From Idiomarinaceae bacterium (lineage in GTDB: Bacteria; Pseudomonadota; Gammaproteobacteria; Enterobacterales; Alteromonadaceae): a DNA stretch of 64,000 nt. The translations under genes and the position numbers were made by a program. The stretch spans positions 62,001 to 126,000 of the forward strand of contig NYWU01000001.1 in NCBI GenBank assembly GCA_002685255.1, in the 5' to 3' direction. Below, piece after piece: positions 1 to 64,000 of the stretch. The notes under the pieces are model-generated. The model saw only the letters and a program-made list of their open reading frames with translations. It did no database searches and was not told where the DNA came from. Within the stretch, counting starts at the first letter, position 1, and each line of letters opens with the position of its first letter.

Positions 1-2659
1 ACGAGTATGGACGACCTTCGTTACGCGTTGCGAATAAGGTCATGGTGTTCTCGTAACCCATGATTTCTGAAGTGTACGTTGCACGGAACGTGAAACGGTG
101 TGGGATCTCGTAGTTAGAGGTCGACACGCCTGGGTTCTGTGGATTCGCTGTTGCTAAGTTAGTGTAGTTAGAGAACGCCACTGAGCTGGTCATTGGGTTC
201 ACGTCTTCTGCACGGTTGTAAGCGTATGCGAAGCTCCAGTCTAAACCGAAGTCGTATGACTTGTTCAATGCCAATGACACGGTCGTTTGTGAACCTGAAT
301 CGCCTTTAACATTGGTCAACAAGAAGTCATCGCCTTGGTCACGACCGTCAGTAGACAGTTCGCTGAAGATAGGACGACCATCTGGTGCGGTGCCCGTTTG
401 CTCTAAACCAAGGTTGTAGATGACCGCTGCGTCTTTCTTCTCGGTGTGTAAGAAGTCAACCAATAACACGTAGTCGTTATCGAACGTGTAAGTTGCACCC
501 AACGCGTATTTCCACTCGTTTGGCAATTCGAAGTTAGGATCCATGGTGTTGATTGGACCTTCACCGTTCGCATTGGCCACTTCGTCAAACAGGTTTTGTG
601 GAATGTCGTAGATTGGACGACCTTCACCTGTGTGAGGAATGTTGAATAAGGTGTTACCGCCTGCGAAGAAATCATCAAATAGGTTCGCTTCGTACTGAGT
701 GACACCGTTGTTAGAGTAATTGTTAGAGATCCATACGTTCGGGTTGCCGCCTGAATACAAGCCAACGCCACCACGTACTTCTAACTGTGGGCTCACAAAC
801 CAGTTGAAACCAAAACGTGGTTGCAGTAAGTCCTGGCCGTCCATGTTTTGCTGGTTAGAGAAACCATAAAGGTCCTCTACCAATGGGTTGTTTACTGGGT
901 TATCGCTGCTGGTGTACCAGTCATAACGCAAACCGTAAGTAAAGGTGATGTCCATTGGTGCGTAGTAGTACTCATCCTGAACGTACGCCGTGTTTACAGC
1001 GTAAGAGAATTCTGCTGCCGCGTCCGTTGGGTTGTTGGTACCTGCTGCGCTTTCATAAATTACGCGGCTTGGTGTACCGGCTTCAAACGCATCGATAGAA
1101 CCGAAGCGGTATTCACCTTGTGCTTCTTGTACGAACAAGTTGTAAACGTCGTATTTCTCTTGCTCGATACCGGCAGAGATGATGTGGTCGCCCGCAAGGT
1201 AAGTACCTTTTAATTTGAAGAACGTCGTGTCGTACTTCAATTTGTTTGCATGACGCGAGTCATCTGCACCCAAGTATACGGTTGCATCGTTAACGCCGAT
1301 TTGAACTTCACCAAACTCGGTGCCGCCTAATGGGTTAACACGTGCGTCTAACTCTGAGTAACCGACACGTACTTCGGTTGAGAAGTTATCCGTCCAGTCA
1401 GAGAAGAACTCACCGACATATGAAGTGAACTTAGAACCACGCTCATAGAAGTGGTTTGAGAACTCAAGCTCATCAGCATCGCCGTCTGATTCGGCAATTG
1501 AGAAGCCGTCGTTGTAGTTGTACGTGAATGATGCACGGTGCGCGTCATTGATGTACCAATCTAACTTAGCAAGGAACTTCTCGTCTTCAACTGGCAAGCT
1601 CGCAGGGAACGTGCCTGGGTCATAGTTGTAGTTGTTGATCGCGATTTGACGAATACGTTCTGCGTCTGCTGCAGACACACCCAATACAGGTGATGCTACG
1701 CCGGTGCCTTCTGGGCCGCGGTCAAAGGTGTCAGAACCTTCAAGTTTTTCGTATGAGGTAAAGAAGAACAATTTGTCTTCTAAGATAGCGCCGCCGACAT
1801 TAAAGCCGTAACGTTTTTCGTTGAATGCGCCTACGTTAATAGTATCGCCTTCAAGCTCACTACCTTGTAATGAATCGTTGGTGTAGTCAAAGAACACACC
1901 ACCGAACATTTCGTTGTCACCTGATTTGGTAACAGCGTTGATGTTACATGCGGTGAAACCACCGTACTGCACATCAAACGGTGCGAATTCTACTGCAACC
2001 TGTTCGATTGCATCATAAGAGAAAGGCATACGCTCTGTTGGATAACCGCTTGAGTTCAAGCCGAAGTTATCGTTCATACGCACACCGTCAACAGTCAAGC
2101 TGTTGAAACGCGGGTTTGCGCCACCACACTGGATGTCGCCTGCGTTGGTTTCGTTGATGTAGATACGTGGGTCGATACGTACTACGTCTTTTAGGTCACG
2201 GTTAGCAGCCGGGGCGTCTTGCAAATCTTCGAGGTTGAAGTTTGCCGCAGGGCTGTTGCTACCGTACAACGCGTTAGTCGGTGCTGTACCGGTCACGCTG
2301 ATTGTTTCGATATCTTGCGGTTCAAGTACCACATTCACGGTCTCTGAGTCACCCAACGTGAGGTAAACGTTTTCGATGACTTGGCTTTGGCCGTTAGGAC
2401 CTTTAACCATCAAAGTGTATGGACCACCGACAGGCAAACCACGTGATGAGAACGTGCCTTGTGCGTTAGTCGTTAAGGTTTTGACTGAGCCAGTGCGTTC
2501 ATCACGCAACTGAATAGTTGCACCGCTAATGATGGTGCCTGATTCTGCAGTGACAACACCACGAATGCTCGATGAGGTGTCTTGTGCAAGCGCGGCACCT
2601 GATACAGTCATTGCAATGGCGGCTGCCAATGCGGTGCGCTTAAAAGTTGAATTAAACAT
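1..2659 (-). CDS. Oar-like TonB-dependent outer-membrane receptor (3' end outside window)
   Basis: The frame is open from an ATG at 2659 to base 1, so at least 886 residues are present and the C-terminal strands are missing. It starts with a signal peptide ending near ALAQD, then a carboxypeptidase-regulatory-like beta-sandwich (about residues 25-100), a plug domain with the motif NPRFNSLTVDGVRMNDNFG, and a large beta-barrel. Oar-like members of this family are outer-membrane transporters or adhesion proteins energised by TonB; the substrate cannot be read from sequence. It is a paralogue of the next gene upstream (both begin the mature part with a TSSS(I/M)RGV motif). Unlike that paralogue it has a Cys pair in the plug (codons near 2130 and 1935), a possible disulfide. 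A GGGGA ribosome site lies 9 nt before the ATG, and an in-frame upstream ATG is ruled out by a stop. A PHO-box-like site lies upstream. Family sure, substrate unknown. Confidence 0.93.
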   Translation of the reverse strand, partial: MFNSTFKRTALAAAIAMTVSGAALAQDTSSSIRGVVTAESGTIISGATIQLRDERTGSVKTLTTNAQGTFSSRGLPVGGPYTLMVKGPNGQSQVIENVYLTLGDSETVNVVLEPQDIETISVTGTAPTNALYGSNSPAANFNLEDLQDAPAANRDLKDVVRIDPRIYINETNAGDIQCGGANPRFNSLTVDGVRMNDNFGLNSSGYPTERMPFSYDAIEQVAVEFAPFDVQYGGFTACNINAVTKSGDNEMFGGVFFDYTNDSLQGSELEGDTINVGAFNEKRYGFNVGGAILEDKLFFFTSYEKLEGSDTFDRGPEGTGVASPVLGVSAADAERIRQIAINNYNYDPGTFPASLPVEDEKFLAKLDWYINDAHRASFTYNYNDGFSIAESDGDADELEFSNHFYERGSKFTSYVGEFFSDWTDNFSTEVRVGYSELDARVNPLGGTEFGEVQIGVNDATVYLGADDSRHANKLKYDTTFFKLKGTYLAGDHIISAGIEQEKYDVYNLFVQEAQGEYRFGSIDAFEAGTPSRVIYESAAGTNNPTDAAAEFSYAVNTAYVQDEYYYAPMDITFTYGLRYDWYTSSDNPVNNPLVEDLYGFSNQQNMDGQDLLQPRFGFNWFVSPQLEVRGGVGLYSGGNPNVWISNNYSNNGVTQYEANLFDDFFAGGNTLFNIPHTGEGRPIYDIPQNLFDEVANANGEGPINTMDPNFELPNEWKYALGATYTFDNDYVLLVDFLHTEKKDAAVIYNLGLEQTGTAPDGRPIFSELSTDGRDQGDDFLLTNVKGDSGSQTTVSLALNKSYDFGLDWSFAYAYNRAEDVNPMTSSVAFSNYTNLATANPQNPGVSTSNYEIPHRFTFRATYTSEIMGYENTMTLFATRNEGRPYS

Positions 2660-2711
2660 GTGTGTTCATCCCCGTTAGTTCAACACTGTTGTTATGTGAT
2701 TCAGTCCGTGA

Positions 2712-2745
2712 AGTGTAAATCTCGATCATGTCAGTTCTGTGACAT
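2712..2745 (-). promoter_or_regulatory. Candidate PHO box and -10 for the downstream receptor
   Basis: On the minus strand 2745-2728 reads ATGTCACAGAACTGACAT, 14 of 18 positions matching the classical PhoB box CTGTCATAAAACTGTCAT. Exactly 10 nt later comes TACACT (2717-2712), an acceptable -10. This box-to--10 spacing equals that of E. coli phoA. The predicted 5' leader is about 45 nt. The same bases also form a dyad (TCATGTCA, 6 nt, TGACATGA, 2726-2747), so a different dimeric regulator is an alternative. PhoB control is inference. Confidence 0.5.
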
Positions 2746-2749
2746 GACT

Positions 2750-2780
2750 AAAAAAAAGCCCCTCAACAAAATTGAGGGGC
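2750..2780 (-). terminator. Rho-independent terminator of the upstream receptor gene
   Basis: A perfect GCCCCTCAA/TTGAGGGGC hairpin (2758-2780) is followed, in minus-strand direction, by eight Ts (the A-run at 2750-2757). It sits 9 nt past the stop of the 2789-5992 gene and before the promoter of the next receptor, so the two receptors are probably separate transcripts. Confidence 0.92.
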
Positions 2781-2788
2781 TCTGAGCC

Positions 2789-5700
2789 TTAGAACTCGTA
2801 ACGTACGCCGAGTTTGACAGACCATGATGATGCGCCAATGTCGTACTGGTCATAGTTCTGCGGAGCATAACCATTGAACAGACGATCGATTTGGTATTTA
2901 CCATCATCCGATAATCCACCGAAGTCATACAGGTTGACCTGCGGGTAACCTAAACGCTCTTCAACACCCCAGTCGCTGTTCAGCAAGTTAGCGAAGTTGT
3001 CGATGGTGAAGTACAAGGTACCACGGTGACCTTCAGCAAAACCTGGGATCTGTTGCTTGATGCTTAAGTCGATATCAGTAATCCATGGCTGAGTACCGCT
3101 GTTACGGTCCATGATGTAACCGCCTGGTGCGATACCGGCACGGTCAAGTACTGCGCTCAACTCGTCCCAAGATACTGAGTTCGCCCAATCTACATTTGGA
3201 TCGTTTGGACCTGATGGGATGTAAGCGAGGTAAGCTGACTGCGAGTAGAAGTCAACGGTATCGCCGAAGTCGCCATCTTGGTACATGCTCATAGTGTAGC
3301 TGAATGGACGGCCTGAACGACGCTCATAGAATAAGTTGATGTTAGTTTTGTAACCATCAAAGAATTCTTTTTCGTAACCTAAGGTTACTTTGAAGCTGTG
3401 TTCGATCTCGTAATCACCACGTGCAGAGAACGGCTGGTTACGTGTTTTAACTACGTAGTGCTTGTAGTTACTTTCTGCTTGTGATGAAGAACCTGGTGAT
3501 ACTTCTTCAACGTCTTGGTTCGTGTAGCTCATGGTCAAGTTAAGACCGTTATCCCACTGCTTAGCCAAAGACTGAGTGAAGATATAGCTGCGACCATGCT
3601 CTTCTGCGTTGGTCATCATGATATCGAAGTTATCTGAGCGGTTGCCGCTGTAGATGCTTTCGTAGATAACACGCTCACCGTCTGCTGTTGTATCAACAGG
3701 CGTCAACGCAGTGTTCAACCATACTGACTCGTCTTGCTTACGCACGTACAAGAATGACGTTGTTGCGCGGAAGTCGTCACCCACCATTGGGATATCGAAG
3801 CTGTAGTCAGCTGCTAACTGTGCACGCCAGTCGCTTGGCAATTCAAAGTTAGGGTCGATGTAGTTGGTGCTACCTGCGCCTTGCTGCAGTGAGTCTTGGA
3901 TCGCTTGTGGTACTTGTGTGAAGTCCGCAGGATCTGAGCTGTTAGCGAAGTAATCGTTGATGAAATCGCTGTTTGCCGCTACCAGCGTGATACCGTCTTT
4001 AGTGAACGGGTTACTGTACCAAACGTTAGGCACACCGCCGTAGAAACGACCTAAACCACCACGTAAAGTAACGTCGTCGTTCAAGTAGTACTTGAAGCTC
4101 ACGCGTGGCAATACGATGTCCATACCGTCTAGGTTTTCTTGGTTAGAGAAACCGTAGGTATCAACAAAGTTTTGGTTCAAAGTTGGCTTGTCATCTGATG
4201 ACAAACGCTCGTAACGAACACCGGCTGTCAACTCAAGGTCAGTTGTTGGGTAGAAAGTATCTTCTACATACAGCGCTGTCGTGTAACGTACTGCGTCATA
4301 AGCGGCATCTTCTGGGTTGCCTGTGTAGGCGTTCTGATATGAGAAGTCATACGTACCGTTGAAGTTACCTACTTCACGATTTTCGAAGCCTTCAAAGTTA
4401 TCAAATTCCCAAGTACCTAAGCTTTCAGGTACGAATTTGTTGTATAAACGCAGACGTTCGTACTCAGCACCGAATGCGAGTTCGTGTTCACCGAACAAAT
4501 ACGTTGCATCAAAGTTGAAGGTTAAGTTTTGGTTCTCAACTTTGTTTGCGTGACGGTATTCGTCTGCGCCAAATGCGTATGATGGACCACGGAAGAATTC
4601 TTCGACCGTTACCGCACCAAAGTCCGCGTTGGTGATTGAATCAGAAACAACATCTTTATAGGTGATACCCATTTCGGTGATGAAGTTTGCTGACCAGTCG
4701 CTGTACAAGCGCGCGCTGATGTTGCTCATGCGCGTGTGGTAGTCATAGATACGCGAGTTAAGAACCACTGTATCGCCGCCGCTTGAGTGGCCGCGCATAT
4801 CTGAGTTGTCTTGCCACTGGTAGGTTAAATCAAGACGGTGATCTTGGTTTACGTTCCAGCTTAATTTGGTCAACCATTTACGGTCTTTATCTTCTGGAGA
4901 GCCTGGCAGTGAATCTTGGATACCGTAGGTGTTGTCCAAAATGCGTAGGAACTCTTCGAAGTTCTCACGTGACGTATAGAACTCGTTGCTCGCGCCACTG
5001 CCTTGGAAACCGTATTGGTAATCTAACTCGCTGTTCCACTCTTCATAGTTAGTGAAGAAGAACAAGGTGTCTTCAATGATAGGGCCGCTCAGTGCCATAC
5101 CGAAAGTTGAAGTTTTTTGAATCGGTTCAACGTCAACGGTTTCGTACTCACGGAAGCCTTGGTCATTACCAGAAGAACCGGTAATACGGTTTAAGCGCTT
5201 AGAGTCGCCTTTCATGTCAGGTGAAGAGTATTCGTAGAAGAACTCGCCTTCAAACTCGTTAGTACCTGATTTAGTGACTGCGTTGATAGTACCGCCAGAG
5301 AAGTCGCCTTTCTTGCTTGAGAAAGGTGCCACGTCAACTGAGATTTGCTCAATTGAACTCAATGAAACGGGTGGTTGCTCAGTTGGGTAGCCGCCGTAGT
5401 TTAGACCGAAGTCATCGTTCTGGCCGATACCGTCAACAGTGATGCTGTTTGAGCGTGGGTTACCACCTGCAATCGACATTTCGCCGTTACCACGGATAGA
5501 TACCAATGGGTTGATGCGCGCGATGTCTTTAAGGTCACGGCTTAGGCTTGGCATGTTATCGATGGTTTCTTCACCGAAGTTGCTGCTCGCGCCGCCGCTT
5601 TCTGTCATGATGACTGAGCCAGAAACTGAAATACGCTCCATGTCGTTATTTTTCAGTTGGCTTGTCACACGTAAGGTATCACCCAAAGCAAGATAAAGAT

Positions 5701-5992
5701 TATCAAGCTCTGCGTCTTGGTATTTGTCTGAATCGATAACGACTGTGTAAGGACCACCTACACGCAGACCTTTCGCAGTAAAGGTACCGTCAGCGCTAGT
5801 GACAAACTCGTTCACAGTCCCTGTCGGTTCATGGGTAACGATAACTTTAGTGTTCGCTACTGGGTTTCCTTGTGGGCCTGTGATCACACCGCGCATTGAC
5901 GATGAGGTCTCTTGAGCCATGACACTCGTCGACATTCCTACTGCTAACGCGATGGCAGCAGAAATACGACTCACCTTGGAGTTGAATTTCAT
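2789..5992 (-). CDS. Oar-like TonB-dependent outer-membrane receptor
   Basis: A full-length protein of 1067 residues. A signal peptide (basic start, hydrophobic stretch, cleavage near VMAQ-ET) precedes a carboxypeptidase-regulatory-like domain (about 30-110), a plug (about 120-240, with NPRSNSITVDGIGQNDDFG and GGTINAVTKSG), and a barrel ending in the expected terminal aromatic (GVRYEF). The C-terminal part carries GRPFSY, a motif also seen at the start of the window in the paralogue. Such proteins work in the outer membrane with TonB-ExbBD and a periplasmic N-terminal domain; no substrate can be assigned. It is transcribed alone, with a strong terminator downstream. A PHO box in phoA-like arrangement lies upstream, hinting at induction by phosphate shortage. 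It lacks the plug cysteines of its neighbour. Confidence 0.95.
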   Translation of the reverse strand: MKFNSKVSRISAAIALAVGMSTSVMAQETSSSMRGVITGPQGNPVANTKVIVTHEPTGTVNEFVTSADGTFTAKGLRVGGPYTVVIDSDKYQDAELDNLYLALGDTLRVTSQLKNNDMERISVSGSVIMTESGGASSNFGEETIDNMPSLSRDLKDIARINPLVSIRGNGEMSIAGGNPRSNSITVDGIGQNDDFGLNYGGYPTEQPPVSLSSIEQISVDVAPFSSKKGDFSGGTINAVTKSGTNEFEGEFFYEYSSPDMKGDSKRLNRITGSSGNDQGFREYETVDVEPIQKTSTFGMALSGPIIEDTLFFFTNYEEWNSELDYQYGFQGSGASNEFYTSRENFEEFLRILDNTYGIQDSLPGSPEDKDRKWLTKLSWNVNQDHRLDLTYQWQDNSDMRGHSSGGDTVVLNSRIYDYHTRMSNISARLYSDWSANFITEMGITYKDVVSDSITNADFGAVTVEEFFRGPSYAFGADEYRHANKVENQNLTFNFDATYLFGEHELAFGAEYERLRLYNKFVPESLGTWEFDNFEGFENREVGNFNGTYDFSYQNAYTGNPEDAAYDAVRYTTALYVEDTFYPTTDLELTAGVRYERLSSDDKPTLNQNFVDTYGFSNQENLDGMDIVLPRVSFKYYLNDDVTLRGGLGRFYGGVPNVWYSNPFTKDGITLVAANSDFINDYFANSSDPADFTQVPQAIQDSLQQGAGSTNYIDPNFELPSDWRAQLAADYSFDIPMVGDDFRATTSFLYVRKQDESVWLNTALTPVDTTADGERVIYESIYSGNRSDNFDIMMTNAEEHGRSYIFTQSLAKQWDNGLNLTMSYTNQDVEEVSPGSSSQAESNYKHYVVKTRNQPFSARGDYEIEHSFKVTLGYEKEFFDGYKTNINLFYERRSGRPFSYTMSMYQDGDFGDTVDFYSQSAYLAYIPSGPNDPNVDWANSVSWDELSAVLDRAGIAPGGYIMDRNSGTQPWITDIDLSIKQQIPGFAEGHRGTLYFTIDNFANLLNSDWGVEERLGYPQVNLYDFGGLSDDGKYQIDRLFNGYAPQNYDQYDIGASSWSVKLGVRYEF

Positions 5993-6080
5993 TGAGTTAT
6001 CCCTGAGGTTGTAATTAAACGTACTAATGGTTTTGGTACAGCAAGCTCACTAGCAAATGAGCTAAATTTTGAGTGCGCAT

Positions 6081-6113
6081 TTATAACGCTGGAATATGAC
6101 AACTTGATGACAC
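6081..6113 (-). promoter_or_regulatory. PHO box with phoA-type promoter architecture
   Basis: On the minus strand 6113-6096 reads GTGTCATCAAGTTGTCAT: two TGTCAT direct repeats with an 11-bp period. It differs at only three positions from the E. coli phoA box as I recall it (CTGTCATAAAGTTGTCAC). After exactly 10 nt comes TATAAA (6085-6080), matching the phoA layout where the box replaces the -35. The predicted leader is about 80 nt to the receptor ATG at 5992. Binding by PhoB is inferred from the match alone. Confidence 0.68.
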
Positions 6114-6233
6114 GAAGGGGCGTGCAGAAAAAACTGGGAGAGGATGCGGGACGTTCTACTTTACAGAAAAACGATTTAGCAACGCTTAACGAACCACGAT
6201 ACAACCGCCGATTCAAAACGGGAAAGCTGACTG

Positions 6234-6249
6234 CGTGAAAAATTTCACG
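6234..6249. promoter_or_regulatory. CRP-like dyad
   Basis: CGTGA, six bases, TCACG. It contains the GTGA-N6-TCAC core of CRP sites in gammaproteobacteria, inside the divergent control region about 240 nt from the minus-strand gene start and 170 nt from the plus-strand start. A single match in 429 nt is only moderate evidence. Confidence 0.35.
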
Positions 6250-6314
6250 GCAGCGGCTCAACGTAGGCTGTTTGTGAAGAACATTTAAATTCATTAAGCT
6301 TCTGCGACATTTTC

Positions 6315-6332
6315 GTGTCAGATATGTGACAT
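6315..6332 (+). promoter_or_regulatory. Weak PHO-box-like site before the exported nuclease/phosphatase gene
   Basis: GTGTCAGATATGTGACAT matches the PHO box at about 12 of 18 positions, with half-sites TGTCAG and TGACAT spaced 11 bp apart. It lies 90 nt before the chosen ATG. A T-rich -10-like stretch (TTTTAT, 6345-6350) follows after 12 nt. On its own it would be unconvincing; the two better sites before the neighbouring receptors raise its weight. Confidence 0.35.
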
Positions 6333-6421
6333 ATTTTAATCAATTTTTATCCACTTGCCTAGTGTTTAGGGAACCTTTATTCTTTTGCATTGTCGTAGCG
6401 TCCCATTCTGTAGGCTTTCAC

Positions 6422-7615
6422 ATGAATTTTATGCGTAGTATCTTTGCATTTTCACTGCTTTTAATAATGACTTATTCAACATCATCCTTAGCTCAAGACA
6501 CCGTGCGTATCGCCACTTTTAACGTCAGTATGGACTCGAGCAACCACTTGCCAAACGATGCTTTACCGAACACTTACGAATCGGTTTTGCCCAAGGTTTT
6601 ACAAGAAAATAATCCACAAATTCGTGGTATTGCTGAAATCATTCAGCGTGTCCGCCCCGATATTATTCTGCTCAATGAGTTTGACTATGTCCCTCGCGAG
6701 CAAGGCATCGATGTCTTTTTAAACAACTATTTAGGGGAATCGCAAAATAGTCTTGAGCCTATCGCGTACCCTTATGTTTACACGGCGCCCGTCAATACCG
6801 GTTCGCCCTCTGCGTTTGACCTCAACCGTGATGGCAAAGCAACGGGTCGAGGCAATGATGCGTGGGGCTTTGGCTGGTATCCTGGCCAATATGGCATGGT
6901 GATTTTGTCCAAATATCCAATACTTGAAGATGACGTGCGTACGTTCCAACACTTCTTATGGAAAGACATGCCAGGCCACCATGTGCCTTATGTACACGAT
7001 GAGAATGGCAAGCCAACAAATGAACCGTGGTATAACGATGAGACCATGGCGCAATACCCGTTGAGCTCGAAATCACATTGGGATGTCCCCGTTCAAGTCG
7101 GTGGTAAAGTTGTACATGTCTTGGCTCAACACCCTACGCCGCCGGCTTTTGACGGTCCAGAAAATCGCAATGGCATGAAAAATTACGATGAAATTCGTTT
7201 CGTACGTGATTACTTGACCCCTGGTGCGGATAACTACATTTACGATGACCAAGGTCAGCGTGGTGGTATCGCAGCCAACGGATCGTTTGTGGTATTGGGT
7301 GACCTAAACGCACAAGCGGGTGCGAGCGGTGTTGAAGGTGCCATGACGCAGTTGTTAGAACATCCACGTGTTAACGATGTGATGCCGATGAGCCAAGGCG
7401 GCGCGAATCACTCGCCGGATGTTGAGGGATCACAATATCACACGGCAGCGTGGCGTAAACGGGTAGACTATGTGCTGCCTTCTGATGACTTAATTGTCAA
7501 AGACGCAGGCGTTTTTTGGCCGACTCAGGGTGAACCCGGCTATGACTTAATGAAAAAGCGCGATGCGTCTTCAGACCATCGCTTAGTATGGCTCGATATT
7601 GAGTTGCCGCAGTAG
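6422..7615 (+). CDS. Exported endonuclease/exonuclease/phosphatase-family enzyme
   Basis: A 397-residue protein of the DNase I-like metal-dependent fold. The catalytic signatures appear in order: RIATFNV near the mature N-terminus, a glutamate in LLNEFD, GDLNA, and SDHRLVW near the C-terminus, covering metal-binding and general-base residues of the family. It cleaves phosphodiester or phosphomonoester bonds; the substrate (DNA, sphingolipid, inositol phosphate) cannot be told apart here. An open frame extends upstream to 6326, but the ATG at 6422 gives a proper signal peptide (MNFMRS, hydrophobic stretch, SSLA-QD) and is preferred; the ATG at 6431 is an alternative. It is probably periplasmic or secreted. 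A PHO-like site upstream and the neighbouring receptors suggest a role in phosphorus scavenging (inference). Confidence 0.88.
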   Translation: MNFMRSIFAFSLLLIMTYSTSSLAQDTVRIATFNVSMDSSNHLPNDALPNTYESVLPKVLQENNPQIRGIAEIIQRVRPDIILLNEFDYVPREQGIDVFLNNYLGESQNSLEPIAYPYVYTAPVNTGSPSAFDLNRDGKATGRGNDAWGFGWYPGQYGMVILSKYPILEDDVRTFQHFLWKDMPGHHVPYVHDENGKPTNEPWYNDETMAQYPLSSKSHWDVPVQVGGKVVHVLAQHPTPPAFDGPENRNGMKNYDEIRFVRDYLTPGADNYIYDDQGQRGGIAANGSFVVLGDLNAQAGASGVEGAMTQLLEHPRVNDVMPMSQGGANHSPDVEGSQYHTAAWRKRVDYVLPSDDLIVKDAGVFWPTQGEPGYDLMKKRDASSDHRLVWLDIELPQ

Positions 7616-7625
7616 CTTAGTCAAC

Positions 7626-7649
7626 GGCCAAGCCTTTTGGGGCTTGGCC
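7626..7649. terminator. Hairpin between convergent genes
   Basis: A perfect 9-bp stem (GGCCAAGCC, 6-nt loop, GGCTTGGCC) lies between the stop at 7615 and the convergent response-regulator stop at 7649-7651. There is no T-run on either side, so it may act as a weak or factor-assisted bidirectional terminator. Confidence 0.5.
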
Positions 7650-8026
7650 TATAAGCGTTCATCCAAATCGCGCAGCATGCGCTCTATAATTTCATATCGA
7701 AACGGCTTACTGATAAAGCCTTCCATGCCTGCTTCACGGGCTTTCACTCGCAACTCAGAGTCATCAATCGCACTCACCATAAACGTCGCCGGGATCGACG
7801 GCATGGATTGTTTTAATTCAGCATACAAAGCTAAGCCCGACATCTGCGGCATATTCTGATCAATTAATACACAATCAACCGGCGTCTTCTTTAAAATATT
7901 CAGTGCATACACCGGGTTTGTCTCGGCAATCACCTGTGGCACACCAATCATCTCAATCAGCTCTTTGAGCACCATTAGATTGGTTTTGTTGTCATCAACG
8001 ATCAATGCGCGTTTAAGACGTTTCAT
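7649..8026 (-). CDS. Single-domain response regulator (CheY-like)
   Basis: 125 residues containing only a receiver domain. The conserved set is present: D11/D12 for magnesium, phospho-acceptor D56 in CVLIDQNMPQMSG, S85 as the switch Ser/Thr, and K107 in ISKPF. No DNA-binding or enzymatic output domain follows, so it should signal by protein contact or as a phosphorelay intermediate. It begins 6 nt after the sensor kinase stop, so the two are almost surely co-transcribed and form a pair. The kinase has no receiver of its own, so the pair resembles a hybrid kinase split into two genes. Confidence 0.93.
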   Translation of the reverse strand: MKRLKRALIVDDNKTNLMVLKELIEMIGVPQVIAETNPVYALNILKKTPVDCVLIDQNMPQMSGLALYAELKQSMPSIPATFMVSAIDDSELRVKAREAGMEGFISKPFRYEIIERMLRDLDERL

Positions 8027-8032
8027 TTATAC

Positions 8033-10489
8033 TTACCTCACGGGAAACGATAAAATAAATAAACTTCCCTTTTCTTGAGGTTGATAGCTGACCTCGCCTC
8101 CCATCAGGTTCATCAACTCACGACATATTGCTAGTCCGATTCCGGTCCCCTCGACTGCGGTTTGTTCTCGCCCAAATCGATTGAACGATTCAAATAGGCG
8201 TTCGCGGTAGAGCGGCGGAATTCCCCATCCTTCGTCTTTAACAGTTATTGTGTACACCTGTTCTGTTTGAGCTTCAATCACTTTTACTTTCGAATTGTTA
8301 GGACTGTACTTAATTGCATTAGACAATAGATTAGTTAGTACTTGCTTAAACCGAATTGGATCTATATCAAGTTCTGGCGGATTATCTAATAATTCACATT
8401 GAATAACGGTTTCCGATGTTTCTAGTATTTCACTAAACCAATCGATAGTTTCAGCAATTAAACGATGTGGATTCACGCGCTCAATGCTCACATCGAGTGC
8501 TCTCGATTCAAGTTTAGACAATGTGAGAATATCATCCACTAAATGATTGAGATGTTCAGCGGCGCTGATGAGTCGACGTAGCGATGTTCTATGTTCAACG
8601 TTAGCGAGCTTATAACGCAGAATATCTGCTATCCCGAGTATAGTCGTCAGTGGGGTTTTGATCTCGTGAGTAATTGAGGACAGCAGTTTCGATTTGGCTC
8701 GATTCGCCTCGTTAGCAGCATCTTTAGCGGCTCGTAAGTTCTGCTCGATTGCTTTGCGCTCACTAATATCGGTTAGTGTGCCGATGATCAGTTCTTGACC
8801 CGAGGCTTCATCATGCAATACTTGCCCGCGACTTTGCACCCACACATAGGAGCCGTCTTTGCGTTGCAAGCGGTAGTCCGCACTTAACGGTTGTCGACTC
8901 TGCTGGGCGTGTAAACGCAATGCTTGTACTTTTTCGCGATCATCGGGATGAATCCAGCTCGAGTATTCATCTAAGTTGAACACCTTTTCTGAACGCTGTG
9001 ATATTTCTTTAAAGTTATCGGTTACCTCAACGCGGTTATATTCCATTGATTGCGTGATCAATGATTCACCGCTACTTTCTAATGCAAATCTTAGCCGTGC
9101 TTCGTTCTTTCGGAGGCTGAATAAGTTACTACGCAACTGCTCAGCGACTTGGGTAATTTGTAAGGCGAGTCTATTAAGCTCCGGCGCTTCGAGATCGGGA
9201 ACCGTGAGTTCGAATTCTTGACGCCCCGTTTTCGCGAGTGCATTGGATAGTTTTTTGAGGTTGCGGTTTAATCGTTGACTGAAGCGCTGTGTGCGACTTT
9301 TTACAAACTGGAAGTACAGTAAGTAAAAGATCACCAGCCCGGCAAGCAGAATCAAACTGAGTAATTCGGTTTGTTGATAAATATTGTTGGTTCGTGCGAG
9401 TAGCTTTTCCTCTTCGACCAGCACCAAGACCTGCCAGTCGGTTTCAGCGACAGGATGCCAAGCGGCAATATAAGACATCCCACCGAGCGCTATGGTTTGC
9501 AAACTATCGGGGTTACTCTGCCAAAGCGACAGTAGTTCTTCAGCGCCGTCTATTTCGGTTAAGTTGGTACTTTGATAGTCCGTTTCATCGCGCTTTGCAT
9601 GTTTTATCGAGTCGTTTGGGGGGACGTTGATATCAAGACGTTGTTGGGCTCGCTCCGGTAACGCAAGAATTTCTCCTGATTGGCTTGCGAGTAACACAAA
9701 GCCATCCCACGGTACTTGAGTATGCGTCAGGTAATTAACTAACTTATCAATGGTGACATCAGCACCCGCCACGCCTACCAGTGAATCGTTTTTATACACC
9801 GGCGCAATCACCGATAGCATCCAGCCTTGTCCTGCCGGATCAAGATAGACAGGCGTCCAAACAGGCTTTCTTGCCGGATTATGTTTTTCATCGGCGAGGT
9901 AAAAAAAGTTAAACTTAGGAATATCAACATCGGCCGCGTATTGCGAGCCGACATCAAAAAACGGGTAAATAACATTAAGGCTGTCGTGTGTATTAAAGTA
10001 CACCTGCTGTATCCAGCTGTCGTCAGCAACCATTTGCCGCATCACTGGCGTGAGCATGCGTAACTGCTCTATACGATCTAGATTTTGCTGAGGCGACGGT
10101 GTCAACGCAGAATAAAAAGCGGCGATACCGTCTTCACCCAGTGCCTCTCGTGTAAAGAACTGCCCGCTCGCTCCCTGCGTCCACTGTTCATGACCTTGCC
10201 AGGTAATGCGCGGATCATCGAGCACCGCGGCTATGGCTTCACGGTAAAGAGCCAGTTGCTTCTCGACTGAGATCAACTGAGCATCAACCACCGTTGCTTG
10301 ACGTTTGGCAATTTGCGTTGACTCGGATAAGGCCGTTTCGACGAGTTCTTGTTTAGTTTGCTGTGTGACCCATTGGTTAGTCACTACATAAATAGTTATC
10401 AGCGCCAACTCCACCATAATCATGGGTAGCAGCGCATAACGCCTAAACGCTTGCCAAAGACTCCGACTTAACGAACGGTTTCGATCCAT
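8033..10489 (-). CDS. Membrane sensor histidine kinase (Cache-like sensor, PAS, HisKA, HATPase)
   Basis: 818 residues. One membrane helix near residues 18-40 and a second near 375-395 enclose a periplasmic region of about 330 residues typical in size and position for a double-Cache ligand sensor. A short HAMP-like linker follows, then a PAS/PAC unit (about 470-590, with the PAC motif DITDISERK-like GTLTDISERKA). The HisKA box SSITHEIKTPLTT has the phospho-acceptor H608. The ATP-binding domain shows an N-box (LLSNAIKYSPNN), a G1 box (DEGWGIPP) and a G2 box (GTGIGLAI). The protein ends right after the ATPase domain, with no fused receiver. The ligand is unknown. The response regulator follows directly downstream. 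Confidence 0.93.
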   Translation of the reverse strand: MDRNRSLSRSLWQAFRRYALLPMIMVELALITIYVVTNQWVTQQTKQELVETALSESTQIAKRQATVVDAQLISVEKQLALYREAIAAVLDDPRITWQGHEQWTQGASGQFFTREALGEDGIAAFYSALTPSPQQNLDRIEQLRMLTPVMRQMVADDSWIQQVYFNTHDSLNVIYPFFDVGSQYAADVDIPKFNFFYLADEKHNPARKPVWTPVYLDPAGQGWMLSVIAPVYKNDSLVGVAGADVTIDKLVNYLTHTQVPWDGFVLLASQSGEILALPERAQQRLDINVPPNDSIKHAKRDETDYQSTNLTEIDGAEELLSLWQSNPDSLQTIALGGMSYIAAWHPVAETDWQVLVLVEEEKLLARTNNIYQQTELLSLILLAGLVIFYLLYFQFVKSRTQRFSQRLNRNLKKLSNALAKTGRQEFELTVPDLEAPELNRLALQITQVAEQLRSNLFSLRKNEARLRFALESSGESLITQSMEYNRVEVTDNFKEISQRSEKVFNLDEYSSWIHPDDREKVQALRLHAQQSRQPLSADYRLQRKDGSYVWVQSRGQVLHDEASGQELIIGTLTDISERKAIEQNLRAAKDAANEANRAKSKLLSSITHEIKTPLTTILGIADILRYKLANVEHRTSLRRLISAAEHLNHLVDDILTLSKLESRALDVSIERVNPHRLIAETIDWFSEILETSETVIQCELLDNPPELDIDPIRFKQVLTNLLSNAIKYSPNNSKVKVIEAQTEQVYTITVKDEGWGIPPLYRERLFESFNRFGREQTAVEGTGIGLAICRELMNLMGGEVSYQPQEKGSLFILSFPVR

Positions 10490-10558
10490 CTTATACCGCT
10501 TAACAAATAACTACGAATAAGCGCTACTATGCCGTCTTTTCGTCAGTTCGGCAATGGC

Positions 10559-10584
10559 ATAAAAAAGCCCGCGGGTCGCGGGCT
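10559..10584 (-). terminator. Rho-independent terminator after guaA
   Basis: The stem AGCCCGCG/CGCGGGCT with a 3-nt loop (10566-10584) is followed, in minus-strand direction, by a T-run (A-run 10560-10566). It lies 13 nt beyond the guaA stop. Confidence 0.9.
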
Positions 10585-10596
10585 TCGGTGATTATC

Positions 10597-12174
10597 TTAT
10601 TCCCACTCTATCGTGGCAGGCGGTTTGCCTGAAATATCGTAGGTGACTCGCGAAATACCGTCGACTTCGTTGATGATACGATTCGATACTTTCTCGAGTA
10701 GTTCATACGGTAAATGCGCCCAACGTGCGGTCATAAAGTCGATGGTCTCAACTGCACGCAGTGAAACAACCCAGTCATACTTGCGCTGGTCGCCCATAAC
10801 ACCGACCGAGCGCACGGGTAAGAACACCGCAAATGCTTGGCTTACTTTGTGATACCAATCGGCTTTATGTAGCTCATCAATAAAAATCGCATCGGCGCGG
10901 CGCAATAAGTCACAGTACTCTTTCTTAATCTCGCCCAATACGCGCACACCCAGACCCGGTCCTGGGAACGGATGACGATAAAGCATGTTATAAGGCAGGC
11001 CGAGTTCAAGACCAATTTTGCGCACTTCGTCTTTAAACAGCTCACGCAATGGCTCAACTAAACCGAGTTTCATATCCTCGGGCAAGCCACCTACGTTGTG
11101 ATGCGATTTAATGACATGTGCCTTTCCGGTTTTTGAACCTGCTGACTCGATGACATCGGGGTAGATGGTGCCTTGCGCCAGCCAGTCGACTTCGGTTAGC
11201 TGAGACGCTTGCTCGTCGAAGATCTCGATGAAGGTATTACCAATAATTTTGCGTTTCTTCTCTGGATCAGCTTCACCTTTCAGCGCGTCTAGGAAGCGTT
11301 GTTCGGCAGCGACAGGGATAATGTTTAACCCAAAGTGGTCTCCAAACATCTCCATGACTTGCTCGGCTTCATTTAAACGCAATAAGCCATTATCAACAAA
11401 CACACAGGTGAGCTGTGAGCCAATTGCACGGTGCAATAACATCGCTGTAACCGATGAGTCGACGCCACCGCTTAAGCCCAAAATCACTTTATCGCTACCG
11501 ACTTGCTCACGAATACGCTCGACAGCGTCTTCGATAATTTGTGCCGGTGTCCATTGTTTTTCGCAACCACAGATACCGCTGACAAAATGCTCGAGCATAC
11601 GCATGCCCTGACGCGTGTGGGTAACCTCTGGGTGGAACTGAACACCGTAGAAACGACGTGACTCATCCGCCATCGCCGCATATGGGCAGTACGAGGTGGT
11701 TGCAACGGTATGGAAACCCTCTGGAATGGCTTCGACTTTATCACCGTGGCTCATCCACACGTCTAGTAATGGTTTACCGTCTTCGCTGACCGCATCTTCG
11801 ATGGCTTCAAATAACGGGCTTTCTGTTACGAGCTCGATTTGTGCATAACCAAATTCACGTTCGAGAGAGCCTTGCACTGAACCACCCAATTGATGCGCCA
11901 TGGTTTGCATGCCATAGCACACGCCCAAGACAGGGACGCCCGCCTTAAATACATAGTCTGGCGCGCGCGGAGAACCGGCTTCGGTGACGCTTTCTGGCCC
12001 ACCTGAAAGGATGATGCCTTTTGGATCGAAGTCTTTAATGTCTTGCTCGTCGACATCCCATGCCCACAGCTCACAGTAAACGCCAATTTCACGGATACGG
12101 CGCGCTATTAGTTGGGTGTATTGAGAACCGAAGTCTAAAATCAAAATTCGGTGGTCGTGGATATCTCTGCTCAT
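10597..12174 (-). CDS. guaA: GMP synthase (glutamine-hydrolysing)
   Basis: 525 residues, the normal length. It converts XMP, ATP and glutamine to GMP in the cytoplasm. The N-terminal class I glutamine amidotransferase shows the nucleophile elbow GVCYGMQ and the HPEV triad segment. The central ATP-pyrophosphatase domain has the P-loop SGGVDSSV, and the C-terminal dimerisation domain ends in the conserved PPATIEWE. It lies downstream of guaB with a terminator-like hairpin in the 69-nt gap, so part of its expression may depend on readthrough or on its own promoter. Confidence 0.98.
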
Positions 12175-12204
12175 TGTTGGGTCCCAGTAACAGATAAAAC
12201 TAAA

Positions 12205-12232
12205 AGTAAAAGAGCCGCCTTAGCGGCGGCTC
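12205..12232 (-). terminator. Hairpin with T-rich tail between guaB and guaA
   Basis: GAGCCGCC and GGCGGCTC (12212-12232, 5-nt loop) form a strong stem. Reading the minus strand it is followed by a T-rich tail (TTTTACTTTTAG). It lies just after the guaB stop and before the guaA start, and could reduce guaA transcription relative to guaB. Confidence 0.75.
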
Positions 12233-12243
12233 ACAAAGCGGTA

Positions 12244-13779
<1,536 letters not shown>

Positions 13780-13780
13780 C

Positions 13781-15100
13781 TTATTCTGAGCACTTTCTAA
13801 CGTTAAATTCGCCACCTGCGACTTTAACATTGAGTTTTTGCTCATCTTGGGCCTGCTCAGGCTGGGTGATTACGCGTCCCGCTTCGTCTCGCACAATGGC
13901 GTACCCTCTATCAAGGGTATTCAGTGGACTCACCAAGTTTAATGCGTGCAGTAACGCCCTGTGGCGCTGGTGTTGTTGTTTGAGCCATGCTTCAGCGACT
14001 AACGGTATCCGTTGCTGAATCTGCAAGAGCTTCTGTTGAGCACGCGACAATTCTCGCTGCGGGTGGACCTGCTGCAAGCGCTGGATAACATGCTGACATC
14101 GCTGTTGCTGATTAATCAAGGTTCGCTGCTGGGCGCGATACACTCGCGCTAATAATTCATCTAAACGCTGACTTTGTTGTTGCAACTGTCGTTGCGGATG
14201 CTGTTGATTCAGTCGAATTTGTAGTTGTTGTAGTAAACTGTGTTGACGCTCTATGCGGCGCTTTTGGCCCGTCGCCAAGCGCTGTTGTAACTGCTGTAAA
14301 CGATTGACTTGAGCGCTACGATCTTGAGTCACCTGCTCGGCGGCTGCCGACGGTGTCGGCGCTCGCAAGTCGGCGATAAAGTCACAGATGGTAAAATCAA
14401 CCTCGTGGCCGACCGCACTGATAACAGGCATCGGGGCGTCTAATAATAAACGACCCACCTGCTCATCATTAAAACACCAAAGGTCTTCTAACGAACCACC
14501 GCCACGGGTCACTAGCAGCACATCGACTTCATTACGCTGAAACGCAGTGAGTAAGGCGTTTTTTATTTGCGGTATGGCCGCGTCGCCTTGCACAGCGGTC
14601 GGGTAAATAATGACCTCGACGCTCGGATCGCGGCGCTTCATCACCGCTAACACATCTTGAACAGCTGCGCCTGTCGGCGACGTAACCACACCAACACGGC
14701 GGATGTGTTCCGGCAGTGGCCGCTTGCGCTCTTGCGCAAATAACCCCTCGGCGGCAAGTTTTACTTTGAGTTGCTCAAACTGCTGCTGCAACAAGCCGAT
14801 ACCGGCCTCTTCCATATGCTCAACAATGAGTTGGTAGTCGCCACGCGGCTCGTACACCGTCACTCGGCCACGCACTAACACTTGCACGCCATTTTGCGGG
14901 CGTACTTTGGCGCGCTGATTATTACCACGGAACATGGCACAGCGTATCTGGGCGCGTTCATCCTTTAAGGTGAGATACCAATGGCCCGAGTTTGGTGCGG
15001 CAAAATTGGATATTTCGCCCATTAACCATACGTGCCCAAAGCCCTGCTCTATGGCCTTACGGATATCGCTGTTGAGTTGTGTGACGGTATATATCGACAT
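13781..15100 (-). CDS. xseA: Exodeoxyribonuclease VII large subunit
   Basis: 439 residues from the ATG at 15100. With XseB it degrades single-stranded DNA in both directions. An OB-fold at the N-terminus ([22 protein letters not shown]) precedes the catalytic core ([55 protein letters not shown]). A long, Gln/Arg-rich helical region follows with repeated HPQR(Q/E)L units, as in other XseA proteins, and the family C-terminal motif [13 protein letters not shown]. The frame continues upstream to 15160, but the first 20 codons have no family similarity and overlap met boxes, so the shorter start is taken. No xseB is in the window. Confidence 0.95.
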
Positions 15101-15146
15101 GCGCAAATCATAACACACCCAAAGTGCGTGCCACCATATCACATTT

Positions 15147-15178
15147 GGACGTCTAAACATCTTGACGGTTAAACGTAA
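15147..15178 (+). promoter_or_regulatory. Tandem MetJ met boxes before the metX-metY operon
   Basis: Four contiguous 8-mers GGACGTCT, AAACATCT, TGACGGTT and AAACGTAA match the met box AGACGTCT at 7, 6, 5 and 5 positions. MetJ dimers bind arrays of 2-5 such boxes cooperatively. The array overlaps the predicted -35 (TTGACG, 15162-15167), the right place for repression by MetJ with S-adenosylmethionine. It supports the methionine assignment of the next two genes. Confidence 0.68.
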
Positions 15179-15191
15179 GTATTGCTAAATT
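15162..15191 (+). promoter_or_regulatory. Promoter of the metX-like gene
   Basis: TTGACG (15162-15167), an 18-nt spacer and TAAATT (15186-15191). It is followed by a ribosome site GAGGT a few nt before the ATG at 15224. Confidence 0.5.
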
Positions 15192-15223
15192 GAATTCATT
15201 AATTAATTAGCGTTGAGGTCATC

Positions 15224-16174
15224 ATGGTTTTTCCGGTAGGACGCTCCTTTTATACAGAAACACCTTATGGACGGGTGAAAGGCTTTCGTTTCGGCAATGT
15301 TGATGCGGAACCCGAAAATACAGTGATTGTGCAAGGCGGTATCAGCGCCAGTGGTCAACTTTGGCGTTTAGACGGTTATGGGTGGTGGCAGTCGTTACAC
15401 CCGCTATTTGCGCCGCACCCTGAGCTGCAAGTGATCAGTTTAGATTACCTCGGTGGCGTGGGCGGCTCTGATACACCTGACGAACCTATTACACTGGCAC
15501 AGCATGCCGAAGCTTACGCGCACACATTGAAGTTGCTCGATTTGCAGCATCCCGGCGCTTGGGTAGGTGGCTCATTTGGCGGCGTTCTCGGTTTGCAGTT
15601 GGTACAGGATGGGCTCATTAAACCCGATGCACTGGTCGTGATTGGCGCGGCCCATCAACCATCGGTGCAATCGGCGGCACTGCGCCTATTTCAGCAAGCG
15701 TTATTGCAACAAGCCGATTGTAGCCAGCAAGGAGTGGTCCTTGCGCGGGCACTGGCCATGTTGACTTACCGCAGCGCAGATGAATTTGAGCAGCGCTTTA
15801 ATGATGGCGATGAAGCCTTTAGCTATTTACTGGCGCAAGGTGAAAAACTACTTAAGCGGCATGGTCAGCATGCGCAGAGCTTGTTTACTCATTTGACGCC
15901 TATTTTAAACGAGTACCGAATCGACCCATCGCGCGTTACGGTGCCAGTGCAACTGGTTGGCTTTGAGTCCGACATTATTGCGCCCCCGCGCTTGATGCAT
16001 CAGTTAGAGGCGGCGTTACCGGATTGCCGTGGACTCGCCCTGATTGATACACCTTTTGGACACGATGGTTTTATTAAGAACGTAGCCGACTACGCCGCTG
16101 TTGTGCGCCATTTTTTGCCCCAACTAAAGACGACACGAGGTGCTCAATCACCCCTGACCGAGGATATTTTATGA
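15224..16174 (+). CDS. metX: MetX-like homoserine O-acyltransferase (alpha/beta-hydrolase fold)
   Basis: 316 residues, alpha/beta-hydrolase fold. The nucleophile elbow is GGSFGG, the acid is probably the Asp in ESDIIAPP and the histidine lies in FGHDGFI, a motif close to the GHDAFL of MetX homoserine acyltransferases. It would activate homoserine with acetyl- or succinyl-CoA; which acyl group cannot be read from sequence. It is short for MetX (usually about 340-380 residues). Its stop overlaps the start of a MetY-type sulfhydrylase by 4 nt (ATGA), and met boxes precede it; both fit methionine synthesis. Without this context it would be called only an alpha/beta hydrolase. Confidence 0.8.
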   Translation: MVFPVGRSFYTETPYGRVKGFRFGNVDAEPENTVIVQGGISASGQLWRLDGYGWWQSLHPLFAPHPELQVISLDYLGGVGGSDTPDEPITLAQHAEAYAHTLKLLDLQHPGAWVGGSFGGVLGLQLVQDGLIKPDALVVIGAAHQPSVQSAALRLFQQALLQQADCSQQGVVLARALAMLTYRSADEFEQRFNDGDEAFSYLLAQGEKLLKRHGQHAQSLFTHLTPILNEYRIDPSRVTVPVQLVGFESDIIAPPRLMHQLEAALPDCRGLALIDTPFGHDGFIKNVADYAAVVRHFLPQLKTTRGAQSPLTEDIL

Positions 16175-17445
16175 AAGACGAAACGTTAGCGATTCATCAT
16201 GGTTATACCACCGACGCAACTACCAAGGCGGTTGCTACGCCGATTTATCAGTCGGTCGCTTTTGAGTTCGATAACGCCCAGCATGGGGCCGATCTATTTG
16301 ATTTGACGGTGCCGGGTAATATTTATTCGCGCATTATGAATCCGACTCATGATGTACTCGAGCAACGCGTTGCCGAGCTCGAACATGGCATCGCAGCACT
16401 CGCCGTTGCATCGGGGATGGCTGCGATTGAATATGCGCTGATCACGCTCGCCAGTCAGGGCGATAATATTGTCACTACGCCGCAGCTCTATGGGGGCACC
16501 TATACCTTGTTCCGCCACATGCTGCCCTCGTTTGGCATCGAGGTACGCTTTGCTGAAAATGATACGGCAGAAGCGGTTGCAGCGCTCATTGATGACAACA
16601 CCAAAGCCGTTTATTGTGAAACCATTGGCAACCCCGCGGGTAATGTAGCGGATTTAGAGGGCCTCGCTGAGGTCGCTCATGCCCAAGGCGTACCGTTAGT
16701 GGTTGATAACACAGTGGCTTCACCGGTGCTCTGTAAACCCATCGATTTTGGCGCCGATATTGTCGTGCACTCGTTAACCAAGTATATCGGTGGCCACGGG
16801 ACCTCGGTGGGCGGACTGATCGTGGACTCAGGTCGTTTTGACTGGGTTAAGCATAAAGACCGCTTCCCACAGTTTAGTCAGCCGGAGCCCGCGTATCATG
16901 GCATTGTCTATACCGAGGCATTTGAGGCTGCTGCTTTTATTGCGCGGGTCAGGACCGTTGCACTGCGCAATACCGGTGCGGCGATTTCACCGTTTAATGC
17001 GTTTTTAATCCTGCAAGGGCTCGAAACGCTCCCGCTACGGATCGAGCGTCATTGCGAAAACGCACTGAAAGTGGCTGAGTATTTGCGTGAGCACCCGCAG
17101 GTTGAGTGGGTACGTTTTGCCGGCTTTGAGGATGATGCTTATTACCAACGGGTGCAAAAATACATTAATGGCGGTGTTCCTGCTTCGCTGCTGACCTTTG
17201 GAATTAAAGGAGGGTTTGAGGCCGGTGTCCGTTTTTACGACGCATTAGCGCTATTCAAACGTTTGGTGAATATTGGCGATGCTAAGAGTTTAGCGTGTCA
17301 TCCTGCTTCTACCACTCACCGCCAGCTCAATGAGCAAGAACAAGCGGCGGTTGGTGTGACACCTGAGGCGATACGCCTTTGTGTGGGTATCGAACATATT
17401 GACGATATTATTGGGGATCTCGAGCAAGCCTTACAGCAAGCATGA
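16171..17445 (+). CDS. metY: O-acylhomoserine sulfhydrylase (MetY-type, PLP-dependent)
   Basis: 424 residues of the Cys/Met-metabolism PLP family; the length and the IHHGY N-terminus fit O-acetylhomoserine aminocarboxypropyltransferase rather than MetB or MetC. It would join sulfide to O-acylhomoserine to give homocysteine. The PLP lysine is in HSLTKYIGGHG, and SRIMNPT, the aromatic stacking region ASGMAAIEYAL, and the C-terminal ACHPASTTHRQL phosphate/substrate motif are present. It is translationally coupled to the MetX-like gene. Together they form a two-step direct-sulfhydrylation route. A bidirectional terminator follows. Confidence 0.93.
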   Translation: MKDETLAIHHGYTTDATTKAVATPIYQSVAFEFDNAQHGADLFDLTVPGNIYSRIMNPTHDVLEQRVAELEHGIAALAVASGMAAIEYALITLASQGDNIVTTPQLYGGTYTLFRHMLPSFGIEVRFAENDTAEAVAALIDDNTKAVYCETIGNPAGNVADLEGLAEVAHAQGVPLVVDNTVASPVLCKPIDFGADIVVHSLTKYIGGHGTSVGGLIVDSGRFDWVKHKDRFPQFSQPEPAYHGIVYTEAFEAAAFIARVRTVALRNTGAAISPFNAFLILQGLETLPLRIERHCENALKVAEYLREHPQVEWVRFAGFEDDAYYQRVQKYINGGVPASLLTFGIKGGFEAGVRFYDALALFKRLVNIGDAKSLACHPASTTHRQLNEQEQAAVGVTPEAIRLCVGIEHIDDIIGDLEQALQQA

Positions 17446-17469
17446 AAAAACGGGGCCTCGGCCCCGTTT
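17445..17469. terminator. Bidirectional terminator between metY and mscS
   Basis: AAACGGGGC and GCCCCGTTT (17448-17469) form a 9-bp stem with a 4-nt loop. Six As precede it, giving a T-run for the minus-strand mscS transcript, and Ts close it on the plus side. Confidence 0.88.
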
Positions 17470-17476
17470 AATCATT

Positions 17477-18301
17477 TTATTCTTTATCTTCTTTTTTGAT
17501 ATGGACATCCATTTGTGGGAACGGAATACCAATACCTTCTTCATCTAACCGATCTTTAATCTTCTCGAGTAAGTCCCAGCGCGTTGGCCAGTGGTCTTCG
17601 GTTTTAGTCCACGGGCGCACATTAAAGTCCACTGACGAACTATTGAGTGCTGTAACGGTCACGACAGGCTCTGGATCTTGCAAGATGCGCTCGTCATTTT
17701 TAAGCACCTCCATTAATACCTTTTTCGTTTTTTGCAAGTTAGCGCTGTAACTGACACCAATCACCAAGTCGATACGACGGATGGGTTCGCGGTTGTAATT
17801 AGTAATGGCGCTACCAATCACTTGCGAGTTGGGTAGATAGACCACTTTACGATCCGGAGTTTTTAAGATGGTCTGGAAGATATTAATTTCTTCAACCGTA
17901 CCCGCTGTTCCTGCGGCTTCGACGTACTCACCCGAACGAATGGGACGGAACATAATTAATAATACGCCCGACGCGATGTTCGAGAGTGAACCTTGCAATG
18001 CTAAACCGATGGCAAGACCCGCGGCACCTAAGATGGCAATAAACGATGTGGTTTCAACACCGATTTGATTCAGTGCGACCATCAATGCAGCGATGAAAAT
18101 CAGTGATTTAACAATGGCGGTCAAAAAGCTGATAACAGCGTTGTCGACCTGACGTTTTTGCATCCCTTTGCGCATGATTGAGGCGAGGATACGCGTTACT
18201 ATTGAAGCGGCAAACAGAATAACAATCGCGACAATCACTTTGATCGAATATTCGATTAGCATGTCTTGGTTATTATTAATCCAATCAATTATAGCTTGCA
18301 T
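17477..18301 (-). CDS. mscS: Small-conductance mechanosensitive channel (MscS family)
   Basis: 274 residues, close to E. coli MscS (286). Three N-terminal membrane helices are visible (about 18-40, 60-80, and the pore helix near 90-115, with the glycine/alanine-rich LGAAGLAIGLALQGSLSNIASG). The cytoplasmic beta and alpha/beta domains follow (FRPIRSGEYVEAAGTAGTVEEI; then the PNSQVIGSAITNY motif). It opens under membrane tension to release solutes on osmotic downshock. The ATG at 18301 is preferred to an adjacent TTG. The gene is transcribed alone. Confidence 0.95.
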   Translation of the reverse strand: MQAIIDWINNNQDMLIEYSIKVIVAIVILFAASIVTRILASIMRKGMQKRQVDNAVISFLTAIVKSLIFIAALMVALNQIGVETTSFIAILGAAGLAIGLALQGSLSNIASGVLLIMFRPIRSGEYVEAAGTAGTVEEINIFQTILKTPDRKVVYLPNSQVIGSAITNYNREPIRRIDLVIGVSYSANLQKTKKVLMEVLKNDERILQDPEPVVTVTALNSSSVDFNVRPWTKTEDHWPTRWDLLEKIKDRLDEEGIGIPFPQMDVHIKKEDKE

Positions 18302-18406
18302 CAAAATGTCCTTTTGTTGGCAACGATACGATTATATATAGCATCTGATTTCTTGAAGATGCGTTCAGATTAACGATTTATTTTGATCTCGGCAAGTTGG
18401 CGACCA

Positions 18407-19144
18407 CTAAATTGAGAAACGATAGCGTCCCTGATTATCCGGTCGTCCTAAATAACTCAACATTTTTGCCAGTCCCTCGGGGGTCTTTGGATTGGGTTGC
18501 ACCGTACCGTTCACGCGAATTGAACTGGGGCTCACCGTACCCTCGAAATTAAGACCCAAGCTATTTTCGCCCACCATCGACAGAGCTACGGCCCCGGCTT
18601 GTGCACAGCCTAGACTAAGCGGGAAATCACCCAGTGACTCCCAGCGATGGTTGACCAATACCCGAATGTTGGAACCCGACGCATTTCCTTTTAATGCACT
18701 ACAAAGCTTCGCACCCGACAGATCATTCAGTGCATAATTTTCTAATGCGATGCGCCATTGTCCTTCTGTTTTTAATGGCATATTAAAGTTGACGAGTTGC
18801 ATCAGCGGCGCCAGCTCGCCTGTTGCACGAAGCTGAGTTAATTCAATCGCGTTAAATGATGCACTGCCCGATGCTTGTGCGGTCAATGGATTATTTTTGC
18901 TCGGCACCGTCACTGAAAAGCCGAGTTGACCCGTAATCAGTTGGCTGGGTGCTAGTGACCAACTGACGTCATGAAAAGCAGTATGGTTCACTACTGCATA
19001 ACCAATCCGACCTTGCCATAACGTGCCAGAGACCTGCTCGACATAGATACCGGCTGGCATAGGCAACCAATGCACCACCGCTGCCGGAATGTAGGCAATC
19101 AGTGCAATGAGATAGACTGGAATTAACCACAACCACTTCTTCAT
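18407..19144 (-). CDS. gspN: Type II secretion system protein N
   Basis: 245 residues. One N-terminal inner-membrane anchor (KKWLWLIPVYLIALIAYIPAAVV) precedes a periplasmic part with the family motif VSGTLWQG and WSLAPSQL. GspN is present in only some T2SS operons and its role is not well fixed. The start is taken at the ATG that overlaps the gspM stop by 4 nt; the longer open frame has no membrane anchor at its head. It is the last gene of the gspC-N operon. Confidence 0.9.
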   Translation of the reverse strand: MKKWLWLIPVYLIALIAYIPAAVVHWLPMPAGIYVEQVSGTLWQGRIGYAVVNHTAFHDVSWSLAPSQLITGQLGFSVTVPSKNNPLTAQASGSASFNAIELTQLRATGELAPLMQLVNFNMPLKTEGQWRIALENYALNDLSGAKLCSALKGNASGSNIRVLVNHRWESLGDFPLSLGCAQAGAVALSMVGENSLGLNFEGTVSPSSIRVNGTVQPNPKTPEGLAKMLSYLGRPDNQGRYRFSI

Positions 19145-19671
19145 GATTTCTCCGTTACCAACACTTGTCGCACACGTACTTTGCCGGGCTCGTCTAACCG
19201 CGCTAAATCGAGCGTCGTCACTTGCAGTTGATAAGTTTGTTCGAGCGCATATAACCAACTCATCGCTTGTTGATACGAGGTTTCATCGACACTGACAATG
19301 AGTCCATTGTTTTGCGGCTGCATCCGTGCAATTTGGATCTTATTGCTGGCAGCCGCTTCGTTGACGCGCTGCGACAACGACCCACTGACCTCGGATTGTG
19401 CTTGGGTTGCAGACAATGACTGATAGCGTGCAACTTGTTCACGCAGCCAGAGTAACTGTTGCTGCTGCCCCTCTAAGCGCCGTTCTGCTAATTGCTGGGC
19501 GTTATAGGTGGGTTGCCACACCGCAAAGTAGATAATGGCCACGATAATCACCGCACCGAGCCCTTTTACGAGGTTTTGCTCACGTACCGCAAGTTGCGCC
19601 CAGCGCTGTTGCGCACTTTGTACTACGGGCGTTTGCGCGATTTTTTGTAGTAATGGTGTAAGACGACTCAT
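19141..19671 (-). CDS. gspM: Type II secretion inner-membrane platform protein M
   Basis: 176 residues: a short cytoplasmic stretch, one membrane helix (GLGAVIIVAIIYFAVW) and a periplasmic ferredoxin-like domain. GspM binds GspL and helps anchor the assembly platform. It overlaps gspL by 4 nt at the start and gspN by 4 nt at the end, so translation of the three is coupled. Confidence 0.93.
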   Translation of the reverse strand: MSRLTPLLQKIAQTPVVQSAQQRWAQLAVREQNLVKGLGAVIIVAIIYFAVWQPTYNAQQLAERRLEGQQQQLLWLREQVARYQSLSATQAQSEVSGSLSQRVNEAAASNKIQIARMQPQNNGLIVSVDETSYQQAMSWLYALEQTYQLQVTTLDLARLDEPGKVRVRQVLVTEKS

Positions 19672-20885
19672 GAACGACCTCCTTGATAGGCGATAGTTAA
19701 GGTGCCAGCAACACCATCACCACGGTTATTCAGTGCGCCCTGTTGTACCTCAAAACCGAGTTGCTGTGCTTGGTTCTGGAAGGCTTCAAATTGTGAGAAA
19801 TTCTGTGCCACAGCTTGCATTCGCAACGCACCATCTTGATAACGCAATAACTCGAGGCTTAGTTGTGGTTGTTGCTGAAACGCCGGCGCCAGCTGGTCCA
19901 GCATTGCCAATGCCGATGGCATGGCTTGATCATCGATACCTAAGGATTGTAATTGCTGACGCATCTGCGCGCGTAGATTAACGATGCGTGTTTGATTCGG
20001 AAACGTCTCTTTGTACAACGCTTCTGCTTGCTGTTGCAGCTGCTCTGCTTGGTGATTTAAATAGGCTGTTTTGACCCAGCTACTCGCCAGCGTCACTGCC
20101 AGAGCGATACCTGCCGCCCACGCCAGCGGCTGCCAACGTATTTCAAGGGTTCGTTTGGCTCGCTTGGGTGCATACCGTTGACCGCGAATATCAAGACTGA
20201 CCCGCTGGTTGGCAAACGCCACCATCGGCAGCTCACTGTTGGCAAACTCGAGCGCTAACGTGCTGTCGTTGAGCGCAATGTCAGAATAAGCGACCACTTG
20301 ATTGGTTTGTGGGTACTCACTCTGTTTTAATCCGACCACGGCGTCCGCCAATGTTTGCTCAACGGCTAAGCCATCCCATCGCGCCATACGAATGAGCACG
20401 TCGTCAGCGATTTGCACACCTGTCCACTGTTGTTCGCTCTCTGGTTCTGGCAGCATCAGGTAGTCAACTGCCCACTCATCGGCTTCAATATGCGCGGCAG
20501 CCATCCATTGCTGCCACTGCTGCATTTCACTATGACGGACAACCGCTACAGGGATTTGACCTTCTTTAATGCCATTTTCCGCCCAAGCAAAATGCAGGCT
20601 ATCAATGTCATCTGCTAGTTCATCTTCCAGCGCGTAAGGGATTAGCTTATCCAAGTGGCGTTTGCCACTGTTAGGAATAGTGACTTTACGCATCGAGATC
20701 GCTTGCCCCGGACACAACAGCGTCACCTGACAGCGCTTTGCCTGCTCGGTAAGCTGCGTCAGCTCAGCTGGATCATTGAGCTCACCACTAGCAATCACTT
20801 CGGCACCTGAGGGCTGCCAAATCAGCCAGCTTATTCTTGGCTCGGCATCGGAGGCCGGTAACCTGATGAGTAAGCGTTCTTGCAT
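19668..20885 (-). CDS. gspL: Type II secretion assembly protein L
   Basis: 405 residues. A cytoplasmic actin-like domain (about 1-240, including the typical LIPYALEDELADDID segment) recruits the GspE ATPase. One membrane helix near residue 255 (LAWAAGIALAVTLASS) leads to a periplasmic domain that pairs with GspM. The ATG at 20885 is chosen because it has a good ribosome site (GGAGAAG) and lies right behind the gspK stop; an ATG 11 codons upstream would lie in gspK. Confidence 0.95.
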   Translation of the reverse strand: MQERLLIRLPASDAEPRISWLIWQPSGAEVIASGELNDPAELTQLTEQAKRCQVTLLCPGQAISMRKVTIPNSGKRHLDKLIPYALEDELADDIDSLHFAWAENGIKEGQIPVAVVRHSEMQQWQQWMAAAHIEADEWAVDYLMLPEPESEQQWTGVQIADDVLIRMARWDGLAVEQTLADAVVGLKQSEYPQTNQVVAYSDIALNDSTLALEFANSELPMVAFANQRVSLDIRGQRYAPKRAKRTLEIRWQPLAWAAGIALAVTLASSWVKTAYLNHQAEQLQQQAEALYKETFPNQTRIVNLRAQMRQQLQSLGIDDQAMPSALAMLDQLAPAFQQQPQLSLELLRYQDGALRMQAVAQNFSQFEAFQNQAQQLGFEVQQGALNNRGDGVAGTLTIAYQGGRS

Positions 20886-20886
20886 A

Positions 20887-21855
20887 TCAATCTTCTCCCA
20901 TGGCTCGGTACACAACACGTGCTTGACCTGATGTCACGCGGAGTACTGAGCGAGCGGTGGTCTCTAACGACCCCCATTGTATATAGGCTTGTAGTAAAAA
21001 ATACTCACTGCTAACAGCGAGTTCATCAAGTGCGCCGGTTTCACCGTCCTGCGCACCTGTTAGTAAACTATCTTGCAGCAATTCTTCGCGGCTTTCATAG
21101 CCCGCTTCAGGACGTGCTTGGATCAATTGTTTGGCACCATCCAAGGTTAGCTTACCTTGAGTCACCGCCACCAGCAAAACGGCACGCTCTTCGTCCAGTG
21201 TGTTGACGTTAATACGCAGCTCTGCGTTACCTGGAATGGCGCACACGTACGGTTTAATACGTTGCACAACTTTCGCCGTAAACCCTTTAATCATTCGCAA
21301 TTCACTGACATCAAATAACAACCCATTTGCGGTTTGATAGGGGTGCGGTAGCGCTTCGTAATCGGGATCTTCGGCACCACTTTGCGACAGTTCACTGTCG
21401 CTGTCGAGCCAGTCGGTCAGTGCGCCTGCCAAACTCTCGGCTTGGAAGGCATCAAGCTCTAGGCTCACGAGTAGTTGTTGAAACTGCTTGCGGCGTTTTT
21501 CAAGGCTGAGGCCTTGCTGCTCAGTGCCAGCTAAACTGTTGAGGTTGAAACAACTACGCAAATCCTTTACTTGCGCAGCTATCTGTCCGCCTTCCACCGG
21601 GAACGGCCCGGCGCGTTGTGCCCAGTTCTGATTGGCATGAACGATGCCGTCATTTCGTTCGATTTCTTGTTGCAGCACTTCTTTAAGTACGGCTTCGCCA
21701 CTTAACCACATCCAGTAACTCTGTTCTGATTGCTCAAAACTGGCAGTCCGTGTGACTTGACGTTGCAATTGAGTGCCTAAATTAGTCGCGATGACAGCGA
21801 TGATAGCCATGACCAATAGCACGGTTATCAGGGCAACACCTTGCTGTTTACGCAT
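20887..21855 (-). CDS. gspK: Type II secretion minor pseudopilin K
   Basis: 322 residues, the largest pseudopilin, expected at the pseudopilus tip with GspI and GspJ. After a short leader (MRKQQG) comes the hydrophobic helix VALITVLLVMAIIA. The usual Glu at position +5 is Thr here, normal for GspK. The large globular domain includes a helical insertion with CFNLNSL and TDWLDSD motifs. The start at 21855 is set by the prepilin leader and lies inside the gspJ coding end. Confidence 0.95.
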   Translation of the reverse strand: MRKQQGVALITVLLVMAIIAVIATNLGTQLQRQVTRTASFEQSEQSYWMWLSGEAVLKEVLQQEIERNDGIVHANQNWAQRAGPFPVEGGQIAAQVKDLRSCFNLNSLAGTEQQGLSLEKRRKQFQQLLVSLELDAFQAESLAGALTDWLDSDSELSQSGAEDPDYEALPHPYQTANGLLFDVSELRMIKGFTAKVVQRIKPYVCAIPGNAELRINVNTLDEERAVLLVAVTQGKLTLDGAKQLIQARPEAGYESREELLQDSLLTGAQDGETGALDELAVSSEYFLLQAYIQWGSLETTARSVLRVTSGQARVVYRAMGED

Positions 21856-22516
21856 TGTTGTCGTCCTCTTTCTTAACCGTTTGTGCAGGCTCAACGCCGG
21901 TTAAAAATCGCCGTCTAATTTCGCCGTAATCCTCGCTGTCTATAGTCAGTTCAATGGCAGCGGGGAAATCATCCGGTGTTTCCCAGCTATTGCGCCAGCC
22001 TGCTTCAATGCCTTGGTTCGACTGAGACTGTTGAGACGAGCGATAAAAGCGTACTTGAAAGGACTTTACGCCCGCTAACAGATCTTGCACTACCGGCTCA
22101 CCACTGCGATCGTTCACATACGGGTAGGTCATGCGCTGTAAAACATTATCTTGCACGCGATAGACCACCGGCTGAAGTTCACTGCGTGGCAACATTAAGC
22201 CAGGGTTATCGTAGCCGCTGCGCACAAATCCTAACACGCCACTTTGTGATTCAATCATGCGTTCGTCATTAGTAATCAGTTGTTGTGCGACTTCTAAACC
22301 ATCAGGGCGCGTTGGCTTTGGCACCGCTTGGCGCATGTCTTGTTGGATAAGCAGCCAAGTAAATTGCAGTTGCTCGATACGCTCGGAGGATTCTTCTGAT
22401 AAGCTTTTGGTACGCGACATTTGGTCAAGCACCGTGTAGCTCGCAAGCCCTACCAAAGTAAAAATAACCATGGTGACCATGATCTCAACCAAGGTAAAAC
22501 CACGTTCAGAGCGCAT
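21848..22516 (-). CDS. gspJ: Type II secretion minor pseudopilin J
   Basis: 222 residues. The type III leader MRSERG-FTLVE has the processing Gly and Glu at +5, followed by the hydrophobic helix. GspJ forms the tip complex with GspI and GspK. The open frame extends 31 codons upstream, but the leader fixes the ATG at 22516, 11 nt inside gspI. Confidence 0.94.
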   Translation of the reverse strand: MRSERGFTLVEIMVTMVIFTLVGLASYTVLDQMSRTKSLSEESSERIEQLQFTWLLIQQDMRQAVPKPTRPDGLEVAQQLITNDERMIESQSGVLGFVRSGYDNPGLMLPRSELQPVVYRVQDNVLQRMTYPYVNDRSGEPVVQDLLAGVKSFQVRFYRSSQQSQSNQGIEAGWRNSWETPDDFPAAIELTIDSEDYGEIRRRFLTGVEPAQTVKKEDDNNA

Positions 22517-22907
22517 TATTGCCTCCGTCGGTATCGGATGATTGAGGTTTACGAATATATTGTGTGAGTCGCGCCCATTGGTAATCCTGCTCCCCCTGTG
22601 TGACTTCAATAGTCACCGCCACCACATTGGGTGTGACCGTTTCTACCACTTGTTGTTGCCACTGCCATTCAACGCCGCCTTGTCGTTCACTCCCACGCTG
22701 ATTATCTTTAATCGGCCAGGTGTTTGCCAGATTCAAATCGGTCAGTCGGTTAGCCGCTACGTACTGGGCGAAGGTACGTTGTTGGATGGTGCTTAAACTA
22801 TTAAGGTGACCACTGGCAGCCGACACCGCTGCCAGTGCCGCCATCGCAAAGATGGCGATGGCAACCATGACCTCGATTAATGTAAAACCACGATTATTGC
22901 GTTTCAT
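22506..22907 (-). CDS. gspI: Type II secretion minor pseudopilin I
   Basis: 133 residues with leader MKRNNRG-FTLIEVMVAIAIFAMAALA: cleavage Gly, Glu +5, long hydrophobic helix. It begins the tip complex. The ATG at 22907 is preceded by an in-frame GTG, and the ATG is preferred. It overlaps gspH by 14 nt and gspJ by 11 nt. Confidence 0.94.
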   Translation of the reverse strand: MKRNNRGFTLIEVMVAIAIFAMAALAAVSAASGHLNSLSTIQQRTFAQYVAANRLTDLNLANTWPIKDNQRGSERQGGVEWQWQQQVVETVTPNVVAVTIEVTQGEQDYQWARLTQYIRKPQSSDTDGGNNAL

Positions 22908-23472
22908 CACTGTCGGCTATGCGAGTGGTCCAAGCGCTATCAGCAATTAGCCAATAACTCGGTTCGGCATTAAAGGGTGCGGCAAATTGAATCGAAAACT
23001 GTGTCAGCTCGCCGGTTGGCAGGATCAGTAGCTGCGGCACCACCTGCTCTTCGTCTTGATTATCGTCAGACGGCGAAAACAGGGTGTTTTCTAACTGTTT
23101 TTCTTGCGCGATAAAGGGTGGCTCATCAATGCGCCATTCCAGTGTGAGGTTATCTTGGTAATCCTGAGCGGCTAAGCCCTTTTCACTGACCGCTTGCCAA
23201 CCCCAACCTTCTTGCGTTTGTTGCCACCTTAAAAACTCATACCCCTCGGTTTTAAGTAACAACCCGAGCGGACGTTGCTCTATCATGGCGCGCTCGCGTG
23301 CCCACTGGAGCTGGGCTTTCAGTGTCGCAGCAGCGGTTTGTGGCGTGGTTTCATCGCGGGTCATGCTTGGCACCGTAAATACCACCGATGCAGCAATCAA
23401 TCCCACGATCGCCATCACCACTAGAATTTCAACAAGGGTAAACCCTGATGGCTTGCACGCCGATGAGCGCAT
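22894..23472 (-). CDS. gspH: Type II secretion minor pseudopilin H
   Basis: 192 residues. Leader MRSSACKPSG-FTLVEILVVMAIVGLIAASVVF with cleavage Gly and Glu +5. A GspH/FimT-like beta-rich domain follows (KAQLQWARERAMIEQRPLGLLL). It connects the tip complex to the major pseudopilin. The gene starts 3 nt after the gspG stop. Confidence 0.93.
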   Translation of the reverse strand: MRSSACKPSGFTLVEILVVMAIVGLIAASVVFTVPSMTRDETTPQTAAATLKAQLQWARERAMIEQRPLGLLLKTEGYEFLRWQQTQEGWGWQAVSEKGLAAQDYQDNLTLEWRIDEPPFIAQEKQLENTLFSPSDDNQDEEQVVPQLLILPTGELTQFSIQFAAPFNAEPSYWLIADSAWTTRIADSDETQ

Positions 23473-23475
23473 TTC

Positions 23476-23913
23476 TTAGTTAGATTCGTTGTCTTGTCCG
23501 ATCATCCAGTTACCAAAATCATCATCAGTGCCTGGCTGTTGATCGGGACCGGGTGAGAAAATATCGATATCGTCGTACTCACCTGGATTAAGTAACATAT
23601 AGTCGTTGCCATATGGGTCTTGCGGCAAACGTTGAATATAGCCGCCATTGCGGTAGTTGCGAGGCTGCGGATCAACGTTCGGACGCTCAACCAAGGCTTC
23701 AAGACCTTGCTCCGTGGTTGGGAACATGCCGTTATCTAAGTGATATTGTGCTAGCGCGTTCTCAAGCGAGACTAAGTCGGCTGTCACTTTCTGTTTATTC
23801 GCCTGCTCTTGGCTGCCCAACACATTGGGGAGAATCATGGTAGCGAGAATACCGATGATGGCGATCACCACCATAATTTCGACCAATGAAAAACCTTGAT
23901 TTTTACGCATCAT
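23476..23913 (-). CDS. gspG: Type II secretion major pseudopilin G
   Basis: 145 residues. The leader ends in KNQG-FSLVEIMVVIAIIGILATMILP. The typical GspG segments KQKVTADLVSLENALAQY, YHLDNGMFPTTEQGLEAL and the calcium-site region near DIFSPGPDQQPGTDDD are present. It polymerises into the pseudopilus that pushes substrates through the secretin. Two adjacent ATGs (23913 and 23910) are both possible starts. Confidence 0.97.
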   Translation of the reverse strand: MMRKNQGFSLVEIMVVIAIIGILATMILPNVLGSQEQANKQKVTADLVSLENALAQYHLDNGMFPTTEQGLEALVERPNVDPQPRNYRNGGYIQRLPQDPYGNDYMLLNPGEYDDIDIFSPGPDQQPGTDDDFGNWMIGQDNESN

Positions 23914-23915
23914 AT

Positions 23916-25142
23916 TTAAAACCCTATACTCTGGTTCAACTGCAAAATTGGCTGAATAATTGACAATACAATAAAGAATACAATCCCGGCCATCGAAACG
24001 ATAAGTACCGGCTCAAAGACTTTGAGTGATATTTGCACCAATGATTCAAATTCTCTGTCTTGGTTATCTGCGGTGCGTCGCAACATTTGCTGCAACTCAC
24101 CGGATTTCTCACCTGCGGCAATCATGTGGAGCATCATTGGTGGAAACAACCCCGTTTCCTGCAATGCCGCACGCAATGATGCGCCCTCACGTACCCGCGT
24201 CGCCGCTTCGTCCACGGCTTCCCTGATCGCACGGTTACCAATCACCGTGGCGGTGATTTTAAGCCCATCGAGTAACGGCACTGCCGATGAGGTCAGTATA
24301 CTCAAGGTGCGCGCAAAACGCGCCGTACTGACGCCGCGAATCACTCGACCTAATAAAGGGAGTTTTAACAAACGCCGGTGGTATTTGAGTTCGTGCTCGG
24401 GCTTCTTTAACCATTGTTTAAACGCCAGCACCAACACCACAATACCGGCTAAGATAAACAAGCCCCAGTTCTGTAGAAACTCCGATAACCCAATCATAAA
24501 TTGGGTGGTGGGTGGTAAGGTTTGCCCGAGCGTCGAAAAGTTGTGCACGATTTGCGGCACAATAGACACTAGCAGAAATATCACAATACTGATTGCTACC
24601 AATGTCAGCATTACTGGATATACCAACGCCTGCGTGAGCTGGCTCTTCATATGCTGGCGTTGCTCAGTATAGTCGGCTAACTCATCCAGAACTTGGTCCA
24701 AGTGACCTGACTTTTCACCCGCGGCAACCATCGCTGTGTAGAGCGAATCGAACACGCCGGGATATTCGGCCATCGCCTCCGCCAGACCATAGCCTTCTAC
24801 CACTTTACTGCGTACTGCCATGAGTAGCTGTTTCATGCGTGGCTTTTCACTTTGGTCTGCTACAGCGAGTAAACATTGCTCAATGGGTAGAGCCGAGTTG
24901 ACCAAGGTGGATAACTGACGCGTAATCAGCGCTAAATCTTGCGCTTTAACGCGGCGTACACGACGCCAACGGCTGTGCTGTTGGCCTTTTTTCTGTTCTT
25001 GCTCAGCAGCAGGCATAACATCCATGGGGATAAGCCCTTGGTCGCGCAATTGCTGACGCACCTGACGGATGGTGTCTGCTTCGATGATACCTTTTTTCTT
25101 ACGCCCATCTGCCGCCAGCGCATGATACTCAAAAGCCGCCAC
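23916..25142 (-). CDS. gspF: Type II secretion inner-membrane protein F
   Basis: 408 residues, the usual size. It is a polytopic inner-membrane platform protein with two repeated GspF cytoplasmic domains (each containing a TRQL(S/A)TL-like or RTLSILTSSAVPLLDGL helix bundle and AAGEKSG(H/E)L) and three membrane helices. The start is a GTG at 25142 with a GAGGAG ribosome site 6 nt upstream, 3 nt after the gspE stop. Confidence 0.97.
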   Translation of the reverse strand: MAAFEYHALAADGRKKKGIIEADTIRQVRQQLRDQGLIPMDVMPAAEQEQKKGQQHSRWRRVRRVKAQDLALITRQLSTLVNSALPIEQCLLAVADQSEKPRMKQLLMAVRSKVVEGYGLAEAMAEYPGVFDSLYTAMVAAGEKSGHLDQVLDELADYTEQRQHMKSQLTQALVYPVMLTLVAISIVIFLLVSIVPQIVHNFSTLGQTLPPTTQFMIGLSEFLQNWGLFILAGIVVLVLAFKQWLKKPEHELKYHRRLLKLPLLGRVIRGVSTARFARTLSILTSSAVPLLDGLKITATVIGNRAIREAVDEAATRVREGASLRAALQETGLFPPMMLHMIAAGEKSGELQQMLRRTADNQDREFESLVQISLKVFEPVLIVSMAGIVFFIVLSIIQPILQLNQSIGF

Positions 25143-25145
25143 AGA

Positions 25146-26627
25146 TTACTCCTCGCGCGTTACGCGCAAAACTTCCTCAAGGGTGGTTACGCCATGACGT
25201 ACTTTCGCCAAACCATCGCTGCGAATGCTCGGGGTATGCTTACGCACGTAGCGTTCAATAGATTGCTCACCGTGGCCGTTATGAATGAGCTCACGTACGT
25301 GCTCATCCACTTCGATGAGTTCATGTATGCCCGTACGGCCACGATAACCGGTCTGATTACACTTTTCGCAACCTTGTGCACGGTAAATCGTCAACGCTGA
25401 ATCAGTCACACCGAGTAACGCGCGCTCTTTTTCGTCGGCCTGATGCGGCTGCTTACAGTCTGGGCACAAGGTCCTTACTAAGCGCTGTGACAACACGGCG
25501 AGTAGGCTTGAGGACAACAAGAATGGCTCTACGCCCATATCTTCCAAGCGGGTTATCGCACCCGCTGCGGTATTGGTATGCAACGTCGACAAAACCAAGT
25601 GACCGGTTAATGATGCCTGTACAGCAATTTGTGCGGTTTCGATATCGCGGATCTCACCGACCATAACGACATCAGGGTCCTGACGCAAAATCGCACGTAG
25701 GCCCCGCGCAAAGGTCATATCAACGCGCGGGTTAACCTGCGTCTGCCCGATACCATCAATTGCGTATTCTATCGGGTCTTCGACCGTCAAAATGTTGCGA
25801 TCTTTCGAGTTAATCTCGGTCAATCCGGCATAGAGCGTGGTCGACTTACCCGAACCGGTAGGACCGGTAACCAAGATAATACCGTGAGGTTTGTGGATTA
25901 GCTCGGCGAATACTTCGCGGTTGGCTTCTGTCATACCGAGTTGCTCGAGATTAAGACGGGCATTGTTTTTATCTAACAAACGCAGTACCACGCGTTCACC
26001 ATGATTCGATGGCATGGTCGAAACCCGCACATCGACGGCGCGTCCGGCAATCAGTAAAGAGATACGTCCATCTTGCGGCACGCGCTTTTCGGCAATATCC
26101 AGCTGCGCCATAACTTTAATACGCGAAACCAACAATGAAGACAGCTTGCGATTAGGTGTCAGCACCTCACGCAGAACGCCGTCGATACGAAAGCGAATGG
26201 TTAATTGCTTCTCGTAGGTTTCAATGTGAATATCTGACGCACCTTCTTTAATCGCCTCACTCAACATCGCGTTGATCAGTTTGATAATAGGCGCGTCGTC
26301 TTCACTTTCTAATAAGTCTTCGGTTTGCGGCAGCTCATCGGCTAGTGAAAACAAATCGGACTCATTGCCGATATCTTCCATCAGTTGTTTCGCCTCAGAT
26401 GAGTCGCGCTGGTAGGCTTGGGTCAGCAAGCGCTCAAAAGCTTCGGTATCGTGCCGTTGCAAGGTAAATACCTCACCTAAACGGCGCCGTACCTCAAGTA
26501 ATGTCTCTGCTGACGCGCCGTCGCGATGATGCACGACGGGCGGCTCGCCATCTTCCACCACAACTCCAAAGCGCTTAGCAAAGCTGAAAGGTAAGCGCTT
26601 TGTGGCAATATTGCTGGCATCAGTCAT
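25146..26627 (-). CDS. gspE: Type II secretion ATPase E
   Basis: 493 residues. The hexameric cytoplasmic motor of the system. Present are Walker A ([12 protein letters not shown]), Asp box ([14 protein letters not shown]), Walker B region ([15 protein letters not shown]), His box ([12 protein letters not shown]) and the four-cysteine zinc module (CPDC and CEKC about 30 residues apart). The N-terminal domain (about 1-100) should bind GspL. It starts 8 nt inside the end of gspD. Confidence 0.97.
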
Positions 26628-28707
26628 CTTGTTGCTCTTTTAACTCTTGTTTAATCGCGCCCTTTTCGTTGAGGTACTCCTCAAAGCTCGGCGGCAAGGT
26701 TAAATCGCTGTTCCAGTCGTTCATCACCGGCGTTTCTTTATCCGGCATCAGCGCAACCCCCCGTGAGCGGCGATCCAACTGGAGTGCACGCATATAGTTG
26801 TACTTCTGCTTGCTGATGTCGGAGAGCTTGCTACCGTCGCGTACAATAGTGGGACGAATAAACACCATCAAATTACGTTTTTGCGTTGACGTCGAGGTCG
26901 AGCTAAATAAGCGACCTAAAAATGGAATATCGCCAAGCAACGGGATCTTAGAGACCGACTCTTGTACGTCCTCATCAATGAGACCACCGAGTACGATAGT
27001 TTCTCCGTCTTCTGCCATCACGGTGGTTTTAAGCTCGCGTTTGTTTACAATCACGTCGACTGAAGTCGCACCACTTAGACTCGACACTTCTTGTTCAATC
27101 ACCATTTGTACCGCGTTGCCTTCGTTGATCTGCGGCGTGACTTTTAGCTTGATACCGATCTCTTGGCGGTCGACGGTTTGGAATGGACTATCGTTATCGT
27201 TGCCTAAGGTCGACCCGGTAATGGTCGGCACTTCCTGACCCACTAAGAAGCTTGCTTCTTCATTGTCGACAGTGACAATGCTGGGTGTCGCCAAGATGTT
27301 TGAGTTGGTGTCTTGCGAAATAGCTTGAACAACAGCGGCCCAATCATCTTTGATGGTGCCGAACATCATGCCGTTAACACTCCCCAAGAGATTAGCAAGT
27401 AAATCGAGATTACCGCGCTCTTCTGGGTTGGTGGTTGTCACGGTTTGACCGTTATCATTAACCGTGGTGACTGATGTGCCTTCACGCGGGCGTGCTTGAT
27501 ATGCCGCTGCGGCTAAACTACCGATAGGCACTTGGTTACCCGTATTGTATTGAACTAAACCACCGTCTTCACTGATCCACTGAATACCAAAGTCGACGTT
27601 ATCGCCTTCGAGTACCTCGACGATGATGGCTTCGACTTGTACTTGCGCACGACGAATATCGAGATCGCGGATGACATTTTCCAGCGCCGACAACATGTCA
27701 GGTTCAGCCGTGATAACGACGGTGTTCGTGGACTCGTGCGCGCTAATACTAATGCTGTTATCAGAGCGGTTACGAATCGAGTTTTGACCTGTTTGTTTCG
27801 CTTCTTCCGCTTTAATCGACTGACTGACGTTTTGTAAAACCTCAACCATCTCTTCTGCGCGCGCATACTTCAGATAGTACACGCGAGTATTGCCCTCAGT
27901 TTTAAGGTCTTGGTCGAGTTGTTTTATCAACTTCACAACCCGCGAACGTGCCCGAGGTTCACCGCTGACAATCACGCTATTACTGCGCTCGTCAGCGACA
28001 ATTTTCGGGATCAATAACGCGGGTGTGCCATCAGCATTGGCTTTTTCGAACAGGTTTTGAGCAATGCCAACGAGTTCGCGTGCCGAAGCGTACTGCAGTT
28101 CGACGATGTCGACATCTTGGTCACCGGCTTTATCAACACGTTCAATAATTTGTACTAAACGTGAGATCGTTTCGGCTCGGCCTGTCATCATAATGACGTT
28201 AGACGGATCATAGCTCACCACCATGCCGCCGCCCGTTTGATCGTTTAGCTGACGTAATAACGGTGCCAACTCACGCACCGAGACGTTTTCTACCGGCACC
28301 ACGCGAGTGATCATGGTGTCGCCCTGTTCCTTTTGGTCACCTGCGACTACTGGTAAAGGCGCGTGTTGAGCGTCTTTATCACGGATAACTTTAATCACGC
28401 CGGAGTCCATTTGCACTGCGGCAAAGCCATAGACTTCTAAGACGTTTAAAAAGAATTGGTAGTACTGTTCTTGATTCATCACGTCGTAGCTACGCACATC
28501 AATGGTGCCACGTACATTGGGATCGATGATGATAGTTTTGCCCAAGTTACGTCCGACAACTTGGATAAACTCGGTGATATCCGTATTTTTAAAACTAGCG
28601 GCGTACTCTTGCGCAATTGACGGCGCGGGCATTGTCATTGATACCGACCCAATAGCGATAGCCAGCGCGCTCAACCATGTTTTTGGACCAAAACGAGTAA
28701 CTGTCAT
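26620..28707 (-). CDS. gspD: Type II secretion outer-membrane secretin D
   Basis: 695 residues. A signal peptide (to about residue 32) precedes N0 ([25 protein letters not shown]), three N1-N3 repeats, and the C-terminal secretin barrel (VPTITGST, gate region, and [10 protein letters not shown]). It forms the 15-fold outer-membrane channel. A C-terminal S-domain-like tail is present, which may bind a pilotin; no pilotin gene is in the window. Confidence 0.97.
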
Positions 28708-28712
28708 AATTA

Positions 28713-29579
28713 TTATTCCTGCTGGTTAGGAAGCTGCAAACTCAGCTCAATACGCTCGCCATTACGTAGCACCGTCACTGTCGCTTCGGTCGCATCCTGT
28801 AACTGGCTGCTCAGCTCAGAAGCTTGTTGCATATCGGTCAAGTCGTAGCCGTTAATCGCGACGGCTAGGTCACCTTCCTGAAAGCCTGCTTGGTAAAAGA
28901 TATCGGCCTGATTCCCAGGCGAAAGACGGTAGCCTTGCAGACTACCTTGTTCTAAAACGGGTGCGATAGACACATAATCGAGTAACTGACCGGGGTCACG
29001 TTTTACTCGCTGTAACGCATCCGAGGTGTTATTTGCTTGATTAGCTTCGGCTTCACCGCTCTCTACCACCAATGACAGCGCGGGACGATCTTCGCCAATG
29101 TCTTCTAATTGCAGTGTCTCTAAGCGCCCACCGTTATCTAAAATGACACGGTCAGCGAGAATTTGCTCAACGGTGACACGAGTGCGACCAATAGCGTCGC
29201 CAACTATATAAGTCGACTGCTTGCCTGCTTGTTCGATTATAGCGGCCGAGCGCTCCGGTCGTGAACTTGCGGAAACGCCTACGAGACGAACATTTAAAGA
29301 TGTTTTAGGGGCGTTGGCATAATCATTACCCCGCGTCTGCGTGCCCGCCTGCTGACGACCAAAAATCGGTAATTGCTGTAGCTTAGCGAGATCGACACTT
29401 TGGTTATCGCGGTTTTGTGCGCGCACATCAACGCTAGGACGCTGTTGTGTTTCAGGTGAAGGCGTCATAAACCACCAAGTCGCTTGCGCCGCAACAATGA
29501 CAACCCATATCCACAAAAGCACCGTAACTACAGTTACGGAACGGGATATCCACTGATTCGCGTTCTGGGTTGATGGCAT
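28713..29579 (-). CDS. gspC: Type II secretion inner-membrane protein C (with PDZ)
   Basis: 288 residues. One N-terminal membrane helix (about 15-35), a homology-region domain that binds the secretin N0 domain (LPIFGRQQ and RLVGVSAS), and a C-terminal PDZ domain (GYRLSPGNQADIFYQAGFQEGDLAVAINGYDL). It links the inner platform to GspD. An in-frame TTG lies 4 codons upstream; the ATG at 29579 is preferred. It is the first gene of the operon. Confidence 0.95.
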   Translation of the reverse strand: MPSTQNANQWISRSVTVVTVLLWIWVVIVAAQATWWFMTPSPETQQRPSVDVRAQNRDNQSVDLAKLQQLPIFGRQQAGTQTRGNDYANAPKTSLNVRLVGVSASSRPERSAAIIEQAGKQSTYIVGDAIGRTRVTVEQILADRVILDNGGRLETLQLEDIGEDRPALSLVVESGEAEANQANNTSDALQRVKRDPGQLLDYVSIAPVLEQGSLQGYRLSPGNQADIFYQAGFQEGDLAVAINGYDLTDMQQASELSSQLQDATEATVTVLRNGERIELSLQLPNQQE

Positions 29580-29640
29580 TAGGCTTATCAATTTAATTCA
29601 CTTTTATCGTTGTTGTTTTACCGAAGCAATGCGCTACATC

Positions 29641-29669
29641 CGTATAGGAATTTGATACAATATACGCAA
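29641..29669 (-). promoter_or_regulatory. gsp operon promoter candidate
   Basis: Minus-strand TTGCGT (29669-29664), a 17-nt spacer, TATACG (29646-29641), giving a leader of about 55-60 nt to gspC. A second -10-like TATAAT lies further up near 29702-29707 on the same strand. Confidence 0.5.
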
Positions 29670-29771
29670 CTTGATGGCTAGCGCTAGTGTCGCATCGTCG
29701 AATTATACAATTTTGATGTTTTGGCATTGTAGCGTAGGCACGAGTAGTCAACAATCGATTAACACTAATTT

Positions 29772-29777
29772 TATAAT
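29772..29777 (+). promoter_or_regulatory. hslR -10 element
   Basis: A perfect TATAAT lies 18 nt before the hslR ATG. No clear -35 is found at the normal distance. The leader would be only about 10-12 nt. Confidence 0.45.
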
Positions 29778-29794
29778 ATTTTCGTGACGATTTT

Positions 29795-30190
29795 ATGACA
29801 CAAGACAGCGGTGTAAGGCTCGACAAATGGCTCTGGGCAGCTCGATTTTATAAGACTCGGGCGCTTGCGCGTCAGATGGTTCAGGCGGGCAAGGTACATG
29901 TTGCAGGTAAACGCAGTAAGCCCTCTAAGCTCGTGCAGGTGGGTGACCGAATCACCTTGCGACAAGGCTTTGACAGCAAAGAGGTCGAAGTGTTGGCGCT
30001 GAGCGAGCAACGACGAGGAGCGCCCGAGGCTCAATTACTTTACCAAGAGTCTGAGGCGAGTATAGAAAAGCGTGAACAGAATGCGGAGGCACGTAAACTG
30101 AACGCGCTTTATAACCCACACCCCGACAAGCGTCCGGACAAAAAACAACGTCGGCAACTGATTAAAATGAAAGATGGTGGTAATACATGA
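29795..30190 (+). CDS. hslR: Hsp15, ribosome-associated heat-shock protein
   Basis: 131 residues. An S4 RNA-binding domain at the N-terminus (VRLDKWLWAARFYKTRALARQMVQAGKVHV) is followed by a basic, highly charged C-terminal tail, as in E. coli HslR. It binds free 50S subunits that still hold a nascent chain. It overlaps hslO by 4 nt (ATGA), the same pairing as in other gammaproteobacteria. Confidence 0.96.
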   Translation: MTQDSGVRLDKWLWAARFYKTRALARQMVQAGKVHVAGKRSKPSKLVQVGDRITLRQGFDSKEVEVLALSEQRRGAPEAQLLYQESEASIEKREQNAEARKLNALYNPHPDKRPDKKQRRQLIKMKDGGNT

Positions 30191-31023
30191 CAACCCAGCT
30201 TGACTATCCAACAGACCAGCTCGCGCGCTACAGTTTTGCTGAGCAAGATGTGCGCGGTGAGATGGTGCAACTTACCAGTAGTTACCAAAGCTTAATTAAA
30301 GGACATCAATATCATCCCGCGGTACAACAGTTGCTCGGTGAAATGATGGCCGCCGTTTCGTTGCTGACTGCGACACTGAAATTTGAAGGTCATATTGCAG
30401 TGCAACTGCAAGGTGATGGGCCGGTCAACTTTGTTGCCGTTAATGGTAATCATGCGTTAGAACTTCGCGGTATTGCTCGGGTACGCGCTGATATTGGTGA
30501 AACTGACTTACGTAGCCTGATAGGTAAAGGACAACTGATTATTACCTTAACGCCGCAGGATGGCGAGCGCTACCAGGGCGTTGTCAGTGCCGATGCGGAT
30601 TCGCTCGCCGAGGTGATTCAAGACTACTTCGAGCAGTCTGAACAGTTATCAACGCGCGTTTGGTTATTCGCTGATGGCGAGCATGCTGCAGGTATGTTCT
30701 TGCAACGTATGCCTGCCTCAGGTAAAGACATGGTGGGCTTTGAGCACTTAGCGACTTTGACGGATACCGTCACCGCACAAGAATTGTTTACGCTGCCGGC
30801 TGAACAACTACTGCATCGACTGTATCACGAAGAGACCGTACATATGTATCCGTCACAACCGGTTCGTTTTGTTTGCGGCTGTTCTAAAGAGCGCACGTTA
30901 GAGGCATTAGCCTCGGTACCTGTCGACGAACTTAAACAGATCCTTGAGCAGGATGGCGAGATTGTCATGACCTGTGATTACTGTCTGACGGAGTATGTCT
31001 TTAAAGACGAAGATTTCGCGTAG
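30187..31023 (+). CDS. hslO: Hsp33, redox-regulated chaperone
   Basis: 278 residues. The N-terminal chaperone domain is followed by the C-terminal zinc redox switch with CGC (FVCGCSKER) and CDYC (MTCDYCLTEYVF), four cysteines spaced as in Hsp33. Oxidation releases zinc and activates holdase function in the cytoplasm. It is translationally coupled to hslR. Confidence 0.97.
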   Translation: MTTQLDYPTDQLARYSFAEQDVRGEMVQLTSSYQSLIKGHQYHPAVQQLLGEMMAAVSLLTATLKFEGHIAVQLQGDGPVNFVAVNGNHALELRGIARVRADIGETDLRSLIGKGQLIITLTPQDGERYQGVVSADADSLAEVIQDYFEQSEQLSTRVWLFADGEHAAGMFLQRMPASGKDMVGFEHLATLTDTVTAQELFTLPAEQLLHRLYHEETVHMYPSQPVRFVCGCSKERTLEALASVPVDELKQILEQDGEIVMTCDYCLTEYVFKDEDFA

Positions 31024-31040
31024 CCGGTCGCTAGATATGG

Positions 31041-31072
31041 AAAAAAAAGAGGTCCTGAAGACCTCTTTTTTT
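31041..31072. terminator. Bidirectional terminator between hslO and der
   Basis: GAGGTC/GACCTC stem with a 5-nt loop (31049-31065), flanked by eight As on one side and seven Ts on the other, so it serves hslO and the convergent der transcript. Confidence 0.92.
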
Positions 31073-31075
31073 GTG

Positions 31076-32515
31076 CTATTTGCTCTTTTTAACAAACTTC
31101 ATCAAGCGACGACGTTTGCGTTGCTGCGATAGCGTCAGGTTGTTCTTCTTACCTGCATACGGGTTTTTCGGTTCACGGAACTCGACTTTGATCGGTGTTC
31201 CCATGACGCCGAGCGCCTTACGAAAATAGTTCGTTAAATAACGCTGATAAGACCCTGGTAAGCGAGTAACCTGATTACCGTGGATCACGATACGCGGAGG
31301 GTTATACCCCCCAGCATGCGCATATTTCAACTTCACGCGGCGACCGCCCACCAAGGGTGGTTGGTGCTCTTCTTGTGCCATCTCCATGATTTTGGTCAAC
31401 TTAGAGGTCGACACACGTTGGGTCGCACTCTTATACGCTTCCTCTACGGACTCAAATAAGTGACCCACGCCAGTACCATGCAGCGCTGAGATGAAATGCA
31501 AACGGGCAAAGTCGACAAAGCCCAAGCGGCGATCGAGTTCTCGTTTGATCTCATCTTTATGGTCTTGCTGCAAGCCGTCCCACTTATTTACCGCAATCAC
31601 GATAGAACGACCTGCATTTAGTGCAAAACCTATCAGATTAAGGTCTTGATCGCTGATGGTTTCGCGCGCATCAATAACCGCCAACACCACGTTGGCATCT
31701 TCGATTGCTTGCAGGGTTTTAACCACTGAGTATTTTTCGATCGCCTCATCGATACGCCCACGGCGCCGTACACCTGCGGTATCGATCAAGACGTACTCAC
31801 GTCCATCTCGCTCCATGGGGATATACACGGAATCACGCGTGGTACCTGGCATGTCGAACACTACCACCCGGTCTTCACCGAGAATACGGTTGGTCAAGGT
31901 TGACTTACCAACGTTCGGACGACCAACTATCGCGAGTTTAAGCGGCAATGCATCATAATCAATTTCATCGTGCTCAAGATCTTCGCTGTCAGGCGCATCC
32001 GGAACAATAACATCTGGATAATCATCGGCTAGCGGCTTGAAACACGAATCTAATAAATACTCGACACCACGACCATGCGCTGCAGCGATACCATAGAGAT
32101 TGCCAAGCGCAAGTGAATAGAAATCCGCCATCGCCGAATCAGCGTCGATACCGTCGATTTTGTTGGCTACCAGATAGACTTTTTTCTTCTGTTTGCGCAG
32201 ATGGGTTGCAATCGCTTGGTCACCGACGGTGACGCCATCGCGCGCATCCACTAAGAACAAGACAACATCAGCCTCTTCAATCGCTTGCAGCGACTGTTTG
32301 GCCATCACCTCGTCGATGCCCTCTTCGTCACCGTGAATACCGCCGGTATCGACAACTATAAACTGATAACCGTCATAATTGGCTTGGCCATACTTACGAT
32401 CACGGGTCAAACCCGGGAAGTCTGCTACCAGCGCATCCCGAGTTCGAGTTAAACGATTAAATAATGTAGATTTGCCTACATTGGGTCGGCCTACTAAGGC
32501 CACGACAGGTAACAT
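31076..32515 (-). CDS. der: Ribosome-assembly GTPase Der (EngA)
   Basis: 479 residues. Two tandem GTPase domains: G1 motifs [14 protein letters not shown] and [14 protein letters not shown], with DTGG and DTAG G3 motifs and NK(I/W)D G4 motifs, then a KH-like C-terminal domain and a very basic tail. It acts in 50S assembly. The ATG at 32515 ([11 protein letters not shown]) is chosen; the open frame starts 15 codons earlier inside the gap behind bamB. It lies in a cluster conserved in gammaproteobacteria. Confidence 0.97.
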
Positions 32516-32528
32516 GTATGAGTACTTC

Positions 32529-33767
32529 CTAATTAACCTCGATGGCGTATAAGTCGCCATCGCGCGTTTGTACGTAAATCGTGTTGCCGTCGACTACTGG
32601 CTGAGCGTAGATTCCGTCTCCACCTAAGTCCATACGGCCGATAATTTCGCCTGAGCTCGGCGATAACCAGTGCAGGTAACCTTCAAAATCACCCAGTGCT
32701 AAATGATTGTTAACGATCGTTGGACCCGTTAATGCACGACCGAACAATTCGTTGTTGCTCCATTGCTCGATACCGCCACGCAAATCTAGGCCAAACACAT
32801 GGCTATTTGAATCAGTTAGATAAATATTTCCGCCATTAATGTGCAGATTTTCATAGGCACTGTAGTCACGCTTCCAGCGGACTTCGCCCGAACGTAGTTC
32901 AAGTGCGGCCAGCTCACCGTTGTAGGCAATCATGTATATAACGCCACCGACAACCACGGGGTTTGAGTCGATATCTGCAAGGGCTTCTAACTCGGTTGCG
33001 CCGGTTGGGTCCCCAACCGCTTGGGTCCATGCTTGCTGGCCATTAGTACCAATCAATACGGATGCACGCCCCGAAGAATCACCTAGAATCACACCACCAC
33101 TGACAATGCTAGGCGCTGAGGCGCCACGTAATGTCAGCGTCGGTGTTTGATATTCGTGAACCCAGTTTTGCTCACCGGTATCTGCCGATAAGCTAATCAC
33201 TTTACCACCGGTGGTGTGCACTACGACCATACCTTCACCGACAGCTGGGTCAGACGTCACTTCATTACCCACTTCAGCGTGCCATGCGAGCTCACCTGTT
33301 TCGGTGTCAATCGCGACAACATCGCCGTTTTCGGTGCCTAAAAATAGCTTATTATACTGGGCAACAAGGCCACCTGAGATGCGCGCTGGGAATGGTGATG
33401 AAAACAAGCCGCTAAACCATCCGTCATCAACACCTTCGTTGATCTCGATAAGATCATGTAACTCAACTTCCCACAGTGTTTTACCGGTTTCTTTATCAAA
33501 CGCTTTCACCACACCTTGGCGATCTGCGGCAAACACCTTACCGTAGGCAACGGTCGGATTCAGGCGAGAAAAGTATTCACCAACACCGTCACCGACTGAA
33601 CGCTCCCATTTAATACGTGTATCCACCTGCTGACTCACAGGTTGCAACGGAGCAACCGTGATCTCTTCGTCGTCATCACCAAACAAAGAACACGCCGACA
33701 GTGAAAGCCCTGCTAAGGCAATCAGACTGGTACGAAATAGAGATTTCATCGCTGTTTTAGACTGCAT
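32529..33767 (-). CDS. bamB: Outer-membrane assembly lipoprotein BamB
   Basis: 412 residues. A lipoprotein signal peptide with lipobox LSAC precedes an eight-bladed PQQ-type beta-propeller with repeated (G)xxxxALDxxTGExxW units ([42 protein letters not shown]). It helps the BAM complex insert beta-barrels. The start at 33767 overlaps the yfgM stop (TAATG) and has a GAAG upstream; the ATG at 33749 is an alternative. Confidence 0.95.
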
Positions 33768-34384
33768 TATGACTTCGCCAAGCTGTTGAGTTTAAGTTCT
33801 ACTGCCGGAGACAGTGTTGAACCATCGCTGTTCAGTGCGCTTTCATAGGCCTCACGCGCTTTAGCTATATCGCCTTGAGCGGCATAAACATCGCCTTTAA
33901 TTTCGTTAGCGAATGCTAAATAAGCTTTGGGTAACTCTGCGTTGAGTACATCCAATGCTGGTTGGAACTGCTCTTGTGCGGTTAATACACGCGCAAGACG
34001 CACACGGGCGATTGCAGATAAGTTATCATCTGCACCACCATCAATCACCGATTGGAATGACGTGACCGCGGTTGCGAGGTCGCCCTCTTGCGCCGCAAAG
34101 CGACCCAATTGCAACGCGGCGAGATAGCCGTACTGTGAATCCTGATGCGATTTGATAAAGCTCTGTGCGTTAGTGATTGCGCCTTCTTCACCGGCATTGA
34201 GCTGGCTCACTACGGCTTCGTAGCCACGTGAGGCTGTGTTTTGCGCTTCGATAGTCGCTTTGTCGTAATAGCGCCAACCAAAGAACAAGCCTAAGCCAAT
34301 AATCGCGCCTGCGATGATGCCTTTACCGTGTTCAGCCCAAAACTCTTTAATTCGTTCTACTTGTTGTTCTTCTGTTTGATCCAC
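33767..34384 (-). CDS. yfgM: YfgM, ancillary SecYEG translocon protein
   Basis: 205 residues. A short cytoplasmic tail, one membrane helix (GIIAGAIIGLGLFFGWRYY) and a periplasmic TPR-like domain, as in E. coli YfgM, which associates with SecYEG and the PpiD chaperone. It is directly upstream of bamB, and its stop overlaps the bamB start. Confidence 0.94.
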   Translation of the reverse strand: MDQTEEQQVERIKEFWAEHGKGIIAGAIIGLGLFFGWRYYDKATIEAQNTASRGYEAVVSQLNAGEEGAITNAQSFIKSHQDSQYGYLAALQLGRFAAQEGDLATAVTSFQSVIDGGADDNLSAIARVRLARVLTAQEQFQPALDVLNAELPKAYLAFANEIKGDVYAAQGDIAKAREAYESALNSDGSTLSPAVELKLNSLAKS

Positions 34385-34393
34385 AGGACACCC

Positions 34394-35671
34394 CTATTCT
34401 TGTGTCAATGGCTTGAGCGCGACAATCAGCTCGCTCCAACCGAATGTTTGTTGGTCATCAGTCGTCCGCAAGGGTTTGACAGTCAACTGATTATTTTCTA
34501 ATTCATTTTCGCCTAAAATCAGCGCCACTTCAGCACCGGATTTATCGGCTTTCTTAATTTGTTTTTTCATTGCGCCACCACCGCTATGCACGACGATGCG
34601 CAGGTCCGGCAGTTCATTTCTCAGCTTTTCGGCAACAGCTTGGGCGTTAAGTTCCGCAGCTTCACCTAAAGGCATCAAATAGGCATCCACGGCGCGGCGC
34701 GGTGCAAGCTTTTCTTGCTCTTGTAACAGCAATACTAAACGTTCCATGCCCATCGCGAAGCCAACAGCCGGTGTTGCCTTGCCGCCCAGTTGCTCAACCA
34801 AACCATCGTAACGGCCACCGGCACACACGGTACCTTGAGCCCCTAACGCGGTAGTGACCCATTCGAACACGGTGCGGTTATAGTAATCAAGACCACGCAC
34901 GAGGCGCTCGTTGAATACATATTGAATGCCTGCGGCATCTAGACGTGCCTTTAACTCATCGAAATGCTGTTTGGACTCTTCATCCCAGTAGTCCGATAGC
35001 TTAGGAGCGTGTTCTAACAGTTGCTGCGTATTGGCGTCTTTCGAATCCAAAATACGCAGCGGATTAGAATCTAGTCGACGTTGACTGTCTTCGTCTAACT
35101 CACTCTTATATTGTTCTAAATAGTCCCGTAATGCATCACGATAGCGTGCTCGCGCTTCATTTGAGCCAAGCGAGTTCAGTTGTAGCTCAACTTGGTCGGC
35201 GATACCGAGTGCTTTCCAAAGTCTAGCTGACAAAAGAATGACTTCAGCATCAGCATCTGCGCCCTCGAGGCCAAAGGTCTCGATACCAAATTGATGGAAT
35301 TGGCGGTAGCGGCCTTTTTGCGGGCGCTCATAGCGGAACATGGGGCCCATGTACCACAAACGTTGAATCTGATTGTACAGCAAACCATGTTGATTACCGG
35401 CACGCACACAACTGGCGGTGCCCTCTGGGCGCAAGGTCACGCTCTCGCCGTTACGATCGTCAAACGTATACATTTCCTTTTCGACGATATCGGTCACTTC
35501 ACCAATAGAACGTTTAAACAATGCCGTGCTCTCGAGCACAGGCATGCGTATTTCCTGGTAGCCATAGCTTGCGGCAACTTGACGGATAATTGCCTCGACC
35601 TGTTGCCAAGCAGCCGTTTGCTCCGGTAACAGGTCGTTCATTCCTCGAATTGCTTGGATGGTCTTTGCCAC
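34394..35671 (-). CDS. hisS: Histidyl-tRNA synthetase
   Basis: 425 residues. Class II aminoacyl-tRNA synthetase charging tRNA-His. Motif 1 ([10 protein letters not shown] region), motif 2 ([18 protein letters not shown]), the histidine-A motif ([13 protein letters not shown]), motif 3 (GFAMGMERL) and the C-terminal anticodon-binding domain are present. The GTG at 35671 gives an E. coli-like N-terminus ([15 protein letters not shown]) with GGAAG 7 nt upstream; a GTG two codons earlier is possible. Confidence 0.97.
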
Positions 35672-35707
35672 GGTCACTCTTCCGTTTAGCCTACAAAATA
35701 AGCGCGT

Positions 35708-35736
35708 ATTATAGAGTCTTTACGACGGCGGGTAAA
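35708..35736 (-). promoter_or_regulatory. hisS promoter candidate
   Basis: Minus-strand TTTACC (35736-35731), a 17-nt spacer, TATAAT (35713-35708) in the 60-nt gap after ispG. It would let the hisS-yfgM-bamB-der part be transcribed separately from ispG. Confidence 0.55.
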
Positions 35737-35737
35737 A

Positions 35738-36856
35738 TCAGTTGTCGATTTCTTTTACGTCAATGCGATGCTTTTTGACATATTCAACGCGATCACGGAT
35801 CTGAGCTTCCAATTGATCGACGAGATCATTGTTATCAAGTCGCAGTTTTTGGCGCTCACCGCCGATGTACAGGCCACTCTTGCTTTTTGCACCGGCCAGA
35901 CCGACTTCTGAAATCAAAGCTTCACCGGGACCATTGACCACACAGCCAATAACCGACACATCCATCGGCTCGGTGATGTCCTCGAGTCGTTGCTCCAACG
36001 CATTCACCGTAGAAATCACATCAAATTCTTGGCGTGAACAGCTAGGGCAAGCAATGAAGTTAATACCGCGCGAGCGGATACGCAGAGATTTAAGGATATC
36101 AAAGCCCACTTTGATTTCTTCGACAGGATCAGCGGCCAGTGACACGCGTAAAGTATCACCGATGCCTTCTGCTAATAACATGCCTAAGCCAATGGAGGAT
36201 TTAACCGAGCCACTGCGGAGGCCACCTGCTTCGGTAATACCTAAATGCAACGGCTGCTCGATTTGCTTAGCCAATAGGCGGTATGATTCTACCGCTAAAA
36301 ACACGTCGGACGCTTTAACACTGACTTTAAAATCTTGAAAGTCTAAGCGGTCCAAGATATCGACATGTCGCATCGCAGATTCAACCAGCGCTTCTGGTGT
36401 TGGTTCACCATACTTCTCTTGCAGCTCACGCTCTAACGAACCGCCATTCACACCAATGCGAATTGGAATGTTCTTATCCCGTGCCGCATCGACGACGGCG
36501 CGAATACGGTCTTCTCGACCGATATTACCTGGATTAATTCGTAAACAGTCGACACCGTATTCAGCCACTTTGAGTGCAATACGATAATCGAAGTGAATAT
36601 CCGCGACTAACGGAACAGGACTTTGTTGTTTGATCAGCTTAAACGCTTCCGCCGCGTCCATCGTCGGCACCGAAACACGGACAATGTCGGCTCCTGCTGC
36701 AGCAATACGTTTAATTTGCTCAACAGTGGCTTGCACATCGGTTGTTTCAGTGTTGGTCATCGACTGAACGGCAATGGGCGCATTGTCTCCAATCGGCACA
36801 TTACCTACATAAATCCGACGGGAAGGTCTGCGCTTAATTGGATTTTCGTGCATCAT
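35738..36856 (-). CDS. ispG: 4-hydroxy-3-methylbut-2-enyl diphosphate synthase
   Basis: 372 residues. Penultimate step of the MEP isoprenoid pathway, using a [4Fe-4S] cluster. A TIM barrel ([31 protein letters not shown]) is followed by the cluster domain with ligands in ACPSCSR and [10 protein letters not shown] (three Cys and a Glu). Two adjacent ATGs begin the frame. Confidence 0.97.
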
Positions 36857-36876
36857 AACGGCTTACACTCAGTCTC

Positions 36877-38019
36877 TTAATTGCTTGAAGGAATCGTTAA
36901 TCGTGCCACACGATCTTGGCGATATTGTGACAAGTCTAGCGTATTGCCCGCGTAGGTTATAGTCACAGCGGCAGGCTTACAAATGGTTGCCGAAAACGGC
37001 GCTGAGCCGGGTACCGGCATACGATAGCCCTGTGCTTTGGTACCAATCGCTTGCACTTCGCCATCGGCGTCTTCAACTTTTACCCAGCATTCTTCACTAA
37101 ATTCCATCACCAACGTAGCGGCTGGTGCGGCATCTGCTGAATTTTCTGTAGTTTCTGTATTCTCTGCCACAGTTGGTTCAGCTTCTACCACAGGTGCTTG
37201 CTCTTGCGCGTCTGTGTCACCCGAGTCGTTGACCTCGTTACCGTCTGATGCTTGCTCTGTCACTTCCGGGGTTTCTTGTGGATTCGCCGATGTTTCTGGC
37301 AGTTCTGAAACGGGCTGCTCGATAGCGTCTGAATTCATTTCATCCTGTTGTGCAGGGTCATTGATACTTAACGAGGTACTTGCATCGGCAGCGCTGACTT
37401 CAGACTCGAGTACAGGTTGCTCGCCCGATGTTGTTTCTTGGGATTCGTTTGACTGACGTATGGTCGGCGTATCTTCGCGGTTTTCTGGTTGCGCTGACTC
37501 GCTTTGCTCAGTGACTGCTTGTTCAACGTCGTTGCTCAGCTTGGAAAAGCTTAAATCGCTGTCTTGCCACCACCAAATCACTAACGCAATAACCACCACA
37601 ACCACCAACCAAGTAATCATCATCAGTCGGTTGTCACTTTCTTGGTGTTTTACACGACGCGAAAAGCTTTGCATCGGTGTGCTTTCTGGCTCTTGAATAT
37701 TAAGTGACTTATACGCTTCATCGATTTGGCTTTGGTCAACACCTAGCAGCTTTGCATAGGCACGCAAGTAGCCTTTGACAAAGGTCGTGGTTGAGAAAGT
37801 GGTATAATCATCTGCTTCGATGAGTTCAATCACTTGCAGTCGCAAGCGTAGGCGATCGGCAGCCTCACGTGGCGTCATCGATTTTGCTTCGCGCGCCTGT
37901 TTGAGTATATGCCCAGGGCCTGCTGTTGGGCGACTCGGTTGCTCTGGCGACGACATTGGTTGTTCGTTATTTTGGTCCGCGCTTGAGCTGTTATTTGCAG
38001 ATGAGTTATCGGCAGTCAT
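36877..38019 (-). CDS. rodZ: Cytoskeleton protein RodZ
   Basis: 380 residues. An N-terminal helix-turn-helix domain of the Xre type (LKQAREAKSMTPREAADRLRL, binding MreB), one membrane helix (about residues 133-152, LMMITWLVVVVVIALVIWWW), a long acidic Ser/Thr/Glu-rich periplasmic linker (about 160-290) and a C-terminal beta domain (EECWVKVEDADG). It controls rod shape. The linker is low-complexity and probably disordered. Confidence 0.95.
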   Translation of the reverse strand: MTADNSSANNSSSADQNNEQPMSSPEQPSRPTAGPGHILKQAREAKSMTPREAADRLRLRLQVIELIEADDYTTFSTTTFVKGYLRAYAKLLGVDQSQIDEAYKSLNIQEPESTPMQSFSRRVKHQESDNRLMMITWLVVVVVIALVIWWWQDSDLSFSKLSNDVEQAVTEQSESAQPENREDTPTIRQSNESQETTSGEQPVLESEVSAADASTSLSINDPAQQDEMNSDAIEQPVSELPETSANPQETPEVTEQASDGNEVNDSGDTDAQEQAPVVEAEPTVAENTETTENSADAAPAATLVMEFSEECWVKVEDADGEVQAIGTKAQGYRMPVPGSAPFSATICKPAAVTITYAGNTLDLSQYRQDRVARLTIPSSN

Positions 38020-38067
38020 GATCTTTGGGTCGTTCCCTAGTTTAACTAAAGTTAAGCGAATTGCATT

Positions 38068-38478
38068 CTAGCGACGTTGTGCACAGTTATTTTGCTGACC
38101 TGATTGCGCGCCTAAGCGTTTAGCTTGGGCAAATGCGCGCTCGGCTGCTTGGTGCTGACCTGATAAACACAGCGCTACCGCATAATTGTTGTGCAGAACT
38201 CCGCTCATAGGTTGCCATGATAATGCTTCTTGGTAAAGTAGCAACGCGGAATTGACACGTTCTTTACTTAAATACCAGTGGCCGAGCGCTAGGACGGTAT
38301 CAATGCGCCGAGGAGCGGCGAGAAATGCTTGCTTTAAATGACGGCCAGCATGATCCAATTGATTTTGCTTCAAATACGCCATCCCTGCGCGTAAGTGGGC
38401 ATCGGCAGCCGCGTTACGGCCTGTTGCAGCACAAGCGCTTAACCCCCAACTCATCAGGATAACTATCAACCAACGCAC
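38068..38478 (-). CDS. pilF: Short PilF/PilW-like TPR lipoprotein
   Basis: 136 residues. A lipoprotein signal peptide with lipobox LSAC precedes about three TPR units (AHLRAGMAYLKQNQLDHAGRHL; RIDTVLALGHWYLSKERVNSALLLY; VLHNNYAVALCLSGQHQAAERAF). By position (between rodZ and rlmN) and motif it is PilF, the pilotin for the type IV pilus secretin, but PilF is normally about 250 residues, so the C-terminal half is missing. Only 48 nt separate its stop from rodZ, and no remnant of the lost part is seen. Whether it still works as a pilotin is open. Confidence 0.8.
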   Translation of the reverse strand: MRWLIVILMSWGLSACAATGRNAAADAHLRAGMAYLKQNQLDHAGRHLKQAFLAAPRRIDTVLALGHWYLSKERVNSALLLYQEALSWQPMSGVLHNNYAVALCLSGQHQAAERAFAQAKRLGAQSGQQNNCAQRR

Positions 38479-38520
38479 TGAGATACTCCTTCATTAGTAA
38501 CTCGAGTGCGCCGTTACTGA

Positions 38521-39657
38521 TTAGCTCGATTTCACCTCAATCGAGCTACCGCCACGTTGTGCTTGTTGGCGCTTGAGAATACGTTTAGTTCTATCGATCA
38601 CATCACCGACCAACTGACCGCATGCGGCATCGATATCGTCGCCTCGAGTTTTACGAACCATGACGGTAAAACCATAGTCCATTAATACCTTAGCGAAACG
38701 GTCAATACGCGAATTACTCGAACGACCATAATCAGATCCTGGGAATGGATTAAACGGAATCAGGTTGATTTTGCTCGGTGTATCTTTAAGCGTACGCGCG
38801 AGCTCATGCGCTTGATCCATCGAGTCGTTTACGTGATCGAGCATGACATACTCAACCGTTACTTTATGCTGAGCTTTTGACTGCTCAACGTATTTACGAC
38901 TCGACTCTAAAAACTGTTCGATGTTGTACTTTTTATTGATCGGTACGATTTCATTGCGCAGTTCGTCGTTAGGCGCATGCAACGAAATAGCGAGCATTAC
39001 ATCGATTTGCTCGCGTAGCTTGTCCAATGCGGGTACCACACCTGAGGTACTCAAGGTGACTCGACGTTTAGACAAACCAAAACCATAATCGTCCATCATA
39101 AGGTCCATCGCTGGCACCACATTGTTGAGGTTAAGCAACGGTTCGCCCATCCCCATCATGACGACGTTAGTTACAGGTTTAATACCTGTTTTACCATAGG
39201 CTCCTAGTAGCTGATTCACACGCCACACTTGGCCGATGATTTCCGCTACGTTGAGGTTACGGTTGAACCCTTGTTGACCCGTTGAGCAGAAAGTGCACTC
39301 AAGGGCACAGCCTACCTGTGACGAGACACATAATGTGGCGCGATCGCGTTCTGGAATCCACACAGTTTCAACGTCTTGACCATCAAACAATGTCATCACG
39401 AACTTAATGGTGCCATCGCTTGACTGCTGTTGTTCACGGATTTCTGGCGCGCGAATTTCAGCACATTGTTTGAGTTTCTCGCGTAATCCTTTGTTGAGAT
39501 TGGTCATCTCATCAAAGTCGTCGACACAAAAGTGATAGAGCCATTTCATGACCTGGTCGGCACGGAACGGTTTTTCGCCCATATCTTTGAAAAAGGCTTT
39601 CATCCCGTCGCGGTTCAGGTTTAGAAGATTCACTTTTTTATCGATAGCGTTGGTCAT
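38521..39657 (-). CDS. rlmN: 23S rRNA A2503 / tRNA A37 methyltransferase RlmN
   Basis: 378 residues. Radical SAM enzyme with the cluster motif CALECTFC (CxxxCxxC), preceded by CVSSQVG, and the resolving C-terminal cysteine in [11 protein letters not shown]. The ATG at 39657 is chosen for its AGGAA ribosome site and the family N-terminus ([16 protein letters not shown]); the frame runs 17 codons further up without support. Confidence 0.96.
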
Positions 39658-39671
39658 AAATTTCCTGTATC

Positions 39672-39701
39672 TAAAAAGTACCGTGCGCCAACGGGCGCAC
39701 G
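39672..39701 (-). terminator. Terminator after ndk
   Basis: CGTGCGCC/GGCGCACG stem, 4-nt loop (39682-39701), followed in minus direction by GTACTTTTT. It separates ndk from rlmN. Confidence 0.8.
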
Positions 39702-39743
39702 ATTTCATTCGTTAAACGATCAGTCTTGCTCAAGAGGCGAGAC

Positions 39744-40175
39744 TTATCGAGTACGTGGGCAGATCTCTTCATCGCTGAAGAAGTACGCGATTTCGCGTGC
39801 TGCTGTTTCAGCTGCGTCAGAACCGTGTACTGCGTTCTCGTCGATAGTTTCAGCATAGTCTGCACGAAGCGTGCCCGCCAATGCGTCGGCTGGGTTCGTT
39901 GCACCCATGATTTCACGGTTTTTCAGGATAGCTTCTTCGCCTTCCAATACTTGTACTACGATTGGACCTGAAGTCATGAATTCAACCAATGCGCCGAAGA
40001 AAGGACGCTCGCTGTGTTCGGCATAGAAGCCTTCAGCTTGTTCTTTGCTCAAGTGCATCATTTTTGACGCTACGATACGCAAACCTGCGCTTTCGAAACG
40101 ATTATAGATTGCGCCGATTAAGTTTTTCGCAACCGCGTCGGGCTTAATAATTGATAAAGTGCGCTCTAAAGCCAT
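39744..40175 (-). CDS. ndk: Nucleoside diphosphate kinase
   Basis: 143 residues, normal length. It balances (d)NTP pools by a phospho-histidine mechanism; the catalytic His lies in [12 protein letters not shown] and the N-terminus [12 protein letters not shown] is typical. It is monocistronic, with a clear -10 upstream and a terminator behind. Confidence 0.98.
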
Positions 40176-40226
40176 CTTTTTTACTCCAAAATGGGTATTT
40201 AACCAGAGGTGAAAATTTCCGCGCGA

Positions 40227-40232
40227 ATTATA
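40227..40232 (-). promoter_or_regulatory. ndk -10 element
   Basis: Perfect TATAAT on the minus strand, about 52 nt before the ndk ATG. The expected -35 zone is T-rich and matches poorly. Confidence 0.55.
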
Positions 40233-40339
40233 CGTTAGATCTCGGAAAAAATCGAATATCTATTGATTGTTTTTTAACTCGTTCTCAGCTAGTATCGAAA
40301 AACGTTTAGCCTTATAGACGTCCAAAAGGAGTCCGTCAT

Positions 40340-40888
40340 ATGTCGAATACGACCCAGTTCCAAAAAGCTACCTTAGGCGGTGGATGTTTTTGGTGTATTG
40401 AATCAGCATTTAACCAACTTAAAGGCATTGAGTCGGCGCAGTCAGGTTACACTGGTGGTGACACCGAGAATCCAACCTATAAACAGGTCTGCAATGGCGA
40501 TACCGGTCATGCGGAAGTTGTACAGTTAACTTTTGATCCGTCGATTATTAGTTATCGACAGATTTTAGAAATCTTTTTTACCCTGCACGATCCCACCCAA
40601 GTAAATCGTCAAGGTAACGATGTCGGCACACAGTATCGTACTTCTATCTTTTATCATGATGATGAGCAACAACAAGTCGCGTTGGAACTGATTGATGAAC
40701 TTGAAAACGATGCGGTATTTGAAGATCCGATAGTGACCGAAGTTGCACCACTCGACACCTTTTACAGTGCCGAGGATTACCATGATGATTACTTTAATCG
40801 CAATCCGGAGAATCCGTATTGCCAAGCGGTTATCTCACCTAAGCTGGCAAAATTTCGTAAAACCTTCGCTGACTTACTGCGCAGCTAA
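40340..40888 (+). CDS. msrA: Peptide methionine sulfoxide reductase MsrA
   Basis: 182 residues. It reduces the S-epimer of methionine sulfoxide. The catalytic motif GGGCFWCIE is at residues about 13-21, followed by GYTGG and the segment [15 protein letters not shown]. An AAGGAG ribosome site lies 10 nt before the ATG. Its last 15 nt overlap, tail to tail, with the end of iscS. Confidence 0.96.
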
Positions 40889-42025
40889 CACGCGATAAGT
40901 GTTCAGCACATGGTCCGCGGCATATTCCATCTCTTGCATGGTGGTGTCGCGGCCTACACTAAAGCGCAATGATGCATGCGCTAGTTCATCTGCCAAACCA
41001 ATCGCACGCAACACATAAGACGGTTCAACGCTCGCTGAAGTGCAAGCAGATCCTGATGAAATCGCCAAGTCTTTCAACGACATTAACAACAGCTCGCCCT
41101 CGACGTTGGCAAAACTGATATTCATAATGTTGGGTACACGATGGGACGCATGACCATTGAGCTTGATGCCAGGTTCGGCTAGTAACTTTTCGAGAAACAA
41201 CTGGCTTAGCGCACTGTAATGTTCACGATCATCGTCTAAGCGCTGACTTGCGAGCTGTGCCGCTGCACCTAAGCCAACAATCTGATGAGTTGCCAGGGTG
41301 CCTGAACGCATCCCGCGTTCGTGCCCGCCCCCATGCATTTCAGCCTCAAGTTGTACTTTAGGTTTACGACGTACATAGAGCGCACCGATGCCTTTCGGAC
41401 CGTACATTTTATGAGCCGATATGGAAAGCAAATCAACACCGAGTTGCTCTACATCGAGTGGCAGTTTACCGGCACTTTGCGCAGCATCGACATGCAGCAG
41501 TACGTTGTTCTCCCGACACCATGCACTGATAGCGGGGATATCTTGAATAACGCCAAGCTCGTTGTTTACATGCATCACACTGACTAATACCGTGTCCTCA
41601 CGCAGCGCTTGTTGTAATGCTTGGGTATCAATTAAGCCGTCCTTATCGACTGATAAAAACGTCACATCAAAACCTTCTCGCTCGAGCTGCAGTGCTGGAT
41701 CAATGACGGCCTTGTGTTCGGTCGCTACAGTAATAAGATGTTTCCCTTTATTACGCGCCTGATGCATGACACCTTTGAGTGCTAAATTATCCGATTCTGT
41801 CGCGCCCGAGGTGAACACAATCTCGCGCGGATCGGCGTTGATTAAATCCGCCACTTGATTGCGTGCGATATCTACCGCCTCTTCCGCCTGCCAACCGAGA
41901 CGATGCGATCGCGATGCGGGATTGGCAAAAATACCATCCGCTGTTAAGTATTTCATCATGGTATCTGCGACAGATTTGTCCACGGGCGTGGTTGCCGCGT
42001 AATCTAGATAGATCGGCTGTTTCAA
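40874..42025 (-). CDS. iscS: Cysteine desulfurase, IscS type, short C-terminus
   Basis: 383 residues; E. coli IscS has 404. The body is clearly Isc[44 protein letters not shown], the PLP lysine in [24 protein letters not shown], and the persulfide loop [19 protein letters not shown] with the catalytic Cys. It ends about 20 residues early and lacks the conserved tail ending (WEMYKQG...WAHH) which in E. coli helps bind IscU. The stop lies 15 nt inside the convergent msrA. No iscU, iscA, hscBA or fdx follows. It should supply persulfide sulfur to Fe-S and tRNA thiolation pathways. Confidence 0.93.
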
Positions 42026-42040
42026 AACAACTCTCCGATA

Positions 42041-42508
42041 TTACAGCACATTAAGCTCTATTTTCTGGCTATGCTCGCCTGCTTGACGATGACCAATTTG
42101 CGCCACTTCCTTGGTCGCCATTAGTTCCGCGAGGGTGATTCCATCCAGAAATTGTGCGATACGATCGCTAAGACCTTCCCAAAGCGAGTGAGTCAAACAC
42201 TGTTCACCGTTATGACAGTTACCTTTGCCTTGGCATTTGGTTGCATCTATTGACTCGTCTACCGCATCAATGACCGCACCCACGGAAATTGAATCGGCGT
42301 CGCGACCCAAACGGTAGCCTCCGCCCGGCCCACGCACGCTGATTACCAGCCCACGTTTGCGCAAACGCGCAAAGAGTTGCTCCAGATAAGACAAAGAAAT
42401 ACCTTGGCGCTCTGAGATATCAGCCAGGGGTACGGGTGCTTGCTTAGCAAACATCGCGACGTCGAGCATCGCTGTCACTGCATAGCGACCTTTTGAAGTC
42501 AGACGCAT
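42041..42508 (-). CDS. iscR: Fe-S cluster regulator IscR (Rrf2 family)
   Basis: 155 residues. An N-terminal winged helix ([40 protein letters not shown]) and the three-cysteine cluster loop [13 protein letters not shown], plus the conserved His two residues on. With a [2Fe-2S] cluster it represses its own operon. The ATG at 42508 has GGGGGAG just upstream; an adjacent TTG is less likely. iscS follows after 15 nt. Confidence 0.96.
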
Positions 42509-42560
42509 CAATCTCCCCCTTTAATGGCTCAGTATAATCTTCCTCTTAGTTAGTGTACTT

Positions 42561-42583
42561 TTCCGACTAAATTAGTCAAGTAT
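42561..42583 (-). promoter_or_regulatory. IscR type 1 operator overlapping the iscR promoter
   Basis: Minus-strand ATACTTGACTAATTTAGTCG (42583-42564) fits the type 1 IscR site (YYGACT-N4-AGTCRR with flanking ATA). It contains a -35 (TTGACT, 42579-42574); ACACTA 17 nt further is the best-placed -10. The site starts 2 nt after the trmJ stop. It argues that IscR autoregulation by Fe-S status is kept. Confidence 0.8.
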
Positions 42584-42584
42584 T

Positions 42585-43310
42585 CTACGAGTCCGAATTT
42601 TTCGTGTGTTTATCGACTGAAGCAAGCATGCCGCGCAAAATATTAAGCTCATTTTCCTCGGGGCGCGCGCGATTAAATAAACGTCGCAACTTAGTCATAA
42701 CCTGACCTGGATGTTGACGAATAATAAAACCGGTATCTGTTAGCGTCGACTCTAAATGTTGGTAAAACTGTTCGAGCGCCTCAACGCGAGGGTACGCTTG
42801 AGTGACTTCTGGCGTTTCGTCCTGTTCTAAGAACTGCATGCGTACTTCGTAACATACGGTTTGAACGGCCATCGCCAAGTTCAGCGAACCATAATCAGGG
42901 TTGGTCGGAATATGTAAATGAAAATGACTTTGCTGCAACTCTTCGTTCGTTAGACCACTGTTTTCGCGACCAAATACGATAGCGACAGGATATTTTGGTG
43001 CTTCACTTAACACTTGCCCTGCCGCTTGACGTGGGCCAAGTAAGGGCCAGTCGAGCGTACGATTACGTGCGCTTGTAGCAAGCACTAAGCCACAATCATC
43101 TATCGCTTGATCGAGTCGTTCAACAATACGGGCGTTGGCTAGAATATCGGTGGCGCCAGCGGCGAGCGCCGATGCATGGCTGTCCGGCTCCGAAACCGGG
43201 TCGACTAATACTAGATCGCTAAAACCCATGGTTTTCATCGCCCGTGCGACGGAACCGATGTTGCCAGTATGTGAGGTATTCACCAGTACAATTCGAACGT
43301 TATCGAGCAT
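42585..43310 (-). CDS. trmJ: tRNA (cytidine/uridine-2'-O)-methyltransferase TrmJ
   Basis: 241 residues. A SPOUT methyltransferase acting on position 32 of tRNA. N-terminal [25 protein letters not shown] and the knot motifs [16 protein letters not shown] and [18 protein letters not shown] are clear. The C-terminal helical extension of TrmJ is present. It sits upstream of iscR, as in E. coli. Confidence 0.96.
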
Positions 43311-43423
43311 GACAGTGCCTTTATCTAATTTTACCCAGTGTAGAAAAGTTGCGCATTCTACCTCAACACTGGTAATATGCGCGACCTTAAAATTCGTTCT
43401 TTCACAGCACAGGTAATTTGAAA

Positions 43424-44221
43424 ATGCATCCGATGTTAAACATTGCGGTGCGCGCAGCGCGTGCAGCCGGTAAAATTTTGCTTAAAGAATTCGATCAGGG
43501 TCAACCGATCGATGCAACCGCCAAAGGCCCGAATGATTGGGTATCTGAAATGGATCAGGCGGCAGAACAAGCGATCATCAATACCATCAAAAAGGCGTAT
43601 CCTGAACACGGTATTATCGCTGAAGAAAGCGGCACGCAAACGGGAAAAGATAACGACTTTCAGTGGGTTATCGATCCGTTGGATGGCACAACAAATTACT
43701 TGCGCGGTGTTCCTCACTTCTGTATCTCGATTGCCGTCGTTCATAAAGGAACGGTACAACAAGGCGTCGTTTACGATCCTGTACGCGAAGAACTATTCAC
43801 CGCATCACGTGGCGCGGGCGCTCAGCTCAACGGACGTCGTCTACGTCTGTCGCCATTGACCGAACTCAATGGCGCGTTACTCGCAACGGGTTTCCCTTTT
43901 AAAGCGAAACACCGCTACGATGAATATCAAGCCATGTTTGGTCGCTTATTCGAGCGTTGTGCAGATATGCGCCGCGCCGGTGCTGCAGCCCTCGACCTCG
44001 CCTATGTCGCAGCCGGTCGTTACGATGGCTTTTTCGAGTTTGGTTTGAGACCCTGGGATTTGATGGCCGGTGATCTCCTGGTTCGTGAGGCAGGCGGCAT
44101 CGTGACCGATTTTGAAGGCGGTCACAATTATGTTCAAAGCGGCCATATCGTGGCCGGCGCACCTAAGGTACTTAAGCAGATGCTCGCACAACTGCGCAAG
44201 AAGCCAGAAAGCAACGACTAA
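43424..44221 (+). CDS. suhB: Inositol-1-monophosphatase SuhB
   Basis: 265 residues. The N-terminus [17 protein letters not shown] equals that of E. coli SuhB, which sets the ATG at 43424 over a TTG two codons earlier. Metal-binding motifs are [20 protein letters not shown] and [15 protein letters not shown]. In E. coli it also acts in rRNA antitermination complexes. It is divergent from trmJ. Confidence 0.97.
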
Positions 44222-44240
44222 ACGCGATGATAAGAACGAC

Positions 44241-44270
44241 AAAGGCCGGCAAATTTGCCGGCCTTTTTGT
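44241..44270. terminator. Terminator after suhB
   Basis: AAAGGCCGGC, AAATTT, GCCGGCCTTT followed by TTGTTTT: a very strong hairpin. It lies between convergent suhB and the DUF3545 gene and can serve both. Confidence 0.92.
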
Positions 44271-44271
44271 T

Positions 44272-44445
44272 TTATCGAAGCTCGATTTCTTCTAAGTCGA
44301 TATCGAACGAAGAATCGATGTCAGTCAGCTCTTCGCGTAGACGATACTTTTCTTTGAGTTGTTCTATCTCACGCCATTTGCGCTTCGTTGTGCGTCCTTT
44401 CGATGATTTCTCACTTACTTTTTGAAGCTCTTCTGAATGGTCCAT
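44272..44445 (-). CDS. Small DUF3545-like protein (57 residues)
   Basis: A 57-residue reading frame with a good ribosome site (GAGAGGT) 7 nt before its ATG. The central segment TTKRKWREIEQLKEKYRL and the acidic end ID(S)SFDIDLEEIEL resemble the DUF3545 family found in Alteromonadales, Vibrio and relatives. It is basic in the middle and acidic at the C-terminus, predicted as one long helix. The function is unknown. It sits convergent to suhB with the shared terminator touching its stop. Confidence 0.82.
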   Translation of the reverse strand: MDHSEELQKVSEKSSKGRTTKRKWREIEQLKEKYRLREELTDIDSSFDIDLEEIELR

Positions 44446-44709
44446 GACTACCTCTCAGTATCATTATAATTATGGATTAGCGCACAAAACAAACTGCTCA
44501 ACAATTTGTTCACATATGATTAATTACCACACTCCGAGCGAGAATAAAAGGAATTTGTTTCAAAAATGTTAACCGGTGATGAAGCTTGCGTGACATGGAT
44601 CATGATATAGCCATTTGTAATCAAGGCGTTAAGCAAAGTTGCTTAAGCTTAAGCTAAATTTAAGCTTTTCCGCATAGGCTTTAGTAAACAAATGAAAGAG
44701 TCTGAGATT
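44446..44709. other. Intergenic region before cytochrome b561
   Basis: A 264-nt AT-rich gap holding the start of the DUF3545 transcript and the control region of the b561 gene. It contains an inverted repeat AAGCTTAA, 7 nt, TTAAGCTT (44645-44667), 43 nt before the b561 start. No gene is supported here. Confidence 0.4.
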
Positions 44710-45222
44710 ATGAATACTTCCACACACTATTCTGCGCTTGCCCAACTGATGCATTGGCTGACCGTGATTGCCTTATCGATTATGTTAACGCTTGGATTTA
44801 TGATGCTATTTGCCGACGAGCGCACTTTTAAACATGCCGTTGAGGGCATTCATGTCACCACAGGTTTCTACTTAGGTCTATTTTTGTTGATAAGAATCGG
44901 TTTTAGGGCGATTGCGGGGTTCCGTCAGCCCGACGCTGATGAGCAGGCGACATTTAAATTTGCCAAGTGGCTGCAAAGTTTAATGTTACTGACCTTGCTG
45001 GTGGTATTAATCACCGGTCCCCTTTATCTATTTACCGAGGGTGAAGGTATCACACTGACATCGCAGACAACTTGGCTTATCGACCTTTCGAGTTGGTCAG
45101 CGCTCCACGAACCGGCCGAAGAGATACACAAATTACTCGCCACTTATGTACTACCCGGCTTAATTACGCTGCATATGTTGGCGGCGATCAAGCAGTTTAC
45201 CCGTCTAGCTAAGCACCGTTAA
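44710..45222 (+). CDS. Cytochrome b561 family protein
   Basis: 170 residues with four membrane helices. Candidate haem-b histidines sit in QLMHWL, EGIHVTTG, EIHKLLATY and TLHMLAAIK, as in YodB/CybB-type proteins, which pass electrons between quinols and periplasmic or superoxide partners. The ATG at 44710 (MNTSTHYSALAQLMHW) matches the family start better than the ATG at 44692. The last 14 nt overlap the end of ung, tail to tail. Confidence 0.9.
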   Translation: MNTSTHYSALAQLMHWLTVIALSIMLTLGFMMLFADERTFKHAVEGIHVTTGFYLGLFLLIRIGFRAIAGFRQPDADEQATFKFAKWLQSLMLLTLLVVLITGPLYLFTEGEGITLTSQTTWLIDLSSWSALHEPAEEIHKLLATYVLPGLITLHMLAAIKQFTRLAKHR

Positions 45223-45883
45223 TACCTGGCGCCCATTGAATGGGGGCGCGTCCGTGAGCCATTAAATAATCATTGGCTTGTACGAAATGGCGCGCCTCGA
45301 AAAAACCGCGGTGTGCGGATAGCGGTGATGGATGAGGTGCCTTTAAAATGCAATGCTTATCGTTTGGAATAAGCGCTGCTTTTTTCTGTGCATGGGCGCC
45401 CCACAACATAAAGACAATGTTTTCGTATTCGTTAGCTAAGCGTTCAATTACGGTGTCTGTAAAGGTTTCCCAGCCCCAGTTTGCATGACTGTGTGCCTGA
45501 CCCTGTGCCACGGTGAGCACCGTGTTGAGTAGCAGGACACCTTGGTGCGCCCAAGCCGTTAAGTCACCATGAGTCGGTGCTTGTGCTTCGGGGTAATCTT
45601 GCATAATTGCCTTGAGAATATTCCGCAATGAAGGCGGTAGTTTGACACCTTCGGGTACCGAAAAGCTCAAACCATGGGCTTGCCCTGGCCCATGGTAAGG
45701 ATCTTGCCCTAAAATGACCACTTTAACCTGCTCTGGTGCTGTCAGCTTAAGCGCATTAAACACCTCGGATTCGGGTGGAAAGATCACCTCTGTTTCTCGC
45801 GCTTGCTCGACACGCTGCATCAGTTGCACGAAGTAATCCTTTTGCTTTTCCTCAGCGAGAAGTGACTGCCACGCTTTTGCCAT
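45209..45883 (-). CDS. ung: Uracil-DNA glycosylase
   Basis: 224 residues. It removes uracil from DNA for base-excision repair. The water-activating loop GQDPYHGPGQAHGLSFSV, the uracil-binding LLLNTVLTV and the leucine-loop HPSPLSAHRGF are intact. Monocistronic, divergent from the glycosyltransferase genes. Confidence 0.98.
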   Translation of the reverse strand: MAKAWQSLLAEEKQKDYFVQLMQRVEQARETEVIFPPESEVFNALKLTAPEQVKVVILGQDPYHGPGQAHGLSFSVPEGVKLPPSLRNILKAIMQDYPEAQAPTHGDLTAWAHQGVLLLNTVLTVAQGQAHSHANWGWETFTDTVIERLANEYENIVFMLWGAHAQKKAALIPNDKHCILKAPHPSPLSAHRGFFEARHFVQANDYLMAHGRAPIQWAPGINGA

Positions 45884-45958
45884 GATACGACCTTACTTGA
45901 TGATTCACTTTGCCCTATAATGCCACTCAATAGCTAGGTTTTAAAAGGTACATCGTTT

Positions 45959-47056
45959 TTGCGAGTCATTCATTTTGTTACGGGCGGTTTTTCCGGCGGC
46001 GCCACACAGGTCGCTCTATCCTTGGTGCGTGCGACACAACACGAGCCCGGCGTAGAAAGCATTTTAGTGCTTCGAAAGAAAAGTCACATGCCAAAACAAC
46101 GGGTCGAAGCGCTCAGGCAGGAAGGTATACGCGTGTATGTCGTTAATAACTGGCTACACCTCACAACCGTCTTTGCGCTCGTGCGTCTGTGTCACCAATT
46201 AAAACCTGATGTTTTTGTTGCCCACGGTTTTAGCGAACATTTATGGGGCCGCTTGGCCGCTTACTTAGCCGGTGTGCCGCATATTGTTCAAGTGGAACAC
46301 AACACACGAGAGCGTTACACCCGATTTCGCTATTGGCTGTCGCGCAAATTGAATGCAGTTACGGATGCCATTGTTGGCTGTTCGGAAGGTGTCCGCCAAG
46401 TACTCCTAAAGCGAGGTTATGACGCTGACAAATGCATAGCGATTAGCAATGGCATCAAGCCCGATGCATTTTCAGAGTTACCCAGCCCTGCCTCGGAACG
46501 CGCGGGTGACGTTATCATGGTGGCGCGTATCGCCAAACAGAAGGATCACCGCACGCTAATCGCCTCAGTCGGTATTTTGCAACAGCGTGGGGTCAGGGTT
46601 AAGCTACAACTGATTGGCAAGGGTAAAGCGCGTGTTGTTGAGCCATTAAAGCAACAGGTGCAAGCGTTAGGGCTGGACGCTCAGATCGAGTTTGCGGGCT
46701 ATCGTTCGGATGTACCCGAATTGCTTAAAAACACACGTATTTTTGTCCAGTGTACCCATTATGAAGGTATGCCGTTGACCTTGATAGAGGCGATGGCAGC
46801 GGGTTGCGCGGTGATAGGCAGTCAAGTACCTGGCGTACAAGAAGTCATCGCTGAAGAGTGCAATGGCCTGACTCATCGTCACCAAGACGCTGAGCACTTG
46901 GCGGATCAAATTGAACGACTACTTAGTGATGATGCGTTCTGTAACCAACTCGGTGCAAAGGCGCGCCAAGATGCATTATCGCAGTATACCCAAACACACA
47001 TGAGCCAGCAGTATTTGGCGCTGTTTAAGCGTTTGCAGCAAGGATCGAGCCGCTGA
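45959..47056 (+). CDS. Glycosyltransferase family 4 protein
   Basis: 365 residues with a GT-B fold. An N-terminal acceptor domain begins GGFSGGATQVALSLV; the C-terminal nucleotide-sugar domain has MVARIAKQKDH and the EX7E motif in EGMPLTLIEAMAAG. The start is a TTG at 45959 preceded by AAAAGG; no in-frame ATG fits upstream because a TAG intervenes. It is the first of three overlapping glycosyltransferase genes, so probably makes part of the lipopolysaccharide core or a surface glycan. The sugar is unknown. Confidence 0.9.
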   Translation: MRVIHFVTGGFSGGATQVALSLVRATQHEPGVESILVLRKKSHMPKQRVEALRQEGIRVYVVNNWLHLTTVFALVRLCHQLKPDVFVAHGFSEHLWGRLAAYLAGVPHIVQVEHNTRERYTRFRYWLSRKLNAVTDAIVGCSEGVRQVLLKRGYDADKCIAISNGIKPDAFSELPSPASERAGDVIMVARIAKQKDHRTLIASVGILQQRGVRVKLQLIGKGKARVVEPLKQQVQALGLDAQIEFAGYRSDVPELLKNTRIFVQCTHYEGMPLTLIEAMAAGCAVIGSQVPGVQEVIAEECNGLTHRHQDAEHLADQIERLLSDDAFCNQLGAKARQDALSQYTQTHMSQQYLALFKRLQQGSSR

Positions 47057-47778
47057 TGAATTATAAAGTTTTCCTAATTAACTTAGATCGCTCCACTGAG
47101 CGTTTAGAAAAAGCGGCGCAGCAGTTGAATCGCCTGAACGTCCCTTTTGAACGCATTGCGGCGGTTGATGGCTCTCAGCTCACCAAGGCAGAGATTGATG
47201 CAGCTTTTGATATTGAGCAAGCCGAGCGCCGCACGGCTTATAATCTGACTATAGGTGAAATGGGTTGTTATCTCAGCCATGTTGAATGTTGGCGACGTAT
47301 TATCGCTGAAGCGCTAGATTTCGCCATCGTGTTAGAGGATGACCTAGTGCTCGACGACGGCTTTCCCGAGGCTATCGCTGAGATCGAACAGTTAACCCAC
47401 ACTCACGCTTGGGATTACATTAAATTAGCTAATCCTTTTAAAAAGCGCCCATATCAAACACGTCTCTCGATTAACAACTTTACGCTGGTAGACTATCCTA
47501 AAGCACCGACAGGAACAGTCGCACAGGCTGTCAGTTTAACAGGGGCACAAGCGTTACTCACTCATCGCCCACCGTTTTTCCGGGCTATCGATGTGGATCT
47601 GCAGTGGGAGTGGGAACTCGGCATTAAGGTACAGGGATTGGTACCCTACGTTGCCAATGTCAGTGATGCGGAAAGCGAAATTCAGCAAATGGCACAACGC
47701 AAAGACCTGAAGCAGCGCCGTTGGACAAAGCTAAAAGAGTCTATCAAATTTAAATTAAAAAAAGCGAGCCACCGATGA
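47056..47778 (+). CDS. Glycosyltransferase family 25 protein
   Basis: 240 residues. The GT25 signatures are present: FLINLDRSTERL at the N-terminus, GEMGCYLSHVECW, and the metal-type acidic motif IVLEDDLVLDDGF. Members add galactose or other sugars to lipopolysaccharide cores. It overlaps the previous gene by 1 nt and the next by 4 nt. The C-terminus is basic, fitting peripheral membrane attachment. Confidence 0.92.
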   Translation: MNYKVFLINLDRSTERLEKAAQQLNRLNVPFERIAAVDGSQLTKAEIDAAFDIEQAERRTAYNLTIGEMGCYLSHVECWRRIIAEALDFAIVLEDDLVLDDGFPEAIAEIEQLTHTHAWDYIKLANPFKKRPYQTRLSINNFTLVDYPKAPTGTVAQAVSLTGAQALLTHRPPFFRAIDVDLQWEWELGIKVQGLVPYVANVSDAESEIQQMAQRKDLKQRRWTKLKESIKFKLKKASHR

Positions 47779-48887
47779 CAACTATCGTAACTGTGGTACC
47801 GACCTTGACAGGTGGTGGCGCCGAAAAAGTCTGTCTACGCTTACATGAACAGTTTCTCAAGCGTGGCATCGACCATCATATTGTCGTGTTGTGCACTAAA
47901 GGTGTCTACGACATCGAAAAGCTCACCAACATTCATATGCTGCCATTCGAGAACACCAAGAATATCGATTTATTGGGTAAATCAAAGCAAATGGTTGCTT
48001 CCCTTGAGCGCTGCTTAAAAACAATCGAGGGAGACAGCGACAGCCGCATTGACGCGCTGTTTGCCCATTTAGATGAAGCGCATTGGGTGGTGCGTCGCTT
48101 ACCCCGTGATATTCCTAAACGTTATGTCGTGCATACTTCGCTCGAAGGCGAAATGACAACCGCACGCCGGATGAGTTGGTTAAAGCACTGGCGATTAAAG
48201 CGCAAAAAGTTGTCACTCAAGGATCAACATGTCATTGCTGTATCGGACGAATTAGCTCGTGAATACGCAGCTGCTCATGATTGGCTACCGCTCGGTGCGG
48301 TTGAATCGATCCACAATCCGATTGACTGGGACGATATCCAACAACAAGCAGCGCAGACTAACGATGCGATTCCTGATACGCCCTATGTCATTCATATCGG
48401 TCGTTGCGCAAAGGCAAAACGCCATGATGTACTTTTAGCTGCGTTTAAGCAGGTTCGCCAACACCGTCCCGACGTTAAATTAGTGCTGTTAACTCGCAAA
48501 GATAAAAAGCTTAAGCGGTTACTCGATCGGTTTGATGCACACGACGATGTGATTGTGCCCGGATTTCAAAACAATCCGTTCCCATGGATTAAACAAGCAC
48601 AATGTTTGGCGTTAAGCTCAGATTTTGAAGGTCTGCCTAACGTACTTGTTGAGTCTGTTGTCTGTGGCACGCCATTTGTTTCGACACGCTGTCAGTGTGG
48701 TCCGACAGAAATCGCTGAGGGTATTTTGGACGATTGGCTGGTACCGATGAATGACCCGAATGCGTTGGCTGAACGTTTGCTGGCGATGCTAAACGAGCCA
48801 GTGAACCTTGACCATGATCAGTGGGCACTGCGCGATAAAGTGACGCCAGAGTACGCGGTTAACCGCTACTTAGAGAGTATCCAATAA
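47775..48887 (+). CDS. Glycosyltransferase family 4 protein
   Basis: 370 residues, GT-B fold. N-terminal VPTLTGGGAEKVCLRL (GGxE loop), C-terminal HIGRCAKAKRHDVLL and EX7E in FEGLPNVLVESVVCGTP. A motif STRCQCGPTEI near the donor site is typical of the GT4 group that includes N-acetylgalactosamine transferases, but the sugar cannot be fixed. Third gene of the cluster, coupled by ATGA to the GT25 gene; a terminator for the opposite strand lies right behind. Confidence 0.92.
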   Translation: MTTIVTVVPTLTGGGAEKVCLRLHEQFLKRGIDHHIVVLCTKGVYDIEKLTNIHMLPFENTKNIDLLGKSKQMVASLERCLKTIEGDSDSRIDALFAHLDEAHWVVRRLPRDIPKRYVVHTSLEGEMTTARRMSWLKHWRLKRKKLSLKDQHVIAVSDELAREYAAAHDWLPLGAVESIHNPIDWDDIQQQAAQTNDAIPDTPYVIHIGRCAKAKRHDVLLAAFKQVRQHRPDVKLVLLTRKDKKLKRLLDRFDAHDDVIVPGFQNNPFPWIKQAQCLALSSDFEGLPNVLVESVVCGTPFVSTRCQCGPTEIAEGILDDWLVPMNDPNALAERLLAMLNEPVNLDHDQWALRDKVTPEYAVNRYLESIQ

Positions 48888-48903
48888 GGCCCGTTGAAAT
48901 ATG

Positions 48904-48927
48904 AAAAAGCCGGCGCTAGGGCCGGCT
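48904..48927 (-). terminator. Terminator after the S9 peptidase gene
   Basis: AGCCGGC/GCCGGCT stem with a 6-nt loop (48908-48927), followed in minus direction by five Ts. It may also stop the convergent glycosyltransferase transcript. Confidence 0.82.
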
Positions 48928-48946
48928 TCGATGCGATTAAGTACGT

Positions 48947-50971
48947 TTAATCGTCTGATTTGTGTTTTTCAAACCAGTATAAGATATAAGCAACTTTGCT
49001 CATCAAATTACTCGGACGTGCATAAATGCTATGACCTGAGTTTTGAATCCGCACCATCGCTGTTTCTACCCCCGCTAATTTCAACGCCTGATAGTACTGT
49101 TCGGTTTCAGACATCGGTGTTCGGTAGTCTTGCTCACCTGTCAATAACATAGTGGGCGTTGTGACGTTACCGACGTAGCTGATAGGTGAATGTTTCATAT
49201 AGTGCTCGAGGTTGTCCCACGGTAAACCTGGGAACCAATACTGATAGAAGTAGTTATACATATCCGCCGTTAATACGAAGCTATACCAGTTGATAACAGG
49301 CTTCGCCACTACCGCCGCACGGAACCGATCGGTATGTCCAACAATCCAAGCGGTCAATACGCCGCCGCCACTGCCACCCGTAACATACAGTTGATCTTCA
49401 TCGATAAAGCCTTTATCGATAACGGCATCCACCCCATCCATCAAATCATCATAGTCATGACTTGGATAGTTCTGGTGAATTTCATTGGCAAAATCATCAC
49501 CATAGCTGGTTGAGCCCCGAGGGTTGGTGTACAGCACGACATAGCCAGCTGCTGCGTACAGCTGTACTTCAGCCGAAAAGCGTGGACCGTAGTTCGTGTG
49601 AGGGCCACCGTGTATTTCTAGAATTAACGGATAGTCTTTATCTTTATCAAAGTTGGGTGGATAAGCAATCCAGCCTTGCAAATCTCGACCGTCCACTGAC
49701 GACTTATAAGTGATTTCCTCAACCTGCGCGAGCTGCTTATGACCGAGCGCATCTTCATTAAGTTGCGTGACTTGCTGGCTATCGCCGTCATCCCACCATG
49801 CTAAGTCAGCGGGACGCAGTGGGTTTGATAAGGTGTATAGTACTTGATCGTCACCGGCCACTGAAAAGTCGCCGCCACCGTATGGACGACCATAGGATAA
49901 ACCGCCGACGCGATCGGTTAACTGCTGGTAATCACCGTCTAGGTCGGTACGAGCGAGTTGGCCAACGCCCTTATCATCGTATGTAAAGTAAATTCCCTCA
50001 CCGTCGGTGTCCCATGCAAAGCCGGTAACACTGCGATCTAAGTCTGAGGTCAGCACGCGCGACTGGGCACCGTCCACGGACATCACGTAGAGACGAGAAA
50101 TCTGTGAGCTCATGCCGTTATCGTCATTGCCGGTAAACGCGAGCCAGTCGCCGTTAGGTGAGCGTTTAGGGGCACCGTCAGGACCATTACGGTCAGTCAA
50201 CGCACGTACCTCGCCTGTGTCGACTTGAACCGCATAAATTTCACTATTCATCGGTTGACGAAACGCGTCACTACGGCGGTTTGCCGAGAAGTAAATTTGT
50301 TTACCGTCCGCTGACCACTCGAGCGCGCCACCATTATTGTATTCATCGTCGGTGATTTGACGGGCTGTGCCACCTTCGGCACTGAGTACGTAAATTTGTT
50401 GATAACCATCGCTGACGTAACCGCCGCCATCATAGCGGTAGTTGTCTTTATCAACGAACTGAGGTGGTGCAGTCCAGTCAGCGCCTTCCGGCTTACCTGG
50501 CAACGACACCGGAGCCGCTGATTTAATCGGTGTAAACTGGCTAAACGCTATATATTCACCGTTGGGCGACCAACTTAGGGAACTCGGTGTTTGGGTCAAT
50601 TCACTAATAACCGCATGTTTACCTGTGTCGGTCCAATAAATTGTAATTTGTGGGCTCCCCGAAGCATCCGAGATAAACGCGAGCCGTTTACCATCGGGTG
50701 ACCAGACAGGACTCCACTCATGAGCCGAGTCACCGGTCAGTGGTCGAATGTCACCGTTGGGTTTGACCGTCCATAAACGCCCTGTTTTTTGGTCGTGTTT
50801 AATGTCCATCGATTGACGTACAAATACGCCGTAATCACCGCTTGGATGCAAGGTGGGTGAAGCTGCATATTCTAGGTCAAATACATTTTCTAACTGCAAC
50901 GTGCGATCGGTCTGTGCGACGGCACTGGTCGACAACGTTACCGCTATCGCACCCATTAGCCACTTTTTCAT
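48947..50971 (-). CDS. Exported S9-family prolyl-oligopeptidase-like peptidase
   Basis: 674 residues. A signal peptide (MKKWLMGAIAVTLSTSAVAQ) leads to a seven- or eight-bladed propeller of WD40-like/TolB-like repeats (HEWSPVWSPDGKRLAFIS, LEWSADGKQIYFSA, GFAWDTDGEGIYFTY) and a C-terminal alpha/beta-hydrolase. The catalytic Ser is in TGGSGGG, the Asp in GEQDYRTP and the His in NSGHSIY. It is probably a periplasmic or secreted dipeptidyl/acylaminoacyl peptidase. Monocistronic with its own terminator. Confidence 0.93.
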   Translation of the reverse strand: MKKWLMGAIAVTLSTSAVAQTDRTLQLENVFDLEYAASPTLHPSGDYGVFVRQSMDIKHDQKTGRLWTVKPNGDIRPLTGDSAHEWSPVWSPDGKRLAFISDASGSPQITIYWTDTGKHAVISELTQTPSSLSWSPNGEYIAFSQFTPIKSAAPVSLPGKPEGADWTAPPQFVDKDNYRYDGGGYVSDGYQQIYVLSAEGGTARQITDDEYNNGGALEWSADGKQIYFSANRRSDAFRQPMNSEIYAVQVDTGEVRALTDRNGPDGAPKRSPNGDWLAFTGNDDNGMSSQISRLYVMSVDGAQSRVLTSDLDRSVTGFAWDTDGEGIYFTYDDKGVGQLARTDLDGDYQQLTDRVGGLSYGRPYGGGDFSVAGDDQVLYTLSNPLRPADLAWWDDGDSQQVTQLNEDALGHKQLAQVEEITYKSSVDGRDLQGWIAYPPNFDKDKDYPLILEIHGGPHTNYGPRFSAEVQLYAAAGYVVLYTNPRGSTSYGDDFANEIHQNYPSHDYDDLMDGVDAVIDKGFIDEDQLYVTGGSGGGVLTAWIVGHTDRFRAAVVAKPVINWYSFVLTADMYNYFYQYWFPGLPWDNLEHYMKHSPISYVGNVTTPTMLLTGEQDYRTPMSETEQYYQALKLAGVETAMVRIQNSGHSIYARPSNLMSKVAYILYWFEKHKSDD

Positions 50972-50996
50972 TCTCGTTCTCTCCGTGTTGCCTGCA

Positions 50997-51028
50997 AATA
51001 AAAAAACCGCCTCATAAGAGACGGTTTT
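50997..51028 (-). terminator. Terminator after the DUF1302 gene
   Basis: AAAACCG and CGGTTTT arms with an inner CTC/GAG pairing and one mismatch (51003-51028), followed in minus direction by a T-run (A-run 50999-51006). Confidence 0.8.
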
Positions 51029-51091
51029 ATCGTTAGCGACTCAAACATGCAAGCTAAATGAGCATGTTTATTGTACGGTTTGTCGCAGTCA

Positions 51092-52930
51092 TTAGAATGC
51101 GTATGAGAAACTAACTGACGCGTAATCGCGGTCAGTCGTTGCATCAAAATCACCGCCTGAGTATTGGGTATAGCCTAACGTCACCTTGTAGGTCGACAGA
51201 TAATCAGCGGTTAAGTTAACGCCCACTGACTTACGGTCTTCGATAAAGTTGCTGTTAGGTGAGTAGCCATCAACGTCATGGTTAAACTGCAACACAGGCG
51301 TTAAGCTCCAACCATTCCAAACGCTGAGATATTCCCATTGTAAACGCGTCCGGTAACCCCACGAGTTCTCGGTAACGAAACCTTCACAGTTACCTGCCGC
51401 AGCGGGGCCTACTTCGCTTGGTAATAAGCACTTACCGAACAGCGGCAAGCGACCGTAGCGTTGCTCTTCTAAACCAGGCAAGTCGTGTACTTTGTTCATC
51501 GCCACTTCGCCCACGAAAGTCATGCGGTCAGCCCCCATGAAACGGTCGAAGAAACGAACGAAACTCGCTTGCGCCTGACTGACGTCTAAACGATCATAAC
51601 CATGCGCCAAACCACCCAGTTCAGTGCTTTGTACGCGATCACCAAAGGTGCTCGGTACGTTCGGACGCAAACCAGCCGTTAGGATTTCTGTGGTATTAAT
51701 TTGTACAGGCATGTCTTTACGATAGCTGTACTCACCACCGATTGACCAAAGACCCAGGTTGGTGCTGAAGCTTGCGCCATATAACTCTGTGTCTTCAGGG
51801 TATTCGATAACCAAACGAGGACCGTCGATAGGGTAGCCGTTCGGCGTTGCATAGGTGTAGTTAGGATTTTGGCGATCCGCGGCATCCATGAATTGCTCAG
51901 GATCAACGGTCCAGTTATACGCTGAGATAATTGGCGTATTATTATGCAAATTCATGAAATATAAACCGAACTCAGTATCGAGGTCGATTGAGTAGTAACG
52001 CAGGTTCATACCCCACTGACCACTGTCAGAGGCTTCAAGACGCGGATTACTACCAATGTAAGCGCCCGCTTCTACCGATTCGCGGTCACTTAAGTAACTG
52101 TCTGGGTCACCTGGGACTAATTGTGGGTTAAGCGTCACCTTACCACAGCCTGGGCCGCCGATAATGTCGACACTCGAGAAGAATGTGCCGCAACCATCAA
52201 GCTTGGTGTTGTCCCACTCGTATTGATAAAACGCTGCGAGGCTCAAACTGTCGGTGAGACCTACGTTAAGGCTGACCATGCCTACAGGTAATAATGCTTC
52301 TTTAATTTCGGCACCCGGACGGCGTGCTGCGTTAACGTCAAGCGGGTTAATGTCGTTAATACCGTTAAAGACAAAAGTACTTTCACCCCAGCTCAATACT
52401 TGACGCCCTACGCGTAAACTTGTTGGCATATCGCCAATATCAAAGTTTGCGAAGACGAACGCATCGAGTAATTCAATACCACTACCTTGCGAGTAATCAT
52501 CGAATACGTCGTCGTTCAGTTTGGTATTGGGATAATAGTTATTGCCCGGGTGACCATGCGGCATGTTTTCGTCAGAAATCACGAAATCATACCAATAGTT
52601 AAAGCGAATAAACGCACCGTAGTCGCCGCCGTCGATACTTAAATCGTGTACGCCTTTGAATACAGAACTAACCAAGTCACCTTTATCGAAGTTAAGGTTA
52701 CCGTCATCGCCTACACTTGACCCGGCCATGCCGCCTTCGCGGTTACCTGGGTGGATCAAACGCAGCGATGGATCTTCCATGCGCCATGCAGCACCGTAAG
52801 AAAGAATCGAGGTAAAGCTAACGTCGAAATCGCCAACTTCAAAGTCCGCGGCTTGCGCAGGCAAAGCAAATGCCAGCGCGATGGCTGACGCGAGAGGTAA
52901 TTTTTTTAACATAGTTGTTCTTCTTTTCAT
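51092..52930 (-). CDS. DUF1302 family outer-membrane protein
   Basis: 612 residues. After a signal peptide ending ALPAQAADFEVGD the sequence is the DUF1302 type: FTSILSYGAAWRMEDPS, LRVGRQVLSWGEST and ending in aromatic SFSYAF, consistent with a large outer-membrane beta-barrel. Its genes often accompany DUF1329 genes and lipid or sterol use in marine bacteria; the role is unproven, and no DUF1329 gene is adjacent. Four cysteines (CGTFF, GCGK, KCLL, NCEG) could form disulfides. ATG 52930 has GGA upstream; ATG 52912 is an alternative. Confidence 0.88.
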   Translation of the reverse strand: MKRRTTMLKKLPLASAIALAFALPAQAADFEVGDFDVSFTSILSYGAAWRMEDPSLRLIHPGNREGGMAGSSVGDDGNLNFDKGDLVSSVFKGVHDLSIDGGDYGAFIRFNYWYDFVISDENMPHGHPGNNYYPNTKLNDDVFDDYSQGSGIELLDAFVFANFDIGDMPTSLRVGRQVLSWGESTFVFNGINDINPLDVNAARRPGAEIKEALLPVGMVSLNVGLTDSLSLAAFYQYEWDNTKLDGCGTFFSSVDIIGGPGCGKVTLNPQLVPGDPDSYLSDRESVEAGAYIGSNPRLEASDSGQWGMNLRYYSIDLDTEFGLYFMNLHNNTPIISAYNWTVDPEQFMDAADRQNPNYTYATPNGYPIDGPRLVIEYPEDTELYGASFSTNLGLWSIGGEYSYRKDMPVQINTTEILTAGLRPNVPSTFGDRVQSTELGGLAHGYDRLDVSQAQASFVRFFDRFMGADRMTFVGEVAMNKVHDLPGLEEQRYGRLPLFGKCLLPSEVGPAAAGNCEGFVTENSWGYRTRLQWEYLSVWNGWSLTPVLQFNHDVDGYSPNSNFIEDRKSVGVNLTADYLSTYKVTLGYTQYSGGDFDATTDRDYASVSFSYAF

Positions 52931-52967
52931 TGTGATCCACCTAATGTTTTTGACTTTTACGGCGGTG

Positions 52968-52980
52968 ATGATTGAATCAT
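52968..52980. promoter_or_regulatory. Inverted repeat upstream of the DUF1302 gene
   Basis: ATGATT G AATCAT, a 6-bp perfect dyad about 40 nt before the start, a plausible operator. No regulator is identified. Confidence 0.3.
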
Positions 52981-53031
52981 GTCCGATGAGTTAAAAATAT
53001 GCAAGTACATCAGGTCGAAAAGTATCGAAAT

Positions 53032-53072
53032 TGACACGGTCGATTGTTAAAAAGCGGTAATCGACCGTGTCA
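53032..53072. other. Long perfect hairpin behind etfA
   Basis: Fourteen-base arms (TGACACGGTCGATT and its complement) are separated by a 13-nt loop. It lies 17 nt past the etfA stop, about 100 nt before the DUF1302 start. There is no T-run in either direction, so it may be a processing or stability hairpin, a weak terminator, or an operator. Confidence 0.6.
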
Positions 53073-53088
53073 TTAGAGGCGAGAATAA

Positions 53089-54018
53089 CTAGAGTTTTTC
53101 GTTTAACTCAGGTAAGACTTCAAATAAATCAGCGACCAAACCATAATCAGCCACTTGGAAGATAGGCGCTTCTTCATCTTTGTTGATAGCGACGATCACT
53201 TTTGAGTCTTTCATACCCGCTAAGTGCTGGATTGCACCACTAATACCGACAGCAATATACAATTGCGGCGCAACGATTTTACCGGTCTGACCCACCTGCA
53301 TGTCGTTCGGCACAAAGCCCGCGTCTACAGCAGCGCGTGATGCACCGACAGCGGCCCCAAGTTTGTCAGCGATATCTTCAATTAATTTGAAGTTTTCGCC
53401 ATTTTGCATACCGCGACCACCCGAAATAACGATTTCGGCGGCGGTCAACTCTGGACGCTCTGACTCGGCTAACTGCTCACCAACAAATTCAGATTTGTCG
53501 TTATCAAATACCGCATCGACAGCTTCAACCGAGCCCGCACCGCCCTCACTTGCAACTGCATCAAACGCAGTCGCGCGCACCGTGATGACTTTAATAGCAT
53601 CTTCGGCTTGCACGGTCGCGATCGCGTTGCCTGCGTAGATCGGACGCTTAAATGTGTCGGCTGACTCAACCGCAATAATGTCAGAGATTTGCGCAACGTC
53701 GAGCAACGCGGCAACACGCGGCATAAAGTTCTTACCCGTTGTCGTGGCCGGTGCCAGCACGTGACTGTAATTTTTACCTAAATCGGCAACTAACTTACTT
53801 ACATTTTCTGCGAGCTGATGTTCATACACGGCATTGTCGGCAGACAATACTTTGTTGACGCCTTCAGCTTTTGCGAGCTCGTCAGCAACCGCTGCGCAGT
53901 CTTTACCTGCAACTAATACATCAATATCACCGCCAATGGCTTGCGCCGCCGCCAAGGTTTTCAGCGTGGCAGGATTTACGGCGTTATTGTCGTGTTCTGC
54001 AACCACTAAAATGCTCAT
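53089..54018 (-). CDS. etfA: Electron transfer flavoprotein, alpha subunit
   Basis: 309 residues. The N-terminal domain is followed by the C-terminal FAD-binding domain with [44 protein letters not shown] and an aspartate-rich end. With EtfB it carries electrons from acyl-CoA and other dehydrogenases to ETF-quinone oxidoreductase. The start overlaps the etfB stop by 4 nt. Confidence 0.97.
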
Positions 54019-54764
54019 AGGACTTTGGCCTCATTCTTCAGTTTATCGACAAGCTCATCTACGTCTGCCACTTTAACGCCCGCACTGCGCTCGGCTGGCG
54101 ATTCAACTTTGAGTAGTTTCACAGTACGTTTCACCGAAACGCCTAAATCGTCCGTTGAAACGGTTTCAAGCGGCTTACGCTTTGCCTTCATAATATTAGG
54201 TAACGAGGCGTAGCGCGGTTCGTTCAAGCGTAAGTCCGTTGTCACGACCGCAGGCAACGCAAGTTTTACGGTTTGCAAACCGCCATCAACTTCGCGCGTT
54301 ACTGAGACATGACCGTCGGCCACTTCTACTTTAGATGCGAAGGTGCCTTGAGGCATATCGGTTAGTGCCGCTAACATTTGTCCGGTTTGGTTATTATCTG
54401 AGTCAATCGACTGCTTACCTAAAATAACCATGTCGGGCTCTTCGCGCTCAACAACACCTTTGAGGATTTTAGCGGCTGAAAGCGAATCCGGCATATCGTC
54501 GGTTTCAACTTGAATAGCGCGGTCAGCACCTAACGCCAATGCGGTACGCAATTGCTCTTGCACTGCTTTAGGCCCAATAGATACCACCACAACCTCATCC
54601 GCCGTACCTGCTTCTTTTAAGCGAACAGCTTCTTCGACTGCGATCTCACAGAACGGGTTAAGCGCCATTTTGACGTTAGCCAAATCGACGTCTGACTGAT
54701 CTGGCTTCACGCGTACTTTGACGTTGTAGTCAATGACGCGCTTCACCGCGACAAGTATTTTCAT
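54015..54764 (-). CDS. etfB: Electron transfer flavoprotein, beta subunit
   Basis: 249 residues. The AMP-binding fold is shown by [31 protein letters not shown] and the signature [40 protein letters not shown]. First gene of the etfBA operon with its own promoter. Confidence 0.97.
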
Positions 54765-54826
54765 GTCACTTTCCTTTTGTTGGAACTGATCTAAGTTACC
54801 TGGATTTAAAATTTGTTAACTTCGCT

Positions 54827-54855
54827 ATTATCCTAGACTGGAGGCTATCTCACAA
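54827..54855 (-). promoter_or_regulatory. etfBA promoter candidate
   Basis: Minus-strand TTGTGA (54855-54850), a 17-nt spacer, GATAAT (54832-54827), with a leader of about 55 nt to the etfB ATG. Confidence 0.5.
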
Positions 54856-54901
54856 GTTATGAGACAATAACAGAAATTTGTTGTAATCAGGAGTTTACAC
54901 A

Positions 54902-55291
54902 GTGATACAGCCTTCACGCAAACCTATAGGTTGGGAAAAACGCTACCGTGAGCTTATCGAACTTGCCAAAACGATGCCAGCCTTACCTGAACATTACCGG
55001 GACAAAGCCCATGAGGTTGCGGGTTGCGAGGCAACCGTATGGCTCTATTTAGATTGCCAAGACACAGCTCGTGTTACCGTGCGGTTTGACAGTGTCTCGC
55101 GTATTGTGAAGGGGTTGTTAGCGTTGATTCAAGCGGAACTCGACGGCCATAGCGCAGCGGACATTGCACAATTCGATATCGATGAATTATTCGCCAGTTA
55201 CGGTCTTACCCAACAACTTACACCGTCTAGGGCCAATGGTTTATATAACGTAAGCAGAGTGCTTAAACAGCGCGTCGCTCAATGCGCTTAA
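54902..55291 (+). CDS. SufE/CsdE-like sulfur acceptor
   Basis: 129 residues from a GTG start with AGGAG 8 nt upstream. The acceptor Cys lies in VAGCEATVWLY, the SufE/CsdE signature. Such proteins take persulfide from a cysteine desulfurase (SufS or CsdA). Its neighbour is tcdA (csdL), as in the E. coli csdA-csdE-csdL locus, but csdA is absent and the two genes here face each other with 29-nt overlapping tails. The partner desulfurase could be the IscS at 40874 or one outside the window. CsdE is favoured over SufE only by this context. Confidence 0.9.
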   Translation: MIQPSRKPIGWEKRYRELIELAKTMPALPEHYRDKAHEVAGCEATVWLYLDCQDTARVTVRFDSVSRIVKGLLALIQAELDGHSAADIAQFDIDELFASYGLTQQLTPSRANGLYNVSRVLKQRVAQCA

Positions 55292-56072
55292 GTAAGGTCG
55301 ATACGGCAAACATTGCGAAGCTGCAGGTCACCACCATGGCTGCACCAAAGCCAGAACTGCAGTTCATTTGCATGGTGCCGCTACCGGGTTTTTGAAGCGT
55401 AACTTCACCCTCATGCTCACCGGCAACCCAAGGATAACGCAGCTGCTCCTCAGAATAGATGCAATCGACGCTCCATTTGCGCTTGGGGTTTTTAGAGAAG
55501 TTATAGTCACGACGCAATTTAGAGCGTACTTTAGCCAATAATGGATCTTGTTTTGCTTTTGCCAGATCCGCCACTCGAATTTGCGTGGGGTCGATTTGTC
55601 CACCCGCACCGCCACACACTACCAATGGCAGTTTGTTACGCTTACAGTGCGCCACTAACGCCGCTTTCGTATTGACGCTATCGATTGCATCCAACACCGC
55701 CGTGACACCGGCTAAATGAGTGATAAAATTCTCTTCTAATAGGAAGTCGTCAACAATATTAACCTTGCACGCAGGATTAATCGCGCGCACCCGTTCCGCC
55801 AACACCTCGGTTTTAAGCTGTCCAATGGTGTTAAAATCTGCAGGAAGCTGGCGGTTAATATTGGTCACACAGACATCATCCAGATCGATCAACGTCAACT
55901 CACCAATGCCGCTGCGTGCGAGCGCTTCAACGGCCCACGAACCAACGCCACCGAGTCCGGCAATAGCAATGTGTTGGTTACGAAATGTATTCAGTGCTTT
56001 GCGTCCATAGACGCGTTCAACGCCCCCTTGGGCTTGGTCATTCGGTGCGGGTTGCTTGCTCGCTGACGTCAT
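55263..56072 (-). CDS. tcdA: tRNA threonylcarbamoyladenosine dehydratase TcdA (CsdL)
   Basis: 269 residues. An E1-like ATP-dependent enzyme that makes cyclic t6A at tRNA position 37. The ATP loop GLGGVGSWAVEALARSG, DLDDVCVTNINRQ and the catalytic-cysteine region KRKWSVDCIYSEE are present, with a hydrophobic C-terminal helix (FGAAMVVTCSFAMFAV). The start lies 35 nt inside the preceding PAS gene. It takes sulfur input from CsdE in E. coli. Confidence 0.95.
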   Translation of the reverse strand: MTSASKQPAPNDQAQGGVERVYGRKALNTFRNQHIAIAGLGGVGSWAVEALARSGIGELTLIDLDDVCVTNINRQLPADFNTIGQLKTEVLAERVRAINPACKVNIVDDFLLEENFITHLAGVTAVLDAIDSVNTKAALVAHCKRNKLPLVVCGGAGGQIDPTQIRVADLAKAKQDPLLAKVRSKLRRDYNFSKNPKRKWSVDCIYSEEQLRYPWVAGEHEGEVTLQKPGSGTMQMNCSSGFGAAMVVTCSFAMFAVSTLLKRIERRAV

Positions 56073-56457
56073 AAAGTATCAGTCCTACCTGAAATATCTC
56101 GCCACGCGTGTCATGCAGTGGCATAAGGGTAATATTTTGTTGCATCCACTGCTGCTGCCCGCTCAGCGGACGACTGTGTCGGAACCGAAACACAAAGGGA
56201 CGCTGTTCCCAAGTAATGAACACCCGGGCATCTAGGTTCCACACCCGCTCTACTTTCTGTCGAAACCAATGCTCATCGATCTCTGGGCAACATTCAAATA
56301 GGATTTTATCACGAACTTGACTGGGGCGCAGACCGCTGTGGTTGGTCATAAACTCATTCCACATTTGTACGCGATAATCACGGTCTAGCACTACGATACC
56401 GATATCAATGGCACCTAGCAGACTCAATTTAGCGTGTAACTCGTCCATTTCACTCAT
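56038..56457 (-). CDS. Small PAS-domain protein
   Basis: 139 residues that form one PAS fold: AIDIGIVVLDRDYRVQMWNEFMTNHSGLRPSQVRDKIL and the C-terminal FQVGLILYDVSEQ. No output domain. A strong ribosome site (AAGGAGG) 6 nt before the ATG at 56457 sets the start; the longer frame begins inside the neighbouring receiver gene. It follows the receiver-CheC gene by 10 nt and probably works with it. The ligand is unknown; a Cys-Cys pair (FECCPE) is notable. Confidence 0.85.
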   Translation of the reverse strand: MSEMDELHAKLSLLGAIDIGIVVLDRDYRVQMWNEFMTNHSGLRPSQVRDKILFECCPEIDEHWFRQKVERVWNLDARVFITWEQRPFVFRFRHSRPLSGQQQWMQQNITLMPLHDTRGEIFQVGLILYDVSEQATRTE

Positions 56458-56467
56458 CGCTGCCTCC

Positions 56468-57472
56468 TTATTCCGCGTACCAATGGGCGACCTGTTGGTC
56501 GAGACGTTGCACCGCATCTTCTGGTAGCAAAATAAGTAAATCAAAACCAATACGATGTTTAGGCAGCTGATACCCAATTTCTATCGCCAACACCTTTTGC
56601 CAACGCTGTTGTGGCTGACTCAGCAGGTCCGCTAGCGACTTATGCTGCCCCAGCAACACCGGTTGCGATGCGGTGAACTCGACATGTAACTGATGACCTA
56701 AACCATTGAGACACGCAGAGGTAATAATTGAAGCTATATCCATCAACGCTTCAATACGCTGTTGCTGTTCAGTACCAGAAAGCTGTTCGCCCAATAGCTG
56801 GCGCACATCCTCAACTGAGGTGTCGGTGAGCAGTGTGAGCGCCTCACCTAGAATACCCGAGCCGGCAAATCCTTGGCTGACGGCCGATACACGTTCGGCT
56901 TGATCGATGGATTGCAACGCCATATGCAATTCAGATGGCGCTATCCAATTAACATTAGGCACCGGCAGCTCAATAAATTGATTTAATACGCGGGCAATAT
57001 GATCACCTGCTTGGCCCATGGCGACGTTGGCCACTTCGCGATACACATCCAGCGCGCTGGCTGCCACTTCGACTTCGCTGGCCTCTTGTAAATGACCGCT
57101 GCCCGGCTGATAGAGGCCAAATTGTTGAAGATGTTGAGCGATTTCGGCCTGCTTGAATGGTTTTTTTACGAACGCGAGCGCGCCAAGTTTTATCACTCGC
57201 TGGTAGGCTTCAGGCTGAATATCACCAGAAATCACGATGACAACGCAGTCGCGCTCATGTTGCGCTAAATGCTCGAGCACCTCATAGCCGTCCATTACCG
57301 GCATATTCAGATCAAGCAGCAACAATTGCGCTTCGCCATTTTCGATTCGCTGCAGCGCTTGTTCGCCGTGTTCTGCTTGATATACCGTTGCATCCCAATC
57401 CTTGGGTAAACTTTTTATCAGCTGTTTGCGCGCCATCCGTGAGTCATCACACAGGGTCACCTTCAACGTCAT
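56468..57472 (-). CDS. Response regulator with CheC-like phosphatase domain
   Basis: 334 residues. The N-terminal receiver (1-120) has DD9-10, phospho-acceptor D54 in LLLLDLNMPVMDG and KKPF. The C-terminal CheC/CheX-like domain has one intact motif EVANVAMGQAGD (ExxN) while the second (MDIASIITSACLNGLG) has Asp and Ser in place of Glu and Asn, so one phosphatase site may be lost. The fold suggests dephosphorylation of a CheY-type partner. It sits after thyA and before the PAS gene. Confidence 0.88.
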   Translation of the reverse strand: MTLKVTLCDDSRMARKQLIKSLPKDWDATVYQAEHGEQALQRIENGEAQLLLLDLNMPVMDGYEVLEHLAQHERDCVVIVISGDIQPEAYQRVIKLGALAFVKKPFKQAEIAQHLQQFGLYQPGSGHLQEASEVEVAASALDVYREVANVAMGQAGDHIARVLNQFIELPVPNVNWIAPSELHMALQSIDQAERVSAVSQGFAGSGILGEALTLLTDTSVEDVRQLLGEQLSGTEQQQRIEALMDIASIITSACLNGLGHQLHVEFTASQPVLLGQHKSLADLLSQPQQRWQKVLAIEIGYQLPKHRIGFDLLILLPEDAVQRLDQQVAHWYAE

Positions 57473-57490
57473 TTGTTTAGCCTTTGGTCA

Positions 57491-58342
57491 TTAAACTGCA
57501 AATGGATATTTGATTGGCGGATGATGTTGATAGCCCTCAATCGAGAAGTCGTCTTTCGTCACCCACGTCTCAATATCCTGCAGCGTTTTAATATCGGGAT
57601 TGATATGCAGTTGTGGCGATGGATACGGCTCCCGCTTTAGTTGCACATCGCGCATCAGCTCAAGTTGATTCTCGTAAATATGCGCGTTGACGATTTTATG
57701 AAACACTTTACCGGGTTTATGCCCTGTAATGCGCGCCATCAGCGCCAGCAAAACAAAACATTGAATCTGATTAAAATTAAGCCCCAAAGGAACGTCGCAA
57801 CTGCGTTGATACGAGGTTAAGTAGAGCTTACCCCCGAGCAGCGAAAAGGTATGCGTATGCATGCACGGTCGCAAGCAGCCCATTTCCAGTTCACCGGGAT
57901 TATAAAAAGTGACAATCTCACCCCTATCATCCACGCCTTGTGTTAAATCATCGACCACCTTTTGCAATTGGTCAAACTGACTGCCGTCGGGACGCTGCCA
58001 AGCACGTCCTTGCACACCATACACTCGCCCCATATGGTCTGTGCCTTTGCGGTGGGGGTTGGCAAGCCAACTCGGGTTTTCATTGGCGTTAGCATTCCAC
58101 GTATTACAGCCAATATCACGAAACTGTGCAGCGCTGTCATAGCCGCGCAAATACCCTAATAATTCAGCAATAGCCGCTTTATAATAGCTTTTACGTGTTG
58201 TGATAATGGGAAATTGATTATGCTCAACATCGTACTCTAAATCGGCATTAATGACGGTCAAACAGTTGATACCTGTGCGCTCATTATGAACCCACTCACC
58301 TTCATCGATGATGCGTTGGCACAGTTGAAGATATTGTTTCAT
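57491..58342 (-). CDS. thyA: Thymidylate synthase (283-residue type)
   Basis: 283 residues. It methylates dUMP to dTMP using methylenetetrahydrofolate. The catalytic Cys is in GCLRPCMH, and [17 protein letters not shown] and the C-terminal [14 protein letters not shown] are conserved. The sequence resembles the Vibrio-type enzyme ([22 protein letters not shown]) more than the 264-residue E. coli form. It starts 7 nt behind lgt, an arrangement kept across gammaproteobacteria. Confidence 0.96.
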
Positions 58343-58349
58343 TATCGGC

Positions 58350-59147
58350 CTATGTTTTGCTGCTGTTTTTGTGCGCGTAAATCAGTAACCCCACACCCAA
58401 GACGATCATCGGAATCGTAAGCCATTGTCCCATGGACATCCCGAGCGAGAGCAAACCAAGGTGTGCGTCGGGCTCGCGGAAAAACTCGACGGTGAAGCGC
58501 GCCACGCCATATCCTAATAAGAATAAGCCACTGACTGCACCCGTTCCACGCGGTTTACGCTGGAACCACCACAATAATGCAAATAATAGTAATCCTTCTA
58601 AAACCGCTTCGTAAAGCTGCGAAGGATGCCGCGGCACCGGTCCACCCGATGGAAAAATCATTGCCCAGGGTACATCAGTCGCACGTCCCCATAGCTCGCC
58701 ATTAATGAAGTTACCCATGCGTCCGAAAAACAATCCCATGGGCACGAGCGGCGCAATCATATCACCCACGGCTAAAAACTGACGCTGCGTCACGCGGGCG
58801 TACAAGTACATCGCCGCGATCACACCGAGCAATCCGCCATGGAACGACATACCACCTTCCCAGACTCGGAATAAATACACTGGATCGGCGATAAACAGAT
58901 CGAAGTGATAAAAAATCACATAACCAATACGGCCGCCTATCAGCACGCCCAGGAAACACCAAAAGATAAGGTCAGAAAATTTATCGCGGGTCCAATCGGG
59001 CGAACGTTCCGCTTGTCGACCACCCCACCATAATGCAAAAGCAAAACCGAGTAGGTACATCACGCCATACCAATGTATGGCAAGTGGACCAATGCTAAAT
59101 AACACAGGATCGATATTGGGAAACTGCATGTATTCGTTCAGTGGCAC
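58350..59147 (-). CDS. lgt: Prolipoprotein diacylglyceryl transferase
   Basis: 265 residues, about seven membrane helices. It adds diacylglycerol to the lipobox Cys of prelipoproteins such as BamB and PilF here. The family signature [15 protein letters not shown] and the [12 protein letters not shown] helix are present. A GTG at 59147 with AAGGAG 6 nt upstream is preferred to the TTG at 59153; the Shine-Dalgarno lies over the stop of the upstream gene. Confidence 0.97.
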
Positions 59148-59157
59148 TGCCAACTCC

Positions 59158-59952
59158 TTAGAAAAATATCAGTTTTATAGCCACCACAATCAGAAAGATT
59201 GCAAATATACGGCGTAACAATTTAACTGGCAGACTGTGTGCTAACTTGGCACCTAAGGGTGCACAGAGTACCGATGCAATAGAAATCGTCAGCCAAGCGG
59301 GTACATGAATAATACCCAAAGCGCCGTGCGCCACGCCGGAAATATAGCCTTTAATTACAAAGATAAACACCGCGCTACAGCCGATAATAAAGCTACCTAA
59401 CGATGAGATGGCGATAGCTTGCCGAACCGAGAGTCCGCAACGCTGCAAAAAGGGAACTGTCAACGCGCCGCCGCCAATCCCCACTAAACCCGATATCACA
59501 CCGATGATAGTCGACCCCAAACTCAGCCAGCGCTGCTTGATTCGCCCGGTCTGTGCTTTTTGAGCGGCGGGCGGCATCGCCATTCGGACAGCCAGTACCA
59601 CCAGTACCGTTGAAAAGAACACTTTTAACCAATGAGGGTCAATGGCGGTGACTAAGAACGCCCCGACCATGGCGCCAACCGACAGCCCCGGCAACACTCT
59701 GACAACCCAGAAGCGTTCTTGTAGCCCCGAGCGATAATGACTATACGCAGCGCTAGCAGTGGTCATGCAAATAGTGGCGAGACTCGTCGCAATGGCGGTT
59801 GGCATCACTAACGCAGGATCGATTCCTAATTTAGGTGCTAAGTAAACGATGAGCGGAACAATCACCAAGCCGCCACCAATACCGAGTAATCCCGCGAGTG
59901 TTCCTGCGAATACACCGCCGACTAAACACCATACAATGACTGTTAAATCCAT
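59158..59952 (-). CDS. TauE/SafE family membrane transporter
   Basis: 264 residues with about eight membrane helices in two repeats, each with a glycine-rich [16 protein letters not shown] or [15 protein letters not shown] motif, the TauE/SafE signature. Family members export sulfite, sulfoacetate or similar anions; the substrate here is unknown. It lies between ptsP and lgt with 3-10 nt gaps, so it is co-transcribed with them. Confidence 0.92.
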
Positions 59953-59955
59953 CGG

Positions 59956-62229
59956 CTACTTCCCTGCACGCACGAAGCCACCTAAGCCCATGCTTTCCAT
60001 TTTCTCGGAGATCATACTTCTTACTTGTTCTGGTCGGCGCGCTTGGAGCGCTTTAGCCAACATGACCTGTAATGTGCTCGAACGCACATTGCGTAAAATC
60101 CAGCGCACTCGATCGATGTTATAGCTGTTCATACTCAATTGGCGATAACCCATTGCAACAAGCAGCAGCGCACCGCCCGGATCACCGGCAAGTTCTCCGC
60201 AAACACTGACCGGCTTGCCGAGCTCTTCGCAACGTCTTGCAATTTCATCCAAGCTTGCTAATACCGCAGGATGATAGGCATCATAAAGACTCGCTACACG
60301 GCGGTTATTGCGGTCGACAGCCAATAAATATTGCGTTAAATCGTTACTACCCACCGAAAAGAAGTCCACTTTACTCGCAAGCATCGGGAGTTGATAAATC
60401 GCTGCGGGGACCTCAATCATGACACCCAGTTGCGGTTGGAATAAATTAACGCCCACTGCGCAGCCTTGCTCTTCGGCCACTTCAAAATAGGCCTGTTTGA
60501 GCAGCCGAGACGCCTCTTCAACCTCACTTACGCTGGTAATCATTGGTAACAAAATACGCAAGTTACTGCGTCCGATACTAGCGCGCAGCATCGCGCGCAC
60601 TTGTACGAGGAATATCTCAGGATGGTCTAACGTGAGTCGAATACCGCGCCAGCCGAGGAACGGGTTATCCTCTTGTAACTGCAAGTACGGTAAGGGCTTA
60701 TCGCCGCCTACATCTAAAGTACGCATGATCACCGGCTGGTCGGGGAAGTAATCTAATACCTCCTTGTACATCTCGACTTGTTCATCTTCCGTGGGCAACT
60801 GGTCGCGCATCATGAAGGGGATTTCAGAACGGTATAACCCCACGCCATCAATATTTAAGTGACGCAGGTACTCTTGGTGGATATCAAGCCCTAAATTGAG
60901 GTGCAGACTCACCCGCTGCCCATCTTCCGTCTGTGCGGGCAGGTGGGCGTGCTCGGCAACAATCGACTTGAGTTCTTCTTCCTCATCGGCGAGATGCTGA
61001 TATTGCTCGCGTACTTGTGGCGGTGGGTTGATATACACTTCGCCCGTGTAGCCATCCACGATAAGTACTTTCTCGGAAAAATAATGCAGCTCAATATCAT
61101 CAACGCCTAAGACTGCGGGAATCCCCATACTGCGCGCCATAATAGCGGCATGCGAGTTGCTTGAGCCACGTAACGAAATAATCCCAGCAATCTTGGCACG
61201 CGGGAGTTCTGCCAACATCGAAGCGGTTACTTCATCGGCGACCAGTATACCTTGTTCGGGGAACTCACGTCGTTTGCGTTGGCGCTGTTGTAGGTGCATT
61301 AACACGCGTTGGCCGATATCGCGAACGTCTGTCGCTCGCTCGCGCAAGTAGGAATCCTCTAGCGCTTCAAACTGATCAACAAACTCCTCGACCACATGTT
61401 TTAAAGCTGTTTGAGCGCGCCAGCCCTGGCCGATCATTTCTTCCACCGCGCTCCCCAGACTTGCCGCGTCGAGCATGCCTTGATAGACATCGAATATTGC
61501 CAAGGTGTCGTCTGGTACCTGGCCATACATACGCTCAGCCAGCTGTTTTAACTCAGCACGCGTACGCGCCACCGCTTGTCGGAACTTGCGTACTTCATGT
61601 CGCGGACGATCAGTTTTTTGTGGGGATACTTCTTTTAGGCTCACTTCAGGGCGCGCGACAAACGCATCACCGATTGCCACTCCAGGTGAACCGGGTAAGG
61701 CTTGGATACTATGCACCCAAGGCGAGTGCTCGTCGGTCAGTAACCCTTTGGTGTTAGCGTGTGCAATGACTACTGACAATTGGGCTGCTAATGTGACAAC
61801 AAATGCTTCTTCTTCACGCGTAAAGTGCCGTGCTTGGCTTTGGTGCACGACAATAATGCCTAACACCTTACGACGATGAATGATTGGCGCAGCTAACAGT
61901 GCACGGTATTGAGATTCATTGGTGTCTAGCAGTTCTTTGTTAGCTGGGTGGTTACTGATATCGGCAATGTTCAGTGGCTCTTCACGCTGCGCGGCGAGCG
62001 AGATAATACCGTCGCCAAAATCGACCCGAATGGGGTCGCCTGAGGCATCAGCAAGGCCATCACTGGCTGCCATCACATACTGATGCGCCTGCGCATCCGC
62101 TAAGAACACACTGCAGCTGTCGGTCTCAAGTGCGGCTCGCACTTGAGACACCATCGTACGAAGCGCTAGCTGAAAATCAGCCGCTTTATTTACACTTTCG
62201 ACGATTCGCTGCAGAGTGACCAGCATCAT
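59956..62229 (-). CDS. ptsP: Nitrogen PTS enzyme I (PtsP)
   Basis: 757 residues. An N-terminal GAF domain (about 15-160) precedes the PEP-utilising enzyme I. The phospho-His lies in GSSNSHAAIMARSMGIPAV and the PEP site in DVGGDKPLPYL, GWRGIRL and SVCGELAGDP. It phosphorylates NPr in the regulatory nitrogen PTS. Two adjacent ATGs (62229, 62226) begin the frame, the first overlapping the rppH stop by one base. Confidence 0.97.
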   Translation of the reverse strand: MMLVTLQRIVESVNKAADFQLALRTMVSQVRAALETDSCSVFLADAQAHQYVMAASDGLADASGDPIRVDFGDGIISLAAQREEPLNIADISNHPANKELLDTNESQYRALLAAPIIHRRKVLGIIVVHQSQARHFTREEEAFVVTLAAQLSVVIAHANTKGLLTDEHSPWVHSIQALPGSPGVAIGDAFVARPEVSLKEVSPQKTDRPRHEVRKFRQAVARTRAELKQLAERMYGQVPDDTLAIFDVYQGMLDAASLGSAVEEMIGQGWRAQTALKHVVEEFVDQFEALEDSYLRERATDVRDIGQRVLMHLQQRQRKRREFPEQGILVADEVTASMLAELPRAKIAGIISLRGSSNSHAAIMARSMGIPAVLGVDDIELHYFSEKVLIVDGYTGEVYINPPPQVREQYQHLADEEEELKSIVAEHAHLPAQTEDGQRVSLHLNLGLDIHQEYLRHLNIDGVGLYRSEIPFMMRDQLPTEDEQVEMYKEVLDYFPDQPVIMRTLDVGGDKPLPYLQLQEDNPFLGWRGIRLTLDHPEIFLVQVRAMLRASIGRSNLRILLPMITSVSEVEEASRLLKQAYFEVAEEQGCAVGVNLFQPQLGVMIEVPAAIYQLPMLASKVDFFSVGSNDLTQYLLAVDRNNRRVASLYDAYHPAVLASLDEIARRCEELGKPVSVCGELAGDPGGALLLVAMGYRQLSMNSYNIDRVRWILRNVRSSTLQVMLAKALQARRPEQVRSMISEKMESMGLGGFVRAGK

Positions 62230-62768
62230 TAACGCTTCCGTCTATTAGAACGGCCATGGCGACCATGGCGGCTCGAGGTCTTGGTGTTGTTCAGGCTGGG
62301 CATTGCATACGCAGCGAACTCTCTCATTACGCGACGGTAAACGTCACGCTTAAACGATACGACCTGACGCACGGGGTACCAAAAACTGACCCATCGCCAA
62401 CCATCAAATTCCGGGTGTCCGGACTGTAGAACGTCGACATCTTCTTCGCGACACTTAAGTTTCAACAGAAACCACTTTTGTTTCTGTCCAACACACATGG
62501 GCCGTTGTTCCCGCCGAATCAACCGTTTAGGTAAACGGTAGCGGAACCAGTGACGGCTGGTGTACAGAATTTCTACCTGCTCTGGCTTAAGACCGACTTC
62601 TTCCCAAAGTTCTCGGTACATTGCCTGTTCAGGGGTCTCACCATCGTCAATACCGCCCTGCGGAAATTGCCAGCTATGCTGATTAATACGGCGAGCCCAA
62701 AATACCTGCCCATGCCCGTTACAGATGACGATTCCTACGTTTGCCCGGAATCCTTCAGCATCTATCAC
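62229..62768 (-). CDS. rppH: RNA pyrophosphohydrolase RppH
   Basis: 179 residues from the GTG at 62768, which gives the E. coli-like start [17 protein letters not shown] and has GAGGA 7 nt upstream; the open frame continues 22 codons but this part is not family-like. The Nudix box [23 protein letters not shown] is intact, with family segments [22 protein letters not shown] and [29 protein letters not shown]. It removes pyrophosphate from mRNA 5' ends and triggers decay. The tail is Arg/His-rich. First gene of the ptsP-lgt-thyA run. Confidence 0.96.
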
Positions 62769-62834
62769 GCGAGCATCCTCAATTATTCTTTGATAAAGTG
62801 ATTCTTCCATAAAGGGCGACTTGGAGCAAATCAA

Positions 62835-63515
62835 ATGCGTTTCCCTGTATCGGCGCCGCAGTCGATTGAAGAGCTATTACAGCGCGCACATCAGCTTACC
62901 GGACAATCATTCGCTCAGTTAGCGGATGCTGCGGATTTAGTGATGCCGAACGATCTTAAACGAGACAAGGGTTGGGTCGGCATGATGTTGGAGCAACATT
63001 TAGGCGCGAGTGCCGGCTCGAAACCTTTACAAGACTTTCCGGAGCTGGGTGTAGAACTCAAGACACTGCCAGTGGATGCGCATGGTCAACCATTAGAAAC
63101 CACCTTTGTCTGTGTCGCCCCCTTGGTTAATACCTCTGGGTTGAACTGGTTGAATAGCAACGTACGTAATAAGTTAAGCTGTGTGTTGTGGTTACCGATC
63201 GATGGGCGTCGAGCGGTACCCTTGGCACAGCGTGTGGTCGGCCAGCCGTTTTTGTGGCGCCCCACAGCAGAACAGGAGCTTGCCTTGCAACGTGATTGGG
63301 AGGAGCACATGGATCGTATTGCACTCGGTGAAGTGGAGGCCATCACTGCACGGCAAGGCGAATTTTTACAGATTCGCCCCAAAGCAGCGGATGGACGAGC
63401 ACTGACCGATGCGGTGGGCCCAGATGGTCAAATTATTCAAGTGCGTCCGCGTGGCTTTTATCTTAAAAAAACGTTCACACGGGCCATACTAGAGCAGGTG
63501 TTTAATGCAGTTTAA
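62835..63515 (+). CDS. mutH: Mismatch repair endonuclease MutH
   Basis: 226 residues. It nicks the unmethylated strand at hemimethylated GATC, directed by MutS/MutL. The catalytic set D...ExK is in [12 protein letters not shown], and the C-terminal [14 protein letters not shown] is typical. Presence of mutH implies Dam-directed mismatch repair in this organism. Divergent from rppH. Confidence 0.96.
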
Positions 63516-64000
63516 TGTCACTCCACAAGCCAAACGAAATGCCATCAGCTTTTGTGCCATAGCCGTTGGCCTTATCGCATTGTTAGTATTTATGCATTTA
63601 ATCCGCGATGATATCCCAGTTGGCATTTCCGTGGTTCTAGGCGCCGCGGCGGGAATCCTGTTGTTACTGGGTATCGGGAAACTCATTGAACCTCCTGTTT
63701 CACTGGTGATTACGCCCGATACGATTCGCTACATTCACCGCAAGGGCGAGTGGCAGTTGGACTGGGATAATGTGGTGCGCTTTGATGTTCCGCGCGTACA
63801 TCGATTGATGGATTTAGAAGACGCGCCTTTTCTCGGCTTTCGGGTTTATAACAATGACGCCATACTACAATCGATTTCACCCCGCTTGGCCTCTGCCATC
63901 TTATTCGAACAGCGCCAGTTAATGACGATGGCGCTGCGCCATGAACGACCCGATCAAGCCGATTACAGCGAATACTTTGATATTCCCGAGCGGTTTGTCA
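63505..64000 (+). CDS. DUF2982 family membrane protein (3' end outside window)
   Basis: At least 165 residues; the frame runs to the end of the window. The ATG at 63505 lies 11 nt inside mutH. Two membrane helices near residues 13-31 and 38-60 are followed by a soluble domain ([20 protein letters not shown] and [12 protein letters not shown]), as in the DUF2982 family of Alteromonadales. The function is unknown. Confidence 0.85.

Follow-up and report, generated by a model that had tools for sequence, protein, structure and literature searches.

Two adjoining Oar-like TonB-dependent receptor genes are each preceded by a PHO box that lies 10 nt ahead of a -10-like hexamer, the arrangement seen at the Escherichia coli phoA promoter, and we consider it probable that they mediate a PhoB-induced, TonB-powered uptake of phosphorus derived from nucleic acids, with PhoB binding and the cargo as the predicted elements. 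The boxes, their spacing, conservation and ranking, and the gene neighbourhoods form the computed part of this model. The stretch of DNA that was analysed (the window; 64,000 nucleotides) comes from a marine Idiomarina-type bacterium.

The first receptor, P0001 (1067 aa), is encoded at 2789..5992 on the minus strand. The gene of the second, P0002 (1..2659, minus strand), has its first 886 residues in the window and extends past the window start, as indicated by a homolog match (G000:C3:61507-64656). The two proteins are 36% identical and are indeed the paralogs that the initial annotation took them to be; Pfam finds PF13620 and PF25183 in both, and OMP_b-brl_4, CarboxypepD_reg and Plug are reported for P0002. 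The Plug domain scores over the cut-off in P0002 and slightly under it in P0001 (22.3 versus 23.9). The pair thus has the CarboxypepD_reg extension, plug and OMP beta-barrel that define an Oar-like TonB-dependent receptor. Comparison of P0001 with the sequences of solved structures gave no match at E<=1.

Site B (GTGTCATCAAGTTGTCAT; 6096..6113, minus strand), 121 bp ahead of the P0001 start codon, has the form TGTCAT-N5-TGTCAT and agrees with the phoA box CTGTCATAAAGTTGTCAC at 15 of 18 positions; the spacer ATTCCAGCGT (10 nt) separates it from the -10 hexamer TATAAA (6080..6085, minus strand). Site A (ATGTCACAGAACTGACAT; 2728..2745, minus strand), 86 bp ahead of the P0002 start codon, matches the PHO consensus CTGTCATAAAACTGTCAT at 14 of 18 positions and is followed, after the 10 nt GATCGAGATT, by TACACT (2712..2717, minus strand). 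The initial annotation had claimed just this, three differences from the phoA box at B and 14 matches at A, each with its hexamer 10 nt on, and the sequence bears out both descriptions. The phoA layout on which it relied was also checked: a box, 10 nt and TATAGT were found just upstream of the annotated E. coli gene. A third site, D (GTGTCATAAAATCGTCAC-N10-TAAAAT; 29784..29801, minus strand), stands upstream of the type II secretion (T2SS) operon, whose first gene behind the site is gspC (28713..29591, minus strand; PF11356). The direct repeat TGTCA-N6-TGTCA, with its 11-bp period, is exact in B and has a single change in A (TGACA) and in D (CGTCA), and a -10-like hexamer occurs at the phoA spacing of 10 nt behind all three. 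Just upstream of site A, a hairpin with a T-run was read from the sequence (2751..2781, minus strand); it is the probable terminator of P0001, and its position between P0001 and site A implies that P0002 probably has a promoter of its own. A comparable arrangement is found in most of the aligned relatives.

Such motifs are short, site A is weak under stricter scoring, and a site above 20 turned up in at least one Markov window out of 60, so that chance matching has to be weighed; in view of the ranking, conservation and enrichment tests we regard it as extremely unlikely. Sites A, B and D are the three in the window that reach 14/18 to the PHO consensus, against 0.1 per Markov window (n=10), which is more than chance provides; the initial annotation had called the box-to--10 geometry shared by two paralogous receptors unlikely by chance. 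For the ranking, the training set of the weight matrix consisted solely of promoters from the genus, those of pstS and of the TonB2 operon, and did not contain A, B or D. The stricter matrix (spacer scored, low pseudocount) used 37 of the 38 promoters (29 distinct), a pstS promoter lacking the pattern's first T (L151) having been dropped, and it placed site A only 6th (18-mer) or 8th (34-mer) in the window. A second version (spacer zeroed, higher pseudocount, box and -10 scored) was chosen after this low rank, and both outcomes are given here. With it the top three sites of the window are D (23.7), B (20.6) and A (15.8), the next reaching only 9.2; the mean number of sites per Markov window (n=60) was 0.13 at a score of at least 15.5 and 0.017 at a score of at least 20, the best single site scoring 21.7.

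A genome-wide profile scan (E<=10) gave five matches, in rank order the TonB2 operon, pstS, B, D and phoB, of which the top two are training promoters; in all five the box is followed after 10 nt by a -10-like hexamer. The expectation that the receptor sites would rank with those of pstS and phoB therefore holds for B, which is third and above phoB (fifth). For A it is not borne out here: of 1162 first-look candidates the scan scored 150, and it did not reach the site, though with the spacer-zeroed matrix A (15.8) compares with phoB (16.1) and phoD (16.4). The same scan at E<=2 in 18 relatives recovered a receptor site in five and a gspC site in three.

Receptors of the genus have upstream boxes at the same spacing, and site A aligns with a box-like sequence ahead of the second receptors in relatives; the locus of I. 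baltica (L007) retains both boxes. When 229 genes from 26 loci were compared, 20/36 receptor genes had an upstream site scoring at least 9 and 12/36 at least 13, versus 3/178 and 0/178 of the other genes; this test omitted L015, L018 and P0002 (open at the window edge) and genes with fewer than 60 upstream bases, among them some receptors behind spurious ORFs. Genus receptors scoring under 9 are the second of L100 (8.3), the second of L102 (8.1) and the first of L110 (6.1); for the second receptor of L105 the aligned box scores just 2.8, its alignment row being anchored at a TAA. Outside the genus receptor boxes are patchy (L305, L309, L312, L314 and L315, five of L301-L320; L112, the second receptor of L113, L116 and L117). 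A box-like sequence of Pseudoalteromonas (CTTAAATGAAACTGACAT with TACATT) lies inside an S1/P1 nuclease reading frame and hence was not counted as a promoter. PhoB itself is encoded in the genome (361 bits, over the cut-off), and the control of both receptors by phosphate starvation through PhoB, as initially proposed, is a supported reading of their promoters.

Site A doubles as a perfect inverted repeat (TCATGTCA-N6-TGACATGA), and site C contains a comparable one (6316-6331), so the sites might instead be TGTCA-N6-TGACA repeats recognised by another regulator. The genome contains just six exact copies of this pattern, a pair of which are separated by 3.6 kb; the reversed control pattern, however, has five, and the repeat is thus not enriched. 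Moreover, beyond L007, L009 and L011, which are the closest relatives, the palindrome is lost whereas the direct repeat and the -10 are kept, and the TonB2 array found across the genus contains TGACA half-sites as well. We rejected this candidate and judge it very improbable. Site C (GCGACATTTTCGTGTCAG-N10-TATTTT; 6304..6337, plus strand) is itself a candidate weak PHO box with the same geometry, ahead of the Exo_endo_phos gene that is divergent from the receptors. It is kept in L007 and L009-L011 and recognisable in L104-L108; its window score is merely 0.7, and an upstream box of at least 9 was found for 0/15 EEP genes. The product of the divergent gene, P0003 (6422..7615, plus strand), has the exo/endonuclease/phosphatase fold (PF03372, E 1.7e-29), with N34, E86, H237, D294, N296 and S384-D385-H386 invariant among 18 aligned sequences; no sequence of a solved structure matched it at E<=0.01. 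Its N-terminus, judged by eye, suggests a secreted protein.

The best site ahead of gspC scores 12.2 or more in 19/19 genus genomes. A TonB2 energiser gene set with a PHO array, located 9-11 kb from pstS, is likewise present in all 19, while the second TonB2 copy of the genus has a box score of at least 9 in 0/19. Outside the genus, the best TonB2 copy is preceded by a box (at least 9) in 10 of the 11 genomes for which a locus was returned, out of 17 searched. In the genome studied here the set, at C25, comprises PF11932, PF01618 twice, PF02472, PF03544 and TPR, that is, DUF3450, ExbB, ExbD, TonB and TPR proteins. Similar boxes also stand ahead of pstS, phoB, this TonB2 set, the T2SS operon and genes coding for a PhoD phosphatase and for a DUF47 (PhoU-like) protein, and because they share them these genes are expected to be induced jointly.

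In the mechanism that we propose, low phosphate would bring PhoB to the direct-repeat boxes B and A, each 10 nt ahead of its -10, and bound PhoB would switch on both Oar-like receptors. The pstS and phoB genes, the TonB2/ExbB/ExbD set beside pst-phoBR, the T2SS operon, the PhoD phosphatase and the DUF47 gene would be induced with them. Phosphoesterases beyond the inner membrane, P0003 included, would then cleave organic phosphorus compounds, and the receptors, driven by the pst-linked TonB2 complex, would take in the cleavage products, most likely oligonucleotides, nucleotides or nucleosides derived from nucleic acids. PhoB binding, induction, the pairing of the receptors with this TonB2 copy, export of P0003 and the cargo are the inferred parts of the scheme.

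The initial annotation had suggested that the receptors may import a phosphorus compound, and the neighbouring nuclease, phosphoesterase and nucleoside genes lend this separate support. With EEP, S1/P1, PDE, 5'-nucleotidase, alkaline phosphatase, NupC, uridine kinase, DeoA and Cdd as seeds, seed genes were found beside the receptor family in 17/20 order-wide loci (15/18 without two species seen when the seeds were picked), versus 0/20 shifted regions and 1/20 other TonB receptors, the one locus containing a family member. They occur in 10/11 genus loci and in 12/13 other loci, the latter being the source of most seeds. The receptors could nonetheless be PhoB-controlled and yet carry something other than phosphorus: a metal cofactor of phosphatases, a carbon polymer, or protein traffic of the Oar type. 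In the available portions of the respective reports, the TonB2 system of Vibrio vulnificus serves iron (PMC6957404) and Oar of Myxococcus is tied to C-signal communication (PMC3222651). Against such a cargo stands the 17/20 versus 1/20 contrast in neighbours, a tally confined to nuclease, phosphoesterase and nucleoside genes, and we hold this reading to be unlikely. Outside the genus, the family adjoins genes for a nucleoside transporter, uridine kinase, cytidine deaminase and thymidine phosphorylase, and PHO boxes are patchy there, as would suit general scavengers of nucleic acids and nucleosides for carbon and nitrogen to which PHO control was a late addition in the genus. In the 11 genus loci, however, none of the salvage seeds adjoins the receptors, whereas receptor boxes recur, which makes this origin less probable still. 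It departs from our preferred explanation, phosphorus uptake, in purpose; the cargo is alike. Nucleoside salvage neighbours are also usable for carbon and nitrogen.

More tentatively, and with somewhat less than even confidence, we suggest that the receptors may belong to a TonB-dependent family that actively imports nuclease products, joined in Idiomarina into one PhoB-switched chain: T2SS and phosphoesterases outside, the paired Oar-like receptors, and a dedicated phosphate-starvation TonB2 motor beside pst-phoBR. A sizeable pool of marine phosphorus consists of dissolved DNA and nucleotides, and the passage of nucleic-acid fragments across the outer membrane is usually ascribed to passive porins. 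If the suggestion is true, a PhoB-switched, TonB-powered family associated with nucleases and nucleoside salvage would provide an active route beside these porins, and Oar-like receptors of unknown cargo would gain a likely substrate class. The model also predicts a separate TonB motor kept for phosphate famine.

PhoB-controlled TonB receptors are already known elsewhere. Our literature search, which covered titles and the beginnings of abstracts and left most subscription papers outside it, recognised no PhoB-controlled Oar-like receptor or Pho-linked TonB2 operon. In Caulobacter crescentus, an Alphaproteobacterium unlike the present host, the PhoB regulon is described, in the accessible text, as including TonB receptors, and the T2SS as tied to the phosphate response (PMC11208175, PMC2996285); a term search of that text found neither a PhoB-controlled ExbB operon (PMC11208175) nor a receptor beside nucleoside salvage genes (PMC2996285). 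The Oar-like receptors of Xanthomonas (PMC1790865) and Oar of Myxococcus (PMC3222651) likewise have an N-terminal extension ahead of the plug, which in P0001 and P0002 is CarboxypepD_reg; no link to phosphate starvation was met in the accessible parts of these two papers. In the phosphate utilisation systems of Flavobacterium (PusCD and Pi-inducible TonB transporters), as far as the available text describes them, phosphate depletion induces TonB transporters that cluster with phosphoesterases, and extracellular nucleases are induced as well (PMC8115612). These transporters resemble our receptors as phosphate-linked outer-membrane TonB transporters near phosphoesterases, but are of the SusCD type with a SusD lid and belong to Bacteroidetes, whereas here Oar-like receptors are combined with PHO boxes and a TonB2 set near pstS; inspection of the ORF lists by eye revealed no SusD-like neighbour of the receptors. 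The TonB2 system of V. vulnificus consists, in the portion of the report available, of TtpB2, TtpC2, ExbB2, ExbD2, TonB2 and TtpD2, encoded by an operon induced by iron lack (PMC6957404). The same parts are found here, with DUF3450 first, TPR last and ExbB/ExbD/TonB between, but while the V. vulnificus system is iron-responsive, the present copy lies beside pst-phoBR and has a PHO array.

Two paralogous minus-strand genes, P0001 (2789-5992) and P0002 (start at 2659, extending past the window edge; match C3:61507-64656), encode receptors in a host whose draft genome amounts to 2.77 Mb. The nearest named relatives found for P0001 belong to Idiomarina, with 98% identity in Idiomarina sp. MD25a. 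Since both products share a CarboxypepD_reg extension and an OMP barrel, the label of Oar-like TonB receptor in the initial annotation is a fair one. That annotation had also placed a PHO box before each gene, in the layout of the phoA promoter; the letters, the positions and the 10-nt spacing to the -10 are all as claimed for site B (6113-6096, minus strand, before P0001) and site A (2745-2728, minus strand, before P0002), and the phoA layout itself was confirmed in E. coli, upstream of an annotated phoA.

The boxes were scored with a matrix built from 29 distinct sites, drawn across 19 genus genomes (Idiomarina-type relatives) from the pstS promoters and those of a TonB2 gene set; sites A to D had no part in the training. 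The main matrix scores the box and the -10 and ignores the spacer. Over both strands of the window, this matrix places D first (23.7, before gspC), followed by B (20.6) and A (15.8), and the fourth site reaches 9.2; in sixty Markov windows, an average window held 0.13 sites scoring at least 15.5 and 0.017 scoring at least 20. The contention that boxes A and B are more than chance is supported by their ranks of 3 and 2 and by the gap after A (15.8 versus 9.2). With a stricter matrix, A drops to rank 8 and B keeps rank 2. The main matrix was also applied to 90.5 kb of the host's own genome, in stretches mostly picked for holding phoB or exact repeat matches, where the training sites of pstS and TonB2 score 36.1 and 34.5 and the untrained sites of a DUF47/PhoU-like gene, PhoD, phoB and a lipoprotein-like gene score 17.2, 16.4, 16.1 and 15.8, respectively. 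A whole-genome search with a sequence-only profile of the training sites returned five matches at E<=10 (TonB2, pstS, B, D and phoB), a list that may be incomplete, 150 of 1162 first-look candidates having been scored. In this search the expected genome-wide ranking beside pstS and phoB holds for B, and A is not among the five matches listed. In 18 relatives, the same profile at E<=2 met a receptor-upstream site in five genomes (G009, G011, G014, G016, G018) and the gspC site in three (G009, G010, G018), as assigned by comparison with the receptor and gspC gene positions.

Several other genes carry such boxes. The second gene of another Oar-like receptor pair in the host, which occupies a 6.6 kb contig (L099, G000:C20:1-6561), is preceded by a box and, after 10 nt, TACCCT (score 15.7); in a relative, a further gene, TonB-receptor-like by eye (L273, G016:C1:148300-151550), has a box scoring 17.9 that is followed, 10 nt on, by TACAAT. 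The DUF47/PhoU-like gene (L059, 96-1011, minus strand) has TATATT 10 nt after its box. The boxed lipoprotein-like protein (L062, 1-1862, minus strand) has no Pfam or NCBIfam match, and a protein with a similar N-terminus in a relative (L267) also has a PHO box. Strong boxes before genes named by eye as EAL-domain-like, chemoreceptor-like and acyltransferase-like in genus relatives (L255-L263, L265, L266, L269-L271) hint at a wider influence of phosphate shortage, on signalling, movement and lipids.

Site B and its -10 are unchanged in I. baltica (L007) and in MD25a (L009), show two box changes and one hexamer change in I. fontislapidosi (L011), and can still be made out in two diverged relatives, I. 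tyrosinivorans and ATCH4. Across 26 loci, a best upstream score of at least 9 was found for 20 of 36 receptor genes, some of them from outside the genus, for 0 of 15 Exo_endo_phos genes and for 3 of the 178 remaining genes; with the threshold raised to 13, the counts were 12/36, 0/15 and 0/178. Genus receptors below 9 include the second genes of L100 (8.3) and L102 (8.1) and the first of L110 (6.1), and outside the genus the boxes before the receptor are patchy. Site A closely follows the probable terminator that ends the gene upstream. It is best read as a drifted box with an incidental palindrome, because the aligned place in relatives holds a TTCAC-N5-TGTCA-N10-TATACC-like sequence (scores 2.8 to 17.3) and the palindrome occurs at that position only in the window, L007, L009 and L011. 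TGACA half-sites are present in the TonB2 array too, and are kept across the genus.

The divergent gene beside P0001, P0003, encodes an Exo_endo_phos protein, and such a gene neighbours the receptors in 10/11 genus loci. The alignment of these neighbours retains residues expected of the fold, where they have a catalytic role; among them is an SDH near the C-terminus. Site C (6304-6337, plus strand), before P0003, has the right geometry and a score of 0.7, and is a weak candidate box only. The mechanical open reading frame begins within it, at GTG 6326; a signal-peptide-like N-terminus and the relatives point to ATG 6422 (plus strand) as the probable true start.

Site D, the window's top-scoring PHO box (29801-29784, minus strand; TAAAAT after 10 nt), precedes gspC (28713-29591) of a type II secretion operon. 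In the 400 bp preceding gspC, each of the 19 genus genomes has a site of at least 12.2, the weakest (in L192) lacking a clear -10; outside the genus, one genome of seven has a site of at least 9.

Outside the genus, family members adjoin genes for S1/P1 nuclease, 5'-nucleotidase, type I phosphodiesterase and alkaline phosphatase, and also for a NupC-type nucleoside transporter, uridine kinase, cytidine deaminase and thymidine phosphorylase (identified by Pfam on examples and, at the remaining loci, by phmmer against these). In an order-wide sample restricted to strong matches (E<=1e-200, reached in 28 of 295 order genomes; 20 loci fetched), 17/20 receptor-family loci had at least one nuclease, phosphoesterase or nucleoside neighbour, L302, L306 and L307 having none of the seed genes. 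As the seeds were picked from family loci, the fair comparison is the 15/18 obtained without two species already seen at that picking. Shifted regions had seed neighbours in 0/20 (15 from sampled genomes, five from genus or family relatives), and 20 loci of other TonB receptors in six genomes in 1/20; this lone positive (L360, NupC and uridine kinase) holds a further receptor-family member. The gene neighbourhood suggests that the receptor cargo would be nucleic-acid-derived. One receptor locus, L318, resembles a nucleoside set, with NupC, uridine kinase, Exo_endo_phos and, by eye, purine nucleoside phosphorylase and phosphopentomutase.

A candidate motor lies elsewhere in the genome. The phoB gene adjoins a phoR-like gene and pstS; upstream on the same strand, past one unrelated-looking gene, are genes for a porin, TPR, TonB, ExbD, ExbB, a long ExbB-like protein and DUF3450 (L054, 11159-17349; G000:C25:71159-77349), and the set carries PHO repeats of 11 bp in an array. 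A PHO-controlled TonB2 motor looks widespread in the family, because the array, ending in box-10nt-TAAAGT (TAGAGT in one), is alignable in 19/19 genus genomes and a box of at least 9 precedes the best homolog of the set's first gene in 10/11 genomes examined outside it. The distance to pstS is about 9-11 kb in 19/19 genus genomes. Among the eleven, pstS was also located in four, linked in G033 (5.6 kb) and distant in G019, G023 and G031; G019 and G023 retain the TonB2 box and G031 is without it (3.6). The genus's second DUF3450 copy scores 9 or more in 0/19. We infer that the Pho-linked TonB2 motor serves these Oar-like receptors.

In the open-access papers searched, we found no report of the receptor family, of its nucleoside-salvage association or of the Pho-linked TonB2 motor. 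The host's pst-phoBR-linked set has the part list of the Vibrio vulnificus TonB2 system (PMC6957404); that system is induced by iron lack, whereas the host set carries a PHO repeat array. Phosphate-induced TonB transporters as a kind are already known: Flavobacterium is reported to have such transporters, of TonB and SusCD-like types, together with nucleases (PMC8115612).
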